Of a stretch of 64,000 bases of DNA, positions 1-64,000 are shown in pieces. The stretch's first letter is position 1; each line of letters starts with the position of its first letter. A model generated the notes under the pieces. That model was not told where the DNA came from and made no database searches. It saw only the letters and a list, made by a program, of their open reading frames with translations. The position numbers and the translations under genes were made by a program. This DNA is from Firmicutes bacterium HGW-Firmicutes-11 (lineage in GTDB: Bacteria > Bacillota > Clostridia > Peptostreptococcales > Anaerovoracaceae): assembly GCA_002840285.1 (NCBI GenBank), contig PHAE01000002.1, positions 92,304-156,303 on the forward strand, read 5' to 3'.

Positions 1-15
1 GGTGTTGATTGCCAT
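1..15 (-). CDS. Start of a downstream gene running off the window (M-A-I-N-T...), plausibly a branched-chain amino acid ABC permease
   Basis: On the minus strand AGGAGAG then ATGGCAATCAACACC at the window edge; follows a LivJ-like gene in the same direction. Product is inferred only from context. Confidence 0.4.
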
Positions 16-66
16 GTGTAACTCTCTCCTGAACTGTCTTCGCTAAGAAGACGGGATGGATAGAAA

Positions 67-95
67 TTGAGTGGGAGTGCGACACTCCCACTCAA
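67..95 (-). terminator. Perfect 13-bp-stem hairpin between the substrate-binding protein gene and the next gene
   Basis: TTGAGTGGGAGTG-CGA-CACTCCCACTCAA, followed on the minus strand by TTTCTA. Confidence 0.7.
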
Positions 96-120
96 TAGCA
101 TCAATGATTCACAGGTTCAA

Positions 121-1299
121 TTATTCGACCGAAACGGTCATGAGGAACTTGAACTGTCCGTTTTCTACTGTCTTGATGAAAGCCATGTCCTTGTTGGCAT
201 CGCCGACTTCGTTGAAGCTGATCGCTCCAGTTACGCCAACGACGGATACACCTTTCAGCGCATCGCGGATCGCTACAGTATCAGTGGTGGTGCCGGCGGC
301 TTCGATCGCTGCAATCACGGTCAGATAGGCATCATATCCCAGCGCGGAAACTGCAGGAATGATTTCATCCTGGTTGTTCTCAACGAGATATTCTTTGAAT
401 CCAGTAATAAAGGAAGCGGCCTCATCGGTTGCAGGTTCTGCTTCATCAAAGAAGGTCGAAAGAACGATACCTTCGGCATCAGCTCCTGCATTTTCGATGA
501 TCGTCGCATTTTCCCATGTGTCGCCGCCCATGATGGGTACGGTGATACCAAGTTCACGGGCTTGCTTGATGATCAGTGGAGCTGTCGTGATGGAAGAGGG
601 TGCAAATATGACATCCGGGTTGGACGCCTTGATGTTGGTCAGGATCGCTTTGAAGTCGGTCTGGTTGGTCTGGAACTGTTGCTCGGAAACCACAGAACCG
701 GCTCCTGCCAAATCGTTGAATGCTGTTACAAAGTAAGATCCAAGTCCGGAAGAGTAGTCGTCACCTAGCTGGGTAATGACGGCTGCTGTCTTGGCTCCGT
801 TTTGGATGGCATAGTTTGCCATAACAGTGCCTTGGAACGGATCGAGGAAACAAACACGGAAATAGAAGTCATTTCCTGCTGTGACCTGGGGATTAGTAGC
901 GGATGCGGCAACTGCAGCAAGATTTGCTTCTGCAAAGATTTCGCCTGCCGCTATGGACACGCCGGAGCCATAGGAACCGATCACGGCGACTACGCCTTCA
1001 CTGATCAGTCTCTGTGCTGCGGTAACGGCTTCAGTCTTGTCGGACTTATTGTCTACTTCGACCAATTCGATCGTGTAGGTTTCTCCGTCGATGTCAACGG
1101 TGGGGTATACTACATTGGCATATCGAATGCCTAGGACTTCCTGGAATCCGCCACCGCCGTTTTCACCGGTCACTGGCTCAAATACACCGATCTTGATGAC
1201 TTTTGGCTCTTCTTCGCCGCCGGTTTCTCCGGAACCGCATCCTGCCAAACTGCCGATCACCAGCAGCATTATGAGGACAACTGCAACCATTTTTTTCAT
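121..1299 (-). CDS. ABC transporter substrate-binding lipoprotein, branched-chain amino acid (LivJ) type
   Basis: Signal/lipobox MKKMVAVVLIMLLVIGSLAGCG; EPVTGENGGGGFQEVLGIRYA, VAVIGSYGSGVS typical of periplasmic-binding-protein type I. Start trimmed from ORF 121..1449 to the ATG behind GGAGG. Confidence 0.9.
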   Translation of the reverse strand: MKKMVAVVLIMLLVIGSLAGCGSGETGGEEEPKVIKIGVFEPVTGENGGGGFQEVLGIRYANVVYPTVDIDGETYTIELVEVDNKSDKTEAVTAAQRLISEGVVAVIGSYGSGVSIAAGEIFAEANLAAVAASATNPQVTAGNDFYFRVCFLDPFQGTVMANYAIQNGAKTAAVITQLGDDYSSGLGSYFVTAFNDLAGAGSVVSEQQFQTNQTDFKAILTNIKASNPDVIFAPSSITTAPLIIKQARELGITVPIMGGDTWENATIIENAGADAEGIVLSTFFDEAEPATDEAASFITGFKEYLVENNQDEIIPAVSALGYDAYLTVIAAIEAAGTTTDTVAIRDALKGVSVVGVTGAISFNEVGDANKDMAFIKTVENGQFKFLMTVSVE

Positions 1300-1362
1300 A
1301 CGAGTACTACCTCCATAGTAACTGAGTTTGGCGGACGCGGACTGCGCCACACCGCTTGATCC

Positions 1363-1391
1363 ACTAACAGGTATAATTATAGTGCTTTTTT
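1363..1391 (-). promoter_or_regulatory. Predicted sigma-70-type promoter for the LivJ-like gene
   Basis: On the minus strand TTGTAC-N17-TATAAT upstream of the ATG at 1299. Confidence 0.55.
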
Positions 1392-1429
1392 CAAATTTGT
1401 ACAAGAAAAATGTCTGGTTCCAAGGCATG

Positions 1430-1464
1430 AAAAAGGCCGGGCTCAACATGCCCGACCTTTTATT
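1430..1464 (-). terminator. Rho-independent terminator downstream of the 1470..2024 gene
   Basis: AAAAGGTCGGGC-ATGTTGA-GCCCGGCCTTTTT on the minus strand (one G-U pair) with a T run. Confidence 0.8.
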
Positions 1465-1469
1465 CTATT

Positions 1470-2024
1470 TTACTTCTCGTATTCGGCATCTTCTCCGGCT
1501 TCGGCTTTGATGTCCTCAAAGCTGACCTCGATCTCGCCTGCCATGTAATCGCTACGCGAGAGCTCTATGAAGATATGCCACTCTGCCATATCTGCCGTTC
1601 CGATCTCGGGAAGGATCCGATCGATGGCGATTTCCATCCCGGTTTCCTGTTTTCTCACTGCGGTCACTTCGTGGCGGTTGGAGCCGCTATTTTCCTCAAG
1701 GAGCACCAATATAAGCACGCCCTCAGAGAAGTATGCCTCGTCGTATCGGTCGGTCACGTCCCACTGGGCCAAATCGTAGAGATCCAGGTTCTCATCGTGA
1801 TACGTATTCAGGGCTTCCACGCTCTCGACGACAGTTACCACCGGATAGTCCACATCCTCATGATATCCGTTGGTACGGATATACTGGGCGATGAATCCGA
1901 CGTCCCGACCCGCTGGATCAGGGGTTTCGACCGGGTCTTTGTCCTTTGGTTGGCAGGCACTGGCGAAGAGTCCGAATGCCATCATGAACACGATCAGCAG
2001 GATCATGTATTTTTTTTGTTTCAT
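1470..2024 (-). CDS. Hypothetical lipoprotein
   Basis: MKQKKYMILLIVFMMAFGLFASACQPKD lipobox; no family recognised. Confidence 0.8.
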   Translation of the reverse strand: MKQKKYMILLIVFMMAFGLFASACQPKDKDPVETPDPAGRDVGFIAQYIRTNGYHEDVDYPVVTVVESVEALNTYHDENLDLYDLAQWDVTDRYDEAYFSEGVLILVLLEENSGSNRHEVTAVRKQETGMEIAIDRILPEIGTADMAEWHIFIELSRSDYMAGEIEVSFEDIKAEAGEDAEYEK

Positions 2025-2103
2025 AACGCAACCTCCTGTTCTGCAATAATACTCTTGCTATCAATAAGACGTCGATTGCAGCGGATTTGTTCACGCGGTT
2101 TTA

Positions 2104-3882
2104 TCAGGGTTTGGTGTATACGGTTTTTCCTTTGAGAATGGTTTCCAGCACCTGTGTCTTGTCGATGTCAAGCGGATCGATTTCAAATATATTCTGATCG
2201 ACCATGATGAAGTCTGCATTCTTTCCGACTTCGATGCTGCCGGTGGTTGCTTCCCTGAAGTTTTGGAACGCTGCGTTGATGGTAAAGGATTTCACCATAT
2301 CCGTCAGCGACACTCTCTCCTCCTTGTCCAGAAGCCATGTGGGGTCGTCCATGTCCGTGATATCATCCACTTCGTAGAACTCCGCATTGTTCAAATTTCG
2401 GGTCACGCCCACTTCAATTGCCCAGAAAGGATTTGGGAAAGGAGTGACGGAGTGGTCTGAAGAGCTGACCAACAATGCGCCGGCATCAATGAGGGACTGC
2501 ATCGGATATTCCTTTTCCGCCCGCTCTGTGCCTAACAACGGTTGATCCACGACTTCCCACCAATATGGTTCTTTGAACGCCCAGTATGGCTGGAGATTTG
2601 CGATGACACCGTATTCGGCAAAGCGGGGAATGTCAGCGTCGTCGACCAACTGCAGATGGGTGATCACGTTGCGGTAATCCCCATCCCCGTTTTCATCCAG
2701 GGAAAATTCCATGGCATCCAGTGTTTGTTTGGTTGCCGCATCACCGATAGAATGGACGTGGATCTGGAATCCCTCCTTGTTGCCCAGGGCAAAGGCCTGA
2801 TTCATGATATCCGGCTTCCAGAGTGGGGATCCTACATAATCGGGCGCCTGGCCGGCTTCCTCTGTGTATGGAGCAAGAAGATAGCCAGTGACGCCTTCCA
2901 CGACGCCGTCGGCAAAGAACTTCAAACTCGTTGCTTTGTAAAATTCTGAAGTGTAAGCATCACGAATCATTTTAGCGTTGTTGATTTGCTCAAGATAATC
3001 CATGTTGGGATCCATCACCGTGTTCTTCGTGATATAGAGGGTCAGCTCGCCGTTTTTGTCCATTTCCACGAATGGATCCACGGTTGTGACAGACGTGATG
3101 CCGCTGCTCATGTGAGTGATACCGACATAGCCCAAACTGTGCATGTACTCCTGAAATGCGACATGCGCATCCTTGATCTGCTCATCCGTATATTCTTGCG
3201 CCGGAACCAGATCCCAGGCAAGTTCCTTCAATGTCCCCCACAATTCTCCGTCGGCGGTCTTCTCGATCACTCCACCTTCCGGAGGTACTGTGTCTTTGGT
3301 GATGCCGCAATATTCAAAGGCAGCGGAATTCAACCAGGCAACATGGCCATCGTAGGATCCGATGATGATGGGCTTGTCACTGATAGCGTCGAGGCGTTCC
3401 TTTGTTGGTCCTTTGGAAACCTCTTCACCACTGAATGCACCGATGGAAAAACCGTCGCCATAATACACATCCATGTCCGGATTGGCGGCTACATAGTCCT
3501 CGATGGCCTGCATAGTAGCATCCTCTGTCAGGATACCGTTCAAATTGATGTTATAGAGCTCTGCGTACATCGTTCCCGGAGGATGCAAGTGTGAATCTGT
3601 CATTCCCGGCAACAACATGCCCCCATCAAGATCGTAGACCGTCGTTTCTTCACCGATGTACGGTTCCACATCAGCCGATGCGCCGACGAAGAGTATGACT
3701 CCATCTTTGACTGCAACAGCTTCTGCCATGGTATCTGCCTCATCGGCAGTGTAGATCACTCCATTGGTCCATACCGAATCGGCATATACCGCTTCTTCTT
3801 CAGGGGCGCAACCCGGAAGACCGAGTCCGACCACTCCCAATACGAGGACTAACGAAATCGCATTCCTGAGTCTCATATTCAT
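2104..3882 (-). CDS. Amidohydrolase family lipoprotein (YtcJ-like)
   Basis: Lipobox GLPGCAP; metal-binding MTDSHLHPPG; C-terminal FTINAAFQNFREATTGSIEVGKNADFIMVDQNIFEI typical of exported amidohydrolase_3. Confidence 0.88.
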   Translation of the reverse strand: MNMRLRNAISLVLVLGVVGLGLPGCAPEEEAVYADSVWTNGVIYTADEADTMAEAVAVKDGVILFVGASADVEPYIGEETTVYDLDGGMLLPGMTDSHLHPPGTMYAELYNINLNGILTEDATMQAIEDYVAANPDMDVYYGDGFSIGAFSGEEVSKGPTKERLDAISDKPIIIGSYDGHVAWLNSAAFEYCGITKDTVPPEGGVIEKTADGELWGTLKELAWDLVPAQEYTDEQIKDAHVAFQEYMHSLGYVGITHMSSGITSVTTVDPFVEMDKNGELTLYITKNTVMDPNMDYLEQINNAKMIRDAYTSEFYKATSLKFFADGVVEGVTGYLLAPYTEEAGQAPDYVGSPLWKPDIMNQAFALGNKEGFQIHVHSIGDAATKQTLDAMEFSLDENGDGDYRNVITHLQLVDDADIPRFAEYGVIANLQPYWAFKEPYWWEVVDQPLLGTERAEKEYPMQSLIDAGALLVSSSDHSVTPFPNPFWAIEVGVTRNLNNAEFYEVDDITDMDDPTWLLDKEERVSLTDMVKSFTINAAFQNFREATTGSIEVGKNADFIMVDQNIFEIDPLDIDKTQVLETILKGKTVYTKP

Positions 3883-4022
3883 TCCCCTCCTACTTCGAAT
3901 AGAAAGATTCTACCAAAACTATGGTATCCCAGCGATGTCTTTGTGACAATCACTGACTTGCTTAATTATTTGAATTTTCTTGCTATTCGTAGACCGGAAT
4001 CCGTCGCATTTCCCCAGGATCG

Positions 4023-4634
4023 TTAAATTATATAGGGGATGAACATTTTGGTTTTCTCTTGGTAGATTCTGTACTCGTCTCCAAATTCCTCAAGCATGTC
4101 GGCTTCTTCCCGTTTCGCCAGACGTACATACATGGTGACCATCACCGGATATAACAAAAGCAGAGGGAGTGTCGCCCATTCCACCATCATGCCGAAGGAC
4201 AACAACAGCAAACCCGTGTACTGGGGATGTCGGATATAACGATAGATTCCTGTCGTTACCAGGGAACCCTTTCCTGCGTCTTTGGACCAGTACGCTTTAT
4301 GGATATGGAACCAACCATTTATGATCAATGTCAGTGCGATGATGGCGCAGGCAATATTGAAATACATGCCGCCAAATCCGATGGTATCGACCAGCGTATG
4401 CCCCCAGAGGATCCCTTCCGGAAGATTCCTGCCGATGATCCAGGAGATCACCCACATGCTGAAGGGGATTCCATGCATTTCCAGCGCGAAGGCGAACACA
4501 AAGGCGAGATAGGCAGCCGCCGGTTTTTTGTCCATTCTTCGGTAGAAGGGGAGAAACAAGAGCACAACTGCATACACTACGATGAAGAACAGTACGCCAA
4601 ACCAGTTGTAAAAATGACTCTCCAGCGTTTCCAC
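4023..4634 (-). CDS. Isoprenylcysteine carboxyl methyltransferase-like membrane protein
   Basis: Multi-TM; GIYRYIRHPQYTGLLLLSFGMMVEW motif of ICMT/PEMT-like enzymes. Confidence 0.8.
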   Translation of the reverse strand: METLESHFYNWFGVLFFIVVYAVVLLFLPFYRRMDKKPAAAYLAFVFAFALEMHGIPFSMWVISWIIGRNLPEGILWGHTLVDTIGFGGMYFNIACAIIALTLIINGWFHIHKAYWSKDAGKGSLVTTGIYRYIRHPQYTGLLLLSFGMMVEWATLPLLLLYPVMVTMYVRLAKREEADMLEEFGDEYRIYQEKTKMFIPYII

Positions 4635-5402
4635 TTAACTCACCTCCTTAATGTATCTGCACCAGTCGGCATGGATCTCATTCTCCGATTTTCCAAAGAT
4701 ACCGAGATGATCACCTTGCCCTGAAGCGTAAGCCACGACCTTGTCCCACCCATAGGTGTTGTCCAGATACTCGATGTAATTGTATGAGAACGCGTAGCCG
4801 CCCATATTGGCGAAGGTCAGCCCGTTCTCGGTCTGCATCTGATCGACGGTAGGGATCGCCATCGACTGGATCATTTCAGCTTGGGGCTTTTGTTCTGCAA
4901 TGTAGGTTGCCAGGCCGTTGTCCCAGAAGTAATTGAGTTTTGGATTTGCCTTGTGATTGATCGAATGAACGTATTCGTGCAATGTGGCCGTCAGGATGCT
5001 CTCGTGGTCATGTCCCTCAACTTCGGTATAGGGAGATACCATCATGACATTTCCGTTATGGCTGTCTCCAATGTGCCAGGATGGCGCAATCAGCAGCGTT
5101 GCAAATCCTGCTTCTCTGATCGCCAGTTGCCATTGTGTGTGGTACAGGAATACCTCAGTGGCCGCATCTCCTTCAAATCCCAGGTCGGCGCGGATCTGGT
5201 CCGCTTTCAGCGTTAATATAGCAAAGACCTCTGCTGCCGCCTTCTCATCCTTTTCCTGATAGTAAACGGTTATGTTTTCATCTGCCAGTCGTTTGCTCCC
5301 GATCGGTTTGACGAAGATGACCGGCAGTGTTTGAAGGACCCCCAGAGCTAAAAGCACCAGCACCACTTTCTTCCAAGTTACTTTTTTGTTCTCCGCTTTC
5401 AT
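4635..5402 (-). CDS. Membrane-anchored zinc metallopeptidase-like protein
   Basis: N-terminal TM; HExxH in ATLHEYVHSINH. Confidence 0.7.
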   Translation of the reverse strand: MKAENKKVTWKKVVLVLLALGVLQTLPVIFVKPIGSKRLADENITVYYQEKDEKAAAEVFAILTLKADQIRADLGFEGDAATEVFLYHTQWQLAIREAGFATLLIAPSWHIGDSHNGNVMMVSPYTEVEGHDHESILTATLHEYVHSINHKANPKLNYFWDNGLATYIAEQKPQAEMIQSMAIPTVDQMQTENGLTFANMGGYAFSYNYIEYLDNTYGWDKVVAYASGQGDHLGIFGKSENEIHADWCRYIKEVS

Positions 5403-5405
5403 GAT

Positions 5406-5915
5406 TCAAATCTCCTTGTTCTCGTTGTTCGCGTCAATAATTGCAAAGCTAGTGATCATCGCTTCAAATCCCGCAACCGCGGAACGGTATGCAACCGATG
5501 TTTCCTCCGGTGTAGCCGGAGCGATCTGAGCGTCTGTTGGGTGACACCAGCCAAAGAAGTAGTTCTCATTTTCTCCCAAATATCTTAGATCGTATGATTC
5601 CTCTCGTTCTATTAGATCTGTCCGGGTTGCGTTCTTCTTGCTAAAGACTTGGATCTCTCCTACGATTCCCATATTTTCGTCAACTTCGTCTTTGGGTACA
5701 TCGCGGAAGTAGAAAAGGACGCCTTCCTCCCCTTCATTGATCGTCACCGTATCCCAGAATCCCCGGGACATGGAGACCGAAAATCCGTAATCGTCATTTT
5801 CGTAGAGGATGTCTGGATCTGTCTGGCCTCCAAAAGCGCTTAACAACAGGATGCCCAGGGTGACTGCCAAAAGCAGTACGCCGGTCCCGATGTTCATTGG
5901 TTTGCTCTGATACAT
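5406..5915 (-). CDS. Hypothetical secreted/membrane-anchored protein
   Basis: N-terminal hydrophobic segment; same operon orientation as 4635..5402. Confidence 0.7.
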   Translation of the reverse strand: MYQSKPMNIGTGVLLLAVTLGILLLSAFGGQTDPDILYENDDYGFSVSMSRGFWDTVTINEGEEGVLFYFRDVPKDEVDENMGIVGEIQVFSKKNATRTDLIEREESYDLRYLGENENYFFGWCHPTDAQIAPATPEETSVAYRSAVAGFEAMITSFAIIDANNENKEI

Positions 5916-5944
5916 TTGATTTCAACCTTTCTTTTCAATAAAAA

Positions 5945-6002
5945 ACAGCTCATTTGCAACTCTTTGTTATTAATATAACAATAGAGTCTTAAAATGAGCT
6001 GT
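5945..6002 (-). terminator. Long stem-loop terminator downstream of the sensor kinase gene
   Basis: ACAGCTCATTT...AAATGAGCTGT with internal ACTCT/AGAGT and TGTTAT/ATAACA pairing, then TTTTTATTG on the minus strand. Confidence 0.75.
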
Positions 6003-6021
6003 AAGGTTTCTTAAATCTACA

Positions 6022-7425
6022 TTACATTTTTGGTACTGTGATCATAAATTCAGTGCCTTGATTTTTCGCGGTTTGCAGTTGGATGGTCCCGCCGTGTGCA
6101 TGGACGATCCGCTGTGCGATGGCAAGACCCAGGCCGGTTCCCCCTTTTGCCGAATTTCTGGACGGGTCCCCTCTGACAAAGGGTTGGAAAACATCTGCAG
6201 CCAATTCTTCCGGCATGCCGACGCCATCATCTCGAAAACGAATCAACACCTCCTCCGGAAGTTCTTCCAGATCGATTTCGATCCGTGTACCGGACGTATT
6301 GTACTGTATCGCATTCGTGATCAGGTTTTCAAAGACGCGGCTCAACTGTTGCCCATCGATAAAGACGGGGATCTCTTTCTCTGGAATAGCAACCCTGTAC
6401 CCAAAGCCAGCATCCTCTAAAGCAGGTATAAATGTGCCAAGTTGTTCCCGCAGATACTCGCAGATATCCGTCTGGGAAAAACTCAGAGTGTATTCGGGAC
6501 TTTCCACTTTGGACAGTTCGAACAGGTCTGAAATCAGGCGGTTGGCGCGACGGCTGTTTTCAAAAATGATTTCTCCATATCGCTTGCGTTCCTCTTCCGT
6601 CAATTCTGGATGTTTATGACAGATTTCTGCGTATCCCATGATGCTGGAGAGGGGGTTTTTCAAGTCGTGTGAGACGTCCAGAATCAAACGCTTCCGATCG
6701 TCTTCGGATCGTTTTCTCAGGGAGATCTCAGACTCGATCTGCTCCGCCATACAGTTGAAGATCGACTCCAGATCACCGAATTCGTTTCGTAAATTCAAGT
6801 CGACTCTGGCGCTGTAATCGCCGTCACAGATCCGTTTGGCGCTTGCGCAAAGTGCCTTGAGCGGAGAAACCACACTGATGGAAGTCAGCTTAGAATAAAT
6901 CACGGTGCTGATCGCCAAGAGTATCAGGTAGAAAAGCGCAATGGCTACCATGATTCCCGTCACTGTATTGCGGTTGACCGACATGTATTCTTCGTTGTGG
7001 GCGATGGCAAAGTCGATGCGGACAGAGACCGGGAAAGTCACGATGAGCCAGACTTTCTGCTGCGGATCGTATGCGACGCTGTAGCTGAAGGGATGCCCGA
7101 CGCCATTGGTTTTCGTTAGAAACTCTGTAAACCCTCCAACGGTAAGGTTCTCGGGCAAGGTATCGATGCCGACGGATAGTAGTATGCTCATATTTTCGTC
7201 CACGACTTGCACACCTCCACCATTTTCAACGACGGAAGTCGTGTCGATGTTCCGATAGTCCGGTTCCATCAGCATGTCTGCTGTATAGTTGTTCTTTACC
7301 AGAGTTTTTGAAATGACATCGCTGGAAAAGTCCATAAGTAAAAATGCAAATGCGGCGATCATCGTTGTTATGACAAACATCAAAATATAATTGACGACAA
7401 ACTGATTCTGAAGTTTTCGCCTCAT
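6022..7425 (-). CDS. Sensor histidine kinase (HAMP-HisKA-HATPase)
   Basis: LDVSHDLKNPLSSIMGYAE H-box, NLITNAIQYN N-box, DDGVGMP, GGTGLGLAIAQRIVHAHGG. Confidence 0.93.
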   Translation of the reverse strand: MRRKLQNQFVVNYILMFVITTMIAAFAFLLMDFSSDVISKTLVKNNYTADMLMEPDYRNIDTTSVVENGGGVQVVDENMSILLSVGIDTLPENLTVGGFTEFLTKTNGVGHPFSYSVAYDPQQKVWLIVTFPVSVRIDFAIAHNEEYMSVNRNTVTGIMVAIALFYLILLAISTVIYSKLTSISVVSPLKALCASAKRICDGDYSARVDLNLRNEFGDLESIFNCMAEQIESEISLRKRSEDDRKRLILDVSHDLKNPLSSIMGYAEICHKHPELTEEERKRYGEIIFENSRRANRLISDLFELSKVESPEYTLSFSQTDICEYLREQLGTFIPALEDAGFGYRVAIPEKEIPVFIDGQQLSRVFENLITNAIQYNTSGTRIEIDLEELPEEVLIRFRDDGVGMPEELAADVFQPFVRGDPSRNSAKGGTGLGLAIAQRIVHAHGGTIQLQTAKNQGTEFMITVPKM

Positions 7426-8126
7426 TCCGTTTCACCTGACTGCGTTTGAAATTTGTACCCGATACCTCGAATCGTCCGGATGTAGACCGGATCCTTGGGG
7501 TCAGGTTCTATTTTATTACGCAGGCGACTGATGTGGACCATGACAGTGTTGTCGTCGAAATAGGCATCTTCCTCCCACACGGAGCGATACAGCTGTTTTT
7601 TCGTGAAGACCCGGTCCGGATGCTCCATCAGATGCTTCAATAAAAGGAACTCCTTCGCATTGAGTTCCACCTGACGGTTTTTTTGCTTCACGCAACAGGA
7701 CGAGAGATCCAGGCATAGGTCACCCGCCACGATGCGCGCAGGGACATCAGAAGCATCCTGTTGTGCCCGTCTGGCCCTGCGAAGCAATGCTGCGACTCTC
7801 GCAATGAGTTCTGCCGAGCTAAAGGGTTTGAGCAGATAGTCATCCGCTCCCAGACCGAAACCCAGGACCTTGTCCATTTCCTCCCCTCGTGCGGTAAGGA
7901 AAAGCACCGGAAGTTCGCTGGTCTCCCTTATTTTTCGAAGCAGATTGAATCCGTCCAGTCGCGGCATCATGACGTCCAACACAGCAAGATCCAGTGGTTG
8001 TTTGTCAAAGATACCCAATGCTTCTCCGCCATCAGCAGCCGGGAACACTTGATACCCTTCCTGTGTGAGCAATAATATCAACAGTTCCCGTATGTCCCGT
8101 TCATCTTCCGCGACCAATATATTCAT
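7422..8126 (-). CDS. OmpR-family response regulator
   Basis: MNILVAEDERDIRELL, LDVMMPRLDG, DDYLLKPFSSAEL, winged-helix VYIRTIRGIGYKF. Start trimmed to 8126; ATGA overlap with the upstream gene. Confidence 0.93.
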   Translation of the reverse strand: MNILVAEDERDIRELLILLLTQEGYQVFPAADGGEALGIFDKQPLDLAVLDVMMPRLDGFNLLRKIRETSELPVLFLTARGEEMDKVLGFGLGADDYLLKPFSSAELIARVAALLRRARRAQQDASDVPARIVAGDLCLDLSSCCVKQKNRQVELNAKEFLLLKHLMEHPDRVFTKKQLYRSVWEEDAYFDDNTVMVHISRLRNKIEPDPKDPVYIRTIRGIGYKFQTQSGETE

Positions 8127-8524
8127 TTGGGGACCTCTTTCTTGAGTTTCCGAATACGCCAGAACAACTGCAGTAGAATTCCAATGATCAGTCCAATACC
8201 CAGTGTAAAAAGATAGGAGATGACGCCGACCAGATCGCTCCAACCTTCCGCCGTTTGATTCGCAGCGATGAACAACATGTACGCTGTTGCGATCCCGTCA
8301 AAGATAAGCGCCGTGATGAAGTAAATACGAGCACCCAAATAGCCGCCAATGGTGATCGCAAGGGATACGATGATGCCAAGAAGCGCAAATCCACCCAGAT
8401 TTTCCCCGCCGATCGGTGTTCTAAGAAGCAATGCAAGAATGAAAAACGATAACACCGTACTCACGAAAAGAACCGCCAAGAATACGACCCAGCTTAAGGA
8501 ATGTTTCTCCGGTAACTTTACCAT
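8123..8524 (-). CDS. Small four-TM membrane protein of unknown function
   Basis: Hydrophobic ORF, translationally coupled (ATGA) to the response regulator. Confidence 0.7.
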   Translation of the reverse strand: MVKLPEKHSLSWVVFLAVLFVSTVLSFFILALLLRTPIGGENLGGFALLGIIVSLAITIGGYLGARIYFITALIFDGIATAYMLFIAANQTAEGWSDLVGVISYLFTLGIGLIIGILLQLFWRIRKLKKEVPK

Positions 8525-8562
8525 AGTTTTGCTCCTTCATTCTCTACAAAAAATCAATATGT

Positions 8563-9345
8563 TTATGAATCGACCATTTGATCCTGTTCGTTAAAAAACG
8601 TCCGATAACCGAGGACCAGCATCAAAATCACAGACAGGGACACGGATCCCAATATCCCCAGCATAATGGCGATTTGATAGGCGATGGCTGTGGTTGGTGC
8701 AATGCCCGACAGGATCTGCCCCGTCATCATGCCTGGAAGAAAAACGATACCCATGCCCAACATGGAATTGATCGTCGGCATGATTGCTCCATCAAAGGTG
8801 TTGTTTATGATATCTCTCGTTGCCGTTTTCGGTGTTGCTCCAAGTACAAGAGCTTCTTCCACCAGGTTTTTTTGCATGGTCATGCCCTCGGTCAAGGATT
8901 TGATGCCCAAAGAAACGCCTGTCATAGAATTGCCGACGATCATCCCTGCGATGGGAACAAAATACTGGGGGTCATACCATGGAGAGATCTGAACCACTGC
9001 CAGTAGAAAGTAGAAGAGACAGCACAGGGTTCCTGCGCTCATCGACAGGGCGATGACTCGTTTTAATTTGCGCGACAGCTTTCCTTTGAATTTTTGAAAC
9101 ACGGTACCAATGGCAAATCCCTCCATAAGAAGTATGATAGCGATCGTGATCAGAGGATGGGGATTTTCAAAGATATAAATGAGGACATAACCTGTCAAAA
9201 TCAGCTGTAGCGTCATACGAACCGAAGATAGAAGAATCTCCCGTTCTCTTTTGATGCCCCTGGCCCGCACGATAAACAGCACCACAAAAACAAATACATA
9301 GGCTAAAAGGATCTGCGGGATGGTAAGATCAATGATTCCTTTCAT
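8563..9345 (-). CDS. fetB: FetB-like ABC permease (UPF0014)
   Basis: SVRMTLQLILTGYVLIYIF, FVPIAGMIVGNSMTGVSLGIKSL, LPGMMTGQILSGIAPTTAIAYQI. Confidence 0.85.
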   Translation of the reverse strand: MKGIIDLTIPQILLAYVFVFVVLFIVRARGIKREREILLSSVRMTLQLILTGYVLIYIFENPHPLITIAIILLMEGFAIGTVFQKFKGKLSRKLKRVIALSMSAGTLCCLFYFLLAVVQISPWYDPQYFVPIAGMIVGNSMTGVSLGIKSLTEGMTMQKNLVEEALVLGATPKTATRDIINNTFDGAIMPTINSMLGMGIVFLPGMMTGQILSGIAPTTAIAYQIAIMLGILGSVSLSVILMLVLGYRTFFNEQDQMVDS

Positions 9346-9347
9346 TC

Positions 9348-9986
9348 CTATTTTCTCCCCTTCACCTTCCCGCCAGCGATCTCGACGATCTCGTCAGAAT
9401 AGGTTTCGGCTACAGCTTTCGAATGCGTGACCAGAACGATGGTTTTCCCTTTTTCCTTTGCCTGACCGGTCAGCCGTTCGATCACGAAACGTTCCGTATC
9501 CTCATCCAATGCCGACGACGGCTCGTCAAAAAGAAAAACCGTCGCGTCCATCAGCAAAACACGGCCGAGCGCCAGGCGTTGCTTTTCACCACCGGACAGT
9601 TCCATTGCGCTGGATGCGAGGGATTTATTCAAATGAACATTGTAGAGTGTTTCTTGAAGTTCAGTTTCTTCAGGCAATGGCCGCTGCTGGAAGCGAAATC
9701 CGGCCAACAGATTATCTCCTACCGTGCCGGAAAACATCGCCGGGCTTTGGGTGAGCATTGCAACGCTTCGCCGATGCTCCACCGAAGGAATCTCTGCCAG
9801 GTCTTTTCCTTCAAAGAAAATTTTTCCCGATGTAGGCGATGTCATCTTATTGAGCAGTCTCAGGATCGTTGACTTGCCGCTACCGCTTGGCCCTACCAAA
9901 GTCGTAACGATCCCTGCCTGGATTTCAAGGTCCGGGAGATCCAATATGTCTTTGTAAAGAACATCTCGAAATTCAAACATATGCAT
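9348..9986 (-). CDS. fetA: FetA-like ABC transporter ATP-binding protein
   Basis: Walker A GPSGSGKST, LSGGEKQRLALGR, VFLFDEPSSALD; adjacent to the FetB-like permease. Confidence 0.85.
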   Translation of the reverse strand: MHMFEFRDVLYKDILDLPDLEIQAGIVTTLVGPSGSGKSTILRLLNKMTSPTSGKIFFEGKDLAEIPSVEHRRSVAMLTQSPAMFSGTVGDNLLAGFRFQQRPLPEETELQETLYNVHLNKSLASSAMELSGGEKQRLALGRVLLMDATVFLFDEPSSALDEDTERFVIERLTGQAKEKGKTIVLVTHSKAVAETYSDEIVEIAGGKVKGRK

Positions 9987-10103
9987 TCCTCATGAACTGT
10001 ATTGTTTTTTTTTATTGTATTGGGTAATTGATGCCCAATGCAACTACTTTTGCGTTTCATCTGTCTAAAAGTGGTATAATATACCAAGATTGGAGGGATC
10101 TAT

Positions 10104-11897
10104 ATGAAACGACTTTCTACCATCGTAATACAACTTGCCAGAGGTGTCTCCAAAGCTGTGTTGCGTTTCCCACTTACCGTGCTCGCTCTCGTGGTTGCAG
10201 CTTCGCTGGTTTGTTACCTCATATCCTTGCGGTTGTTTCCAGCCCCTTTGTTGGTGGAAAAGGCGATTTTTGCCCTAGCTGTCGGCGCCCTTGTCGGCAT
10301 GGCTGCCCAGTTCTCAACGGAGCGGTTTGCCAAACTGACCGGCAAGCGTCCATTGGTGTATCTTGTTGCGTTGGCACTGATCGCCGGCTATTTTTTGATC
10401 CTTTGGTCAGCACCGGAAATCGGCACCCAAATCGTTGTCCGCTCCTTTGTGGCGATTTTTGCCCTCTTTTGCTATGTGCTCTTTATCCCGGCGTACCACA
10501 AGGCGACCGACTTTGATCGGGTAGCGCTTGTTCATTTCAAATCCTTCTTCACTGCCGCCCTGTACTCCGGTGTTCTGGCAGCCGGTCTTGCGGCGATCAT
10601 CTTTGCGATCGATACGCTGTTGTTCAATGTGAATGAAAATGCTTACGGATATATGATGGCGATCGTCTGGATCGTCTTCGCTCCCGTGTATTACCTTTCC
10701 TTGCTGCCAAACTTCAACGAAAGCAGTGAGGAAGCGACGGCCATTGCCGATAAGAAGAGTGAATACCCCCGATTCCTGGAGATACTGATCTCCTACATCG
10801 CTGTGCCCCTCTTTTCTGCATACACTCTTGTGCTGGTCGCCTACTTCTTCAAGATCCTTGTTACCCGTCAATGGCCTTCCGGGCAGTTGGGACCGATGGT
10901 GCTGATCTACTCGGCAGTGGGCATCCTGCTCTTCATACTTTGCGCCCTGCCCAAGAATCGATTTGTCCATTGGTATCGAATGCTGTTTCCAAAGATCTTG
11001 ATTCCTGTGGTCATCATGCAGATGATCGCCGTCTGGATCCGCCTGGATGCCTATGGGATCACCGAGTCCCGTTATTACATCGCCCTGTTTGGCATCTACT
11101 CGATCGTGACCGGCGTATTTCTCAGTTTTCGTCCAAATGGAAGAAACGGGGTCGTGGTCCTATTGTCCGCAGCTTTCGCGATCGTATCGATCCTGCCCCC
11201 GGTGGATGCTTTCACCGTATCCCGAAACAGTCAGATCAACATTTTGGAAACTTATCTGGAGCAGGAGGGCATCTTATCCTCGGACGGGACTCTCACACCG
11301 AAGTCTAAAGTGTCGGAGGATGCAAGAGTTGAGATCACAGCAAAAATGGATTACCTGACCTACAGCGGCTCTTCCTCTTATATTGAATGGCTTCCGGAGG
11401 ATTTTGTCATTTACGAGGATTTTGAACAAACCTTTGGTTTCGTTCCCGCGTATCGCTATGATCCAGGCATCGACAACCAGTACTTCCATGCGGAGATCGA
11501 CGCCCGCAAACCGGTAGACATAAGGGGATATGACGTTTCGATCCCGATCAATGCCGGAAAGTATGGAGTCAAAGGTATTTCCGAGTATCCGTTCTCAGTG
11601 GATGGTCAAGATCACATCCTTCGAATCAATACAGTATCTGCAAATGAAGTGACCGCTACCGTCGTCGATGGAGCTAAGATGCCTGTCGTGACTACCGGTT
11701 TCTATGATTTCGCTTTTGGTTTAAAAGACGAGATGCGGGACACAAAGGAATGGTTTTCCCCCGAATCCTTGTCCCTTGTGGTCGAAGACAACGGATATAA
11801 GATGAAGGTCGTGTTCCAGTGGATCGATCTGGTAGAAGGAGACGAAAGCAACGCAGGTGTCGAGTACATGGCGGACGTTTATATTGCGACACCTTAA
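10104..11897 (+). CDS. DUF4153-type multi-TM protein
   Basis: 597 aa with many TM segments; SAYTLVLVAYFFKILVTRQWPSGQLGPMVL region typical of DUF4153. Confidence 0.75.
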   Translation: MKRLSTIVIQLARGVSKAVLRFPLTVLALVVAASLVCYLISLRLFPAPLLVEKAIFALAVGALVGMAAQFSTERFAKLTGKRPLVYLVALALIAGYFLILWSAPEIGTQIVVRSFVAIFALFCYVLFIPAYHKATDFDRVALVHFKSFFTAALYSGVLAAGLAAIIFAIDTLLFNVNENAYGYMMAIVWIVFAPVYYLSLLPNFNESSEEATAIADKKSEYPRFLEILISYIAVPLFSAYTLVLVAYFFKILVTRQWPSGQLGPMVLIYSAVGILLFILCALPKNRFVHWYRMLFPKILIPVVIMQMIAVWIRLDAYGITESRYYIALFGIYSIVTGVFLSFRPNGRNGVVVLLSAAFAIVSILPPVDAFTVSRNSQINILETYLEQEGILSSDGTLTPKSKVSEDARVEITAKMDYLTYSGSSSYIEWLPEDFVIYEDFEQTFGFVPAYRYDPGIDNQYFHAEIDARKPVDIRGYDVSIPINAGKYGVKGISEYPFSVDGQDHILRINTVSANEVTATVVDGAKMPVVTTGFYDFAFGLKDEMRDTKEWFSPESLSLVVEDNGYKMKVVFQWIDLVEGDESNAGVEYMADVYIATP

Positions 11898-11974
11898 CAA
11901 TGGATCGAGTCTTCTCCATCGTTTCTCCATATTCTTTTGGTCCAATGGTATCAATAGAAAACGGAGGTGTGCCG

Positions 11975-13348
11975 ATGTCGTTAAAACAAATGAAAACCGT
12001 TCTTCAAGTAGAGGGTATGCATTGTGTCGCATGCGAAACCCGAATCGAGAAAGCGCTTACTCATATACCGGGGGTTCAAAAGGTGGCAGCTTACTACTCC
12101 ACCGGCCGAGTCGTAGTGACTCATAGTAGCTCCGACTTTGACCATGAAGCGTTGACGAAAGCGATTCAAACGCTGAACTATCATATAAGAACAAACGACA
12201 TTGCCGCAACGGTGCGACAGAACACGCCGCCAACGGACTACGGTCTGGCGGCTTTTGTCGCAGTATTGTTGGTCTCCATATACTTTTTTATGGACAGAGC
12301 AGGACTTATCTCAGTCTTCACACAATTTCCTGTCGCAAAAGAGGGCATGGGATACGGATTGTTGTTCCTGATCGGTCTGCTGACCTCAGTGCACTGCATC
12401 GCGATGTGTGGAGGAATCTGTTTGTCACAAAGCATACCGACTCGTATCGATGGTAAGGAACCGGATCGCAAGCGTTCCTCATTGCGTCCAGCGATATCCT
12501 ATAATTTAGGACGAGTGATATCGTATACGGTTATAGGTGGAATCGTCGGAGGAATTGGAGGCGTCTTCAGTCTTTCCGGAACCCTAAAAGGCGCAATCCC
12601 TATCGTCGCCGGAATCTTTATGGTGATCATGGGACTCAATATGCTCAATCTGTTTCCCTGGCTTCGCAGGTTACAGCCGAGGTTGCCGAAACGCCTTGCG
12701 CGGATCGTCTCTGTAAAGCAAGGTGGCGGTCGTCCTATGGTCATCGGGCTCCTCAATGGGTTAATGCCATGCGGGCCGCTACAGGCAATGCAGCTATATG
12801 CATTGTCCACCGGAAGCCCCTGGAAAGGTGCAGTTGCAATGCTGCTCTTCAGCATCGGCACCGTTCCCTTGATGCTATCTTTCGGAGCGCTAAGCTCCGT
12901 GCTAACAAGACAGTTTACCCATAAAATGCTGACCGTCAGCGCCGTTTTGGTCATCTTTCTGGGTGTTTTTATGTTCAACACCGGAGCAAGTCTCTCAGAC
13001 ATTACACTGTCCAGTGCTTTGTCAGGATCGGGAAGCAGTCAATCGGGACAGCAAACGGAAATCGCAGACGGCAAGCAGTTTGTCACTACACAACTAACGT
13101 CCAGGGGATATGAGCCGATCGTCGTTCAGCAAGGAATCCCTGTCATATGGAATCTTCAAGCAGACGCTAAATCGCTCAACGGCTGCAACAGCGCCATTGT
13201 GATACCGGCATACAATATTCAGAAAAATCTTGTGCCAGGAGACAACATCATAGAATTTATTCCAACAGAAAGCGGTGTGGTCAACTTCAGCTGCTGGATG
13301 GGAATGATCCGAAGCACAATTACAGTAACTGAGGAGGTCTTGGAATGA
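11975..13348 (+). CDS. HMA - SafE/UreH-like membrane domain - cupredoxin fusion, copper-handling
   Basis: N-terminal [15 protein letters not shown] (HMA CxxC); [20 protein letters not shown] and [14 protein letters not shown] (SafE-like); C-terminal [26 protein letters not shown] cupredoxin. Start set to ATG behind GGAGG. Confidence 0.88.
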
Positions 13349-15585
13349 TGCAGGAAACAATAAAAATCGGCGGGATGACCTGCGCATCCTGCTCCGCGAG
13401 GGTCGAGAAATCAATAGCCAAATTGGAAGGAGTCGAAAAAGTAACGGTGAATCTGGCGACAGAAAAAGCTTCCGTTACCTTCGATCCCTCACTTACCAAC
13501 TTGGACGCTTTACGACAGGTGATCGAAGAAACCGGATACGAAGTACTGGATATCGAGCGAAAAGAGACTGTCGATACCGATCGGATCCGTAGGGAAAAAG
13601 AACGACATACTCTGCTGTTAAAGTTTATTGTGGCTGCCGTATTTGGTTTGCCTCTGCTTTATTTTGCCATGGTGCCCATGGTATCATGGTGGCCGTTTCC
13701 CATTCCGCAGGAGCTCCATCCGATGCAGTACCCTCTCCGCTTTGCCTTATTACAGATGTTTATGACGATTCCCGTTCTGATCGCCGGCCACCGATTCTAC
13801 TCGGTCGGGTTCAAAGCCCTGTGGCAGCGAAACCCGAACATGGATTCTCTGGTCGCGATCGGAACATCTGCTGCGGTTATTTTTAGTCTGTACAACACCT
13901 TCTTGATCTCTGAGGGCAATCATATGGCGGTGGACTCCCTCTACTACGAAACCGCCGGAATCATAATTGCTTTGATTCTGTTGGGCAAGTATTTGGAGTC
14001 TGTTTCAAAAGGCAAAACCTCAGAGGCAATCAAAAAATTGATGGAGCTGGCTCCCAAAATGGCCACTGTGCTTCGCAACGGCGAGGAAACCATGATTCCC
14101 GTGGATGCTGTTTCCGTTGGAGATATCATCCTTGTTCGCCCTGGAGAAAAAATTCCGGTCGACGGCGTCGTGGAAAGTGGCAATACTTCCATCGACGAGT
14201 CTATGCTGACCGGTGAAAGCATGCCCGTCGACAAAAAAAATGGCGACCGGGTGTTCGCAGCGAGTCTGAATGTCAATGGTTCCATCACCTTCCGTGCGAC
14301 AAAAGTCGGCAATGACACTGCACTGGCGCAGATCATACGGCTCGTTGAAGAAGCGCAAGGTTCAAAGGCCCCGATCGCTAAGATGGCGGATATCGTATCC
14401 GGCTATTTTGTCCCCATTGTATGCGGGATCGCATTGCTTGCTTTTGTTGCATGGATGATTTCCGGTCAGACCCTAGCCTTCTCTCTAACCGTTTTTATCT
14501 CCATTTTGGTGATCGCCTGCCCTTGCGCCCTCGGCTTGGCAACGCCGACCGCCATCATGGTCGGAACCGGCAAAGGCGCCGAAAACGGCATCTTGATCAA
14601 GGGTGGAGAAGCCCTCGAGATGGCGCATAAAATACAAATAATAGTGTTCGATAAGACCGGGACGATCACCCAGGGCAAACCAGCGGTCACCGATGTGATC
14701 CCGAGAGATGGTTTTGAAGAAGAGAGTTTGCTTCGGATCGCCGCCTCAGCAGAAAACTCTTCCGAACACCCGCTTGGTCAGGCCATCGTGAACGAGGCAG
14801 CTTCGAGACGATTGAGTCTCCTAGAAGTGAGTCAATTCCTTGCGATTCCCGGTCAGGGGATCGAGGTGCTTGTCGACGGAAGGCAACTTCTTGCAGGTAA
14901 CCAAAAGATGATGTTGGAACGCAACATCTCGTTGGACGCTATGAATGAAACATCGGATCGCCTGGCCGAACAAGGCAAGACACCGATGTATATTGCCTTA
15001 GATGGCGCATTAGCAGGCATCATTGCTGTTGCTGATGTAGTAAAGGAAAGCAGCGCAAATGCGATCCGCACTCTCAAAGAGATGGGTATCGAAGTTGCCA
15101 TGATCACAGGGGACAATCAAAAAACGGCTCATGCAATTGCTGCTCAAGTGGGGATCGACCGAATCCTGGCGGAGGTTCTCCCCGGAGAAAAAGCCAATGA
15201 GGTCAAGAAGCTGCAGGCAGAGGGCCGAAGAGTTGCCATGGTCGGCGATGGGATCAACGATTCCCCTGCTCTCGCTCAGTCGGACATAGGAATTGCCATC
15301 GGCTCCGGCACAGACGTTGCTATGGAGTCGGCTGATATCGTTCTCATGCGCAACGACCTTCTGGATGTCGCAACAGCCATACGGCTCAGCAAAAGTACGA
15401 TCCGCAATATCAAGCAAAATTTGTTTTGGGCCTTCGGCTACAACGTGGCGGGAATCCCCATCGCCGCCGGAGTGTTGTACCTCTTCGGAGGTCCGCTTCT
15501 CAACCCTATTTTTGCGGCTGCTGCTATGGCGTTCAGTTCCGTATCCGTTGTAACGAATGCGTTGCGGCTAAAGAGGTTTCGATGA
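13345..15585 (+). CDS. copA: Copper-translocating P1B-type ATPase
   Basis: [51 protein letters not shown]; start codon overlaps the upstream stop (ATGA). Confidence 0.95.
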
Positions 15586-16274
15586 AAAAAATTATGATCG
15601 TAGAAGACGAGGAGAAAATCAGCGAAGTCATTGCTTCCTTTCTGACTTCGAAAGGGTATGGGACACTTGTCGCTAATACGGGAACTAAGGCTCTGGCAAT
15701 GCTTGAGAATGAGGTAGTATCGCTCGTTCTGTTGGATCTAATGCTACCAGAATTGAGTGGAGAGGAAGTGTGTCGCAGGATCCGTTTGATATCAAGGGTT
15801 CCAATCATTATGCTGACCGCAAAATCCAGTGAACCCGATCTGTTGCACGGTCTCGATATCGGAGCAGATGATTACATAACAAAACCGTTTAGTCTGAAAG
15901 CCCTACACGCGCGGATCGAGGCCGTATTGCGCCGTTCCACTGATGACCTGGTATCCCTGCAAAGCAAGCTCGTCATCGACGATGGCGCGCTTGTTATTGA
16001 TTTTAACGCTCGTAAGGTGACAAAACTCAGCCAGGAAGTCAGGCTAACACCAAACGAGTATAAAATACTTGCAGCGTTGGCCAAATATCCAAATAAAGTC
16101 TTCACCCGTGACGAATTGATCGTCACCGCTCTCGGCGATGATTTCCTGGGTTTTGACCGGGCCATTGACAGTCATATCAAGAATCTCCGTCAAAAGATCG
16201 AACTTGATCCCAAAAACCCTATTTACGTCAAAACCGTTTTTGGGGTTGGTTATCGCTTTGGTGGTGGAAAATGA
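15582..16274 (+). CDS. OmpR-family response regulator
   Basis: [44 protein letters not shown] overlap with copA stop. Confidence 0.93.
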
Positions 16275-17662
16275 AACACAGTCTTCGCAGAAAACTAACA
16301 TCAACCATACTGGCAGTGGTCTTACTTTCCATCGCCATCGTCAGTTTCACTTCCAATTATTTCATTAACCGCCTGTTTGCCGATTATGTCAAAGAGCAGC
16401 AGCTCCTTCAGTCTCAAATCATCGTCTCAACCATGAGTAGCCAATACGACAGCGACACTGATCACTGGAACCTTGACAACATCAGTGCGTTGGGCATGTT
16501 TTCCATTTATGACGGTTATATCATCAAAGTTATGGATGCCAACGGCACTGTCCTTTGGGACGCACAATCTCATGATATGGAACTTTGCAACCGCGTCATG
16601 GCGGATATTGAACAGCGAATGAATCTTCAATACCCCGGTCTTAACGGTGAATTCAAGACCACAATACACGAGATGGCCGTCGATGATACTGTGATCGGTT
16701 CCGTCAGCATCAGCAATTTTGGACCTTACTTTCTCGACGACAGCCAATTTGAGTTTCTGCGTTCTTTGAACGCCATCCTTCTTGGCATTGGAGTTCTTGC
16801 ATTGCTTGTTTCGATCGTGATTGGCAGTATGCTCGCGAAGCGCATCAGCGAACCGATTTTGAAGACCGTTGAAGCTGCCGGTCATATCGCTGCCGGAAAT
16901 TATACCATCCGGCTAGAGGAATCCAGCGGCACAGGGGAGCTGAAGATGCTAGTTACATCCATAAACGATCTGGCAAATTCCTTGGAATCGATGGAAGCGA
17001 TGCGTAAACAACTGACAGAAGATGTGGCTCATGAGCTTCGGACTCCAGTCACGATCCTACAGTCCTATATCGAATCTATGATAGATGGCATGTGGGATGT
17101 CACACCGGAACGGCTCAACAGTTGCTACGAAGAAGTCGATCGAATCGGTCGTCTCATCGATGATCTGGAAAAGCTCTCCCGTATTGAGAGTGAAGGGTTC
17201 CATTTGTCCAAAAAATCTGTCGCTCTTCATACAGTCCTGGAATCAACAGTTTCGGGATTTTTCAATGAGCTTGATCGCAAAGGTTTGACCATTGAGATCA
17301 CTGGTAGCCAGCCAATCGTTTCCGCAGATCCCGATCGGTTACAGCAGGTCGCAACAAATCTACTTTCCAACGCTGTTAAATATGCGAAAGAAGGAAGTCC
17401 TCTCAGCGTCCACATTTTTGAATCGGACGATGAAGCAGGATTTTCATTCAATGATAAAGGAGACGGAATCCCGAAGGAGGAATTGCCCTTTATTTTCGAG
17501 CGGTTTTATCGGGCAGACAAATCCCGGAACCGCTCGACTGGCGGCTCCGGGATCGGATTGACTATAGTGAAGTCGATCGTTGAGGCTCATGGAGGAAGGG
17601 TGGAAGTGGAAAGTGTCGTGGGAATCGGCAGCACATTCACAGTGACGATCCCGAAAGTCTAA
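16271..17662 (+). CDS. Sensor histidine kinase, partner of 15582..16274
   Basis: Two TMs, HAMP, LTEDVAHELRTPVTILQSY, NLLSNAVKYA, GGSGIGLTIVKSIVEAHGG. Confidence 0.93.
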   Translation: MKHSLRRKLTSTILAVVLLSIAIVSFTSNYFINRLFADYVKEQQLLQSQIIVSTMSSQYDSDTDHWNLDNISALGMFSIYDGYIIKVMDANGTVLWDAQSHDMELCNRVMADIEQRMNLQYPGLNGEFKTTIHEMAVDDTVIGSVSISNFGPYFLDDSQFEFLRSLNAILLGIGVLALLVSIVIGSMLAKRISEPILKTVEAAGHIAAGNYTIRLEESSGTGELKMLVTSINDLANSLESMEAMRKQLTEDVAHELRTPVTILQSYIESMIDGMWDVTPERLNSCYEEVDRIGRLIDDLEKLSRIESEGFHLSKKSVALHTVLESTVSGFFNELDRKGLTIEITGSQPIVSADPDRLQQVATNLLSNAVKYAKEGSPLSVHIFESDDEAGFSFNDKGDGIPKEELPFIFERFYRADKSRNRSTGGSGIGLTIVKSIVEAHGGRVEVESVVGIGSTFTVTIPKV

Positions 17663-18636
17663 CCGACGATCTGATTTCTGCCTTTGTTCTTTGCCGCATA
17701 GAGATTTTGATCCGCAGCATCGATGAGTTCTGTTTCGTCCTCACCCTTGTACTCTTTCGCGCCGCCGCTGATCGTGACGTGGAATCCATCGCCAAAATCA
17801 AACTTTTCTATGTTCATCCGCATCCTTTCCGCGACGGCGATGGCGTTATCTGCATCGGTATTGGGGAGGATCACCAGAAACTCTTCTCCGCCATACCGGC
17901 CAACAGTGTCGAGCCCTCGCAGCGTATGTGCAAGAATGCCTGCCACTTCCTTCAACACCTTGTCGCCGAACATGTGCCCTCTTGTGTCGTTCACTCGCTT
18001 GAAATGATCGATGTCAAGCATTATGACGGTCAAGGGGGTTTTGTTGATGGATGCCTGGATCACTCTGCTCTCCAGTTCTCCCATGATCGCTTTGCGATTT
18101 CTGATCCCGGTCAGCGCATCGGTGTCCACAGTCACTCTAAGGTTTTCATTGCTCCGTTCGAGAGCCTCTTCTCTCTCTTTCTTTTCGGTGATATCAAAAA
18201 CGATCCCGGCGACAAAAGCCGGTGATCCGTCTTGGTTCCATTGCGTGATCTTTCCTCGATCGTGAAACCATTTGAAGCTTCCATCCTTCGCTTGAATGCG
18301 ATATTCCGCCTCGTATACTTTTCTCTCTCCACGCAGATGCGCCGTCATCGCTTCCATCGTAGCGTCATGATCCTCCGGATGTAGCCGATCGGTAAAAAAT
18401 CGGTATCCAACGGACTCCGGGAGTTCATCCATGGTGTATCCGAGAACGATTATTTTCAGGGGATTGAACACGACCGTGTTGCTGATGATATTCCAATACC
18501 AATGCCCCAGATTGCCGGTCCATGCAAAATCCAGCTTCGTCTCGGATTCTTTTTCACGCAGCAATTCCCGGTTGAGCATTTCCAGTTCATCAATTTTACG
18601 AAGCAGTTCCTTCTTGCTCATTTTTGAATGTTCCAT
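17659..18636 (-). CDS. PAS - GGDEF diguanylate cyclase
   Basis: PAS-like WTGNLGHWYWNI; GGEEF active site in GRYGGEEFLVILPNT. Confidence 0.93.
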   Translation of the reverse strand: MEHSKMSKKELLRKIDELEMLNRELLREKESETKLDFAWTGNLGHWYWNIISNTVVFNPLKIIVLGYTMDELPESVGYRFFTDRLHPEDHDATMEAMTAHLRGERKVYEAEYRIQAKDGSFKWFHDRGKITQWNQDGSPAFVAGIVFDITEKKEREEALERSNENLRVTVDTDALTGIRNRKAIMGELESRVIQASINKTPLTVIMLDIDHFKRVNDTRGHMFGDKVLKEVAGILAHTLRGLDTVGRYGGEEFLVILPNTDADNAIAVAERMRMNIEKFDFGDGFHVTISGGAKEYKGEDETELIDAADQNLYAAKNKGRNQIVG

Positions 18637-18672
18637 ACCGCTCCCCCTTTCATCTTATCATAATGAAACAAC

Positions 18673-19428
18673 TCAGCTGTTGTCAAGGAACAGCCATGGA
18701 CAGAATTTGCGCTCCAACAGATCCAGCAATCGGAACAACAGTATTCCAAGCAGACTCAATGCCATGACGCCGGCAAACATCGCCACATAATCCACCATGA
18801 CCCAACTGTTCATGATGAAGTAGCCTATCCCATACCGGGTCGCATAGTTTTCTGCGAAAAACAAGGCGGCGATGCCGATGCCGATGCTGATCCGCAAGGC
18901 AGAAATCATCTTAGGCATGACCGCCGGCAGTATCAAGTCAAAAAACAACATTCTGCCACCAAGCCCAAGCGAGCGGGCAGAATCGACCATTTCCTTGGTG
19001 ATCTCCTTGATGCCGTCTCGTGCGGCAAGCAGTATCTGAAAAAAAATGATCGTTATGATGAGGATGATTTTTGAAGCATCGCCAAGGCCAAACAGCACAA
19101 GAAACACCGGTAAAAATGCGATCTTGGGGATGGGATACAGCAGATAGACCACCGGGGACAGATACTTGTCTGCTCTTTTGCTCCATCCGATGTAGATGCC
19201 AAGGGGAAGTCCTACGATCACAGACAACATGACCGCCACCAGTATCCGGTATAGGCTTACTCCAATGTGGAGCAAAAGGTTTCCGGTCATCAGTTTGAAA
19301 AATGTGACTGTGGTCTCCCATGGCCCTGGAACGATCGGTGAACGAACCGCGAGGTGTAGAAGATACCACAAAGCGATCACGATCATAACTCCATACAAGG
19401 TTCTGTTTTGCGATCCGGGTGGTTTCAC
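18673..19428 (-). CDS. ABC transporter permease (SsuC/TauC type)
   Basis: PIPKIAFLPVFLVLFGLGDASKIILI, EAA-loop-like VDSARSLGLGGRMLFFDLILPAVMP. Confidence 0.9.
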   Translation of the reverse strand: MKPPGSQNRTLYGVMIVIALWYLLHLAVRSPIVPGPWETTVTFFKLMTGNLLLHIGVSLYRILVAVMLSVIVGLPLGIYIGWSKRADKYLSPVVYLLYPIPKIAFLPVFLVLFGLGDASKIILIITIIFFQILLAARDGIKEITKEMVDSARSLGLGGRMLFFDLILPAVMPKMISALRISIGIGIAALFFAENYATRYGIGYFIMNSWVMVDYVAMFAGVMALSLLGILLFRLLDLLERKFCPWLFLDNS

Positions 19429-20165
19429 GACTTCCGCTCACCACCTTCATAGAGCCAGTGTCTGACCTCTTTGCACAAGGCGAAGTATTCCGGGTTCGAC
19501 CGGATGTTTTCCTCGCCGAAGTGTGGATTATGTATCGTTCTGATTATGGAGCCCTCTTTCATGACAACAATTTTTTGTCCCAGAAAAACAGCTTCTTCTA
19601 TGCTATGGGTCACGAGTATCAATGTCATGGGGCACAATTGGTGCAAATGGAGAATGTGGTTTTGAAGATGCTCCTTTGTCATAGCGTCCAGGGCGGAAGA
19701 TGCTTCGTCCAAGAGCAGCAGATCCGGTTCGATCAAGAGCGTTCTCGCGATCGCTACCCGCTGTTTTTGACCACCGGACAGCTGCACAGGATACTTGTGT
19801 CGTTGCTCGATAATCCCCAGATCGTTCAGCAATTCTATCGCCTTTTCCTGTACAGCTTCTCCTTCAATATTTCTTGCTTTGGCGCCAAGCATCACGTTTT
19901 TCCATACGGTTTTCCACGGCAACAGTCCTCCGCTTTGAAGAATGATCCCGGTTTCCTTTCGAACGCCGTGAAGCGGCTCTCCATGAACGAGGATCTCACC
20001 TTCCCCCGGAACGAGAAGGCCTGCGAGCGCATAGAGAAGCGTCGTCTTCCCACACCCGGAGGGACCGATGATAGCGCACGTCTGATTCTGCTCAACAGTC
20101 AGGCTGAACTCCCGCAACGCCTCCTCGTCACCATAGGCAACGGATATCTTTTTGATTTCGATCAT
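19425..20165 (-). CDS. ABC transporter ATP-binding protein (SsuB/TauB type)
   Basis: GPSGCGKTTLLYALAG, LSGGQKQRVAIART, LLLLDEASSALD; start trimmed to MIEIKKISVAYG. Confidence 0.92.
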   Translation of the reverse strand: MIEIKKISVAYGDEEALREFSLTVEQNQTCAIIGPSGCGKTTLLYALAGLLVPGEGEILVHGEPLHGVRKETGIILQSGGLLPWKTVWKNVMLGAKARNIEGEAVQEKAIELLNDLGIIEQRHKYPVQLSGGQKQRVAIARTLLIEPDLLLLDEASSALDAMTKEHLQNHILHLHQLCPMTLILVTHSIEEAVFLGQKIVVMKEGSIIRTIHNPHFGEENIRSNPEYFALCKEVRHWLYEGGERKS

Positions 20166-21085
20166 TGCCCTACGTACTTTCTTTCCACGAGAGCGTCCGC
20201 ATCGACTGCAAGATCCTTTTTCACGACAGCGGAGGTCCACTGAATGATTTCTTCAATGTATGCCTTGTCCGGTAAGGAGGCTTTCGTGTATACTGGTAAA
20301 ACGATCAGATCCCGCACTTCCGGACTTAGATTCGGGATTTTTTTCATCAGAATATCGAGCGCTTCCGCCGGATCGTTATTGATATCTTCCACCGCCTTGT
20401 TATAGGCCTCGTGAAACAAGCGGATCGCCTCTCCCTTTTCTTCAAGCGCTTTGGCAGTGAAGACCATCACGTCCGGGCAATTGCCATCTTCCAGCTCATA
20501 CAGTGTTTTTTCCAGACCGTTCAGTTCTCCCATGGATGCAACCGGTTCAGGGAACAGTCCCATATCAAGATCGCCGCTGCCAATGGCCGCCAGTCTCGCC
20601 GGGATCTCCGTGATAAAAACCTTTTCGATCTTGTATTGATTGCCAAGCCACTTGTCGATCAGGTAGTTTGTGACGCTGACTTCCATCATACCGACCTTGA
20701 TGGATTCCAGATCTTTACTTCCGGGTTTTGATAACACCGGAAAAACACCGTTGGTCATGGTAGTCGCTTTGATATCAAATCCGCCGTCCACATTGGTGGC
20801 AACTGCGATCAGGTCAGTCATTGCTCCGTCGATCGAAAACGTCTGCAACGCACTCTGACGGTTCTGCGGATTGGTGAAAATCTCCAACGCGACGGCCAGT
20901 CCGAGATCGTCGAAGTACCCTTTTTCTTGTGCAAGCAGTATCGGCGCTGCGTCCACCGCTGGCATGAGCCCGATGTTCAAGTCCATACTCGTAGACGGTG
21001 CCACGTCAATCGATGAGCAGCCTGCTGCCAATGTTGCCGCCAATAATAGCATTATGATTGCTGCGATGTTTGCTTTCTTTTTCAT
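20162..21085 (-). CDS. NMT1/THI5-like ABC substrate-binding lipoprotein
   Basis: Lipobox LAAGCSS; DLNIGLMPAVDAAPILLAQEKGYFDDLGL; ATGA overlap with the ATPase. Confidence 0.9.
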   Translation of the reverse strand: MKKKANIAAIIMLLLAATLAAGCSSIDVAPSTSMDLNIGLMPAVDAAPILLAQEKGYFDDLGLAVALEIFTNPQNRQSALQTFSIDGAMTDLIAVATNVDGGFDIKATTMTNGVFPVLSKPGSKDLESIKVGMMEVSVTNYLIDKWLGNQYKIEKVFITEIPARLAAIGSGDLDMGLFPEPVASMGELNGLEKTLYELEDGNCPDVMVFTAKALEEKGEAIRLFHEAYNKAVEDINNDPAEALDILMKKIPNLSPEVRDLIVLPVYTKASLPDKAYIEEIIQWTSAVVKKDLAVDADALVERKYVGQ

Positions 21086-21092
21086 ACGTCTC

Positions 21093-21494
21093 CTATATCA
21101 GCCACGGTTTTAAGTAGTGGACAAAAAATGCGATCACGATCGCAATCCCGACACTGCGATGCAACAAAGCCAAATTCCGTTTTCTCGTTTTTTTGAAAAT
21201 GAATCCCAGTATCCCATTCAGGATCAATAGCATCAGCAGAATGCTACCGGTATGGAGCGTCAATTCCCCATCCAGTTTCCCATAGCCGTGGATCGCTCCT
21301 GAAATGATCAACAGCGCGCCAACATAGGGGTGGATCGCTCTGCCTCTTCGTGTCACCACATTTAAGGATTTGTTCTTTCCTTTGAAATGTCGCTTGTTTA
21401 TTTCAAGCAAAACGGGAAATGACAACAAATAGAGCAATAAAATGATGTTGAAAAAAGAATGAACCGTCATACGCGAACTCCTTTCCTTTACCAA
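21093..21494 (-). CDS. Small four-TM membrane protein with conserved-looking histidines
   Basis: His in HPYVGALLIISGAIHGY, LTLHTGSILL, LLHRSVGIAIVIAFFVHYL; next to the ABC importer genes. Confidence 0.7.
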   Translation of the reverse strand: MVKERSSRMTVHSFFNIILLLYLLSFPVLLEINKRHFKGKNKSLNVVTRRGRAIHPYVGALLIISGAIHGYGKLDGELTLHTGSILLMLLILNGILGFIFKKTRKRNLALLHRSVGIAIVIAFFVHYLKPWLI

Positions 21495-22297
21495 TCAACC
21501 AATTCACCCGGCGGATTCCCTGTCCTTACGGGAGGTTTTTCTTTCCCTTTAAGGATCGCCTCGAATCCAATGGATGTGGCGATCATGCCTGCCGACTCCA
21601 GGCTCCAGCGCGACAGCGTATTGTAGTACCAGCAACCAGCTGAGGGGATCATGCCGTTCTCATAGACCCAGTCTTTCAGACAGAGAAGTATCCTCTTTGC
21701 AACACCCTTGCGCCGAAACGCTGGATTTGCAAACATTCCGATCGATGCCAGGCCGGGAAGAAACTGGCTTGGCTCCACGATCCCTGCGCCCAGAAATTCG
21801 CCTCTATCCTCAAGCACAAAAATCGTGCCGATCGAATCGTCGAAGAAATTGCCGCAGATCTCATGTATCAGCGGATCGTCCTCTGGCGTCGCAGGGCGAA
21901 AAACTGCATGATCCACCAAGGTTTCCTGTCGTTCCACGATACCGCTGTCGATGAACCAACAGCCAACTTTTTCTTTTTCGTAATCCCACTCGGCGACGAG
22001 GGCTGAAATCAAGGGATCCTGGGTCATGACGAACACTCTTTCCACGCCCAGCTCTTCGATCGTTTGCTCCAGCATCTGCGCCGCGTATCGATACTGTTCT
22101 TTTTTCACATAAAAGAAATGGATCGTTTCCTTGATCAACCCGGTGTAACCAGCCACATTCCCTTCTCGGAACAGTTGATAAAGGTCGCATTTGGATACCT
22201 TGTCCTCCAGCCAGGAATCCATCGGATAGGTCAATGTCTTCATGTGTTCAATCAGCAGGTCTCTGATTTCCTGTTGTTCCGTCTTTTCGATCATCAT
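21488..22297 (-). CDS. GNAT family N-acetyltransferase
   Basis: IGMFANPAFRRKGVAKRILLCLKDWVYENG matches the GNAT acetyl-CoA site. Confidence 0.8.
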   Translation of the reverse strand: MMIEKTEQQEIRDLLIEHMKTLTYPMDSWLEDKVSKCDLYQLFREGNVAGYTGLIKETIHFFYVKKEQYRYAAQMLEQTIEELGVERVFVMTQDPLISALVAEWDYEKEKVGCWFIDSGIVERQETLVDHAVFRPATPEDDPLIHEICGNFFDDSIGTIFVLEDRGEFLGAGIVEPSQFLPGLASIGMFANPAFRRKGVAKRILLCLKDWVYENGMIPSAGCWYYNTLSRWSLESAGMIATSIGFEAILKGKEKPPVRTGNPPGELVDW

Positions 22298-23541
22298 TCT
22301 ATCACATCCTCTTTCATCTTGGTTCCGGCAAGCGGCTCACCGGCAGTGAGCAAAGCACGATCGAATCGTAAGAAGACAGCTTGCACGGCAATCATTAGTC
22401 CTGTAGCCACAAGCATCCATTCGATTCGGACGACGTCGGAGAGCGGACCAAAGAACAACATGCCCAAAGGCATGACCGAGCTTGATATCATCGACAACAC
22501 GCTGAACACTCTTCCCAGGAAGTCCATGTCCACTGTTTCCTGAAGCAATACCGTTGCCGGGGTGTTGAAAATCGGTATCGTGATCCCAATGGCAGCCATG
22601 ACTGCCAGATAGACCCAGAAATTTGGTACTATTCCCAGCGCGAGGGTTCCGATGCCGACTCCCATACAGGCAAACGCCATGGAATGGATCCGGTTTCGAA
22701 AACCACCCCAGGCCGCCATGATTGCTCCGCCACCCATCATGCCGATGGAAAATGCGATCTCGATCGCTGTCAAACGCCAGACTTCGTCTCCGAAGGATCG
22801 CACCACCTGCAGAGGCGTCAAAAAAGAAACTGGAGCAATGAACAGAAAGAACCCGGCGCAGAAAAGGAAATACCGCATGATGAACCGGTGTTGCCTGATG
22901 TAGCCGATCCCTTCTTTCATGTCTGCGAAATAACCGGTGGTCTGTTTCTCCTTTGCCTTGTTGTGTGCCGGCACATGGAGAAAGAAGAGCAATATCATGG
23001 CAGCGATCGCGGCAGTTACAACATCGACGAAAAAGATGATCTCGATCGAAGCAAAGGTCAGCAGAGCACCGCTGAGCATCGGCGAGACCAGCATGACCAT
23101 CGCCTGCACGCTTGCGTTGATCCCGTTCACCCTGGTCAACTTCTCTTCCGGTACGATCTGAGGCAGGAATGCCCCCACCGCAGGCATTTGGACTGCTGTG
23201 CCGATCGCCCGAATACCGGATGCAACGAAGAGCAACCATATCATATCGTATCCTATGAGAAACAGGATCGCCAGTATAAGTGTGGTAAACGCAATCATGG
23301 AGTCGGACAGAACGATGATCATTTTTCGGTTATAGCGGTCTGCCCATACTCCGGCAAAGGGAGAAAGGAAAAAAACCGGCAAAAAACCGCAAATGATCGA
23401 GATCGTCATCATAACTCCCGACTTGGTTTCCAGTGTGATATACCACATAATGGCGTATTGGACCAAAGAAGATCCAAACAGTGACATCGTCTGGCTTCCA
23501 AGAAACAATACTGTATTCTTTTTCCACTGCTGCTTATTCAA
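22294..23541 (-). CDS. MFS transporter
   Basis: 12-TM profile; GVWADRYNRKMIIVLSD motif A; LGRVFSVLSMISSSVMPLGMLFFGPLSD. Confidence 0.9.
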   Translation of the reverse strand: MNKQQWKKNTVLFLGSQTMSLFGSSLVQYAIMWYITLETKSGVMMTISIICGFLPVFFLSPFAGVWADRYNRKMIIVLSDSMIAFTTLILAILFLIGYDMIWLLFVASGIRAIGTAVQMPAVGAFLPQIVPEEKLTRVNGINASVQAMVMLVSPMLSGALLTFASIEIIFFVDVVTAAIAAMILLFFLHVPAHNKAKEKQTTGYFADMKEGIGYIRQHRFIMRYFLFCAGFFLFIAPVSFLTPLQVVRSFGDEVWRLTAIEIAFSIGMMGGGAIMAAWGGFRNRIHSMAFACMGVGIGTLALGIVPNFWVYLAVMAAIGITIPIFNTPATVLLQETVDMDFLGRVFSVLSMISSSVMPLGMLFFGPLSDVVRIEWMLVATGLMIAVQAVFLRFDRALLTAGEPLAGTKMKEDVIE

Positions 23542-23557
23542 GAATGTCTCCTGCGCA

Positions 23558-24787
23558 CTAGGTTTCCAGTGACGGATACGCTCCGTTCCAAACGATATTT
23601 CGATACCCCGCGACGTCTGTGTCCCCTTCCGTGCTAATGATCATCACCCGCGATGTTTCGTCAAGTCCCATCGCTTGCCTTGATGCTTCCCATTCCGGAC
23701 GCTCCATCAAAAGGCTGAGCAGACCCAGGCCGACCGCTCCCGATTCTCCGGAAATCACTTTTGGGTCATTTCCAACAGGATTGGCGAGGATCCGCATCCC
23801 TCTTGCCGAGACCAAATCCGGACAGGAAACAAAATAATCCCCGTAATCCCTCAGGATCTCCCAGCCAATGGTATTTGGCTCTCCACAGGCAAGTCCAGCC
23901 ATAATGGTATCCATAGAACCAGTCACAGCCACCGGTTTTCCGTCTTTACTGAGAGCGGATCGATAAAAACAGTCGGCGGCATTGGGTTCGACGATCACAG
24001 TGACCGGTCGGTTCCCTTGATATTCTGAGGCATAGTAACCTTGAATGGCGGCTGCGAAGGAACCTACACCGGCTTGCAGAAACACATGGGTCGGCATCAT
24101 GCCTTCCTCTTCCTTCAGCTGTTCTTCGATTTCTGCTGCGATCGTTGTATAGCCCTGCATGATCCAGGTCGGAATTTTCTCATATCCTTGCCAGACGGTA
24201 TCCTGTACTATGACTCCTCCGTTTTTCTTCGCGTATTCTGTTGCATACCGCACCGTATCGTCATAATTGTACTCAGTGATCGACGCGGAAGCGCCCTCGT
24301 TTCGAATGTTGTCCAAACGCATCTTGGCAGACCCCTTCGGCATGAACACCACAGAACGATGACCCAACTCCCTTGCTGCCCAAGCGACGCCACGGCCATG
24401 GTTGCCGTCAGTCGCTGTCACAAATACCGTCTCTCCCAGTTTTTGAAAAGTATCCTTCGAGCGCAGCGTTTCCAATGACATCCGGGACTCGTCCATCCCG
24501 ACAGCGTCGGCAATATAACTCCCGATCGCATAAGATCCTCCCAGAACCTTGAAGGCGTTCAAGCCAAATCGATAGGATTCATCTTTGATCCATATCTTTC
24601 CAAGACCCAAACATTTCGAGAGTTCCGTGAGTGAAAGAAGCGGTGTTTTGCTGTACTGGGGGAAACTCATATGAAACTGCTTCACCTTACCTGCGGCATC
24701 TGTGCCAAGAAATTCAACTTTCGTTTTTGGCCCTGCCGCTCTGGCTCTCTGGTTTCCGGTCCATTTGTAGTCATTCATTCCATTCAT
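23558..24787 (-). CDS. dpaL: Diaminopropionate ammonia-lyase
   Basis: PLP Lys in YRFGLNAFKVLGGSYAIG; VTATDGNHGRGVAWAAR; GESGAVGLGLL. Confidence 0.92.
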   Translation of the reverse strand: MNGMNDYKWTGNQRARAAGPKTKVEFLGTDAAGKVKQFHMSFPQYSKTPLLSLTELSKCLGLGKIWIKDESYRFGLNAFKVLGGSYAIGSYIADAVGMDESRMSLETLRSKDTFQKLGETVFVTATDGNHGRGVAWAARELGHRSVVFMPKGSAKMRLDNIRNEGASASITEYNYDDTVRYATEYAKKNGGVIVQDTVWQGYEKIPTWIMQGYTTIAAEIEEQLKEEEGMMPTHVFLQAGVGSFAAAIQGYYASEYQGNRPVTVIVEPNAADCFYRSALSKDGKPVAVTGSMDTIMAGLACGEPNTIGWEILRDYGDYFVSCPDLVSARGMRILANPVGNDPKVISGESGAVGLGLLSLLMERPEWEASRQAMGLDETSRVMIISTEGDTDVAGYRNIVWNGAYPSLET

Positions 24788-24881
24788 GATTTACCTCCAT
24801 TGCGCAGCTGTCCATCGGAATTATGATACCATGAGGAAGGAATTCTGTGAAGATAGGCATATGCACATTGTATCCCTTCCA

Positions 24882-24909
24882 TTGACTTCCCACTGTCGTA
24901 TGATACAAT
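24882..24909 (+). promoter_or_regulatory. Predicted promoter of the pilus-like cluster
   Basis: TTGACT-N16-TACAAT upstream of the GspF-like gene. Confidence 0.5.
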
Positions 24910-24941
24910 ATTGCTAAGATTTCAGACTATGGATCGGAGGG

Positions 24942-26003
24942 TTGACCATGGCAGATCAAAAAATGAACGGCAACGGTAGAAATCTCCTTACCTTTGGGGA
25001 GTTGTCCGCCTTTTGCCAGCAAATCAGCATGATTCTCAAATCGGGCATCCCTCTCCACGAAGGGCTGTCTTTATTAAAAGAGGATGTTGCGGATTCAGGT
25101 CTGCGAAGCGTCCTTACCATTGTCAGTGATGAAGTCTCGGCAGGAAAGCCACTCCCGGCTGCTTTGGACGCCGCTTCCTCATTCCCAAGTTATATGGTCA
25201 ATATGATCCGTATCGGTTCCGATGCAGGAAAACTGGATGATGTGACCGCTTCCTTGGCAGACTATTACGATCGGGAAGACATGTTGCGACAAAACATCAA
25301 AAGTTCTGTTGTCTATCCCTTGACGCTGACTTTGATGATGTTGGTCGTCATGATGGTCTTTTCCATCAAGGTCCTTCCTATCTTCGATCAGGTGTTCCGC
25401 GGACTGGGCACAACGATGTCACCAGCTGCCCAGGCGATCATGAACGTAGGAATGGCTGCCAGCAAATACTCGATCGCTCTTTTGATCATCGCTGCCGTCA
25501 TACTTGCCGGCGTGGTGTTCTTTTTTAAATCTCAGCGTGGCAGCGCATGGCTGTCACGTTTTTCGTCGTCAGGAAAGCTTTCGGAAAAGATATCCATGGC
25601 TCGCTTTTCCTCATCCATGTCGTTGATGCTGTCAAGCGGACTTGACACTGAGCACGCGCTTCAGATGACGAAATCCGTCATCGCCAACCAGAACGTCAGA
25701 GTCAAAGTCGATCGTTGCTTGGAATTGATCGCTTCCGGTACTCCCTTCGTGGAAGCCGTAGGCCTAGTGGAGCTTTACCCCCGTATGACACTTCGCATGT
25801 TGAGTCTGGGTTTTCAGGCGGGTAATCTTGATACTGTGATGCACACGATCGCCGAAGGCGCGGAAGAAGAGATCGATGCGACCCTGATGCGTCGGGTCGC
25901 TCTCATAGAACCGATCTCAGTCGCCTTCCTTTCTCTCATTATCGGCGTGATCCTGATCTCTGTCATGCTGCCTCTGATGAGCATCATGTCCTCCATCGGA
26001 TAG
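24942..26003 (+). CDS. Type II secretion F / PilC-family inner membrane platform protein
   Basis: FCQQISMILKSGIPLHEGLSLL, LASGTPFVEAV-like segment, C-terminal hydrophobic LIEPISVAFLSLIIGVILISVMLPLMSIMSSIG. Confidence 0.92.
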   Translation: MTMADQKMNGNGRNLLTFGELSAFCQQISMILKSGIPLHEGLSLLKEDVADSGLRSVLTIVSDEVSAGKPLPAALDAASSFPSYMVNMIRIGSDAGKLDDVTASLADYYDREDMLRQNIKSSVVYPLTLTLMMLVVMMVFSIKVLPIFDQVFRGLGTTMSPAAQAIMNVGMAASKYSIALLIIAAVILAGVVFFFKSQRGSAWLSRFSSSGKLSEKISMARFSSSMSLMLSSGLDTEHALQMTKSVIANQNVRVKVDRCLELIASGTPFVEAVGLVELYPRMTLRMLSLGFQAGNLDTVMHTIAEGAEEEIDATLMRRVALIEPISVAFLSLIIGVILISVMLPLMSIMSSIG

Positions 26004-26016
26004 CGGGAGGTTTTCC

Positions 26017-26343
26017 ATGTACGGTAACAATCGATGGAACACTACTTACGATTATAAAAAGGCGTTGGTTCTACCTGTCGCTGTCTTTCTCTGTTTTTTG
26101 CTTTTTTTCATCGTCGGATCATCCCGCGCAAGCCAGGCGGCGGAAAAAGAAACGCTCAAGCATCTTGAATCAGCGGTGATGCAGGCGACAGTGCAATGCT
26201 ATGCCATTGAGGGCGTATATCCTCCCGATGTTGCTTATCTGGAAACCCACTATGGGATCCAGATCGATGAGGACTCCTATGTTGTACATTACGAGGCCTT
26301 TGCCTCAAACATTTTACCAACTGTTTTTGTGATTCAGAAATGA
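26017..26343 (+). CDS. Pilin/GspG-like small membrane-anchored protein
   Basis: N-terminal TM; ATVQCYAIEGVYPPDVAYLETHYGIQID resembles the GspG C-terminal region. Confidence 0.65.
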   Translation: MYGNNRWNTTYDYKKALVLPVAVFLCFLLFFIVGSSRASQAAEKETLKHLESAVMQATVQCYAIEGVYPPDVAYLETHYGIQIDEDSYVVHYEAFASNILPTVFVIQK

Positions 26344-26350
26344 AGGGCGG

Positions 26351-26872
26351 GTGTCTTCGATGATGGGAAAAATGGCAGCAGAAGGACGTCGACACAGCCT
26401 GTTTGAGCTGTTGTTGATGCTGTTTTTGCTTTTCATTTTTGCAGCATCGGCTCTTATCGTAGTTGTGATCGGCGCTGATGTTTATTCCAATATCAACCAC
26501 AACATGGATTCCAACTATGATCTTCGAATCCCACTTTCCTATGTTTCCAATAAGATTCGTCAGGCCGACAGAGAAGGTGCCGTGTCACTTCAAACGAAAG
26601 AGGGAACAACGGTGCTGGTTTTACAAAGCGTGCAAAATGGATCCAACTACGAAACCTGGATTTATGAATACGAAGGATATCTGTATGAAGTGCTTTATGA
26701 GCAGGGCCAAGGCCTTGGCTTGGAAGCAGGCACCCCTGTGATTCCGATCAACGGCTTTTCCATGAAAATGGAGGCAGATAACCTTTTGACTTTGACTGCA
26801 AATGACGCCTCCGGCAAACGCCTCGATCTGCGTCTCGCATTGCGCAGCGATGGAGAGGAGGGTCAGCTATGA
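26351..26872 (+). CDS. DUF4860-like membrane-anchored protein
   Basis: N-terminal TM HSLFELLLMLFLLFIFAASALIVVV; inside the pilus-like cluster. Confidence 0.65.
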   Translation: MSSMMGKMAAEGRRHSLFELLLMLFLLFIFAASALIVVVIGADVYSNINHNMDSNYDLRIPLSYVSNKIRQADREGAVSLQTKEGTTVLVLQSVQNGSNYETWIYEYEGYLYEVLYEQGQGLGLEAGTPVIPINGFSMKMEADNLLTLTANDASGKRLDLRLALRSDGEEGQL

Positions 26873-27255
26873 AGCGACGCCCCGTATCAAAGAGCCATGC
26901 ATTCCTGATCGAGTTGACCATCGTTCTTTTATTTTTCTCATTATGCGCAGCCATCGCCCTTGGGCTTTTTGTGAACGCGCACAATGCAGACGAACGCGCG
27001 CGGTTGACGACTATTGCATTGATGGATCTCCAATCCATCGCCGAAACCGCAAAAGCTACTGAAGATCTGCCAGCGATGCGGACCTATGTGGCAAGCCTTG
27101 TGGACGGAGATGATTACTCGCTTCGCGCGGATTTGAAAGAAGAATCCCGTACCGCGGGAACGATGGCGATCCTGACCTTGTCCGCTGCAGAGCCGGAAGG
27201 CGAAGGACTTTTGGAAATCAAAGTGCAAAAATACTTTGCCGGAGGACTCCAATGA
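26869..27255 (+). CDS. Prepilin-like protein
   Basis: SHAFLIELTIVLLFFSLCAAIALGLF resembles the (F)xxxE type IV prepilin N-terminus with a degenerate cleavage site. Confidence 0.65.
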   Translation: MKRRPVSKSHAFLIELTIVLLFFSLCAAIALGLFVNAHNADERARLTTIALMDLQSIAETAKATEDLPAMRTYVASLVDGDDYSLRADLKEESRTAGTMAILTLSAAEPEGEGLLEIKVQKYFAGGLQ

Positions 27256-27701
27256 AAGAGCGCGTCAGAATGAGTCTCAGCGTCGGGGGACCAACCATCA
27301 TCATGATCTTCGTGATCTTGTGCCTTACCACTTTGGGCACCCTTTCGCTTGTGACCGCGAATACCGATCTGAAACTCACAGAAAAAACCGCCGCATATAC
27401 AGTGGCGTATTATGATGCAGACAGTATGGGCGAGGAGTTTCTTTCTGAAGTTGACGGGATCATAACGTCGGGACGACTTGATTTTCAACAATTGGATGAT
27501 ACATTGTCGCGTCCGTTGGCGGATGGTTCACATTCTATCATTTACAATACACCGATCGGCGAAGAGCAGTTTTTAAGGATCGAATTAGTGATCCCTGCCG
27601 GCTTGGAGGCTGACGCCGATCCCAAATACCACATCGTATCCTGGAAAACGGAAACTGCCCAAGTTTGGGATTATGAAGAGTATCAAATCCAGATCGATTA
27701 A
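27252..27701 (+). CDS. Hypothetical membrane-anchored protein of the pilus-like cluster
   Basis: N-terminal TM (TIIMIFVILCLTTLGTLSLVTA); ATGA overlap with the previous gene. Confidence 0.7.
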   Translation: MKERVRMSLSVGGPTIIMIFVILCLTTLGTLSLVTANTDLKLTEKTAAYTVAYYDADSMGEEFLSEVDGIITSGRLDFQQLDDTLSRPLADGSHSIIYNTPIGEEQFLRIELVIPAGLEADADPKYHIVSWKTETAQVWDYEEYQIQID

Positions 27702-27711
27702 GGAGGGTTCA

Positions 27712-28773
27712 ATGGATATCATTCGGTTCTTTTCCGAAGCTGTCAGTCGTGAGGCATCCGACATCTTTATCATCGCCGGCAAGCCGGCGTCCTTTAAGGT
27801 ACACGGGGAGATCCGTGAATATGGGGATCTTCTTCACGCAGAAGAAACTTACGCATTGATCCATGAAATCTATCGTCATGCAGATCGGGACATGAGCTTG
27901 CTCAACGATACCGGAGATGACGATTTTTCTTTTTCCATCAACGCCATTGGTCGGTTCCGGGTCAACGCCTACAAACAAAGAGGTTCCCTGGCCGCCGTCC
28001 TCCGCCTCGTCTTGTTTGAACTTCCCGATCACGAAACTCTGGGCATCCCGAAAGAAGTCATCGAACTACACAAGAAAACGAAGGGCCTTGTACTTGTTAC
28101 CGGCCCTGCAGGCAGTGGTAAATCCACCACATTGGCTTGCATCATAGATAAAATCAACCATAACCGGAATTCCCATATCATCACTCTGGAGGATCCGATC
28201 GAGCACGTCCACCGCCATTCGAAAAGCATTGTGAGTCAGAGAGAAGTCGCACTGGACACTGCAAGTTATGCCAAAGGACTCCGGGCAGCTCTGCGGGAGT
28301 CTCCCGATGTTATCCTTTTGGGTGAAATGCGGGATTATGAGACCATATCGATCGCGATGTCAGCTGCGGAAACCGGCCAGTTGGTTTTTTCTACCCTTCA
28401 TACCCTGGGCGCAGCGAATGCGATCGACCGGATCATCGACGTATTCCCCCCATCCCAACAGCAGCAGGTACGGGTCCAACTTTCCATGGTGCTGCAGGCT
28501 GTGATCTCGCAGCAATTGATCCCTTCCGTCAACGGTGTGCTCGTTCCGGTGTTTGAAGTCATGTTCGTCAACAGCGGGATCCGCAATATGATCCGGGAAT
28601 CCAAGATCCATCAGATCGATTCGATCATCTATTCCTCCACCGGCGAAGGCATGCGCAATATGGACGCCGGCATCCTGAAGCTTTACGATGATGGAATCAT
28701 CACTGCGGATACTGCAAGCTATTACAGCATGAATCACGATATGGTAAACAAAAAAATCGAAGCCGGTCGCTGA
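27712..28773 (+). CDS. pilT: PilT-family type IV pilus ATPase
   Basis: GPAGSGKSTTLACIIDKIN, ITLEDPIEHVH, ALRESPDVILLGEMRDYETI, TGQLVFSTLHT, DRIIDVFPPSQQ. Start trimmed to ATG behind AGGAGGG. Confidence 0.93.
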   Translation: MDIIRFFSEAVSREASDIFIIAGKPASFKVHGEIREYGDLLHAEETYALIHEIYRHADRDMSLLNDTGDDDFSFSINAIGRFRVNAYKQRGSLAAVLRLVLFELPDHETLGIPKEVIELHKKTKGLVLVTGPAGSGKSTTLACIIDKINHNRNSHIITLEDPIEHVHRHSKSIVSQREVALDTASYAKGLRAALRESPDVILLGEMRDYETISIAMSAAETGQLVFSTLHTLGAANAIDRIIDVFPPSQQQQVRVQLSMVLQAVISQQLIPSVNGVLVPVFEVMFVNSGIRNMIRESKIHQIDSIIYSSTGEGMRNMDAGILKLYDDGIITADTASYYSMNHDMVNKKIEAGR

Positions 28774-28781
28774 CATCGCTG

Positions 28782-30362
28782 TTAGCTGATGTAATCATCA
28801 TATGTGCCCACTTTGTCGATGATCGTACCATCCTCTTTGATCTCGATGATTCGATTGGCGATGGTCTGGATGAACTGGTGGTCATGGGAAGAAAACAGCA
28901 TGACTCCTTTGAAATCGATGAGTCCGTTGTTCAATGCAGTGATCGACTCCAGGTCAAGATGGTTGGTCGGTTGATCCAGTACGAGGACATTGGAACCAAA
29001 GAGCATGATCCTCGACAGCATACACCGAACCCGTTCACCCCCGGAAAGCACCTTCACCGGCTTGTAGACATCGTCTCCGGAAAACAGCATTCTTCCCAGA
29101 AACCCTCGCATGAAAGTTTCCGTCGTTTCTTTTGTATACTGACCCAGCCATTGGATCAGATTCATATCGTTCTCATCAAAGAAATCCTTGTTGTCCAGCG
29201 GAAAATACGATCGGGACGTGCTCACGCCCCACTTGAACGTGCCTTCATCCGGCTCGATCTCCTCCATCAGAATGCGGAACAGTGTCGTATTCGCAATCTC
29301 ATTTTCTCCTACGAATGCGATTTTGTCTCCTTTGTTCATGCGGAAGGTCACCTTATCCAGGATCTTGACTCCATCGATGGTTTTGCTTATCCCGTCTACC
29401 GTCAAGAGTTCTTTCCCCAACTCCCTGTCGATGGTGAATCCGACAAAAGGATACCTTCGGGAAGAGGTGGGGAGTTCATCTACCGTCAATTTGTCCAGCA
29501 ATTTCTTTCTCGAAGTCGCCTGTTTGGATTTGGATTTGTTCGCGGAAAAACGTTGAATGAAGCTCTGAAGCTCTTTGATTTTGTCTTCGCTTTTCTTGTT
29601 CTGGTCCTTCATGATCCGCTGGATCAATTGACTGGATTCATACCAGAATTCGTAATTGCCAACAAACATCTTGATCTTTCCAAAATCCACATCGACGATG
29701 CTGGTACACACGGTGTTGAGAAAATGACGGTCATGGGACACGACGATCACAGTGCCCTCATAGTCCATAATAAAATCTTCCAGCCAGTTGATGGCGCGTA
29801 TATCCAGATGATTCGTCGGTTCATCCAATAAAATGATCTCAGGTTTACCGAACAAAGCTTGCGCCAACAGCACCTTGATCTTCTCGTTACCTGTTAATGC
29901 TTCCATCGGGCGGTACAGTGCATCGACATCCAGTCCGAGTCCTTGCACCAGTCGGCTGGCGTCGGAGTCCGCCTCCCAACCATTCAGCTCAGAGAACTCC
30001 CCTTCGAGAACTGAGGCGCGGATCCCGTCCTCATCAGTAAACTCTTCCTTGGCATACAAGGCTTCCTTTTCCTTCATGATGTTGTACAGCCTTGGATTTC
30101 CCATAATGATCGTATCCAGCACCGTGTATGCATCAAATGCAAAATGGTCCTGTTTCAACACAGACATGCGCATATGATCCGGAATGGCGATCTCTCCCGT
30201 GGACGGTTCCAGATCCCCGGACAAAATCCGTAAAAAAGTGGATTTTCCTGCCCCGTTCGCTCCGATGATGCCGTAGCAGTTCCCTGGAGTGAATTTCAGA
30301 TTCACATCTTTAAACAGTGTCGTACCTGTGAAGTTCAAACTTACATTTGTTACCGTTATCAT
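28782..30362 (-). CDS. ABC-F family ATP-binding protein
   Basis: Two ABC domains; GANGAGKSTFLRILSG, LLDEPTNHLDIRAINWLEDFI, LSGGERVRCMLSRI, LDQPTNHLDLESI. Confidence 0.93.
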   Translation of the reverse strand: MITVTNVSLNFTGTTLFKDVNLKFTPGNCYGIIGANGAGKSTFLRILSGDLEPSTGEIAIPDHMRMSVLKQDHFAFDAYTVLDTIIMGNPRLYNIMKEKEALYAKEEFTDEDGIRASVLEGEFSELNGWEADSDASRLVQGLGLDVDALYRPMEALTGNEKIKVLLAQALFGKPEIILLDEPTNHLDIRAINWLEDFIMDYEGTVIVVSHDRHFLNTVCTSIVDVDFGKIKMFVGNYEFWYESSQLIQRIMKDQNKKSEDKIKELQSFIQRFSANKSKSKQATSRKKLLDKLTVDELPTSSRRYPFVGFTIDRELGKELLTVDGISKTIDGVKILDKVTFRMNKGDKIAFVGENEIANTTLFRILMEEIEPDEGTFKWGVSTSRSYFPLDNKDFFDENDMNLIQWLGQYTKETTETFMRGFLGRMLFSGDDVYKPVKVLSGGERVRCMLSRIMLFGSNVLVLDQPTNHLDLESITALNNGLIDFKGVMLFSSHDHQFIQTIANRIIEIKEDGTIIDKVGTYDDYIS

Positions 30363-30464
30363 TCTTTTACCACCAAACCCTCGCTCTTTTGATTATATTC
30401 TGTTACAATAAAACACGCAGTCATCATTATACCACAGACCACCGATGGATGACCCAGGAGAATT

Positions 30465-30986
30465 ATGCAGATAATCCAGATGCTGATGAAAACAGACGTC
30501 GCGCTCTATTATTTCCTGAATCGCAAATTAAATTATAGTTTTCTTAAAAAAACGCTTCGTATTCTGACGGTATTGGGTGAAACCTATACCGGTCTTTTGT
30601 TGTGCGCTTTTGCTGTTTTTCTGCAGATGAAGCAGGGCAGACCGATCGGAACGCATATGTTGATGGTTCTGAGCCTGTCCCAGTTTTTAGTCCACGCGAT
30701 CAAGAGGATCGTAAATCGCCAGAGACCCTATTTGACACACAAATGGTCCCTGGCGATCAATCCTCCGAACTGCCAATATTCTTTTCCATCCGGCCATACC
30801 GCCTGTGCGGTTGCAATAGCATTGGTCTTTGGTTTTTACTTTTCAGCGTTTAAACCAATACTGTATCTTCTGGCCTTTCTTGTCGCTTGCTCACGGGTCA
30901 TTTTGGGTTTTCACTACCCGTCGGATGTGATCGTCGGTTTTCTCCTCGCCTATCTTCCTTTTCTCGCCGTCATCACACTGATTTAA
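30465..30986 (+). CDS. PAP2-family phosphatase
   Basis: KRIVNRQRPYL, YSFPSGHTACAVA, SRVILGFHYPSDVIVG motifs. Confidence 0.92.
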   Translation: MQIIQMLMKTDVALYYFLNRKLNYSFLKKTLRILTVLGETYTGLLLCAFAVFLQMKQGRPIGTHMLMVLSLSQFLVHAIKRIVNRQRPYLTHKWSLAINPPNCQYSFPSGHTACAVAIALVFGFYFSAFKPILYLLAFLVACSRVILGFHYPSDVIVGFLLAYLPFLAVITLI

Positions 30987-31008
30987 TGTATTAGGCGGGA
31001 GTCGCAAT

Positions 31009-31521
31009 CTACAACCGGAACTTGCGGATGTCTTCTTTCAAGCGCTCGATGTCGATCAAGAAGTCTTCAATGTCATGCTCGTGCTCCAGCTCGTCGTTCA
31101 AAATGGAAACTGCGATCTGATAGGTTGAATGGTCTTTCCCGTTTGTGAACTCGGCGATTTCTTCATATCTTTGGATAGCGCAGCGTTCTCCTTCGAGATT
31201 CTGTTTGAGAATTTCTTCGATGTAGGGGTCAGTCGGAATTGCATAGGCACAGCGAGCGGTGGAGCTCCATTCTGCTGGATCCAGGATCGGTGTTCCTCCC
31301 AGTTGGAGGATCCGGTTCACGACCAGCACTGCATGTCCAAGCTCTTGTGTTGCATGGAGCAACAACTCCGGTTCAACCTCACTGCGCATGGGACCTTCCA
31401 TGATTCTCGCGCCGATCCAGTATTGGTAATAGGCAAGCCATTCTTCTGCCAATGCTTCATTCAACATCCGGATCAGTTTTTCTGTGTCAAGATTTGCTAT
31501 GGCCAATGCTTTCTTTCCCAT
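31009..31521 (-). CDS. Ferritin-like (Dps/bacterioferritin-type) protein
   Basis: LNEALAEEWLAYYQYWIGA, LLLHATQELGHAVLV, LNDELEHEHDIEDFL di-iron ligands; start trimmed to ATG behind GGAGGACGAGG. Confidence 0.85.
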   Translation of the reverse strand: MGKKALAIANLDTEKLIRMLNEALAEEWLAYYQYWIGARIMEGPMRSEVEPELLLHATQELGHAVLVVNRILQLGGTPILDPAEWSSTARCAYAIPTDPYIEEILKQNLEGERCAIQRYEEIAEFTNGKDHSTYQIAVSILNDELEHEHDIEDFLIDIERLKEDIRKFRL

Positions 31522-31602
31522 ATCCTCGTCCTCCTTTTTCAATGCAATACAACATCGTTCTCTACTGCTCATTTTACATGTTCCATCGCTGTTGTGTCAA
31601 AA

Positions 31603-32091
31603 TTAGTTTTTCGCTTGCACCATAGCTGCCGCAAATGCAGCGATACGATCCTCTGCGATGCTCGTAACATTGGTGGTTACTTTTGACACCTTCTTTACGA
31701 TCACACGTTCCATCAAATTCATTTTTTCTAAATTGAATGCGCCACCAAAATGATCTTTGGCAATCGCGACCGACAGCAATTCTTCCGGAAAGCTCTGTTG
31801 TAGTTCCTGTTGAAGAACGGCTTCCTCCTGCATACCACAGATAAACAGACCGATCCGTTTCTGCAAGAGCGTTTCCAAGTGCCTGGTGCAGAATTCCGGT
31901 ACTTCCTTTTGGATCTTTCCGACGTATACCGATCCACCGATGATCACTGCATCATAATCCTGAAGGTCGATACCATCCTTCTTCTCTTTCAGAGACAGAA
32001 GATCGGTATCTCCTGTCATTTGCCCTGCCAGCTGCTTTACACAGGTTTCGGTGCATCCGTATTTGGATGCGTAGACGATCAGTGTTTTCAT
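31603..32091 (-). CDS. Flavodoxin-domain protein
   Basis: MKTLIVYASKYGCTETC phosphate loop; AVIIGGSVYVGKIQ. Confidence 0.88.
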   Translation of the reverse strand: MKTLIVYASKYGCTETCVKQLAGQMTGDTDLLSLKEKKDGIDLQDYDAVIIGGSVYVGKIQKEVPEFCTRHLETLLQKRIGLFICGMQEEAVLQQELQQSFPEELLSVAIAKDHFGGAFNLEKMNLMERVIVKKVSKVTTNVTSIAEDRIAAFAAAMVQAKN

Positions 32092-32117
32092 TTTAGTTCC
32101 CTTCCTTTTCATTTTAA

Positions 32118-32498
32118 TTATTCCAGAGCATCTTCGATCGCCATCAAGTATGCGTTGCTCGTGACGGTTGCTCCCGACACGACGTCAACTCGGGTGTCCT
32201 GAGCAGCTACTACATTTTGAAACAGTTCGGTGCTCACTTCGGTCTTCACGAAGGTGACATCATCAAGTATCTCGATCTCTTCGATCCGGTTTCCCTTGAT
32301 GACCACCTGTAGTTCATTGGTCCATCTGCCATTGTGATAGGCACCGATATAAGTTCCATCTACCGGCAATACGGGGATCCCTTCCATTGACATCGAGGCG
32401 CCTTCGTCCAGTCCTTTCGTCAAATAGTAGATGCCACCAGCCAGAATCAATGCCATCATTAAAATGACGATGCCAAGTGCTTTTACTATCTTCTTCAT
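32118..32498 (-). CDS. FMN-binding domain membrane-anchored protein
   Basis: N-terminal TM; DVVSGATVTSNAYLMAIEDAL (SGAT flavinylation-type motif). Confidence 0.88.
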   Translation of the reverse strand: MKKIVKALGIVILMMALILAGGIYYLTKGLDEGASMSMEGIPVLPVDGTYIGAYHNGRWTNELQVVIKGNRIEEIEILDDVTFVKTEVSTELFQNVVAAQDTRVDVVSGATVTSNAYLMAIEDALE

Positions 32499-33115
32499 TT
32501 TCTACTCCTTGCAATTGCCATTACTGTTGTTTCTACGAAAAAATCGATGAGCCGATTCTGTTGATCCTGTCCGAGATCTCGTTCGCTGATCAGTTTAAGT
32601 ATCAAGCCAAGAGTTGACACAGCTACCATCTGAGCCGTTATCTCGATCTCATCCTCGTCCATGCCCTGCGATGTATCGAGCTTGGCAATACAGCTCGCTA
32701 AAACTGCCAGTGCCGGTTTTTCTTTTGCTGCTCCTCGAAACAAGGAGGATGTATGGCGCAAGGCCACGGTAGACTGGCTCAGTTGAGCAGACACAAATTC
32801 CTCCGGCATAGCCAGCGCAGCCCTAATATAATTTCTTGTCATGTCTTTGAGCACCTCCTCCGCTGACCCCTCCTTCACCGCAGCTGTGGCTACGGCATTC
32901 ATGATCTTGCCGTAACCGGTCTGCATGACATGGTCTAAGATCTCTTCCTTGTCTTTGAAATAATGGTAAATGACCGAAGGTGCATATTCGATACGAGCCG
33001 CAATTTTTCGTATCGAAAAGCCGTCGATCCCATGCTCCTTGATGATCTCCGTCGCTGCTTCCAGGATCAGCGCCTTCCGATTATCCCGTTCCCGTTCTCG
33101 TCTCGTTTCAGTCAT
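32495..33115 (-). CDS. TetR/AcrR-family regulator
   Basis: KALILEAATEIIKEHGIDGFSIRKIAARIEYAPSVIYHYFKDKEEIL HTH; start trimmed to MTETRRERER. Confidence 0.9.
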   Translation of the reverse strand: MTETRRERERDNRKALILEAATEIIKEHGIDGFSIRKIAARIEYAPSVIYHYFKDKEEILDHVMQTGYGKIMNAVATAAVKEGSAEEVLKDMTRNYIRAALAMPEEFVSAQLSQSTVALRHTSSLFRGAAKEKPALAVLASCIAKLDTSQGMDEDEIEITAQMVAVSTLGLILKLISERDLGQDQQNRLIDFFVETTVMAIARSRK

Positions 33116-33130
33116 TTCACGCTCCCTTTC

Positions 33131-33159
33131 GAACATTGTTCTTAATTAGAACATTGTTC
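33131..33159. promoter_or_regulatory. Putative TetR operator: two copies of GAACATTGTTC
   Basis: GAACATTGTTC at 33131..33141 and 33149..33159, each palindromic except at the centre, just upstream of the TetR start. Confidence 0.7.
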
Positions 33160-33172
33160 TACTTTAGAATAC

Positions 33173-33435
33173 GACAACGTTTGCGTGTTGTCAACACTTT
33201 TTTTGTAAGTTGCCGCGGCTTAGAACCGCTAGTTGTCTTTTTTTCTATACTGCACGTCCATATAGACAACAATTTACGGGATCCGTGCCATAATTGCAAT
33301 GGATCCCGCACCTTTGGCCCGTCAACAGCTCTTAGTAGTCATTTGCGAACGAAAAAAAATAATTGAGACAACGAATTCATGTAAATGGCGGATTGGCGTT
33401 GTCTCAAGACAATAGAGTCGGTCAAAAGAGACAAC
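33173..33435. repeat. Cluster of seven GACAAC/GTTGTC hexamers in an intergenic gap
   Basis: GACAAC or its complement at 33173, 33187, 33232, 33265, 33367, 33398, 33430. Confidence 0.7.
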
Positions 33436-33455
33436 GAAGCCTGAAAAAGGACGAA

Positions 33456-33485
33456 AAGGGTGCCGGCTTTTCAGCCGGCACCCTT
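33456..33485 (-). terminator. Strong 13-bp-stem terminator
   Basis: AAGGGTGCCGGCT-TTTC-AGCCGGCACCCTT, downstream of 33502..33966. Confidence 0.85.
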
Positions 33486-33501
33486 AAATTTAAGAAGAAA
33501 G

Positions 33502-33966
33502 CTACCTTCTGGACTTGCCGGAACGATGTTCGACCTCGATTTTGAATACTCTAGTTTTATGCTTTGCTGCTTCGATGTATTTCATGCCAGCATCCATGTA
33601 TTCGCTGGAGTACTTCGTGAGGAAACGGCGAAGCGCTCCCTCCTTCTCTTCTCCTGTGAGTTCACGGACACGACCGAAGAGGACCACGCTTTTATAGTTG
33701 GTGCTGAACTGATCCGGCAAAACTTCTGTGTCGCTGACTGCGCAAAAAGACACTTTGTCGCTTCTGGCAATATTGTCAAGTTTATGCCCTTCCACAGCGC
33801 AGTGGAAATAGACGGATGTTCCATCATAAACGTAGCTGATGGGAACGCCGTAAGGATATCCATCCGCGCCGGCAGTCGAAAGATACCCGTATGGGGCGGA
33901 TTCAAGAATGCGGTCGAGTTCTTCGCCGGTGATCTCCCGATCTTTTCTTCTGACTTCACGAAACAT
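33502..33966 (-). CDS. Pyridoxamine 5'-phosphate oxidase-like / NimA-like flavoprotein
   Basis: APYGYLSTAGADGYPYGVPISYVYDGTSVYFHCAVEGHKLDNI. Confidence 0.85.
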   Translation of the reverse strand: MFREVRRKDREITGEELDRILESAPYGYLSTAGADGYPYGVPISYVYDGTSVYFHCAVEGHKLDNIARSDKVSFCAVSDTEVLPDQFSTNYKSVVLFGRVRELTGEEKEGALRRFLTKYSSEYMDAGMKYIEAAKHKTRVFKIEVEHRSGKSRR

Positions 33967-34300
33967 TCAGCTTCTCCTTTCGGAATCCAAGGAAGAATTT
34001 CAAAGCGTCGTCGTTGCTTTGATACAAGGCGAGAAGCACGTAGATGCTTCCTGCAAAGAAACCCAGGATCATCATCATAACGATCCAGACCGCGGCAACG
34101 ATACTGTTCTTTTCCCGAAATGCGATCCAGCAAGAGAATAGAACAAACCCGACATAAAGATCGACCATAGAAACGATCCCCCAGGGGTTGGCCAGCAGCA
34201 AGGCACCGTCGCTTGCAAAGTCTCCTTTGACAAAGCCGAAAATCAGAGCTGCGGTCATAGCCAGTACACCGATCCATGCAATTGTCTTTGGAATTTTCAT
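33956..34300 (-). CDS. DUF1475-like small membrane protein
   Basis: WGIVSMVDLYVGFVLFSCWIAFREKN, hydrophobic. Confidence 0.7.
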   Translation of the reverse strand: MKIPKTIAWIGVLAMTAALIFGFVKGDFASDGALLLANPWGIVSMVDLYVGFVLFSCWIAFREKNSIVAAVWIVMMMILGFFAGSIYVLLALYQSNDDALKFFLGFRKEKLNVS

Positions 34301-34364
34301 TGTGCTCCTCCTTCAATGATGAGTCTTTCGTTTCTCTTATTGTACATGCAATTCGTCCAGCTGC

Positions 34365-34402
34365 GCAAGCCACTTTCACGGATGCAGGCCACTTTCACTG
34401 AT
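34365..34402 (+). repeat. Two tandem 19-bp repeats (17/19 identical) upstream of an ABC-F gene
   Basis: GCAAGCCACTTTCACGGAT / GCAGGCCACTTTCACTGAT. Confidence 0.8.
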
Positions 34403-34430
34403 TGACAGACGCTCTTGGAATCGATACAAT
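34402..34430 (+). promoter_or_regulatory. Near-consensus promoter of the ABC-F gene
   Basis: TTGACA-N17-TACAAT. Confidence 0.7.
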
Positions 34431-34462
34431 AAAAACTCATGGAATGGAATTGGGAGTAGAAA

Positions 34463-36016
34463 ATGAGTTTACTTAACGTAGAAAATGTGACCCACGGATT
34501 TGGAGCCAGGCGTATTCTGGAGGATGCCTCCTTTCGTTTGCTGAAGGGAGAGCACATCGGGCTGATCGGTGCGAACGGCGAGGGAAAGTCCACCTTCTTA
34601 AACATCATTACCGGCGCGCTTGCCCCCGACGAGGGAAAAATAGAATGGTCCAAAAGGGCGACCGTCGGCTATCTGGATCAAAGCACTTCTCTTCGAAAGG
34701 GAATGACCATTCGCGAAGTACTTAGGGAAGCGTTTCAAGGGATGTTCGATCTGGAGCAGGAGATGCTTGCTCTGTACGAAGATATGGCGACCGCTGCAGA
34801 CGGTTTGGACGAAATGATGGAGGATGCGGGTGAGATTCAGCACATGCTGGAACACAGCGGGTTCTACACTTTAGATGCCAAGATCGATGAAATGGCAAAT
34901 GGGCTGGGACTTGGTAGCATAGGTTTGGAGAAAGATGTCTCAGATCTCAGTGGTGGGCAACGCACCAAGGTGCTTCTCACCAAGCTGCTGCTTCAGGATC
35001 CTTCCATACTTATACTGGATGAGCCGACCAATTTTCTTGATTACGAACAGATCGAATGGTTGAAAAAGTACCTGCAGGAATATGAGAACAGCTTCATTTT
35101 GGTGTCGCATGACATGGAATTTCTAAATTCCGTCGTCAACGTGATCTACCATGTGAACGATGGCGAGTTGACCCGCTATTCGGGCAACTACGACAAATTT
35201 CAGCAGATGTATGCGGTCAAGCGAAACCAGGAGCAAAAGGCCTTTGACCGACAGCAGCAGGAAATCGAGCGAATGGAAGATTTCATCGCCCGCAACAAAG
35301 CAAGAGTTGCGACGAGAGGAATGGCTAACAGTCGACAAAAAATGCTCGATAAAATAGATATCTTGGAAAAACCCAGAGACAAGCCGAAGCCATCCTTCGC
35401 CTTCAAAGAAGCCCGTACTCCCAGCAGATTCATAGCAGAAGGAAAGCAAGTCGTTCTTGGTTATGGAGAACCGCTGACGAGACCCGTCGACTTTGCTCTG
35501 GAGCGTGGGCAAAAAATCGCAGTTTGCGGCACGAACGGATTGGGCAAAACGACGCTGCTCCGAACGATCTTGAACGAGATCTCTCCAGTTTCAGGCAGAG
35601 TGGAGCTTGGAGATTTCCTTGTACCTGCTTACTATGCGCAAGATGAGGAAAGAGACAGTTCAGATACCGCATTGGAAAGCCTCTGGAAAGAATTCCCATC
35701 CTACACCAATGCCGAAGTCCGGGCGGCTTTGGCCAAATGCGGCCTGACCAACGAACACATCACTAGCCAGATGAAGGTGCTTAGCGGTGGAGAAAACGCA
35801 AAGGCGCGCCTATGCAAACTGATGCAGCGTGAAACAAACTGGCTGATCCTGGATGAGCCGACCAATCATCTCGATGTGGAAGCAAAAGCAGAATTGAAAC
35901 GATCCCTCATGGCGTTCCGAGGGACCGTTCTGCTCGTCTGTCATGAACCTGATTTTTATCAGGATTGGATCACTGATGTGTGGAACGTAGAAGACTGGAC
36001 TTTAAAAATCATATAG
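34463..36016 (+). CDS. ABC-F family ATP-binding protein
   Basis: GANGEGKSTFLNIITG, LSGGQRTKVLLTKLLLQDPSILILDEPTNFLD, LSGGENAKARL, LILDEPTNHLDVEAK. Confidence 0.93.
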   Translation: MSLLNVENVTHGFGARRILEDASFRLLKGEHIGLIGANGEGKSTFLNIITGALAPDEGKIEWSKRATVGYLDQSTSLRKGMTIREVLREAFQGMFDLEQEMLALYEDMATAADGLDEMMEDAGEIQHMLEHSGFYTLDAKIDEMANGLGLGSIGLEKDVSDLSGGQRTKVLLTKLLLQDPSILILDEPTNFLDYEQIEWLKKYLQEYENSFILVSHDMEFLNSVVNVIYHVNDGELTRYSGNYDKFQQMYAVKRNQEQKAFDRQQQEIERMEDFIARNKARVATRGMANSRQKMLDKIDILEKPRDKPKPSFAFKEARTPSRFIAEGKQVVLGYGEPLTRPVDFALERGQKIAVCGTNGLGKTTLLRTILNEISPVSGRVELGDFLVPAYYAQDEERDSSDTALESLWKEFPSYTNAEVRAALAKCGLTNEHITSQMKVLSGGENAKARLCKLMQRETNWLILDEPTNHLDVEAKAELKRSLMAFRGTVLLVCHEPDFYQDWITDVWNVEDWTLKII

Positions 36017-36028
36017 GTGCCGAAACGA

Positions 36029-37393
36029 TCACTTCTTCGACCAGGAAGCACTGAAGATCGTCTCCGCCAATGTTGGGTGGACATGAATCATATCTTGCAG
36101 ATCATGAACGGTTGCTCCAAAATGCATCGCCATGATGAGTTCGTGGATCAGTTCTCCCGCCTCCGGGCCAATGATGTGGGCTCCCAGTATCTTGCCGCTT
36201 TCCGCCTCCAGAATCAATTTGACAAAGCCAGTTGTTTTTTCTATGGCCATCGCCCGCCCCAGGAAACCGAAGGGGAAGCGTTGCACTTTGATTTTGTGTC
36301 CGGCGCTGATTGCTGCGGCTTCGCTTAAACCAATGCCGGCGATCTCCGGTTCTGTAAAGATCGAAAAAGGGACCAGCCGATCTTTTGATTGGATCTTCTT
36401 TCCTTTGAACATGTTTCTGGCAAGCAAAAGCGCATCATTCCTGGCTTTATGGGTGAACATCGTTCCGCCGATCACATCGCCGATAGCCCAGATCCCTTCC
36501 ACTCCTGTCTGAAAGTCGTCGTCCACAATGATATATCCTCTTTCGTCCATACGAACGCCTACTTTTTCCAAGGCAAGCCGATCTGTATTCGGCGCGCGTC
36601 CTGTCGCAAGAAGCAGCTGGTCCGCGTGATAGCGCACCGGTCCGTTTTCTGTTTCGTTGACTAAAAAAACCTTGTCATCTTCTGAAAAGACAGAACTGAC
36701 GTTGGTGTTGAATTCGATTCTGATCCCTTCCGATTCGAGGACCTTCTGAATCTCTTCTGAGATTTCCGGTTCCAGATTTGGCGCCAGTCGATTTCCATGT
36801 TGAATGATAGTGACCTTCACCCCCAGGCGAGACAGCATTTGGGAAAATTCCAATGCGATGATCCCCCCGCCAAGAATCAGCAAGTCTCGCGGAAGCTCTT
36901 TCAGTTCCATGGCGGTGGTGGACGTCAGATAATCGACTTCCTTCAATCCGTTCACCGGCGGGATCGCAGACCGGGCTCCGGTAGCGATCACGATGTTTTT
37001 TGCCGTCAACACCTCGCCGTTGACCTCCACAGAATGGGAATCCAGAAAAACGGCTTCCCCTTCGTAGAGGGTGATGCGATCGTTTTCTTTGACCTTGCGG
37101 TAACTGCGATCACGGATCCTTGCAACCATCTCATCCTTGCGGGCAACCATTGCTGCCCAGTCCGCCTTGGGAGATTCTACGACCACTCCGAATTTGCCCG
37201 CATCCTTTACTGTCTGCATGACTCTCGCTGAGCTGATCAATATTTTAGTCGGGATGCAACCTACGTTGACGCAGGTTCCGCTGACATGGCTTTTCTCAAC
37301 GATTGCCGACTTCCATCCAGTGCCTGCGGCAGAGTGCACCAGGCTCAACCCGGCGGAGCCGGCGCCAAGGACGATCAAGTCATACTGTTTCAT
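36029..37393 (-). CDS. Class I pyridine nucleotide-disulfide oxidoreductase (dihydrolipoamide dehydrogenase / mercuric reductase-like)
   Basis: MKQYDLIVLGAGSAGLSLV, GTCVNVGCIPTK redox Cys pair, GIWAIGDVIGG, HVHPTLAETI. Start trimmed to 37393. Confidence 0.92.
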   Translation of the reverse strand: MKQYDLIVLGAGSAGLSLVHSAAGTGWKSAIVEKSHVSGTCVNVGCIPTKILISSARVMQTVKDAGKFGVVVESPKADWAAMVARKDEMVARIRDRSYRKVKENDRITLYEGEAVFLDSHSVEVNGEVLTAKNIVIATGARSAIPPVNGLKEVDYLTSTTAMELKELPRDLLILGGGIIALEFSQMLSRLGVKVTIIQHGNRLAPNLEPEISEEIQKVLESEGIRIEFNTNVSSVFSEDDKVFLVNETENGPVRYHADQLLLATGRAPNTDRLALEKVGVRMDERGYIIVDDDFQTGVEGIWAIGDVIGGTMFTHKARNDALLLARNMFKGKKIQSKDRLVPFSIFTEPEIAGIGLSEAAAISAGHKIKVQRFPFGFLGRAMAIEKTTGFVKLILEAESGKILGAHIIGPEAGELIHELIMAMHFGATVHDLQDMIHVHPTLAETIFSASWSKK

Positions 37394-38357
37394 GTCCTTC
37401 CTCCATTCCTTCTTTTTCTGAAGGCAGTCGATGTCTTTCCCGATACAAGACCGGTGACGTGCCAAACAGAATTTCATCATCGATAGCGCTTCGCTCCAGC
37501 AGCACAAGTTCCTTTGCGATCGATGTGATGTTTCTCTTGAATTCCGGTGAATTGATGCCATCCACTGTCTTTCCTTTGATTTTTCTATAGTGGGAATAGT
37601 GCTTCCAGAGGCTGCCTGTGATTCTTCTTGTCGTCGATGGTTTTCGAAGAAGCTCCATGATGCCTTTTCTGAATTCTTCAATGAACACCTTTTCAACATG
37701 GCTGTCGAGTGATGCAAGCTTCCGTCCCATGTCCCGCGCCCAGGGATCGTTCAACTCCTGACACAGGAATTTCAATACGTACCAGGCGGAATACAGATCC
37801 GCCTTGTTTTCAAGAGAACGATGTTTGAACCAGTAAAATGCCAGCAGCCGTCTTCTCCAGTCCCACCACTTCAGAGGGCTTTGCAGGTCGGCGGCAGGAA
37901 TCAGGAAAAACTCATTTTCTAAAAGCAGCGCCCCAAATACGCCCGGTGGATTTCCCCTTTTCTGGTCCTTCATCGAGGTGCGGTAGACACCGCAGGACGG
38001 GCTGCCGTCCATATACACAAACGCTGTGATCCCTGCGCGTTTTAGCGTTTCCATGCAAGATTCGGCGCCAAATATCACGTCTTCTGTGACCTTGTGTCCT
38101 TTTCGGTTCTTGACCTCCACTTCACCGGTCCATACCTTTGATCCATCACCGCCGGAAAGGTGGATCGGATCCCGTGGAACGCCCAGTCCAGCCATGCATT
38201 CCGGACACACCGGACACCATTTGAAATCGTTCTTCTCCCTGCCGAGACTGCTGAGTGTATCCCATCCCTTTGCATTGTAACGGACAGGACTACCCATGCA
38301 ACAGGCGCTGATGCCGATCCCTATCTTGTCGCTGATGATGACCGCTTTTTTATCCAT
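37380..38357 (-). CDS. DUF523 - DUF1722 protein
   Basis: IGIGISACCMGSPVRYNAKG (DUF523); C-terminal YSHYRKIKGK region (DUF1722). Confidence 0.85.
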   Translation of the reverse strand: MDKKAVIISDKIGIGISACCMGSPVRYNAKGWDTLSSLGREKNDFKWCPVCPECMAGLGVPRDPIHLSGGDGSKVWTGEVEVKNRKGHKVTEDVIFGAESCMETLKRAGITAFVYMDGSPSCGVYRTSMKDQKRGNPPGVFGALLLENEFFLIPAADLQSPLKWWDWRRRLLAFYWFKHRSLENKADLYSAWYVLKFLCQELNDPWARDMGRKLASLDSHVEKVFIEEFRKGIMELLRKPSTTRRITGSLWKHYSHYRKIKGKTVDGINSPEFKRNITSIAKELVLLERSAIDDEILFGTSPVLYRERHRLPSEKEGMEEGHETV

Positions 38358-38405
38358 GTCGATGCCTCTCAGATTTCTGTTGCCAGCGAGAAAAAATCAC
38401 ATTAC

Positions 38406-38435
38406 AAAAAAGAACCCCGTGAGGGGTTCTTTTTT
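38406..38435 (-). terminator. Rho-independent terminator after the rubredoxin-domain gene
   Basis: AGAACCCC-GTGA-GGGGTTCT flanked by A/T runs. Confidence 0.85.
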
Positions 38436-38441
38436 AAGAAT

Positions 38442-38780
38442 CTACCATTTGCCTTTGCTCATATGGCCAGCCAGTTCGGCTTTGCTCCGCTGTTTGATGA
38501 CCCATGCCTCATGATGCGCCTGCTGAAATACAGCCACACAATTGGGATCCAAATTCAGGGCGATGCCCTCCTTGGCCAGATCTTTGATTTTCATCGTCAG
38601 TTTTATGATTTCCATATGAATGTCATTGGTCGGGTCGGAGGTGAACACTTTCATTGCATCCTCTTCCGACATCAGTTCGAATTTTTCCTTTGGCGCGCCA
38701 CATTTGGGGCATGTTTCCGGTGCATCGCTACCCTCGTGCATAAAACCGCAGACAGAACACTTCCATAACATAGTCTTCAT
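38442..38780 (-). CDS. Rubredoxin-like-domain protein
   Basis: WKCSVCGFMHEGSDAPETCPKCGAPKEKFELM. Confidence 0.85.
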   Translation of the reverse strand: MKTMLWKCSVCGFMHEGSDAPETCPKCGAPKEKFELMSEEDAMKVFTSDPTNDIHMEIIKLTMKIKDLAKEGIALNLDPNCVAVFQQAHHEAWVIKQRSKAELAGHMSKGKW

Positions 38781-38834
38781 CTCCTTACTTGATTCGATAG
38801 TTGTTGCTTTGATTATACTTAATTTTCTGTTTAT

Positions 38835-40193
38835 TTACAAGGTAATGGAAGAAACCTTTTTCAGGTATTTATCCATATCGAACTTCCGCTTCAATCCTTT
38901 GTCATTCATGTAGCGGACAATTCCAAAAATGGCACGCTCACCCCACGGTCTGTCGTGCTTGCCAAAACACCAGGCGACTCCTGCAAATCCGTTGGGATCT
39001 CTGCCGTCCAAATGATACTTGTTGTTGAGATACAATGATGTCGAAAAGGCCTCCGCTGGATCCCCGGTCCACTCAAGGATCTTTTTCCCCCAATACATCC
39101 TCATATAACCATGCATCTTCCCTGTCAGTACCATCTCCATCTGGGCAGCGTTCCAATAAGGGTCGTGAGTGCTCCCCTTCTCCAGCTCTTCTCTAGTATA
39201 AAGATACTCTCGTCCATCGCGGCTATGTTTTTCCAACGTGGATCTCGCCCATTGGGGGATCGATTCATAGGAGTCGTACTTGTCGTTGTAGAAAACATAG
39301 TTTACGCCCAGCTCTCTTCGTACGATCAATTCCTCCAGGAAACCTTCCGCTACGACCTCTGGTATATCTGCAAGTCGCTGAGCGATATAAAGAGGCGATA
39401 TCTGTCCGAAATGAAGGTAAGGGCTCAACCCCGACGAGCAGGATTCGCCCGGCTCGTTTTTCCGCTCATCGTATCTGTATATATTCTCCGCAAGGAACTC
39501 TTCCAACCGATCTTTCGCTTTGCTTGTGCCACCTGTGTAAAAGGCGACTCTCTTTACGCTTCGATCGATCGTAAGACCGCTAAGTACCTTTTCTATGTCG
39601 TCGATCGCAAACTCCCGAAAGGGAAGGACGCTGCTTAAGGAGGAAATCTGACACTCGCCTTCGTGAAACGGTTGTAACCACTGGTAGAGCTGTGGCCGGA
39701 GTTTTCTTCTCAGTGTGGCTGCAGAGTATTCTTCCTTCGATGATGCCAATTCTACCGGAACGATCACATTGCTCTCGATCTGGATCACCGGACAGTCGGC
39801 CTTTTGGGCAAACCATTCTCTCCATTGCCGTTCGATCCTCAGATATCCCCTGTCGACGACGACCATAGCCGCAAACTTTGATACTTGCATCGCACCTTGC
39901 TCAGGGGACGTATGTAGAATGACCAGTTTGATCTTTCGCTTTTTCAGTTCTTCCTTTACTTCTCTCAATCCTTCCAACAGAAATGCGTAATGACGTTCAT
40001 TGGCCTCCGGGAAGTCGTCCGTGATCCCAAAGTATACGATCAGTGGTTTTCTCAGAAAATTGGCCTGGTCGATGGCATATTCAAGGGCGTGGTTCCACTC
40101 GGTTCGTTGGGAACTCTGCATCCAGTACACGACAAAAGGGCGAATCACGATCGCTTTATCGTTCAATCGTTTCATTCTCCCTTCGTCGAGCAT
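38835..40193 (-). CDS. Class II deoxyribodipyrimidine photolyase
   Basis: CSSGLSPYLHFGQISPLYIAQR, LTGKMHGYMRMYWGKKILEWT, DPNGFAGVAWCFGKHDRPWGERAIFG. Start between 40175 and 40193 is uncertain. Confidence 0.92.
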   Translation of the reverse strand: MLDEGRMKRLNDKAIVIRPFVVYWMQSSQRTEWNHALEYAIDQANFLRKPLIVYFGITDDFPEANERHYAFLLEGLREVKEELKKRKIKLVILHTSPEQGAMQVSKFAAMVVVDRGYLRIERQWREWFAQKADCPVIQIESNVIVPVELASSKEEYSAATLRRKLRPQLYQWLQPFHEGECQISSLSSVLPFREFAIDDIEKVLSGLTIDRSVKRVAFYTGGTSKAKDRLEEFLAENIYRYDERKNEPGESCSSGLSPYLHFGQISPLYIAQRLADIPEVVAEGFLEELIVRRELGVNYVFYNDKYDSYESIPQWARSTLEKHSRDGREYLYTREELEKGSTHDPYWNAAQMEMVLTGKMHGYMRMYWGKKILEWTGDPAEAFSTSLYLNNKYHLDGRDPNGFAGVAWCFGKHDRPWGERAIFGIVRYMNDKGLKRKFDMDKYLKKVSSITL

Positions 40194-40200
40194 GCTTTGT

Positions 40201-42000
40201 TTACCTCTCCGATCTGAGCGCTGAAGAAATTGCTTCCCAAATATCATCAGTCGCAAAACTGCGTTGCCATGCGGCTACACCGCCCAATCCAAATTCATTC
40301 ACAAGGTTGACCTTATGTGACAACGTCTCTGCATTCTCGATCCAAATTTTTGCCAGGTGATCGCCATTGATCAAAGCGACATAGTAAAGCTTGGCCTCAT
40401 CGTCCCAGATCGGTGTCAGGTTGTTGCTTCCCACAAAATCGTTTTGCACCTGCATGCTTATGGCGGATGAGCGGGCGACCATCTGATTCGGACGCTCCGT
40501 CGAGGGCCGCTCCCGCCAGACGCGGCTATACAGAGGCAGGCCCAATACGAGCTTTTGAGGATCGACGACCTTTGTGAGATCTTCCATGTTGCTTTTCACC
40601 CAGTCATAGGATGCGACTGGACCACTCACCGGACTGGATGCCCAATATTCGTCATAGGTCATTATGATCAAGTAGTCTACGATCTTCCCAAGGTATGGGT
40701 GATCGTAGCATTTAGACCAGTTGTCGCTGCCTCCCATGATCGTTACATCCATGGATAAAACCAGTCCATTTTCCTCCATCGCATAGGAAAATTCGTTGAC
40801 GAAGTGGGTCAGAAGATCTTTGTCTGCAAGATATACGTTTTCGAAGTCGAGGTTGATCCCCGGGAAACCATAGGTATTTGCCTCCCGTATCATCGTGGTA
40901 ATGAAACGCTCCCTTGCGTCGGCGCTTTTCAGGAACTCGTGGGTACGATCGATGTCAAACCCGTTGGATACCAAAGGCCAGATCGCATAGTCGTTTCGAT
41001 TCGCCCATTGGATGTATTCGTCGGATACCTTTGCAGAGATCCGTCCTTCCGAATTGGTCATCTCATACCAAGTGGGTGACACTACGTTGATCCCTGTCAT
41101 CGTAGGGATCAATGTCGTGTCCGGATTGAAACTATAGACGGCTTCCCAGACTAGCATGACCTTCTCATTCAACGAGGTGTCGTTTGTCTCAGGGAAGATC
41201 GCTTCTGCTTTTTTGATCGTCATTGCCCGTTCTTCGCCACCGTTCACGAGACCGATGATATTTTCTTCGGTAACCACGGTGATCTGTCCCTGCTCATCGA
41301 CATATGCGATCGCTTCCTGGGCACTGGTTCTTTCGGCTACTTGTGTCGGTTCGAAGATGGAGCTCAGTTTCAGATAACTGCTGAAATATCTGCGTTTTTC
41401 TTCGTCTGCCATCATCTGTTCAACATCAGCAAACACAAGCTCTTTCTCTGAGAGCTCCAGCATCCCATAGGGAATATGGGAATTTGTAAATACTATATTT
41501 CCGTTTTCCGTAGGTTCTCTGAGCTCAATTCCAAACACCTCAAAATTCGGCAACTGCGCCATATCCTCGTAGGCAACAAACACTTCACCGTCCTCGATAT
41601 GAGGTACGATGCGATGCGCAGTTCCAACGCCATTGATCGTCGTGGTCCCATCTTCTGTGATGATGATAAACGTCGATGGTCCTACAAGATTCAGTTGCCC
41701 TTTTGTCTCATCGTATTGGTGGGTGTAAAGAGATTCCTTCAACCATGCAAGGTTGAAAAAGGTTTTTCCGGTCTCTTGGTTCAAGAGAAGTACTTCTTTA
41801 GAATTGGGGCTGACCTCGATTTCCTTTTCTCTCAGATAGATCACTTTCGGTTCGATAGCCGAGACTTTGTAAGATCCGAAGATTTCATGGGCTTTCATGC
41901 GGATCCGCAAATTCAACTCAACATTGAAACTCAACACTGCGGTGGCGATCAGCGCCAACACTATTACAACGATTCCGATCCTGGTTGCTTTCTTTTTCAT
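40201..42000 (-). CDS. GH18-family glycoside hydrolase (YdhD/YaaH-like), membrane anchored
   Basis: N-terminal TM; GFPGINLDFENV catalytic region; YLIIMTYDEYW; LVLGLPLYSRVW. Confidence 0.9.
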   Translation of the reverse strand: MKKKATRIGIVVIVLALIATAVLSFNVELNLRIRMKAHEIFGSYKVSAIEPKVIYLREKEIEVSPNSKEVLLLNQETGKTFFNLAWLKESLYTHQYDETKGQLNLVGPSTFIIITEDGTTTINGVGTAHRIVPHIEDGEVFVAYEDMAQLPNFEVFGIELREPTENGNIVFTNSHIPYGMLELSEKELVFADVEQMMADEEKRRYFSSYLKLSSIFEPTQVAERTSAQEAIAYVDEQGQITVVTEENIIGLVNGGEERAMTIKKAEAIFPETNDTSLNEKVMLVWEAVYSFNPDTTLIPTMTGINVVSPTWYEMTNSEGRISAKVSDEYIQWANRNDYAIWPLVSNGFDIDRTHEFLKSADARERFITTMIREANTYGFPGINLDFENVYLADKDLLTHFVNEFSYAMEENGLVLSMDVTIMGGSDNWSKCYDHPYLGKIVDYLIIMTYDEYWASSPVSGPVASYDWVKSNMEDLTKVVDPQKLVLGLPLYSRVWRERPSTERPNQMVARSSAISMQVQNDFVGSNNLTPIWDDEAKLYYVALINGDHLAKIWIENAETLSHKVNLVNEFGLGGVAAWQRSFATDDIWEAISSALRSER

Positions 42001-42010
42001 TGGTTCCTCC

Positions 42011-43489
42011 TTACGTTCCGCAAAACGTTCGGTACGGCTTTGCTGAGGGAGGGGCAGGCGTTGTGTAATCCTCGCTTCCCTCTAAAGATTCAAAAGGTCG
42101 TGAAAGAACCTTCACCAACCGCACCATCACATCGTAGTCGTTGTGATCAGTTGCGGCGGCCAGAGCCTCTTCCACCTTGTGGTTTCTGGGTATCACCACA
42201 GGATTCGACCTGGACATCAACCGATGGGACTCTTCCATTGTCAATTCTTGCATTTGGCGCCGGGTCTCCCAGCGATGTTTCCATTGCTCGAACTCCGGCA
42301 TCCGTCCGAGTTCCGAATCCTTCCATGTGCCTTGTGTCAGCGTCAGAAATGCGTTGGTGAAATCGATTTGATTTTGTTGCAGGATCCCAAGCAAATCGTG
42401 GATCAGCATCGTGTCTTCGTTTTCTTCGTTGAATAATCCAAGCTTGGAACGCATTCCTGTCATCCAGTGTTTTTCGTATACTGCCACAAAACCCGTCAAC
42501 TCTTCCTGCGCCAGTTGCAGTGCTTTCTCTTGATCACTGTGCAGCAACGGCAACAGGGTCTCCGCAAATCGGGCAAGATTCCATTGGGCGATGAAGGGCT
42601 GGTTTCCGTAGGAATATCTGCCTTGCCGATCGATCGAACTGAACACGGTTTTGGGATCATATGCATCCATGAATGCGCAGGGTCCGTAGTCGATGGTCTC
42701 GCCGCTCAGAGCCATATTGTCCGTGTTCATGACGCCGTGTATGAAACCCACCATCTGCCACTGAGCAATCAATTTTGCTTGCTTGCTGACCACCTGCCGC
42801 AAAAAATCAAGATATATATGTTCCGCTGAACGACTTTCCGGGAAATGCCTGTCGATGGTATAGTCGGCCAACGAACGAAGCTCATCCTTCGTACCCCTGG
42901 CAGCGGCAAATTCAAAGGTGCCGACGCGAATATGGCTGGAAGCGACTCTTGTCAGGATCGCGCCGGGAAACCTCCGTTCCCGAAGCACGCTTTCTCCTGT
43001 GGTGACGACTGCAAGACTTCGGCTTGTAGGGATACCAAGACCGTGCATCGCCTCACTGATGATATATTCCCGGAGCATAGGACCCAAAGCCGCTCTTCCA
43101 TCGCCCCTGCGTGAATAAGGCGTCTCCCCCGATCCCTTTAGTTGGATGTCCATCCTGGCACCGCTGGGTGTGATCTGTTCCCCCAACAAGATCGCCCGAC
43201 CATCTCCCAGTATCGTAAACTGGCCAAATTGATGACCTGCATATGCCTGGGCGATTGGTTCAGCTCCCTCTGGTATCAGGTTCCCAGAAAAGATCTCTGC
43301 GCCGGTTTTCTCCCGGAGGATGCTTCCATTTAGACCAAGCAAAGTGGCCAATGTCTCGTTCCACACAACGAGTTTTGGATCTCTAACAGCAATCGGGTCG
43401 ATTCGCGTATAGAAAATATCGGGCAAGCCGGTGTAACTGTTGTTGAAGTTCCAACCGGGATTTGCCTTGCTCTCACTCTGCAGTTTCAT
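42011..43489 (-). CDS. selO: SelO/YdiU-family pseudokinase AMPylase
   Basis: [67 protein letters not shown]-terminal YRTFCGT. Confidence 0.95.
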
Positions 43490-43492
43490 GTT

Positions 43493-43927
43493 TTAGATAT
43501 CTCCTTGTTCTGACTGAACCGGGCCTTCCAGAAGTTTGTAATTCACAAGTCTGATTCCCAAAACAACGCTAGCCGAATCATTGGCGATCTCTCCCAACTC
43601 AGGGTGCGCTTCCGCCAGCCGCGATTTGATCTCGATTGCGAACTCCGGTTTCAACGTCTGTGCAATGCCCTCGAATGTGATCGAGACGATGCCGGTGTTG
43701 GATTCTTTTCCCCTTATATGGCGGTTGTCGACCAAAACGCTGACATATTTATTGTGGGCGATGTTTTTGTACTTTTTAGAATCCACAAACGCTACCATAA
43801 AAAGTGTTTCCATATCCTCTCCAAGGATATAGGTCATCAGCGAGCAGTAGGGTCTGCCATCTTTTTCTGTGCAGAGAACGCAAAGAGTATTCTCCTTTAG
43901 TATTGTCTCTATTGTTTTTTTCATCAA
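43493..43927 (-). CDS. Pyridoxamine 5'-phosphate oxidase-like protein
   Basis: NTLCVLCTEKDGRPYCSLMTYI and VSVLVDNRHIRGKESNTGI resemble FMN-binding split-barrel proteins. Confidence 0.75.
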   Translation of the reverse strand: MMKKTIETILKENTLCVLCTEKDGRPYCSLMTYILGEDMETLFMVAFVDSKKYKNIAHNKYVSVLVDNRHIRGKESNTGIVSITFEGIAQTLKPEFAIEIKSRLAEAHPELGEIANDSASVVLGIRLVNYKLLEGPVQSEQGDI

Positions 43928-44355
43928 TTCTGCCTCAAAAGCCCTTCGGCTCTTTCTCTGATCCTTTGCTCTTCCGGATCTGCCGATTCGTCTAGAAGGA
44001 TGCCATGCGGTAGTTTCTCATCGGTATGAGGGGAAACACAGACGAAGGTCAAAAAACCGTCTACATGGGTGTCTCCGGTGATCTCTGATACGACTTTGAC
44101 GTAGACCGTGATACTTGTCGTTCCCACCTTGGCGACCCGGGAAAAGAAGGTCACGATGTCACCCTTGTTGACCGGTCGTTTGAATGTGAACCCGTGTATG
44201 TTGACACATACTACATTTTCCGGTTTGCGATGCTCGGTCGCAGCTGCCACAAATGCGGATTCGACCAGCCATTCGGCAGAGCGTCCGGCAAATAAAGTTC
44301 CATGGTGGTTCAAATCCTCGGATTTTACGAGATGAGAAATTTGAAAATACTTCAT
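43924..44355 (-). CDS. Acyl-CoA thioesterase, hotdog fold
   Basis: LNHHGTLFAGRSAEWLVESAFVAA; ATGA overlap with its neighbour. Confidence 0.85.
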   Translation of the reverse strand: MKYFQISHLVKSEDLNHHGTLFAGRSAEWLVESAFVAAATEHRKPENVVCVNIHGFTFKRPVNKGDIVTFFSRVAKVGTTSITVYVKVVSEITGDTHVDGFLTFVCVSPHTDEKLPHGILLDESADPEEQRIRERAEGLLRQN

Positions 44356-46028
44356 GAGGTCTCCTTTTCTTTGTTAAGTAACTCCAATATGGTGTCATAC
44401 ACCAGAAACGGCGCTATGCCGATAGAAAATTCTTTCTCGATCCGTTCGGTGAACTGGTGAGCATCCTTACCAAAAGGTCCGATGTTGACCACCGGCAGGG
44501 ACAGTGCCTGCATATCTGCCAGCGGCAGATCGTACTTGGTGCCATATGCAGGCATGTTGCTCTGCAACGCAGCGATCTTTTCGCTCTTCGGAGCCGTCAC
44601 GAAACTCAAGTCGGAAATGTACGGATAGAATTTTCTACTTACCAGGTTGCAGTCGCCTTCATACTTTTTGATCACATGGTCGACAGCAGCGAGCAGTTTT
44701 GCGTCCTTGGAATAATTTCCTTTTACGTAGTTATGAGGATAGTAAGGCGGCGAAAAATATACGATGACGACCGGTTCTTTAAACGACCACAAGCTGTGGA
44801 CTTCCTCTACGATCTTTTGACCAAAATAGCGCTCGTCGATCGAGGGATCCGCCATCATTTTTTCCCTCAACTGATCAAGGTGCCGATCAAGTGCGTCTCC
44901 CCGTTCGGTTTTGACCGTCTCATACATTTCATTATAGGAAACCACTCTCGCCTTCCAGGTCAAAGGTCGGTACTCCATGCGGCTCGCTTTGCAGAAGATG
45001 TCGTAGCGTTCATTCAGGATGTTCACGACGTCGGTAAACGCATCCCGAGCCGCCTTGATCATTTTCTTCATGACCTCATCCGGCGTGCTCTTATGCGTTG
45101 CATAGTTGAAGTACAGGTTCACAGCCTTTGCGATCTGAACCGAGTATTCCTGTTTCAGATCTCTCTGCTGCAATGTGATCGGAGGTAGCGAGACTTCCCC
45201 ATCGGCCACATCGGAATAGGCAACATTTTGGTTGATTTTATTGATGATCGCTCCGGCGATCTGGTTGGGGTCCAGACCGTTGAACGGGTCACCGACGTGG
45301 GTCTCCTTTCCCACGATATAAAACGACGGCATCAGTTTGCCTACGGTGCCGATATAAATATATCGATGGTCGTCACCTTCGTACCTTGGCGATGTATAAT
45401 CCGCGTCCACCACCGCCACATATTCGTAATGCTCTGCTTGTTGCATCCTAATCAATTCGGGGACAAAGGACAGCATGCCTCCGGAATTGCCTTCTTCATC
45501 GCCAACGGCGGCAAACACCAGATTCCCCTCCAAGGCATCCGGATCCCTGGACAGGTCTTCCATAATTGCCATGATGATCGCGACGCCGCATTTCATGTCT
45601 AACACGCCTCGTCCAAAGATCCATTTTCCCAAAGCCAGGTCTTTTTGCGCTTCCTGGGAAAGAGTCACCGTCTTCAATGCTTCCGCCAGCTCCTCCGGCT
45701 GTGTGGCCAGTGACCGAAGATCTCCATAATCGCTGATCCCCACTGTGTCTGTATGCCCGATCAGGACCACCGTTTGCTTGCTGAGATGCTTCTTGCCCTT
45801 CAACGTGACTATGACACTTGAGCGGCCAAGAGCATCTCCGACAAAAGGAAGCTGCGTCAGCTGATCCGGATTGTTTTTCCAATACTCCATTTCGGAAAAA
45901 AGTTGGTACACTTTGTTGCTTATGGCGATCTCGTCGGCGCTGCCAACGATGCTACGGCAAGCGACCAACTCCATCAAAATTTCTTCGATGCGGCGTTTCA
46001 ATCCATTGTCCTTATCCAATTCATTCAT
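44352..46028 (-). CDS. rocB: M20-family peptidase, RocB-like
   Basis: VVLIGHTDTVG, GRGVLDMKCGVAIIMAIME, FAAVGDEEGNSGGM; length and C-terminus fit RocB. Confidence 0.85.
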   Translation of the reverse strand: MNELDKDNGLKRRIEEILMELVACRSIVGSADEIAISNKVYQLFSEMEYWKNNPDQLTQLPFVGDALGRSSVIVTLKGKKHLSKQTVVLIGHTDTVGISDYGDLRSLATQPEELAEALKTVTLSQEAQKDLALGKWIFGRGVLDMKCGVAIIMAIMEDLSRDPDALEGNLVFAAVGDEEGNSGGMLSFVPELIRMQQAEHYEYVAVVDADYTSPRYEGDDHRYIYIGTVGKLMPSFYIVGKETHVGDPFNGLDPNQIAGAIINKINQNVAYSDVADGEVSLPPITLQQRDLKQEYSVQIAKAVNLYFNYATHKSTPDEVMKKMIKAARDAFTDVVNILNERYDIFCKASRMEYRPLTWKARVVSYNEMYETVKTERGDALDRHLDQLREKMMADPSIDERYFGQKIVEEVHSLWSFKEPVVIVYFSPPYYPHNYVKGNYSKDAKLLAAVDHVIKKYEGDCNLVSRKFYPYISDLSFVTAPKSEKIAALQSNMPAYGTKYDLPLADMQALSLPVVNIGPFGKDAHQFTERIEKEFSIGIAPFLVYDTILELLNKEKETS

Positions 46029-46806
46029 CTCCTAAACTCGTTTCATTCAGGCAGGGATGTAAGTAGCGTCCTTTTTTGTGGGAGCTTTTCCCCAATTGGA
46101 TCGCGGCGACAGGACACCGATGGAGACAACCCAAGCACTGGGTGCAGGTCTTTCCCCAATGTGGCTTTCCGTTCACTGTGATAGAATGCACCGGACAAAT
46201 CTCCTCGCACAGGCCACACTCGTTGCAATCTTCTGTAACTGAGAAGTGTTTCGTGTCCCTGCCGTAGCGATTAAATAAAGGGTTCGCAACGGAGGATTTG
46301 AACCCCGGCATTCTGCCCGGAATTAGATGAAACGCCCCACTTTGTCTGGCCGTAAGAACCGCATCGATCTCTCTGCATTTCAACTCTGCGATTCTGAGCT
46401 TTTCTTTTTCCACATCCTTCGAATCAACATCTGCTCCGATGATATAATTGTTCGGCATCCTGATAGAAAAGCCGCTGTCAAGCTCAAGTCCTCTTCGCTG
46501 CAAATGCCTGTTCAGGATTGCTGTGGATTTTCCTTCCTCGTCACCGCACGTTCCCACAGAAAAGACGTAGGGTCGCCCTCCTGTGATTCGAAGCCGGGAA
46601 ATAAAGTCCAAAACGATCTTTGGCGGCGCCCATGCATACACTGGATACACAAATCCCAGCAGCTCTCCATCCTGCACTTCGTAAGAAAGAGTCTCGTCTT
46701 CGCGATCCATCTCCTTTGGGATCGGCCGCAGTCTGTCACCTTGCAATTCTCCAATTCGCATTGCGACTGCGTAGGAATTTCCCGTGCCGGAAAAATAGAA
46801 AATCAT
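46021..46806 (-). CDS. EFR1-type flavodoxin-ferredoxin fusion
   Basis: MIFYFSGTGNSYAVA flavodoxin loop; CNECGLCEEICPVHSITV and CTQCLGCLHRCPVAAIQ. Confidence 0.92.
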   Translation of the reverse strand: MIFYFSGTGNSYAVAMRIGELQGDRLRPIPKEMDREDETLSYEVQDGELLGFVYPVYAWAPPKIVLDFISRLRITGGRPYVFSVGTCGDEEGKSTAILNRHLQRRGLELDSGFSIRMPNNYIIGADVDSKDVEKEKLRIAELKCREIDAVLTARQSGAFHLIPGRMPGFKSSVANPLFNRYGRDTKHFSVTEDCNECGLCEEICPVHSITVNGKPHWGKTCTQCLGCLHRCPVAAIQLGKSSHKKGRYLHPCLNETSLGDE

Positions 46807-46816
46807 AGCTCGCCTC

Positions 46817-47494
46817 TCATTCTAAGTATGCGTTTGGACAGGTGTCTCTTCTCTCACAAAGATCGCATGGTCTTACCCGATTCTCGCATGGTTTCGTTTG
46901 TATGCCGAAGAATCCGGAGATCGACTTTTTCGGATGCATCATAAACTTGTCGCTGAGGGTTACTCCGATCTCTTCGGGAGAAAGAAGCTCAAACAACGTC
47001 TGCTGGACAATGAGCGGGATGTCATTTTGTCCGGGGCTGAAGGAATAAGTCGCGTATAAGGAGTCAGCCAGAAGCTCCTGCTCGATCTGCTCCATCATCC
47101 ATTGATTTCCGCATTCCACGAATGCAGTCCCCCAGCTGTCCAAAAGAAGCTTTCGGAACATATTGTCTTCCGCTTCGTCGACTTCTTCGTATCCGTGCAG
47201 TGTCACCACAGATACTCCAAGCATGACCGCATCACGGAACATCTCCGCCAGGCACTCTGACGCTATGACATGTTGATTGACCAGTACGATCTTCTCTGAG
47301 TCGATGCATTCGATTTTAAAGGATTCTACTAAGCTTGTCATAGCGAACTTCTGATAAGCGATTTCCTTCGTTGATTCAAATGGCTTGTGAAATTTCAACG
47401 GCAAGTGGACGACATCCAGCTTCATCATACGTCCGACCATTGCTTCGATACCTGTAACTTGTTCCATTGGGATGTGCTTGATTTGTCGTTTCAT
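46817..47494 (-). CDS. Methionine synthase activation domain-like / corrinoid-activation protein
   Basis: DKFMMHPKKSISGFFGIQ resembles the B12-dependent methionine synthase activation motif; C-terminal CDLCERRDTCPNAYLE. Confidence 0.65.
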   Translation of the reverse strand: MKRQIKHIPMEQVTGIEAMVGRMMKLDVVHLPLKFHKPFESTKEIAYQKFAMTSLVESFKIECIDSEKIVLVNQHVIASECLAEMFRDAVMLGVSVVTLHGYEEVDEAEDNMFRKLLLDSWGTAFVECGNQWMMEQIEQELLADSLYATYSFSPGQNDIPLIVQQTLFELLSPEEIGVTLSDKFMMHPKKSISGFFGIQTKPCENRVRPCDLCERRDTCPNAYLE

Positions 47495-48468
47495 TCATTT
47501 ACCTCAACCATCAATTCTATACCGCATTGCCGGCCGATGCCGGAAAAGATCGTCTCACCTGTTTTTGTCTTCAGTATTATGTTTATTGTTCCAAACAGTC
47601 CTTCTTTAATCTTATGGGTCATGGCGCCCTCATGGGGTGCCTGAAGCAATGCACCCTCTTCCATACGCGCATCCACATACAAGACCAGTTGCTTTCTATA
47701 AAATACCATTCTCGCATTTTCCGATGTGAATTCCTTCAAATCGAGCTTGCTTCTGTTGTAGCTTGCAAACCGATATTCGTTTCCATCCAAGTGAAGATTG
47801 CAAATGAATCCTTGAAATGAGCCCCCCAAGAAAGGGATCTTTGCCACAGTACACATGATCGAAGCACTTCCCTCATCGAAATGATTTGATTGAAGCCAGA
47901 GATACGAAGAAGGAAAGGAACTCCCCCAATCCTTTTCGATATAGCCGATCCCTTCCTGAAACGAAATGTCGTTTCCATTGAAAGTCAATCCTCCGTTGAG
48001 TGAATGTTTCATGCTGATGACTCCATGATAACATTCCATTTTCGGCAAGTAGGCAAAATACCCCATGATATCCGGATGGATCCTGCTTGTCTCTATGCCT
48101 TGGAAAGGTCCGAAGGACACGGTCCCATACACTTTGACATCTCTGCCTGTGAGACGAAGTGTCATGCCATGCTCCGAAAACTGATTCTCTCCGATCCGGA
48201 TGGAAAACGGCTCATCATGACAGACGAAGTCTTCCTGAGAAAAGCGGAAATACTCGGTTTGAACTGCCTCTTTTGGATTCGTTTCAGGATCGATGCATGC
48301 GATCACTTGAATGAAACAATGAGGATCGCTTTCATCTTTACTGATGCCGGGGATCACACTTATGGTCGCCTTGCCGTCTGTGGTTGCCTGCTTGAAATAC
48401 CATCCTTCAAAGTACTTCCTTTTTTTCCTTCTGCCTTGGTATGGCATCGGGTTCCGAATTCGTTTCAT
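47491..48468 (-). CDS. Tocopherol cyclase-like family protein
   Basis: KYFEGWYFKQ, IGYIEKDWGSSFPSSYLWLQSNHF. Confidence 0.75.
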   Translation of the reverse strand: MKRIRNPMPYQGRRKKRKYFEGWYFKQATTDGKATISVIPGISKDESDPHCFIQVIACIDPETNPKEAVQTEYFRFSQEDFVCHDEPFSIRIGENQFSEHGMTLRLTGRDVKVYGTVSFGPFQGIETSRIHPDIMGYFAYLPKMECYHGVISMKHSLNGGLTFNGNDISFQEGIGYIEKDWGSSFPSSYLWLQSNHFDEGSASIMCTVAKIPFLGGSFQGFICNLHLDGNEYRFASYNRSKLDLKEFTSENARMVFYRKQLVLYVDARMEEGALLQAPHEGAMTHKIKEGLFGTINIILKTKTGETIFSGIGRQCGIELMVEVNE

Positions 48469-48575
48469 CCACCCTGCTCCTGTTTTATTTCTATTGTAAC
48501 ACAGGGAACAAAAAAGACCACAAAAGAACCTGACGCTTGTGTTATAATATCACAGATAAACGGGAGGATCGAATC

Positions 48576-50291
48576 ATGAACAGTCTTTTGTGGGATATGG
48601 CTCTCAATGTCGGAATGCTGGCCTTGATCGCCAGCTTGTTGACCAAGATCAAAATCGTACAAACGATACTGATCGAGAAGAAAGGAAGCCTCGGAGGAAA
48701 AACCGTACTTGCGGTCATCTTTGGTTTGATTTGTATTTTTTCAACCTATAGCGGCATCCATCTGGATGGCGTCATTGTAAATACCAGGGTGATCGGAGCT
48801 CTGGCTGCAGGGATCATCGGTGGGCCTTATGTAGGCATTGGTGCTGGGCTGATCGGCGGCTTGCATCGTTACTTCTACAATATCGAAGGTTTTACTTCCG
48901 TCGCCTGCGCGTTGTCAACTTTCGCCGCTGGCATCATGGGCGGCATTATTTATCCCTACTTTCAACGGGGAAAATGGAACATCACACTCCTGTTTGCAGC
49001 AACAGCATTTGCTGAAGCCTTTCACATGGTTATGATACTGCTGATACCAAAGCCCTTTGAAGTCGCTGTACAGACTGTGCAAATCATAGCCTTGCCGATG
49101 ATTCTCCTAAACTCTTTCGGGATGCTGATTTTTATTTCAACGTTTAAAAACGTCTTTCACGATAAGGACCAAGAATCTGAGAGCAAGCTTCGTTTGGCCC
49201 TTTCCGTAGCGGAGCAATGTCTCCCTTTCTTCCGAAAGGGACTTTCCAATAAGGACGACTTAACGAGTGCAGTCTCTATCATACTATCATCAACTATGTT
49301 CAGTGGTGTAATTATTACTGACCGGCAGCAGATCATGGCGATGGACCAAACCGATCCAAGAATCAGCAAAGAATACGAAACTTCATATTTAAATATCGCA
49401 AAAAAGGCAATGCAGGAAAGACGGCTGGTGACTGTATCTGATATGGCCGACGCACACCCTCTGGCTCCCTTGTTAAAGTACCATTCGATCATAGCCGCGC
49501 CTTTGATTCAGATGGAACAGCCAGCAGGCTGTCTGATTGTTTTTGTAAAGCGTCGCTGGCTGAGGCTGGAGGCGGACATCAGTTTTGTCGGGGGACTTGC
49601 CACCTTGTTTTCCACCCAACTGGAATTGGGAGAAGTCGACTATCAAAAGCGTCTTCGTCAGAAGGCAGAACTCTATGCCCTGCAGTCCCAAGTCAATCCT
49701 CACTTCCTGTATAATTCGTTGAACACATTGTCCTGCATCTGTAGAGAAAGCCCTTCCCGTGCGAGAAAGCTGCTGATGACCATGGCCACCTACTACCGGC
49801 AGACACTGGATTCCAACCGTCACATGATCAGCCTGAAAGAAGAGATCGAACAGGTAAACAATTACCTGCTTCTGGAAAAAGCGCGCTTTGAGGACCGGTT
49901 GTCCGTAACGTTGGATATTCCCGAGGATCTGGATTGTCTCGTCCCGACACTTATTTTGCAGCCGATCGTTGAAAACGCCGTCAAATACGGGGTCGATGAC
50001 AACGGCTACCGCAAGATAATAATATCCGCATACCAGACGCCGGAGGAAGTGGCAATCACAGTGACCGACTGTGGACCCGGCTTCCATCCTGATGCGTTGA
50101 ATGAGATTTATTCGGAGTCATCGAGCAGCAACCACATCGGCCTGGTCAATGTCAACCGAAGACTGAAGAGCATTTATGGGGAAGACAGCGGCCTCAGCAT
50201 CACCTGCACACCCCAGGGTTCTGAAGTCAGACTGAGGATCGTTAACAACTTCGAAAATCACCTCTTGACCGCAAGAAAGGAGCCTGCCTGA
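48576..50291 (+). CDS. LytS-type sensor histidine kinase
   Basis: 5TM-LYT region (GAGLIGGLHRYFYN), GAF-like middle, LQSQVNPHFLYNSLNTLSCI, LILQPIVENAVKYG. Start set to 48576. Confidence 0.92.
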   Translation: MNSLLWDMALNVGMLALIASLLTKIKIVQTILIEKKGSLGGKTVLAVIFGLICIFSTYSGIHLDGVIVNTRVIGALAAGIIGGPYVGIGAGLIGGLHRYFYNIEGFTSVACALSTFAAGIMGGIIYPYFQRGKWNITLLFAATAFAEAFHMVMILLIPKPFEVAVQTVQIIALPMILLNSFGMLIFISTFKNVFHDKDQESESKLRLALSVAEQCLPFFRKGLSNKDDLTSAVSIILSSTMFSGVIITDRQQIMAMDQTDPRISKEYETSYLNIAKKAMQERRLVTVSDMADAHPLAPLLKYHSIIAAPLIQMEQPAGCLIVFVKRRWLRLEADISFVGGLATLFSTQLELGEVDYQKRLRQKAELYALQSQVNPHFLYNSLNTLSCICRESPSRARKLLMTMATYYRQTLDSNRHMISLKEEIEQVNNYLLLEKARFEDRLSVTLDIPEDLDCLVPTLILQPIVENAVKYGVDDNGYRKIIISAYQTPEEVAITVTDCGPGFHPDALNEIYSESSSSNHIGLVNVNRRLKSIYGEDSGLSITCTPQGSEVRLRIVNNFENHLLTARKEPA

Positions 50292-51010
50292 TGAGAATCG
50301 CAGTGATCGATGACGAACGACCGGCAAGAAGCGAATTGATCCATCAATTGCATCATATCGTGCCTGATGCCTCCATCACGGAAGCCGGAAGTGGAGCAGA
50401 GGCTCTTGAGATCATCAGCAAAAATCAGTTCGATCTCGTATTTATCGACATCAACCTTGGCGATATCAACGGAACTTCCTTGGCTTTAGCGGTGCAACAA
50501 ATCATGCCGAAGGCTAAAATTGTATTTGCCACTGCATTTTCCGAGTATGCGGTGAAGGCTTTTGAGATCGGTGTTTCCAATTACATACTGAAACCGTTTG
50601 AAATAAGCAAGCTGGAAAAAATAGTCGAAAAATGCCGTGAAGATATGCCGATACCGCAAGGTGCTCCGGTTTTGAACAAGTTGCCGATCTGCAGCAACCG
50701 CAGAGTTATCATGGTAGAAGTGAAGAAGATCATTTTTATTGAAACTGACAACAGAGCCTGCATTCTGCATACCAAAGATGGTGATTTTCGTGAGAATTTG
50801 CCCATCGGAGAATACGAAAAGAGGCTCGCCGGACACCGCTTTTTCCGGATCCATAAATGCTATATGGTCAACTTGGACGAGATCCACGAGATCCTACCAT
50901 GGCACAACAATTCCCTTGCTTTGCGAATGTCTGGATTCGAGCAGAAATACCTTCCCGTCGGCAGAAAAAACACAAAGGAATTGAAGCAGGCGCTGCGAAT
51001 ATCGGGTTAG
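50291..51010 (+). CDS. LytTR-domain response regulator
   Basis: MRIAVIDDERPARSELI, VFIDINLGDINGT, C-terminal LytTR IIFIETDNRACILHTKDG...FRIHKCYMVNLDEIHEI; TGATG overlap. Confidence 0.93.
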   Translation: MRIAVIDDERPARSELIHQLHHIVPDASITEAGSGAEALEIISKNQFDLVFIDINLGDINGTSLALAVQQIMPKAKIVFATAFSEYAVKAFEIGVSNYILKPFEISKLEKIVEKCREDMPIPQGAPVLNKLPICSNRRVIMVEVKKIIFIETDNRACILHTKDGDFRENLPIGEYEKRLAGHRFFRIHKCYMVNLDEIHEILPWHNNSLALRMSGFEQKYLPVGRKNTKELKQALRISG

Positions 51011-51039
51011 CCGTTTGCGTTGTAAAATTGTACGTTTAT
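51010..51039 (+). promoter_or_regulatory. Putative LytTR-type binding site, two direct repeats 21 bp apart
   Basis: GCCGTTTGC (51010..51018) and TACGTTTAT (51031..51039); the second fits [TA][AC][CA]GTTN[AG][TG], the first is partial. Confidence 0.6.
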
Positions 51040-51070
51040 GCGTCTAATTTTGCAGTTAAATCAAAGTGTA

Positions 51071-51099
51071 TTGCATTCAAATCCGTAAAATTGTAAATT
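51071..51099 (+). promoter_or_regulatory. Predicted promoter of the GntP-family gene
   Basis: TTGCAT-N17-TAAATT. Confidence 0.55.
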
Positions 51100-51138
51100 C
51101 TCAACAGGTACAAAAAAATTTGTTGAGGAGGGTTCTAT

Positions 51139-52503
51139 ATGGAAGCTTTAACCGCCAATTCTGTATCGCTGGTCGTAATGCTCATTTCCCTAGTTGTTTT
51201 GGTCGTATCCATCATCAAGTTCAAGGTTCATCCGGTCTATGCACTCATTTATGTAGCTATTTTGTCCGCAATCGCTTTTGGATTCCCGTTGCAGCACGTT
51301 GTGACGACCGTCACAGGTGGATTCGGCGGCACCATCGGAAGCATCGGTATCGTTATTATTTTGGGATGCACCATGGGTGTCATTCTGGAAGAAACCGGCG
51401 CCGCTCTGGTTCTCGCAAACACTATTCTTAAGTTTGTCGGGAAAAAGAATTCCGCTCTCGCAATGGCAATCTCTGGATACCTGGTTTCTATTCCTGTATT
51501 CAGCGATTCTGCTATCGTTATCCTTTCGCCGGTCGCCCGTGCTCTTTCCGCTCGTGGCAACATTCCATTGTTTGGTATTTTGGGAGCACTGAATGCAGGT
51601 ATCCTCGCAACCCATACTATGGTACCTCCGACTCCCGGCCCGCTTGCTGCCGCCGGAACCTTGGGCGCCGATCTGGGTCTAGTCATTGCACTGGGTCTGG
51701 TCTCCTCCCTCTTCTATACCGCAGCTGCAACGATCTATTGCACAAACAAGTCAATGCTAACTAAGTTTCCACAAGTATCACATATGACGAACGTAGAATC
51801 TGTTTTGAATGATGACTACACTATCAAATCAGCCAAAAAGCTTCCCAATGCAGGACTTACATTTGCTGTAATCCTGGTTCCGGTGCTTTTGATCTGCCTG
51901 AACTCATTTGCTAAGATCGGTCTTCCCGCGGAAGATCCAATTCTCACATACCTAGGCTTTATCGGACATCCGGTCATCTCCCTTACCTTTGGTGTCATCC
52001 TTGCTCTGTTCCTGGATACCAGCATTTTCAGCAAAGAAAAGGTATATGATTGGTTCAACAAATCCGTTGACACTTCTGGTTTCATCATCCTGGCAACCGG
52101 CGCTGCCGGCGCCTACGGTGCTGTATTGAGAATGTCCGGCGTTGGTACCTACCTCGGAAACCTGATCGCAGAGACCCCGCTGCCCGCAGTATTCGTGCCG
52201 TTCCTCGTTGCTGTGCTGCTTTCCGTATCCAACGGTTCTGCAACCGTATCCCTGCTGACCGGTTCTGCCATCATCCTTCCGTTGATGCCTGCTCTGGGAT
52301 TGCATCCTGTTATCGCGACCCTGGCCATCGCAGCCGGTTCTTCCTTCTTCTATCATGCAAACGCAAGCCATTTCTGGGTTGTTGTAAAATCCAACGACCT
52401 GGACATGAAGACAGGTTTTGCAATCGTATCCGTTCCCTCCGCAATCGGCGCTTGCGCTGGCTTCGTCGCGGTATGGATCATGTCCATGTTCCTGACCGTA
52501 TAA
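51139..52503 (+). CDS. GntP-family permease
   Basis: 12+ TM, GCTMGVILEETGAALVLANTIL, HTMVPPTPGPLAAAGTLGADLGL, FFYHANASHFWVV. Confidence 0.9.
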   Translation: MEALTANSVSLVVMLISLVVLVVSIIKFKVHPVYALIYVAILSAIAFGFPLQHVVTTVTGGFGGTIGSIGIVIILGCTMGVILEETGAALVLANTILKFVGKKNSALAMAISGYLVSIPVFSDSAIVILSPVARALSARGNIPLFGILGALNAGILATHTMVPPTPGPLAAAGTLGADLGLVIALGLVSSLFYTAAATIYCTNKSMLTKFPQVSHMTNVESVLNDDYTIKSAKKLPNAGLTFAVILVPVLLICLNSFAKIGLPAEDPILTYLGFIGHPVISLTFGVILALFLDTSIFSKEKVYDWFNKSVDTSGFIILATGAAGAYGAVLRMSGVGTYLGNLIAETPLPAVFVPFLVAVLLSVSNGSATVSLLTGSAIILPLMPALGLHPVIATLAIAAGSSFFYHANASHFWVVVKSNDLDMKTGFAIVSVPSAIGACAGFVAVWIMSMFLTV

Positions 52504-52532
52504 TATTTTAAAACAAATAGAATAAACATAGA

Positions 52533-52569
52533 GCAAAGAGACGGTCCATTGGCCGTCTCTTTGCTTTTT
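52533..52569 (+). terminator. 12-bp-stem terminator between convergent genes
   Basis: GCAAAGAGACGG-TCCATTGG-CCGTCTCTTTGC-TTTTTA. Confidence 0.85.
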
Positions 52570-53713
52570 AGTCACTTTCGATCAATCGGTATAGCTTGCC
52601 GCGATAATCCGCTACTAGGATCTCACCCTCTGCATCCAAGCCGAAGGTCGAAATCATGAGATCTGTATCGAGCAGGTCGTAGTTCTCAGCTTGCATGTTT
52701 TCATCCAGCCAGAGCCCCCAGATCCTACCCGAGATAAAGTCTCCATAGACGTACACTCCAGCAAGACTTGGGTTGCTTTTCCCATAATAAGTATATCCGC
52801 CGGTGATGGATCGGCCCTCTTCATGGTTGTATTCGTATATGGGCAGGACGTGGTCATCAAGATCCTCCGGACTGCCTCGGTATGGGAGGCTTCCCTCGAA
52901 AATGTTCCATCCATAATTTTTGCCTTGTTCTATGATGTCGATTTCTTCGATGTCGCCTTGTCCCACATCGGCGGCCAGCAGGATGTCACGGTCTTCATCA
53001 AAGCTGAATTTCCATGGATTCCGAAGGCCATAGGCATAGATTTCCGGGAGCGGTTCTTCTTTGTTCACATCGATTCGCAGAATTTTTCCAAGATAGTTGG
53101 ACAGATTCTGAGCATTTCCCTGCGGATCACCACTACCGCCTCCATCGCCGGAGGAAATATACAAGTAGCCGTCGGGTCCAAAAAGAAGTGTCCCTCCGTT
53201 GTGATTGGAGTATGGTTGGCTGTAGGACAACAGGACCTTCTCAGAATTCAAGTCAGCGGGACCATCTTCTCGACTTTCGAACCTTGATATGAAAGTCTTG
53301 CCGTTTTTGGTGTAGTTCACATAGAAATACCTATTGTTTCTGTACTCGGGATGGAACGCCAGCCCTAACAGTCCCATTTCCGAACCCGATGTATCCACAA
53401 CGGAAGTGATGTCCAAAAGAGCGCCGGACGTCTGGATCGCATCGTCCGGAATGGAATGGATGAATCCTCTACGTTCTACTACATGGAGGCTTCCAATTCC
53501 GTCATGGACAACGGCCAAAGGTTCTTTAAACGCATAAGAAGAATAGACCTCCTCCACCTCGTATTCCCCCGGTACGAACACCCTTGGGATATCGACCGGG
53601 TCTTCCACAACCTCAATCGGCGGTTCCATGGGTGGTGCAGGCTCTTCGGGAACCGCCCGGCAACCAAACAATAACAGTGAGAGTGCAAGCAACACAAAAA
53701 TTGTTTTCTTCAT
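52568..53713 (-). CDS. PQQ-dependent sugar dehydrogenase-like lipoprotein (aldose sugar dehydrogenase fold)
   Basis: Lipobox LLLFGCRA; MGLLGLAFHPEYRNNRYFYVNYT, YLYISSGDGGGSGDPQGNAQNLSNYLGKILRIDV, GLRNPWKFSFD. Confidence 0.9.
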   Translation of the reverse strand: MKKTIFVLLALSLLLFGCRAVPEEPAPPMEPPIEVVEDPVDIPRVFVPGEYEVEEVYSSYAFKEPLAVVHDGIGSLHVVERRGFIHSIPDDAIQTSGALLDITSVVDTSGSEMGLLGLAFHPEYRNNRYFYVNYTKNGKTFISRFESREDGPADLNSEKVLLSYSQPYSNHNGGTLLFGPDGYLYISSGDGGGSGDPQGNAQNLSNYLGKILRIDVNKEEPLPEIYAYGLRNPWKFSFDEDRDILLAADVGQGDIEEIDIIEQGKNYGWNIFEGSLPYRGSPEDLDDHVLPIYEYNHEEGRSITGGYTYYGKSNPSLAGVYVYGDFISGRIWGLWLDENMQAENYDLLDTDLMISTFGLDAEGEILVADYRGKLYRLIESD

Positions 53714-53735
53714 TTGCTTATCCCCGCAAGTGATA

Positions 53736-54164
53736 CTACATACCCTCGTCGTATAGGAATTGCCAATGGATTCCGAATTTGTCTGTGACCGCTCCATAAA
53801 GTTTCGTAAAGAACGCTTCTGCTAGCTCGGCAGTCACCACTCCTCCGACCCTCATCTTTTCAAAATATTGTTTCAGTTTTTTCTCATCGTCTGACATTAC
53901 AGTCATACTGATGTTGTCTCCGAAGGTTACCGTCATTTCCGGCCAGGCATCAGAAAGCATGAGACCCCCTCCGCTGATCGGGAGATAGGCGTGCATGACC
54001 AAATCCTTCACATGCTCTGGCGCAGGACCATCCGGACCCGGCGGCATTTCCCCCCAGGTCATAACGTCGTATTTTTCGACTTCAAAAACGTCAGCGTAGA
54101 AAACCAACGCCTCTTTACAGTTGCCGTTAAAATTGATGTATGCGTTGACGGACATCTCTATCAC
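53736..54164 (-). CDS. VOC/PhnB-like protein
   Basis: VNAYINFNGNCKEALVFYADVF ... AFFTKLYGAVTDKFGIHWQFLYDE. Confidence 0.88.
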   Translation of the reverse strand: MIEMSVNAYINFNGNCKEALVFYADVFEVEKYDVMTWGEMPPGPDGPAPEHVKDLVMHAYLPISGGGLMLSDAWPEMTVTFGDNISMTVMSDDEKKLKQYFEKMRVGGVVTAELAEAFFTKLYGAVTDKFGIHWQFLYDEGM

Positions 54165-54245
54165 TCCTTCCGATTTTCTATACTAATTATTTTAGCACAT
54201 TTTCCAGAAAGGAGTTTGTAAAGTTGTGATTCGAATCTGCTGCCT

Positions 54246-55349
54246 CTAATTCCCTATGCATTGATCCTGGTGCTGATGCTCGTGACATACGGAACCTGTA
54301 GATTTTAATGCCCCCTGCAGATAGGCTGCCGCTACTGCTTTCGCTTCTCCGCTGGCGCCAACAACGACTTCGATGCCCTTTTCATTGAAAATCTCGATGG
54401 CTCCGCTACCCATGCCGCCAGAAATAATAACGTTTACACCCAGGTCATTCAAAAAATTCGGCAAAAATCCAGGTTTGTGTCCCGGGTTGGCGATGGACTC
54501 GCTTTTCACGATTTGATTGTTTTGGGTTTCAAATATATTGAAGTTCACGCAATGTCCAAAATGCTCTGTGACCATTTCATTTTCACTTGCAACGGCGATT
54601 TTTATCATTTCTTTTTCCTCCATTTGTGCGATTATTTCCACTACAGAATCAAGCTGTATTCCTTCATAGAGTTCTATTGTGCCCTTGTCACAGGCAGCTG
54701 AAATATTGGGGTCGATCGGTAGCTTGGCAAGAACTTTCAAGTTATGTGCTTCGGCAATTTCTTCAATATGGCTATCGCCAAATATCTTGTAGTCCTTGTC
54801 ATTGTCCGGACATTTGAAATAGGACATGTTTTCCACCACTCCTATGATGGGGATATTCATCCGTTCTGCCATCTTGACTGCCTTTGACACGATCATTGAT
54901 ACAAGTTCCTGAGGAGAAGTCACCACAATGATCCCGTCAACAGGAATGGATTGAAAGACAGTTAGGGGAACATCACCGGTACCTGGCGGCATATCAATGA
55001 ACATGAAATCCACTTCGCTCCAGATAACGTCTGTCCAGAACTGTTTCACTGTGTTGGAAATGATCGGTCCTCTCCAAACAACCGGTTCTGTATCATTTTC
55101 CAGAAGCAGATTGATCGACATGATATCGATTCCCATTCTGCTTCTGATAGGAAATATGCCGAATTCACTTCCGGTTGCTTTTCCTTTGATCCCGAAGGCT
55201 TTGGGAATGGAAGGGCCGGTGATATCAGCATCGAGAATGGCAGTACGATACCCCATTCTGTTCATTGCAACTGCAAGCATGGAAGTGATGACTGACTTTC
55301 CCACGCCCCCTTTGCCGCTGACAACACCTATGACTTTTTTGACTTTCAT
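54246..55349 (-). CDS. Mrp/NBP35-type P-loop ATPase fused to a NifX-like domain
   Basis: GVVSGKGGVGKSVITSMLAVA, MFIDMPPGTGDVPLT; C-terminal IKIAVASENEMVTEHFGHCVNFNIFE (dinitrogenase Fe-Mo cofactor domain) and a Cys/His-rich tail. Confidence 0.9.
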   Translation of the reverse strand: MKVKKVIGVVSGKGGVGKSVITSMLAVAMNRMGYRTAILDADITGPSIPKAFGIKGKATGSEFGIFPIRSRMGIDIMSINLLLENDTEPVVWRGPIISNTVKQFWTDVIWSEVDFMFIDMPPGTGDVPLTVFQSIPVDGIIVVTSPQELVSMIVSKAVKMAERMNIPIIGVVENMSYFKCPDNDKDYKIFGDSHIEEIAEAHNLKVLAKLPIDPNISAACDKGTIELYEGIQLDSVVEIIAQMEEKEMIKIAVASENEMVTEHFGHCVNFNIFETQNNQIVKSESIANPGHKPGFLPNFLNDLGVNVIISGGMGSGAIEIFNEKGIEVVVGASGEAKAVAAAYLQGALKSTGSVCHEHQHQDQCIGN

Positions 55350-55370
55350 TTGTTTGACTCCTTATCATTT

Positions 55371-56231
55371 TTATTGGTTGAACAGTCTCATCGTTTGATC
55401 AAATACATCCCTGACAGCTCGTCCTGCTGCGCATTCCATGTCAACAATGCTCTTCGCGCTGTTGATGGCTTTTACAGCATCTGAGTCATAAGGGATCGTT
55501 CCCGTAAAAGGCAACTTGAACGTTTGACAAAATTCTTTGATTTTTTCCGTATTTTCAAGGTTCGTATCATACTTGTTGATGCATACGGCAACTTTTACCT
55601 GGAACGTTTCAGCCGTCTTGATGATGCGTTCCATGTCACTGATTCCTGACAGGGAAGGTTCCGCAACGATCAGTACCATGTCCACACCACTCAGCGAGGC
55701 GATGACCGGGCAACCGATCCCCGGAGAACCATCGATGATTGCTGTTTCAGCATCTTGCGCTGCTGACTTCATTTGTTTTTTCACTTCGGTGACAAGCATT
55801 CCCGATGTACCGCTGCCCATTTTCAGTTGAGCGGTCGAAAATACCACATCTTCTTCATAAAGCATCAATTCTCCTGCAACCGCGGGTTTTAGCGAAATCG
55901 CGTCGGCAGGACAAATGGCCTCGCATACTCCACAGCCTTCGCAGGAATAGGGATCGACCCTGTATTCACCATCTACTGATATTGCCGCAAACCTGCAGTT
56001 TTCTCTACACTGATCGCATTGCGTACATAATGCAAGGTTGATTTCTGCCTTAGGCAATCCGTAATAGTCTGTTCTGGTAGGTTCTCTTGTGCGGCTCATA
56101 ATCAGATGCAGATTCGGAGCATCCACGTCACAGTCTGCATACGCTTTTGCATCGACCAGTTTGATAAATGCGCTGGCGATAGTTGTTTTCCCCGTGCCGC
56201 CTTTGCCACTAAGAATCAAGAGCTGTTTCAT
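55371..56231 (-). CDS. MinD-like P-loop ATPase with inserted 2x[4Fe-4S] ferredoxin domain
   Basis: ILSGKGGTGKTTIASAF; CTQCDQCRENCRFAAI and CEGCGVCEAICPADAI. Confidence 0.93.
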   Translation of the reverse strand: MKQLLILSGKGGTGKTTIASAFIKLVDAKAYADCDVDAPNLHLIMSRTREPTRTDYYGLPKAEINLALCTQCDQCRENCRFAAISVDGEYRVDPYSCEGCGVCEAICPADAISLKPAVAGELMLYEEDVVFSTAQLKMGSGTSGMLVTEVKKQMKSAAQDAETAIIDGSPGIGCPVIASLSGVDMVLIVAEPSLSGISDMERIIKTAETFQVKVAVCINKYDTNLENTEKIKEFCQTFKLPFTGTIPYDSDAVKAINSAKSIVDMECAAGRAVRDVFDQTMRLFNQ

Positions 56232-57075
56232 GCCGCATCTCCTTTCTTAACGTCTGAAGCAGAGAAGAAAAGAGATCGCGGTACGTTTCCTGTACTCTGA
56301 CTGCAATCAAAGCATTTGAATTAAGTGTACCAAGCTCAGAAGTGTAAGGAATCGTTGCAAGGATCTTGATTCCATTTTCGTTGCAGAATGTTTCCGAGGG
56401 ATTCTCTCCGGTGAGGCACTTATTAAGTACAACACCATGAGGTTTTTTGAACAATTGTATCAGTTCATAAACCATGCTGAGATTATGGGCACCAAACAGG
56501 CTCGGTTCTGCCACCATGATGCAGTAATCCGCATCTTTGATGCTTTCCATTACGATGCAGGCACTCCCCGGCGGGCAGTCGATGAACGTTAAGCTGTTAT
56601 CTTCTTTCATATCTTCCATATCATCCAGAAGCTTTTTTATGATAGGGATGCCGGAAGCTTCTCCGGGATTCAGAATCCCGGTAAGAACTTTTACATCTTC
56701 AGAAACACCCTTTTGCACAATTCCTATACTCTTGTTTTTTTCCGATAAAGCGTTCTCAGGGCACAGCAAAACACATCCGCCACAGGAGTGGCAGACCTCT
56801 TCAAATACATGCAGTTTGTTTGCGATATATGCCAACGCATTATATTTGCAAAAGTCTACACAAGTTCGACAGCCGGTGCATAGGTTTTCATCAACATATG
56901 GAATCTTGATCGATACTTCTTCCGATTCGATCATTTCGGGCTTAAAAAAAAGATGACCGTTCGGCTCTTCCACATCGCAGTCAATATAGACCGCCTTTTT
57001 TGCTGCTGCTGCCAGATTCACAGACACGAGTGTTTTACCTGTTCCACCCTTACCGCTCAGAACGGCGATCCGCAT
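56209..57075 (-). CDS. Second MinD-like P-loop ATPase with inserted ferredoxin domain
   Basis: MRIAVLSGKGGTGKTLVSVNLA; CTGCRTCVDFCKYNAL and CHSCGGCVLLCPENAL; start trimmed to 57075. Confidence 0.93.
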   Translation of the reverse strand: MRIAVLSGKGGTGKTLVSVNLAAAAKKAVYIDCDVEEPNGHLFFKPEMIESEEVSIKIPYVDENLCTGCRTCVDFCKYNALAYIANKLHVFEEVCHSCGGCVLLCPENALSEKNKSIGIVQKGVSEDVKVLTGILNPGEASGIPIIKKLLDDMEDMKEDNSLTFIDCPPGSACIVMESIKDADYCIMVAEPSLFGAHNLSMVYELIQLFKKPHGVVLNKCLTGENPSETFCNENGIKILATIPYTSELGTLNSNALIAVRVQETYRDLFSSLLQTLRKEMRHETALDS

Positions 57076-57076
57076 G

Positions 57077-57445
57077 CTATTTGCCTCCATGTCCATGGAA
57101 GCCGGCATGGATCTCATCCAGCAATGGTAACGTTCCTTCTTCGAAGGCAGCGATATTGTCTTGAACTGAGGCGCTGCTCGTTTTATATATTTTGACGTTT
57201 GCCGCATTGAGCACTTCCGCAGCATTTTCTCCGCATCGCGGTGTAAGTAAGGCATCGACCTGATTATCTACAACCATCTGTGCCGCTTTGATCCCTGCGC
57301 CGCCCTGGCTGGTTGCAGCGCTGTTTTCGATGAACACAACATCTTTTGTTTCAATGTCATAAAAAAGGAAATATGGGGCGCGTCCAAAGGATATACAAAC
57401 ATCGCCTTCCATTGTTTTGTCATCCATCGGAATTGCTATTTTCAT
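57077..57445 (-). CDS. NifX/NifB-type dinitrogenase iron-molybdenum cofactor domain protein
   Basis: [44 protein letters not shown]; His/Gly tail [10 protein letters not shown]. Confidence 0.9.
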
Positions 57446-57837
57446 AAGAGTTCCTCCTTATTATCGTATGACTCGTCTTCAGCAAAATTTCTTCCACATC
57501 TATGTCTTCGGCACATTCCGCAGCCATGCATCCGTTCGCTTTCGCTATAAAGCTTGTAGTCTCCTCCTTCGATTTTAAGGATGTTTCCATTGACCAAAGA
57601 TTCAGCGATCTTGCTTCTCGCATCCTTGTAAATGCTTTGAACGGTAGCGCGCGCCACCTGCATTTTTTCAGCAGATTCTTCCTGTGTCAAACCTTCAAGA
57701 TCGATCAGTCGGACGGCTTCATACTCTTCCACTGTCATATTGATCATTTCATTTTCCATCAATAAACCATCCAGTGGGCCGAACAGGTTGGTCTCAGGCA
57801 GGCTACATACTTTTCTCCATTTTCTTGGTCTTGGCAT
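57442..57837 (-). CDS. DUF134 family predicted DNA-binding protein
   Basis: [60 protein letters not shown]; Cys/His-rich [13 protein letters not shown]. Confidence 0.92.
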
Positions 57838-57864
57838 CGCGGATTCACCTCTTGCAAGCCATAT

Positions 57865-57893
57865 AAGTAACAGGGGTCTCTCCCCTGTTACTT
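57865..57893. other. Perfect 12-bp-stem hairpin without a T run between DUF5320 and DUF134 genes
   Basis: AAGTAACAGGGG-TCTCT-CCCCTGTTACTT. Confidence 0.8.
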
Positions 57894-57902
57894 CGAAACT
57901 TC

Positions 57903-58109
57903 TTACATAGTATCGATTTGTTTGTTGATATCATCCAATCTTTTTTGAAGCAGTTCCTTTTCCTCTTTTAGTATATCCTTGTCCGTCACTGCGACGTTTC
58001 TTCCAAAAAAGTATCTTCCGAATCCTCTCCGACATCCATAGAACGCTCCGAATCCTCTTCCGCTCATTGGGCCAAAACCCAATGGCCCTGTACCATCTCT
58101 TCCCGGCAT
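57903..58109 (-). CDS. DUF5320-like small glycine-rich protein
   Basis: [34 protein letters not shown]; start trimmed to 58109. Confidence 0.88.
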
Positions 58110-58132
58110 ATCATTCACCCCCCCTAGTTTGC

Positions 58133-58182
58133 GGCATATGTCATTTACAACTTCATTATACCTCGTATTTGGCATATGTCAA
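58133..58182 (-). promoter_or_regulatory. Promoter with a duplicated TGACATATGCC motif
   Basis: On the minus strand TTGACA (58077-style box at 58182..58177)-N16-TATAAT (58060..58055); TGACATATGCC at 58171..58181 and 58133..58143. The correct box coordinates are -35 at 58177..58182 and -10 at 58155..58160. Confidence 0.75.
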
Positions 58183-58214
58183 TATCTTTTGATCATTTCT
58201 CCTCCCGCAAACAT

Positions 58215-58252
58215 ATAAAAAGACCACCATGGGAATGATCCCCAGGTGGTCT
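58215..58252 (-). terminator. Terminator downstream of the ZIP transporter gene
   Basis: AGACCACC...GGTGGTCT with inner GGGA/TCCC pairing, then TTTTTA on the minus strand. Confidence 0.8.
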
Positions 58253-58270
58253 TCTGCTAGTGCGGGATTC

Positions 58271-59134
58271 CTAAATAAACAATAGCAAACTTACTGCCAT
58301 GACGACCATGCCGGCAACTAACCCATAAATGGACAGATGATGTTCCCCGTACTCTCTTGCAGACGGAAGCAATTCATCCAGAGAGATGAAGACCATGATT
58401 CCGGCGACCAAGGCAAATACGATACCCATGACCGCTTCACTCATGAACGGCATTAAGATCAAATATCCTACCAAGGCTCCCAAGGGTTCGGAAAGCCCCG
58501 ATAGAAAGGAATAGAAGAACGCCTTTTTCTTGCTACCAGTTGCAAAGTAGATCGGTACTGACACCGCAATGCCTTCGGGAATGTTATGGATGGCGATCGC
58601 TGCCGCAATAGGAATTGCAATTTTAGGTTCGTGGAGAGCTGCGATAAAGGTGGCAAGACCTTCCGGGAAATTGTGTATCCCGATCGCAAGCGCAGTGAAC
58701 ATCCCCATCCGTAGCAGCTTATGATTCTTTAGAGCTTCTTCTCGCTTCTGGATCTGTTCCAAGTGATGGGTTTCATCCGCATGGGTATCGTTGATTTCTT
58801 CGATGGTGTGCAACTCATGGGGATTTTCCGAACTGGGAATCAACTTGTCGATTAAGCCAATAAGGAACATCCCGCCAAAGAAAGCGATTACACTAACCCA
58901 GGAGCCCTTCTCAAGACCAAGTTCACTGATCAGACTTGTCCTTGCCTTGAAAAAGATCTCGACCATTGACACATAAATCATGACCCCCGCGGAAAAGCCG
59001 AGGCTCACCGCAAGGAACTTAGTGTTGCTCTTCTTTGTAAAAAAAGCAAGTGCACTGCCAATACCTGTACTCAACCCGGCAAATACTGTAAGTGCAAAAG
59101 CGAACGCTACGTTATCCGCGTATAAAACATCCAT
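58271..59134 (-). CDS. ZIP-family metal transporter (ZupT-like)
   Basis: TALAIGIHNFPEGLATFIA and AAAIAIHNIPEGIAVSVPIYFATGS metal-site motifs. Confidence 0.93.
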   Translation of the reverse strand: MDVLYADNVAFAFALTVFAGLSTGIGSALAFFTKKSNTKFLAVSLGFSAGVMIYVSMVEIFFKARTSLISELGLEKGSWVSVIAFFGGMFLIGLIDKLIPSSENPHELHTIEEINDTHADETHHLEQIQKREEALKNHKLLRMGMFTALAIGIHNFPEGLATFIAALHEPKIAIPIAAAIAIHNIPEGIAVSVPIYFATGSKKKAFFYSFLSGLSEPLGALVGYLILMPFMSEAVMGIVFALVAGIMVFISLDELLPSAREYGEHHLSIYGLVAGMVVMAVSLLLFI

Positions 59135-59143
59135 GCAATTCTC

Positions 59144-59989
59144 CTATTTTCCCCTAACGGGTCGATTTGATTCATAAAGATGCACATAGGATTCTACTGA
59201 TATTTTCGTGCAAAGCTCACCGACCAGATCATAAGGAATCTGCTCCATCTTTTTGAAACGGATGCAGCTTTTTCCCATGTCCAGTTTGCCGATGTTCAAT
59301 GCCTCATAAGACGCAACGAACCAATCCATGAGTGGTTTGTCCGCATAAAGTCCCATGTGATAAAGCGCGATATATCCTTTCTGGTTCGCCAGTCCCAGAA
59401 AGGGCAATGGTTCTTTCGGATCCACACGGTACCCTTGCGGATATATGGTGTGAGGAACCACGAAACCGATCATCCCGTATTGGATAGTTTCTTCAAATCC
59501 AATCGGTAAATTCGACTTGATGATTTGCCGCAGACTTGCCAAAGCAGCTTGTCGCTCCTGTGGTTGCAACTTAATATATTCCTCTGGCGTACTGTAATAT
59601 ATACTCGCCTTTTCCGAATTTTTGTGAGTTAGCCTGCTGTTTTCCTTCACACGAAACTTCACGATCTTCTTTATGAGGTCAAAAGGCATGGGCTCGTCGA
59701 TCGGAAATTGGACCGAACCTTTCGCCCCCTTATATCTGGATAATTCTTCTTTGAATGCTTCGATTCCGCTGGGCGCAGGATAAAAACCAATGTGCTTATC
59801 GTATGCCGCAAAATGTACCAGGTTGCCATTCAAGTAAAAAGTCGGCATTTGATAACTCATCTTTTCCGTGGCTTCCGGCGCCGCATCTTTGATCGTCTGT
59901 CTTAGCGACTGCAGGATCTCTTCCACTTCCTTGGGGAATTGCTTAATGTAATCATCGATAGAATTCGGTCCTGCTTTGTCATCTTTCAT
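59144..59989 (-). CDS. Tandem DUF1801-like domain protein
   Basis: First half SIDDYIKQFPKEVEEILQSLRQTIKDAAPEATEKMSYQMPTFY; second half EYIKLQPQERQAALASLRQIIKSNLPIGFEETIQYGMIGF. Confidence 0.8.
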   Translation of the reverse strand: MKDDKAGPNSIDDYIKQFPKEVEEILQSLRQTIKDAAPEATEKMSYQMPTFYLNGNLVHFAAYDKHIGFYPAPSGIEAFKEELSRYKGAKGSVQFPIDEPMPFDLIKKIVKFRVKENSRLTHKNSEKASIYYSTPEEYIKLQPQERQAALASLRQIIKSNLPIGFEETIQYGMIGFVVPHTIYPQGYRVDPKEPLPFLGLANQKGYIALYHMGLYADKPLMDWFVASYEALNIGKLDMGKSCIRFKKMEQIPYDLVGELCTKISVESYVHLYESNRPVRGK

Positions 59990-60095
59990 CGAAACACCTT
60001 GCCTTTTACTTCATCTCTACAAATCACTACAAGTCCAGTGTATTATTTCATGCTTTTATTATCAATACTTTCATCGAAATAATCATTTTGATTTA

Positions 60096-60806
60096 TTATG
60101 CGATACTTTCAATTCGTCTCGCAGCCGTCCCTTTTGATTCGTTGATACCCCGAATTAAAACCCATACTAAAAATGCAAACTCTGAGAGCGTTTGAGGAAT
60201 TAGGAGAATCATGTTCACGGTTTCAAAACCAGGCAACAGAAAATGAAGGAATACTTCAAGGAACAAACTGCAGCCGCCTACCACCAGCAAGATGCCGAGG
60301 ATTCTTGGCAGGAAAACAGACTTGTAAACCAATAATCCCAGTGGAATGAGCCACAGTGCGAAAAACACATTGGCGATTTCATAGCCGTGTAAGTATAGGT
60401 CGTACGAGAGCATTGCCTGGGCCATCAGTTGCTCTGCTCCAAAAACGCCTAAGTATTCTGTCCCACTTAATACTTGAAACGCTGCATATTCATTTAATAA
60501 ATTGAGCATGTTGATGGGGACACTTACCATCACTAAGATGACCATGAGGATGGAAAGGTTCTTGTCCACGTTGTGGAACAGCTTGTATAAGACGAGCGGC
60601 AACAGCAGAAAGAGCGCCATCATCATTAGATCGCTGACAAACCCCATTCGAAACAGGTTTTCATTCGACATTATATTCTGAGCAGTTGCAACCATATCGC
60701 CTGCCACGAATAGTTTGGAACGTACAATTTGCGCAATCGGACCAAAGACAAACATTAGCAACCAGATCAACCCTGCAAGTCTTGCAGTTCTTTTGTTTGT
60801 ACCCAT
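60096..60806 (-). CDS. DUF4386-like membrane protein
   Basis: RTARLAGLIWLLMFVFGPIAQIVRSKLFVAGD; multi-TM; GLLVYKSVFLPRILGILLVVGG. Confidence 0.8.
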   Translation of the reverse strand: MGTNKRTARLAGLIWLLMFVFGPIAQIVRSKLFVAGDMVATAQNIMSNENLFRMGFVSDLMMMALFLLLPLVLYKLFHNVDKNLSILMVILVMVSVPINMLNLLNEYAAFQVLSGTEYLGVFGAEQLMAQAMLSYDLYLHGYEIANVFFALWLIPLGLLVYKSVFLPRILGILLVVGGCSLFLEVFLHFLLPGFETVNMILLIPQTLSEFAFLVWVLIRGINESKGTAARRIESIA

Positions 60807-60820
60807 TTTTCATTTCTCCT

Positions 60821-61021
60821 TTAAGATTTTTTCTCTTCTACACAATTGACAGAAATCAATTCTAGACCCAAATCATTTATACTTCGAAGAATCCCATACA
60901 ATGCAGATTGATCCGAAAGGTTGCCACGAAGCTTTGTGGTAAAATCAGGCTGCTTCGTGATGGTGAATTCTTCAAATCGGGTCTCTTGAATATATCCGGA
61001 TATGACGATCTCATAAAGCAT
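60821..61021 (-). CDS. Small hypothetical protein
   Basis: MLYEIVISGYIQETRFEEFTITKQPDFTTKLRGNLSDQSALYGILRSINDLGLELISVN; start trimmed to 61021 behind GGAGGA. Confidence 0.7.
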   Translation of the reverse strand: MLYEIVISGYIQETRFEEFTITKQPDFTTKLRGNLSDQSALYGILRSINDLGLELISVNCVEEKKS

Positions 61022-61457
61022 AGTTCTCCTCCTTCGTCGACCTCTTCCACTTGAGCGCAAGTGCCAGTATCGTTAGATTGCCCAGGATCTCAATTACCGA
61101 GAAGAATGTGTAATGAAGTGTGACATCAGAGCCAAAGAAAAACGATCCAAACTGATATAGGATCATAAGCGTGCCAGCCACCCCATTGGCAATCCGGTTG
61201 GGCTTATGTGACAACACTGTAGATAGCACCACCATCAGGAATGGAATCTCAAGGGAAACTCCAGCAAACAACAACATCTCCTCTGTCATAGCAACGCCGG
61301 CGATGTTGCCTTCTAACAACATTTGCAACACCGACATCTCCATATTGCTCAAGAGATCGCAAAAAATGTAGTTGAGTGAAAGAAATACCCAGATCTTCGA
61401 CAAGAGCATGGACGTCGGGTCATTTAAATTGGATCGGATCGTGCTTAGTGCTTTCAT
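61011..61457 (-). CDS. Membrane protein of unknown function
   Basis: Four predicted TMs; start trimmed to MKALSTIRSNLND behind GAGGAGG. Confidence 0.7.
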   Translation of the reverse strand: MKALSTIRSNLNDPTSMLLSKIWVFLSLNYIFCDLLSNMEMSVLQMLLEGNIAGVAMTEEMLLFAGVSLEIPFLMVVLSTVLSHKPNRIANGVAGTLMILYQFGSFFFGSDVTLHYTFFSVIEILGNLTILALALKWKRSTKEENYAL

Positions 61458-61566
61458 AATAGAACCTCCTCGTTTTAGCAACTTATTTGCGATAAGCATA
61501 CGAAAACCGAGGAGGTTTCAACACCTACTAAAGTAGGTAATTATACACGCAGAAAGTAGGGTCTGT

Positions 61567-63873
61567 TTAAACCAAACCCAGTGCTCTTGCTTTCGCAACA
61601 GCTTCTGTACGTCTTTTTACTTGCAGTTTTCCATAAATCGTTTGATTGTAACCCTTTACGGTACTCAGCGCCAAAAAAAGCGCAGCACAGATTTCACTGT
61701 TTGATTGTCCAGAAGCAATTAGTGTCAATACTTCAAGCTCTCTTACGGTAAGCGGTTCTGTTAAAGATCGGTTCACATGCTCCTGCATAAACGCCTCGTT
61801 GACACTTCCCTCAGTTGATGTCGATTCGGCATTCTGCTGTTTCTCCGCCCGATTGATTTCCAATTCCATTTCTTCGAAGGAAATGTCATCCGGCACAGGG
61901 TTCATAAAATAATGCGCTCTGCTTTCCCGAAGGCATTCTCTTGCCAGATCGATGAAGCCTTCGCTACAATACACCCTCGCAAGCATAAGATAATACTTGT
62001 ATTTCCAATCCGCCAACGAATACTTCTGTCCGTAGCCTTTGCTTTCCTCAAGAAGCGCGTACGCCTCTTGGTTTTCACTGCTCAAGAAGGCGGCTTTGGC
62101 TAAGCCCAAATAAAGACTTGCGAGTAAAATAGGAACTTTCTTCTCTTCAACTACTCTTTCAATCGTCTGATTAAGCACATTATAAGCTTTTCTAAAATGC
62201 CCTTGCTGAATATATAGTTCTCCTAGCACCATGTAAAAGGAGTGGTAGGCAAGTCTATTCTCTGCGTGGCATGCGCTTTCTATCGACTGGGAAATGTAGG
62301 TTTCAGCCACATCTAATTCTCCCATGCCCCAATGGGCGATCGCTAGTAGCATGGTTACGACGCTACGCTTTTCGTATTGACCACTGGGTGTCTTCGCTAG
62401 CGCATCTCTGCTATGTTTAAAAACGCCTTCCATGTCCCCCATTGCTGCGGCAATATAACCACGGGCAGAAGTAATCGTCGCCGGCAGCAATTCAAACTGA
62501 AGCCTGTCACAGATCAGAATAGCGTTTGGAACGTCTGTCGTTTGATATCGGTCATATAATATCTGCGCCCTGTCGAGCCATTCTACACAACCTTTCACAT
62601 CTCCCATATCAAGCAGTGCCCACCCATACCCCATCGTGAGTACTGGGCTTTTCTCAAGGATGGATGTCGGCAGCCTCTTTGCCATCTCGAGCCAGGATGC
62701 CGCCTGGAGTTGCATATCCATGGAAGCCCATTTGCACTCGATCAAAGCTGCGGCTTCTTCGAAGGATTCCGCTTTCAGAAAGTGATGGATTGCTTCTTGC
62801 TCACGACCCGCAGTTTTGAACCAGCATCCCGCACGAAGATGGAGCGTTTCAATCTCTTCCTTGAACTGTTGCTCTAGTCGTTGCCGAAGTAGATCCCGAA
62901 AGAGATGATGATAGCGATACCATTCACGGGACGACTCCATCGGTATAATAAAGCTGTTTGTCTTAACAAGTCTATTTATGATCCCGCGTCCATTCCCCGG
63001 TTCAAGCGGAAGAACAGCATCGCAAAGCTCGCCCGAGAAAAAGTCAAGCATAGCGGTTTTCAACAGAAACTCCTTGATTTCAGGAGTTTGGTTCTCAAGC
63101 ACTTCTTCGATCAAATAATCCATTACGTAATAATGACTGCCGGTAAATGCCTCGATAAAGCCAATCTTGTCCTCAATTCCCTGCATCGATAACGCAGCCA
63201 ACTGCAATCCGGCGACCCAGCCCTCGGTACGCTTGAAGAGTAGTTGCAGTTGTTCCTCCTGCAGGGTCAGATTAAGCTGCTGAAAAAAGAACGCCTTAAC
63301 CTCATCCTCCGAGAATTTTAAATCCGAAATTCTGATCTCCAAAAGACGTTTGCTTGCTCGCAGCTTAGCCAGTGGAAGTGGAGGATCTTCTCTTGTGATC
63401 AATACAAGTTGCATCAACTTCGGCATATGTTCAATCAGTGTTCGAAGCACCTGATGAATCTGTTTGTTTTCAATGACCTGATAATCGTCAAGGACCAAGA
63501 TGAAAGAATGGTCGATGGTGTGCAAATGATGAACGAATCCTTTTAAAAATCCTTCCAAACCAATGGATTGAAACGCATCCAACATCTGATCCAGCTGCGC
63601 AGATGGTTGTTTATCAATCGAATTGACTCCTGCAATCAGATATGCAAAAAACTGTGTCAGGTCGTTATCCCATTCATCCAGAGAGTACCAGCTATGTGTT
63701 CTTTCCTGCTCTGACAACCATTCAGAAACGATCGTGGTCTTGCCCGAACCCGCTGGCGCAGATACTAATATGACACTTGCCCAGTGACTGTCCTTAAGCA
63801 AATCCGTTCTTGAAATCACGCTGTCAGAAACTTCAGGTTTATGGAGTTTTTCTGGCAATAGAGAAAATTTCAT
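61567..63873 (-). CDS. MalT-like LuxR-family ATP-dependent transcriptional regulator
   Basis: SAPAGSGKTTIVSEWL Walker A; FILVLDDYQVI; C-terminal LTVRELEVLTLIASGQSNSEICAALFLALSTVKGYNQTIYGKL. Confidence 0.93.
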   Translation of the reverse strand: MKFSLLPEKLHKPEVSDSVISRTDLLKDSHWASVILVSAPAGSGKTTIVSEWLSEQERTHSWYSLDEWDNDLTQFFAYLIAGVNSIDKQPSAQLDQMLDAFQSIGLEGFLKGFVHHLHTIDHSFILVLDDYQVIENKQIHQVLRTLIEHMPKLMQLVLITREDPPLPLAKLRASKRLLEIRISDLKFSEDEVKAFFFQQLNLTLQEEQLQLLFKRTEGWVAGLQLAALSMQGIEDKIGFIEAFTGSHYYVMDYLIEEVLENQTPEIKEFLLKTAMLDFFSGELCDAVLPLEPGNGRGIINRLVKTNSFIIPMESSREWYRYHHLFRDLLRQRLEQQFKEEIETLHLRAGCWFKTAGREQEAIHHFLKAESFEEAAALIECKWASMDMQLQAASWLEMAKRLPTSILEKSPVLTMGYGWALLDMGDVKGCVEWLDRAQILYDRYQTTDVPNAILICDRLQFELLPATITSARGYIAAAMGDMEGVFKHSRDALAKTPSGQYEKRSVVTMLLAIAHWGMGELDVAETYISQSIESACHAENRLAYHSFYMVLGELYIQQGHFRKAYNVLNQTIERVVEEKKVPILLASLYLGLAKAAFLSSENQEAYALLEESKGYGQKYSLADWKYKYYLMLARVYCSEGFIDLARECLRESRAHYFMNPVPDDISFEEMELEINRAEKQQNAESTSTEGSVNEAFMQEHVNRSLTEPLTVRELEVLTLIASGQSNSEICAALFLALSTVKGYNQTIYGKLQVKRRTEAVAKARALGLV

Positions 63874-63907
63874 CGACCCTCTCCTATATTGGATTATGAA
63901 TAAACTC

Positions 63908-63936
63908 TTGACAAAGCTTGTGCCATGATTTATATT
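63908..63936 (+). promoter_or_regulatory. Consensus-like promoter reading off the right edge
   Basis: TTGACA-N17-TATATT. Confidence 0.75.
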
Positions 63937-63970
63937 TTACCATAGTTAATTATTTTAACTATGGTAAAAT
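63934..63970. promoter_or_regulatory. Perfect 16-bp-arm palindrome, putative operator
   Basis: ATTTTACCATAGTTAA-TTATT-TTAACTATGGTAAAAT. Confidence 0.8.
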
Positions 63971-63982
63971 CGGAGAAGTGTA

Positions 63983-64000
63983 ATGAAACAATCCAAAAAA
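63983..64000 (+). CDS. Start of a gene running off the window (M-K-Q-S-K-K...)
   Basis: GGAGAAGTGTA-ATG behind a promoter and palindrome. Confidence 0.6.

Follow-up and report, generated by a model that had tools for sequence, protein, structure and literature searches.

A putative type IV pilus-derived module with a PilT-clade ATPase, degenerate pilins and a transglutaminase-like partner in Clostridia

Introduction

Four proteins, namely a pilin, a prepilin peptidase, an extension ATPase and a platform protein, are stated to form the core of every type IV filament (T4F) system, and it is standard in the superfamily that minor pilins form tip complexes, some T4F also having non-pilin effectors at the tip (PMC10191384). 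The Com pilus (ComGA-ComGG, ComC), with eight components, has been described as the simplest known T4F (PMC10790768). In Vibrio cholerae, extension of the MSHA pilus also draws on PilT, so that the action of such a motor is not necessarily limited to retraction (PMC9815625).

The window, that is, the whole stretch of DNA analysed here (64 kb), is part of contig C69 of a genome assembly of 1.93 Mb in 75 contigs. A preliminary description of it had reported six consecutive genes for a minimal pilus-like machine with no PilB, secretin or prepilin peptidase in the cluster, and had regarded the system as under-described. The six genes and the lack of these three components in the cluster were confirmed by the open reading frames and by Pfam and NCBIfam searches, and the module was absent from the literature searched, most subscription papers being beyond its reach. 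It was not found in the accessible text of Imam 2011, Denise 2019 and Pelicic 2019, further searches within the same reach returned nothing on it, and one of its families, DUF4860, was mentioned in no paper found.

Layout of the operon

The six genes (24948-28773, + strand) form a real operon and encode a GspF/PilC platform protein (W1), four small proteins (W2 to W5) and a PilT-clade ATPase (W6). They are tightly packed, with overlaps of W3/W4 and of W4/W5 in the form ATGA, and are preceded by a promoter-like site (24882-24909, + strand; consensus match only, 10/12) that reads TTGACT-16-TACAAT and has TG ahead of its second hexamer. In the platform gene (24948-26003, + strand) the T2SSF domain was detected in two copies (PF00482, E 6.7e-44). 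Its start is most likely the ATG at 24948, which has GGAGG upstream, the TTG start given by the ORF caller being at 24942; the pilT start is most likely the ATG at 27712, in agreement with homologues. The upstream neighbour is a diaminopropionate ammonia-lyase gene and the downstream neighbour an ABC-F gene, both on the - strand relative to the operon. Neither an Rfam family nor a tRNA was detected in the window. A role in anti-phage defence was rejected, as PADLOC gave weak P-loop matches only.

The ATPase

The sole motor had been described as PilT-type, and the family search and the tree both agreed with this. W6 (27712-28773, + strand) scored 398.5 bits against TIGR01420 (PilT/PilU family; cut-off 319.1), and its best solved relative was the 'twitching motility protein PilT' 2gsz/2ewv of Aquifex (A. 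aeolicus; E about 8e-99); matches to PilB structures had E values of about 1e-22 to 6e-24. A 64-row maximum-likelihood tree grouped the module ATPases in one clade (100/99) on the PilT side with PilB apart (97/99), only the divergent ATPase of one locus (L054, genome G227) lying outside the module clade. Walker A, Walker B, the His box and the AIRNLIRE-type motif were conserved. The module ATPase is thus assigned by the tree to a clade within PilT and not to PilB.

Small proteins and their relation to minor pilins

The small proteins had been described as degenerate and pilin-like, and comparison with two loci of relatives supported this reading. An order-mate of the window's genome (G434, locus L215) has a complete type IV pilus (T4P) operon in the order PilB-PilT-PilC-pilin, counterparts of W2 and W3, PilM/N/O, and counterparts of W4 and W5, with an A24 peptidase gene just past it; the PilM/N/O-like genes were recognised from their position and sequence rather than through a family search. 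The motifs at this locus are GFTLIELIIV in the pilin, GYSLIELIIV together with YYALEGKYPDDL in W2, GFTLIEILIV in W3, GFTLLEVIIA in W4 and GSSIILVLI in W5. A second locus, L167, is intermediate: its order is W1-W2-W3-W4-W5-W6-transglutaminase, and its W3 and W4 scored 23.4 and 28.3 bits, respectively, against the Pfam N_methyl cut-off of 21.2, its W2 having no N_methyl match.

W2 (26017-26343, + strand) is a one-TM, pilin-derived protein with a CYA.EG.YP core and no cleavage motif, of which residues C61, Y62, G66, Y68 and P69 were invariant (81/81). The preliminary description had mistaken the segment CYAIEGVYPP for a GspG-like tail; it is this conserved core. W3 (26351-26872, + strand), a DUF4860 protein (PF16152, E 5.6e-30), is minor-pseudopilin-like. 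W4 (26869-27255, + strand) is minor-pilin-like and retains an invariant Glu at the +5 position (E15, 79/79), with His in place of the Gly at -1. W5 (27252-27701, + strand) is a one-TM protein resembling GspK, PilX and ComGG, in which G12, ahead of the hydrophobic segment, and Y54 were invariant (79/79). No family match above cut-off was obtained for W2, W4 or W5 in Pfam/NCBIfam, and a single TM segment was predicted in each W protein, its positive end nearly always inside.

The Gly at -1 is absent from W2, W3 and W4 of the window, and it has gone from W3 and W4 in most of the 80 loci compared; in W4 the residue five positions ahead of the invariant Glu was Pro in 54, Gly in 14 and His in 4 of 79 proteins. 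On this comparison the prepilin-peptidase site of W2 to W4 has been lost in most lineages. Some W subunits may be processed in PilD-bearing genomes, since the Gly of W5 is retained and 14/79 W4 proteins still combine Gly at -1 with Glu at +5.

The AlphaFold2 model of W2 (pLDDT 92) has a 55-residue helix (11-65) followed by a short helix and two strands as a small head, and that of W3 (pLDDT 91) a 57-residue N-terminal helix and eight strands. The highest-probability PDB matches of the W3 model were minor pseudopilins and a type IV-like pilin (probability 0.75-0.95, E 0.13-0.3). Foldseek returned nothing significant for W2, its pilin matches having E values above 1, and PDB profile searches gave nothing meaningful for W2, W3 and W5 and a weak match only for W4 (PilA 8tj2, E 0.023). 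By their L215 and L167 counterparts, W2 to W5 are degenerate type IV pilins traceable to T4P minor pilins. The same comparison shows that the module descended from a complete T4P operon, of which the major pilin, PilB and PilM/N/O are lacking in module-bearing relatives.

Conservation of the module and its transglutaminase-like partner

A scan with W2, using one genome per species, gave 144 relatives, of which 80 loci were kept for the comparison of gene order. The exact order transglutaminase-GspF-W2-W3-W4-W5-PilT on one strand was found in 69/80 named genome loci, from different species, and all seven genes with the transglutaminase reversed or moved in three further loci; some of the remaining loci lie at contig ends. 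Spacings between module genes in relatives are small or overlapping. Recurrence of one order at this frequency in different species is judged to be more than chance, and the lack of conserved order that the preliminary description had named as a ground for doubt was not seen. Most carriers belong to the Lachnospiraceae and Oscillospiraceae (among them Oscillibacter, Flavonifractor, Parablautia, Emergencia, Lawsonibacter and Dysosmobacter). DUF4860 was present in 69/298 genomes sampled from the window's order and in 7/299 from the phylum, and all seven of the latter (7/7) had the module context around it.

In relatives, the product of the gene preceding gspF is secreted and contains a Transglut_core domain (PF01841, E as low as 5e-26), in which the catalytic-triad residues C277, H307 and D335 (L090 numbering) were invariant in 72/72 aligned proteins. 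A lipobox-like pattern was recognised by a simple expression at 40/72 N-termini, the others resembling ordinary signal peptides, and the nearest solved structures were a putative cysteine protease/transglutaminase-like enzyme (3isr, E 2.3e-8) and a protein-glutamine glutamyltransferase. The gene stays linked in rearranged modules too, being last in L167 and following W5 in L054. In the window it is not adjacent to the operon; a homologue lies on another contig (C6, L066/L170), is the only Transglut_core match of the genome, and shares the two-domain build, to which a Cu_amine_oxidN1 domain is added. A two-domain, secreted transglutaminase-like protein with an intact Cys/His/Asp triad nearly always accompanies the module. 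Neither this partner, nor DUF4860, nor the traceability of the small proteins to T4P minor pilins had figured in the preliminary description.

The presence of the transglutaminase-like gene in the same operon in most relatives would also fit a short T2SS-like pseudopilus or piston that secretes proteins, with the transglutaminase-like protein as its cargo. One ATPase can run a T4F machine, as in the T2SS and Tad systems. This reading is nevertheless unlikely: the transglutaminase-like proteins have their own N-terminal signal region, the module bacteria are probably monoderm, and W2 to W4 are without processing sites, which together make a growing pseudopilus improbable. Alternatively, the transglutaminase-like protein could be a substrate or a co-regulated neighbour.

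Genome inventories

Module-bearing genomes were counted for A24 peptidases (PF01478) and T2SSE ATPases (PF00437), 70 handles being covered in both counts, among which one genome is apparently double (G336 = G522, identical coordinates). In 10 genomes (G240, G322, G324, G333, G334, G335, G337, G339, G342 and G372) the module ATPase was the only full T2SSE ATPase, G342 having an additional weak partial match (28.9 bits), and an A24 peptidase was detected in none of the ten (0/10); the genomes, most of them drafts, are related to one another, so that the counts cannot be taken as independent. G322 is the cultured strain Oscillibacter valericigenes An860. W4 has Pro at -1 in 9/10 of these module-only genomes, the exception being G372, in which the W3 and W4 motifs are canonical and no A24 peptidase was detected. 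The 59 others all had a second T2SSE ATPase together with one or more A24 matches. G012 (78% complete) departs from this pattern, with an A24 match and no other full T2SSE ATPase. By these counts the module appears to be present in some genomes without other pilus machinery.

The window's genome is not a module-only case. The search of the whole genome for pilB, pilD and pilM-O proposed in the preliminary description located PilD on C57 and PilM/N/O on C50 and no PilB in the assembly. The C50 genes, on an 8.1-kb contig, belong to a distinct T4P that has a PilC, PilM/N/O and pilins of its own, and a Tad locus lies on C46. Since C50 begins inside pilC, pilB could sit in the assembly gap before it, which is the simplest explanation of its absence.

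A T4P elsewhere that uses these proteins, named in the preliminary description as a ground against its reading, applies in part: a separate T4P, which may or may not borrow this PilT, exists in the window's genome, but the module stands alone in the 10 genomes that have neither a further full T2SSE ATPase nor a detected A24 peptidase. The operon might be an auxiliary of an ordinary T4P encoded elsewhere (here on C50), PilT retracting that pilus and the W proteins serving as its minor pilins. The T4P cluster and PilD of the window's genome are in line with this, as are G003, G165 and G252, which have PilB and in which the module's ATPase is the only listed PilT-type ATPase, and in V. cholerae PilT can work for different pili (PMC9815625). 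The reading is nonetheless quite unlikely, given that the module is kept in 10 genomes without PilB or detected PilD, that its platform protein is its own and its ATPases form a clade of their own, and that genomes such as G330, G331 and G508 carry a distinct PilT-type gene in addition to PilB.

An inventory of one platform, four minor-pilin-like proteins and one ATPase also resembles ComG, and ComEC was found in 9/10 module-only genomes, as would suit a competence-like pseudopilus for DNA uptake that substitutes for ComG in Clostridia. ComEC does not discriminate, however, because it was present in 20/20 relatives without a DUF4860 match too. The ATPase is of PilT type and not ComGA, there is no major pilin and, in the module-only genomes, no prepilin peptidase, and the transglutaminase is left unexplained, so that a competence function is very doubtful.

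Proposed mechanism

The reading preferred here, to which a probability of roughly 0.5 is given, is that the operon encodes a T4P-derived, membrane-anchored motor in which a shaft-less complex of W2 to W5 is moved by PilT and GspF and acts with a surface transglutaminase. It would represent a widespread branch of T4F in gut Clostridia without extension ATPase or prepilin peptidase, in which the sole ATPase is PilT-type and a fixed, uncleaved complex powers or presents the transglutaminase-like enzyme at the surface. PilT motors act on the platform. W2 to W5 would remain embedded in the membrane as a fixed complex resembling a minor-pilin tip complex minus the shaft. ATP hydrolysis by PilT would turn or lift the GspF platform and shift the W complex up and down over a short stroke. 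By analogy with T4F tip complexes that have non-pilin effectors, the W complex may present, activate or pull on the transglutaminase-like enzyme, which would then modify proteins of the surface or cell wall by cross-linking or clipping them. The device would not build a long pilus. The motion and its coupling to the transglutaminase are inferred from gene linkage. The signalling device suggested in the preliminary description gained no support.

Such a module, which keeps a platform and pilin-derived proteins, yet in some genomes has neither an extension ATPase nor a prepilin peptidase, stands against the rule of four core proteins (PMC10191384). It would offer a natural test of PilT action without PilB and of minor-pilin complexes without a shaft. 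The carriers include gut bacteria (Oscillibacter, Flavonifractor, Lachnospiraceae, Parablautia), and the module would give DUF4860 a function.

Comparison with known systems

With respect to the T4F core, the platform is present (PilC/GspF, PF00482). Pilin ancestry is apparent, while the class III signal (Gly -1, Glu +5) is missing from W2, W3 and W4 of the window. No prepilin peptidase is encoded in the cluster or detected in the 10 module-only genomes, the window's genome having one (C57). The extension ATPase (PilB/GspE/ComGA) is not represented, W6 having the TIGR01420 match, Walker motifs and AIRNLIRE-type motif of PilT/PilU.

The Type IVa pilus operon shares with the module the GspF/PilC platform, PilT and, in L215, four pilins homologous to W2 to W5. 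The module differs in lacking PilB, PilM/N/O and the major pilin (PilM/PilN/PilO and the major pilin are absent from the six genes of the window and from the compact transglutaminase-to-PilT run of relatives), in the motifs of W2 to W4, which are mostly lost, in the added transglutaminase-like partner, and in the absence of PilD from some module genomes. The Com pilus likewise has one ATPase, one platform and four minor-pilin-like proteins; the module differs from it in its PilT-clade ATPase, the lack of a major pilin, the transglutaminase partner and the lack of a prepilin peptidase in module-only genomes, and its scores were below the Com cut-offs (ComGA NF041000, 139.6 against 300 bits; ComGB NF041012, 113.7 against 240).

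The T2SS pseudopilus (GspG-K, GspF, GspE) is similar in its GspF-like platform and, at a weak E value, in the likeness of the DUF4860 model to a minor pseudopilin of the XcpV/XcpW complex, whereas in the module operon GspE is replaced by PilT and no secretin or GspC/L/M was found among its genes; scores were again under the cut-offs (GspE TIGR02533, 129.8 against 630; GspF TIGR02120, 191.3 against 424, the equivalog cut-off). The MSHA pilus differs in possessing an extension ATPase, MshE, and in forming a filament. Because it is smaller than the Com pilus and does without two of the four core components, no other full T2SSE ATPase and no prepilin peptidase having been found in the 10 genomes, the module is classified on its gene content as a T4P-derived variant and not as a T4P.

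Variants of the module in related genomes

The module was found without PilT in its usual place at the loci L049 and L168 (G162:C18), where a CheY-like response regulator stands at the PilT position, and a PilT-type gene of a different PilT subclade is located approximately 40 kb from this module. Two module PilT frames each contained one in-frame stop, TAG in G551:C36:10323-11375 and TAA in G617:C2:118867-119697, representing either pseudogenes or assembly errors. Divergent orphan triplets of the one-TM pilin-derived proteins W3-W4-W5 were detected at L238 (G525:C78) and L239 (G574:C1), with no GspF, PilT, W2 or TGase gene near them; both genomes also carried the full module.

Conserved residues of TGase and W2

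The Tyr-rich C-terminal end is conserved among the TGase proteins (e.g. L142:7641-8723), with Y358 (numbering of the TGase L090) in 72/72, Y362 in 67/72 and Y364 in 70/72 sequences. In W2 (window:26017-26343), C61 of the extracytoplasmic part was invariant (81/81), and no obvious partner cysteine for it was found.

Other features of the window and its genome

A tandem repeat (window:33126-33169; 18-bp unit, 2.4 copies) contains the palindrome TAGAAC-ATT-GTTCTA and is possibly an operator. No pilB was found in the assembly of the window's genome, in which a T4P cluster (L010, G000:C50:1-8141) comprises pilC, cut by the contig edge (C50 begins inside the gene), together with genes for PilM, N/O-like and PilX-like proteins, minor pilins, one sigma factor and two major pilins.
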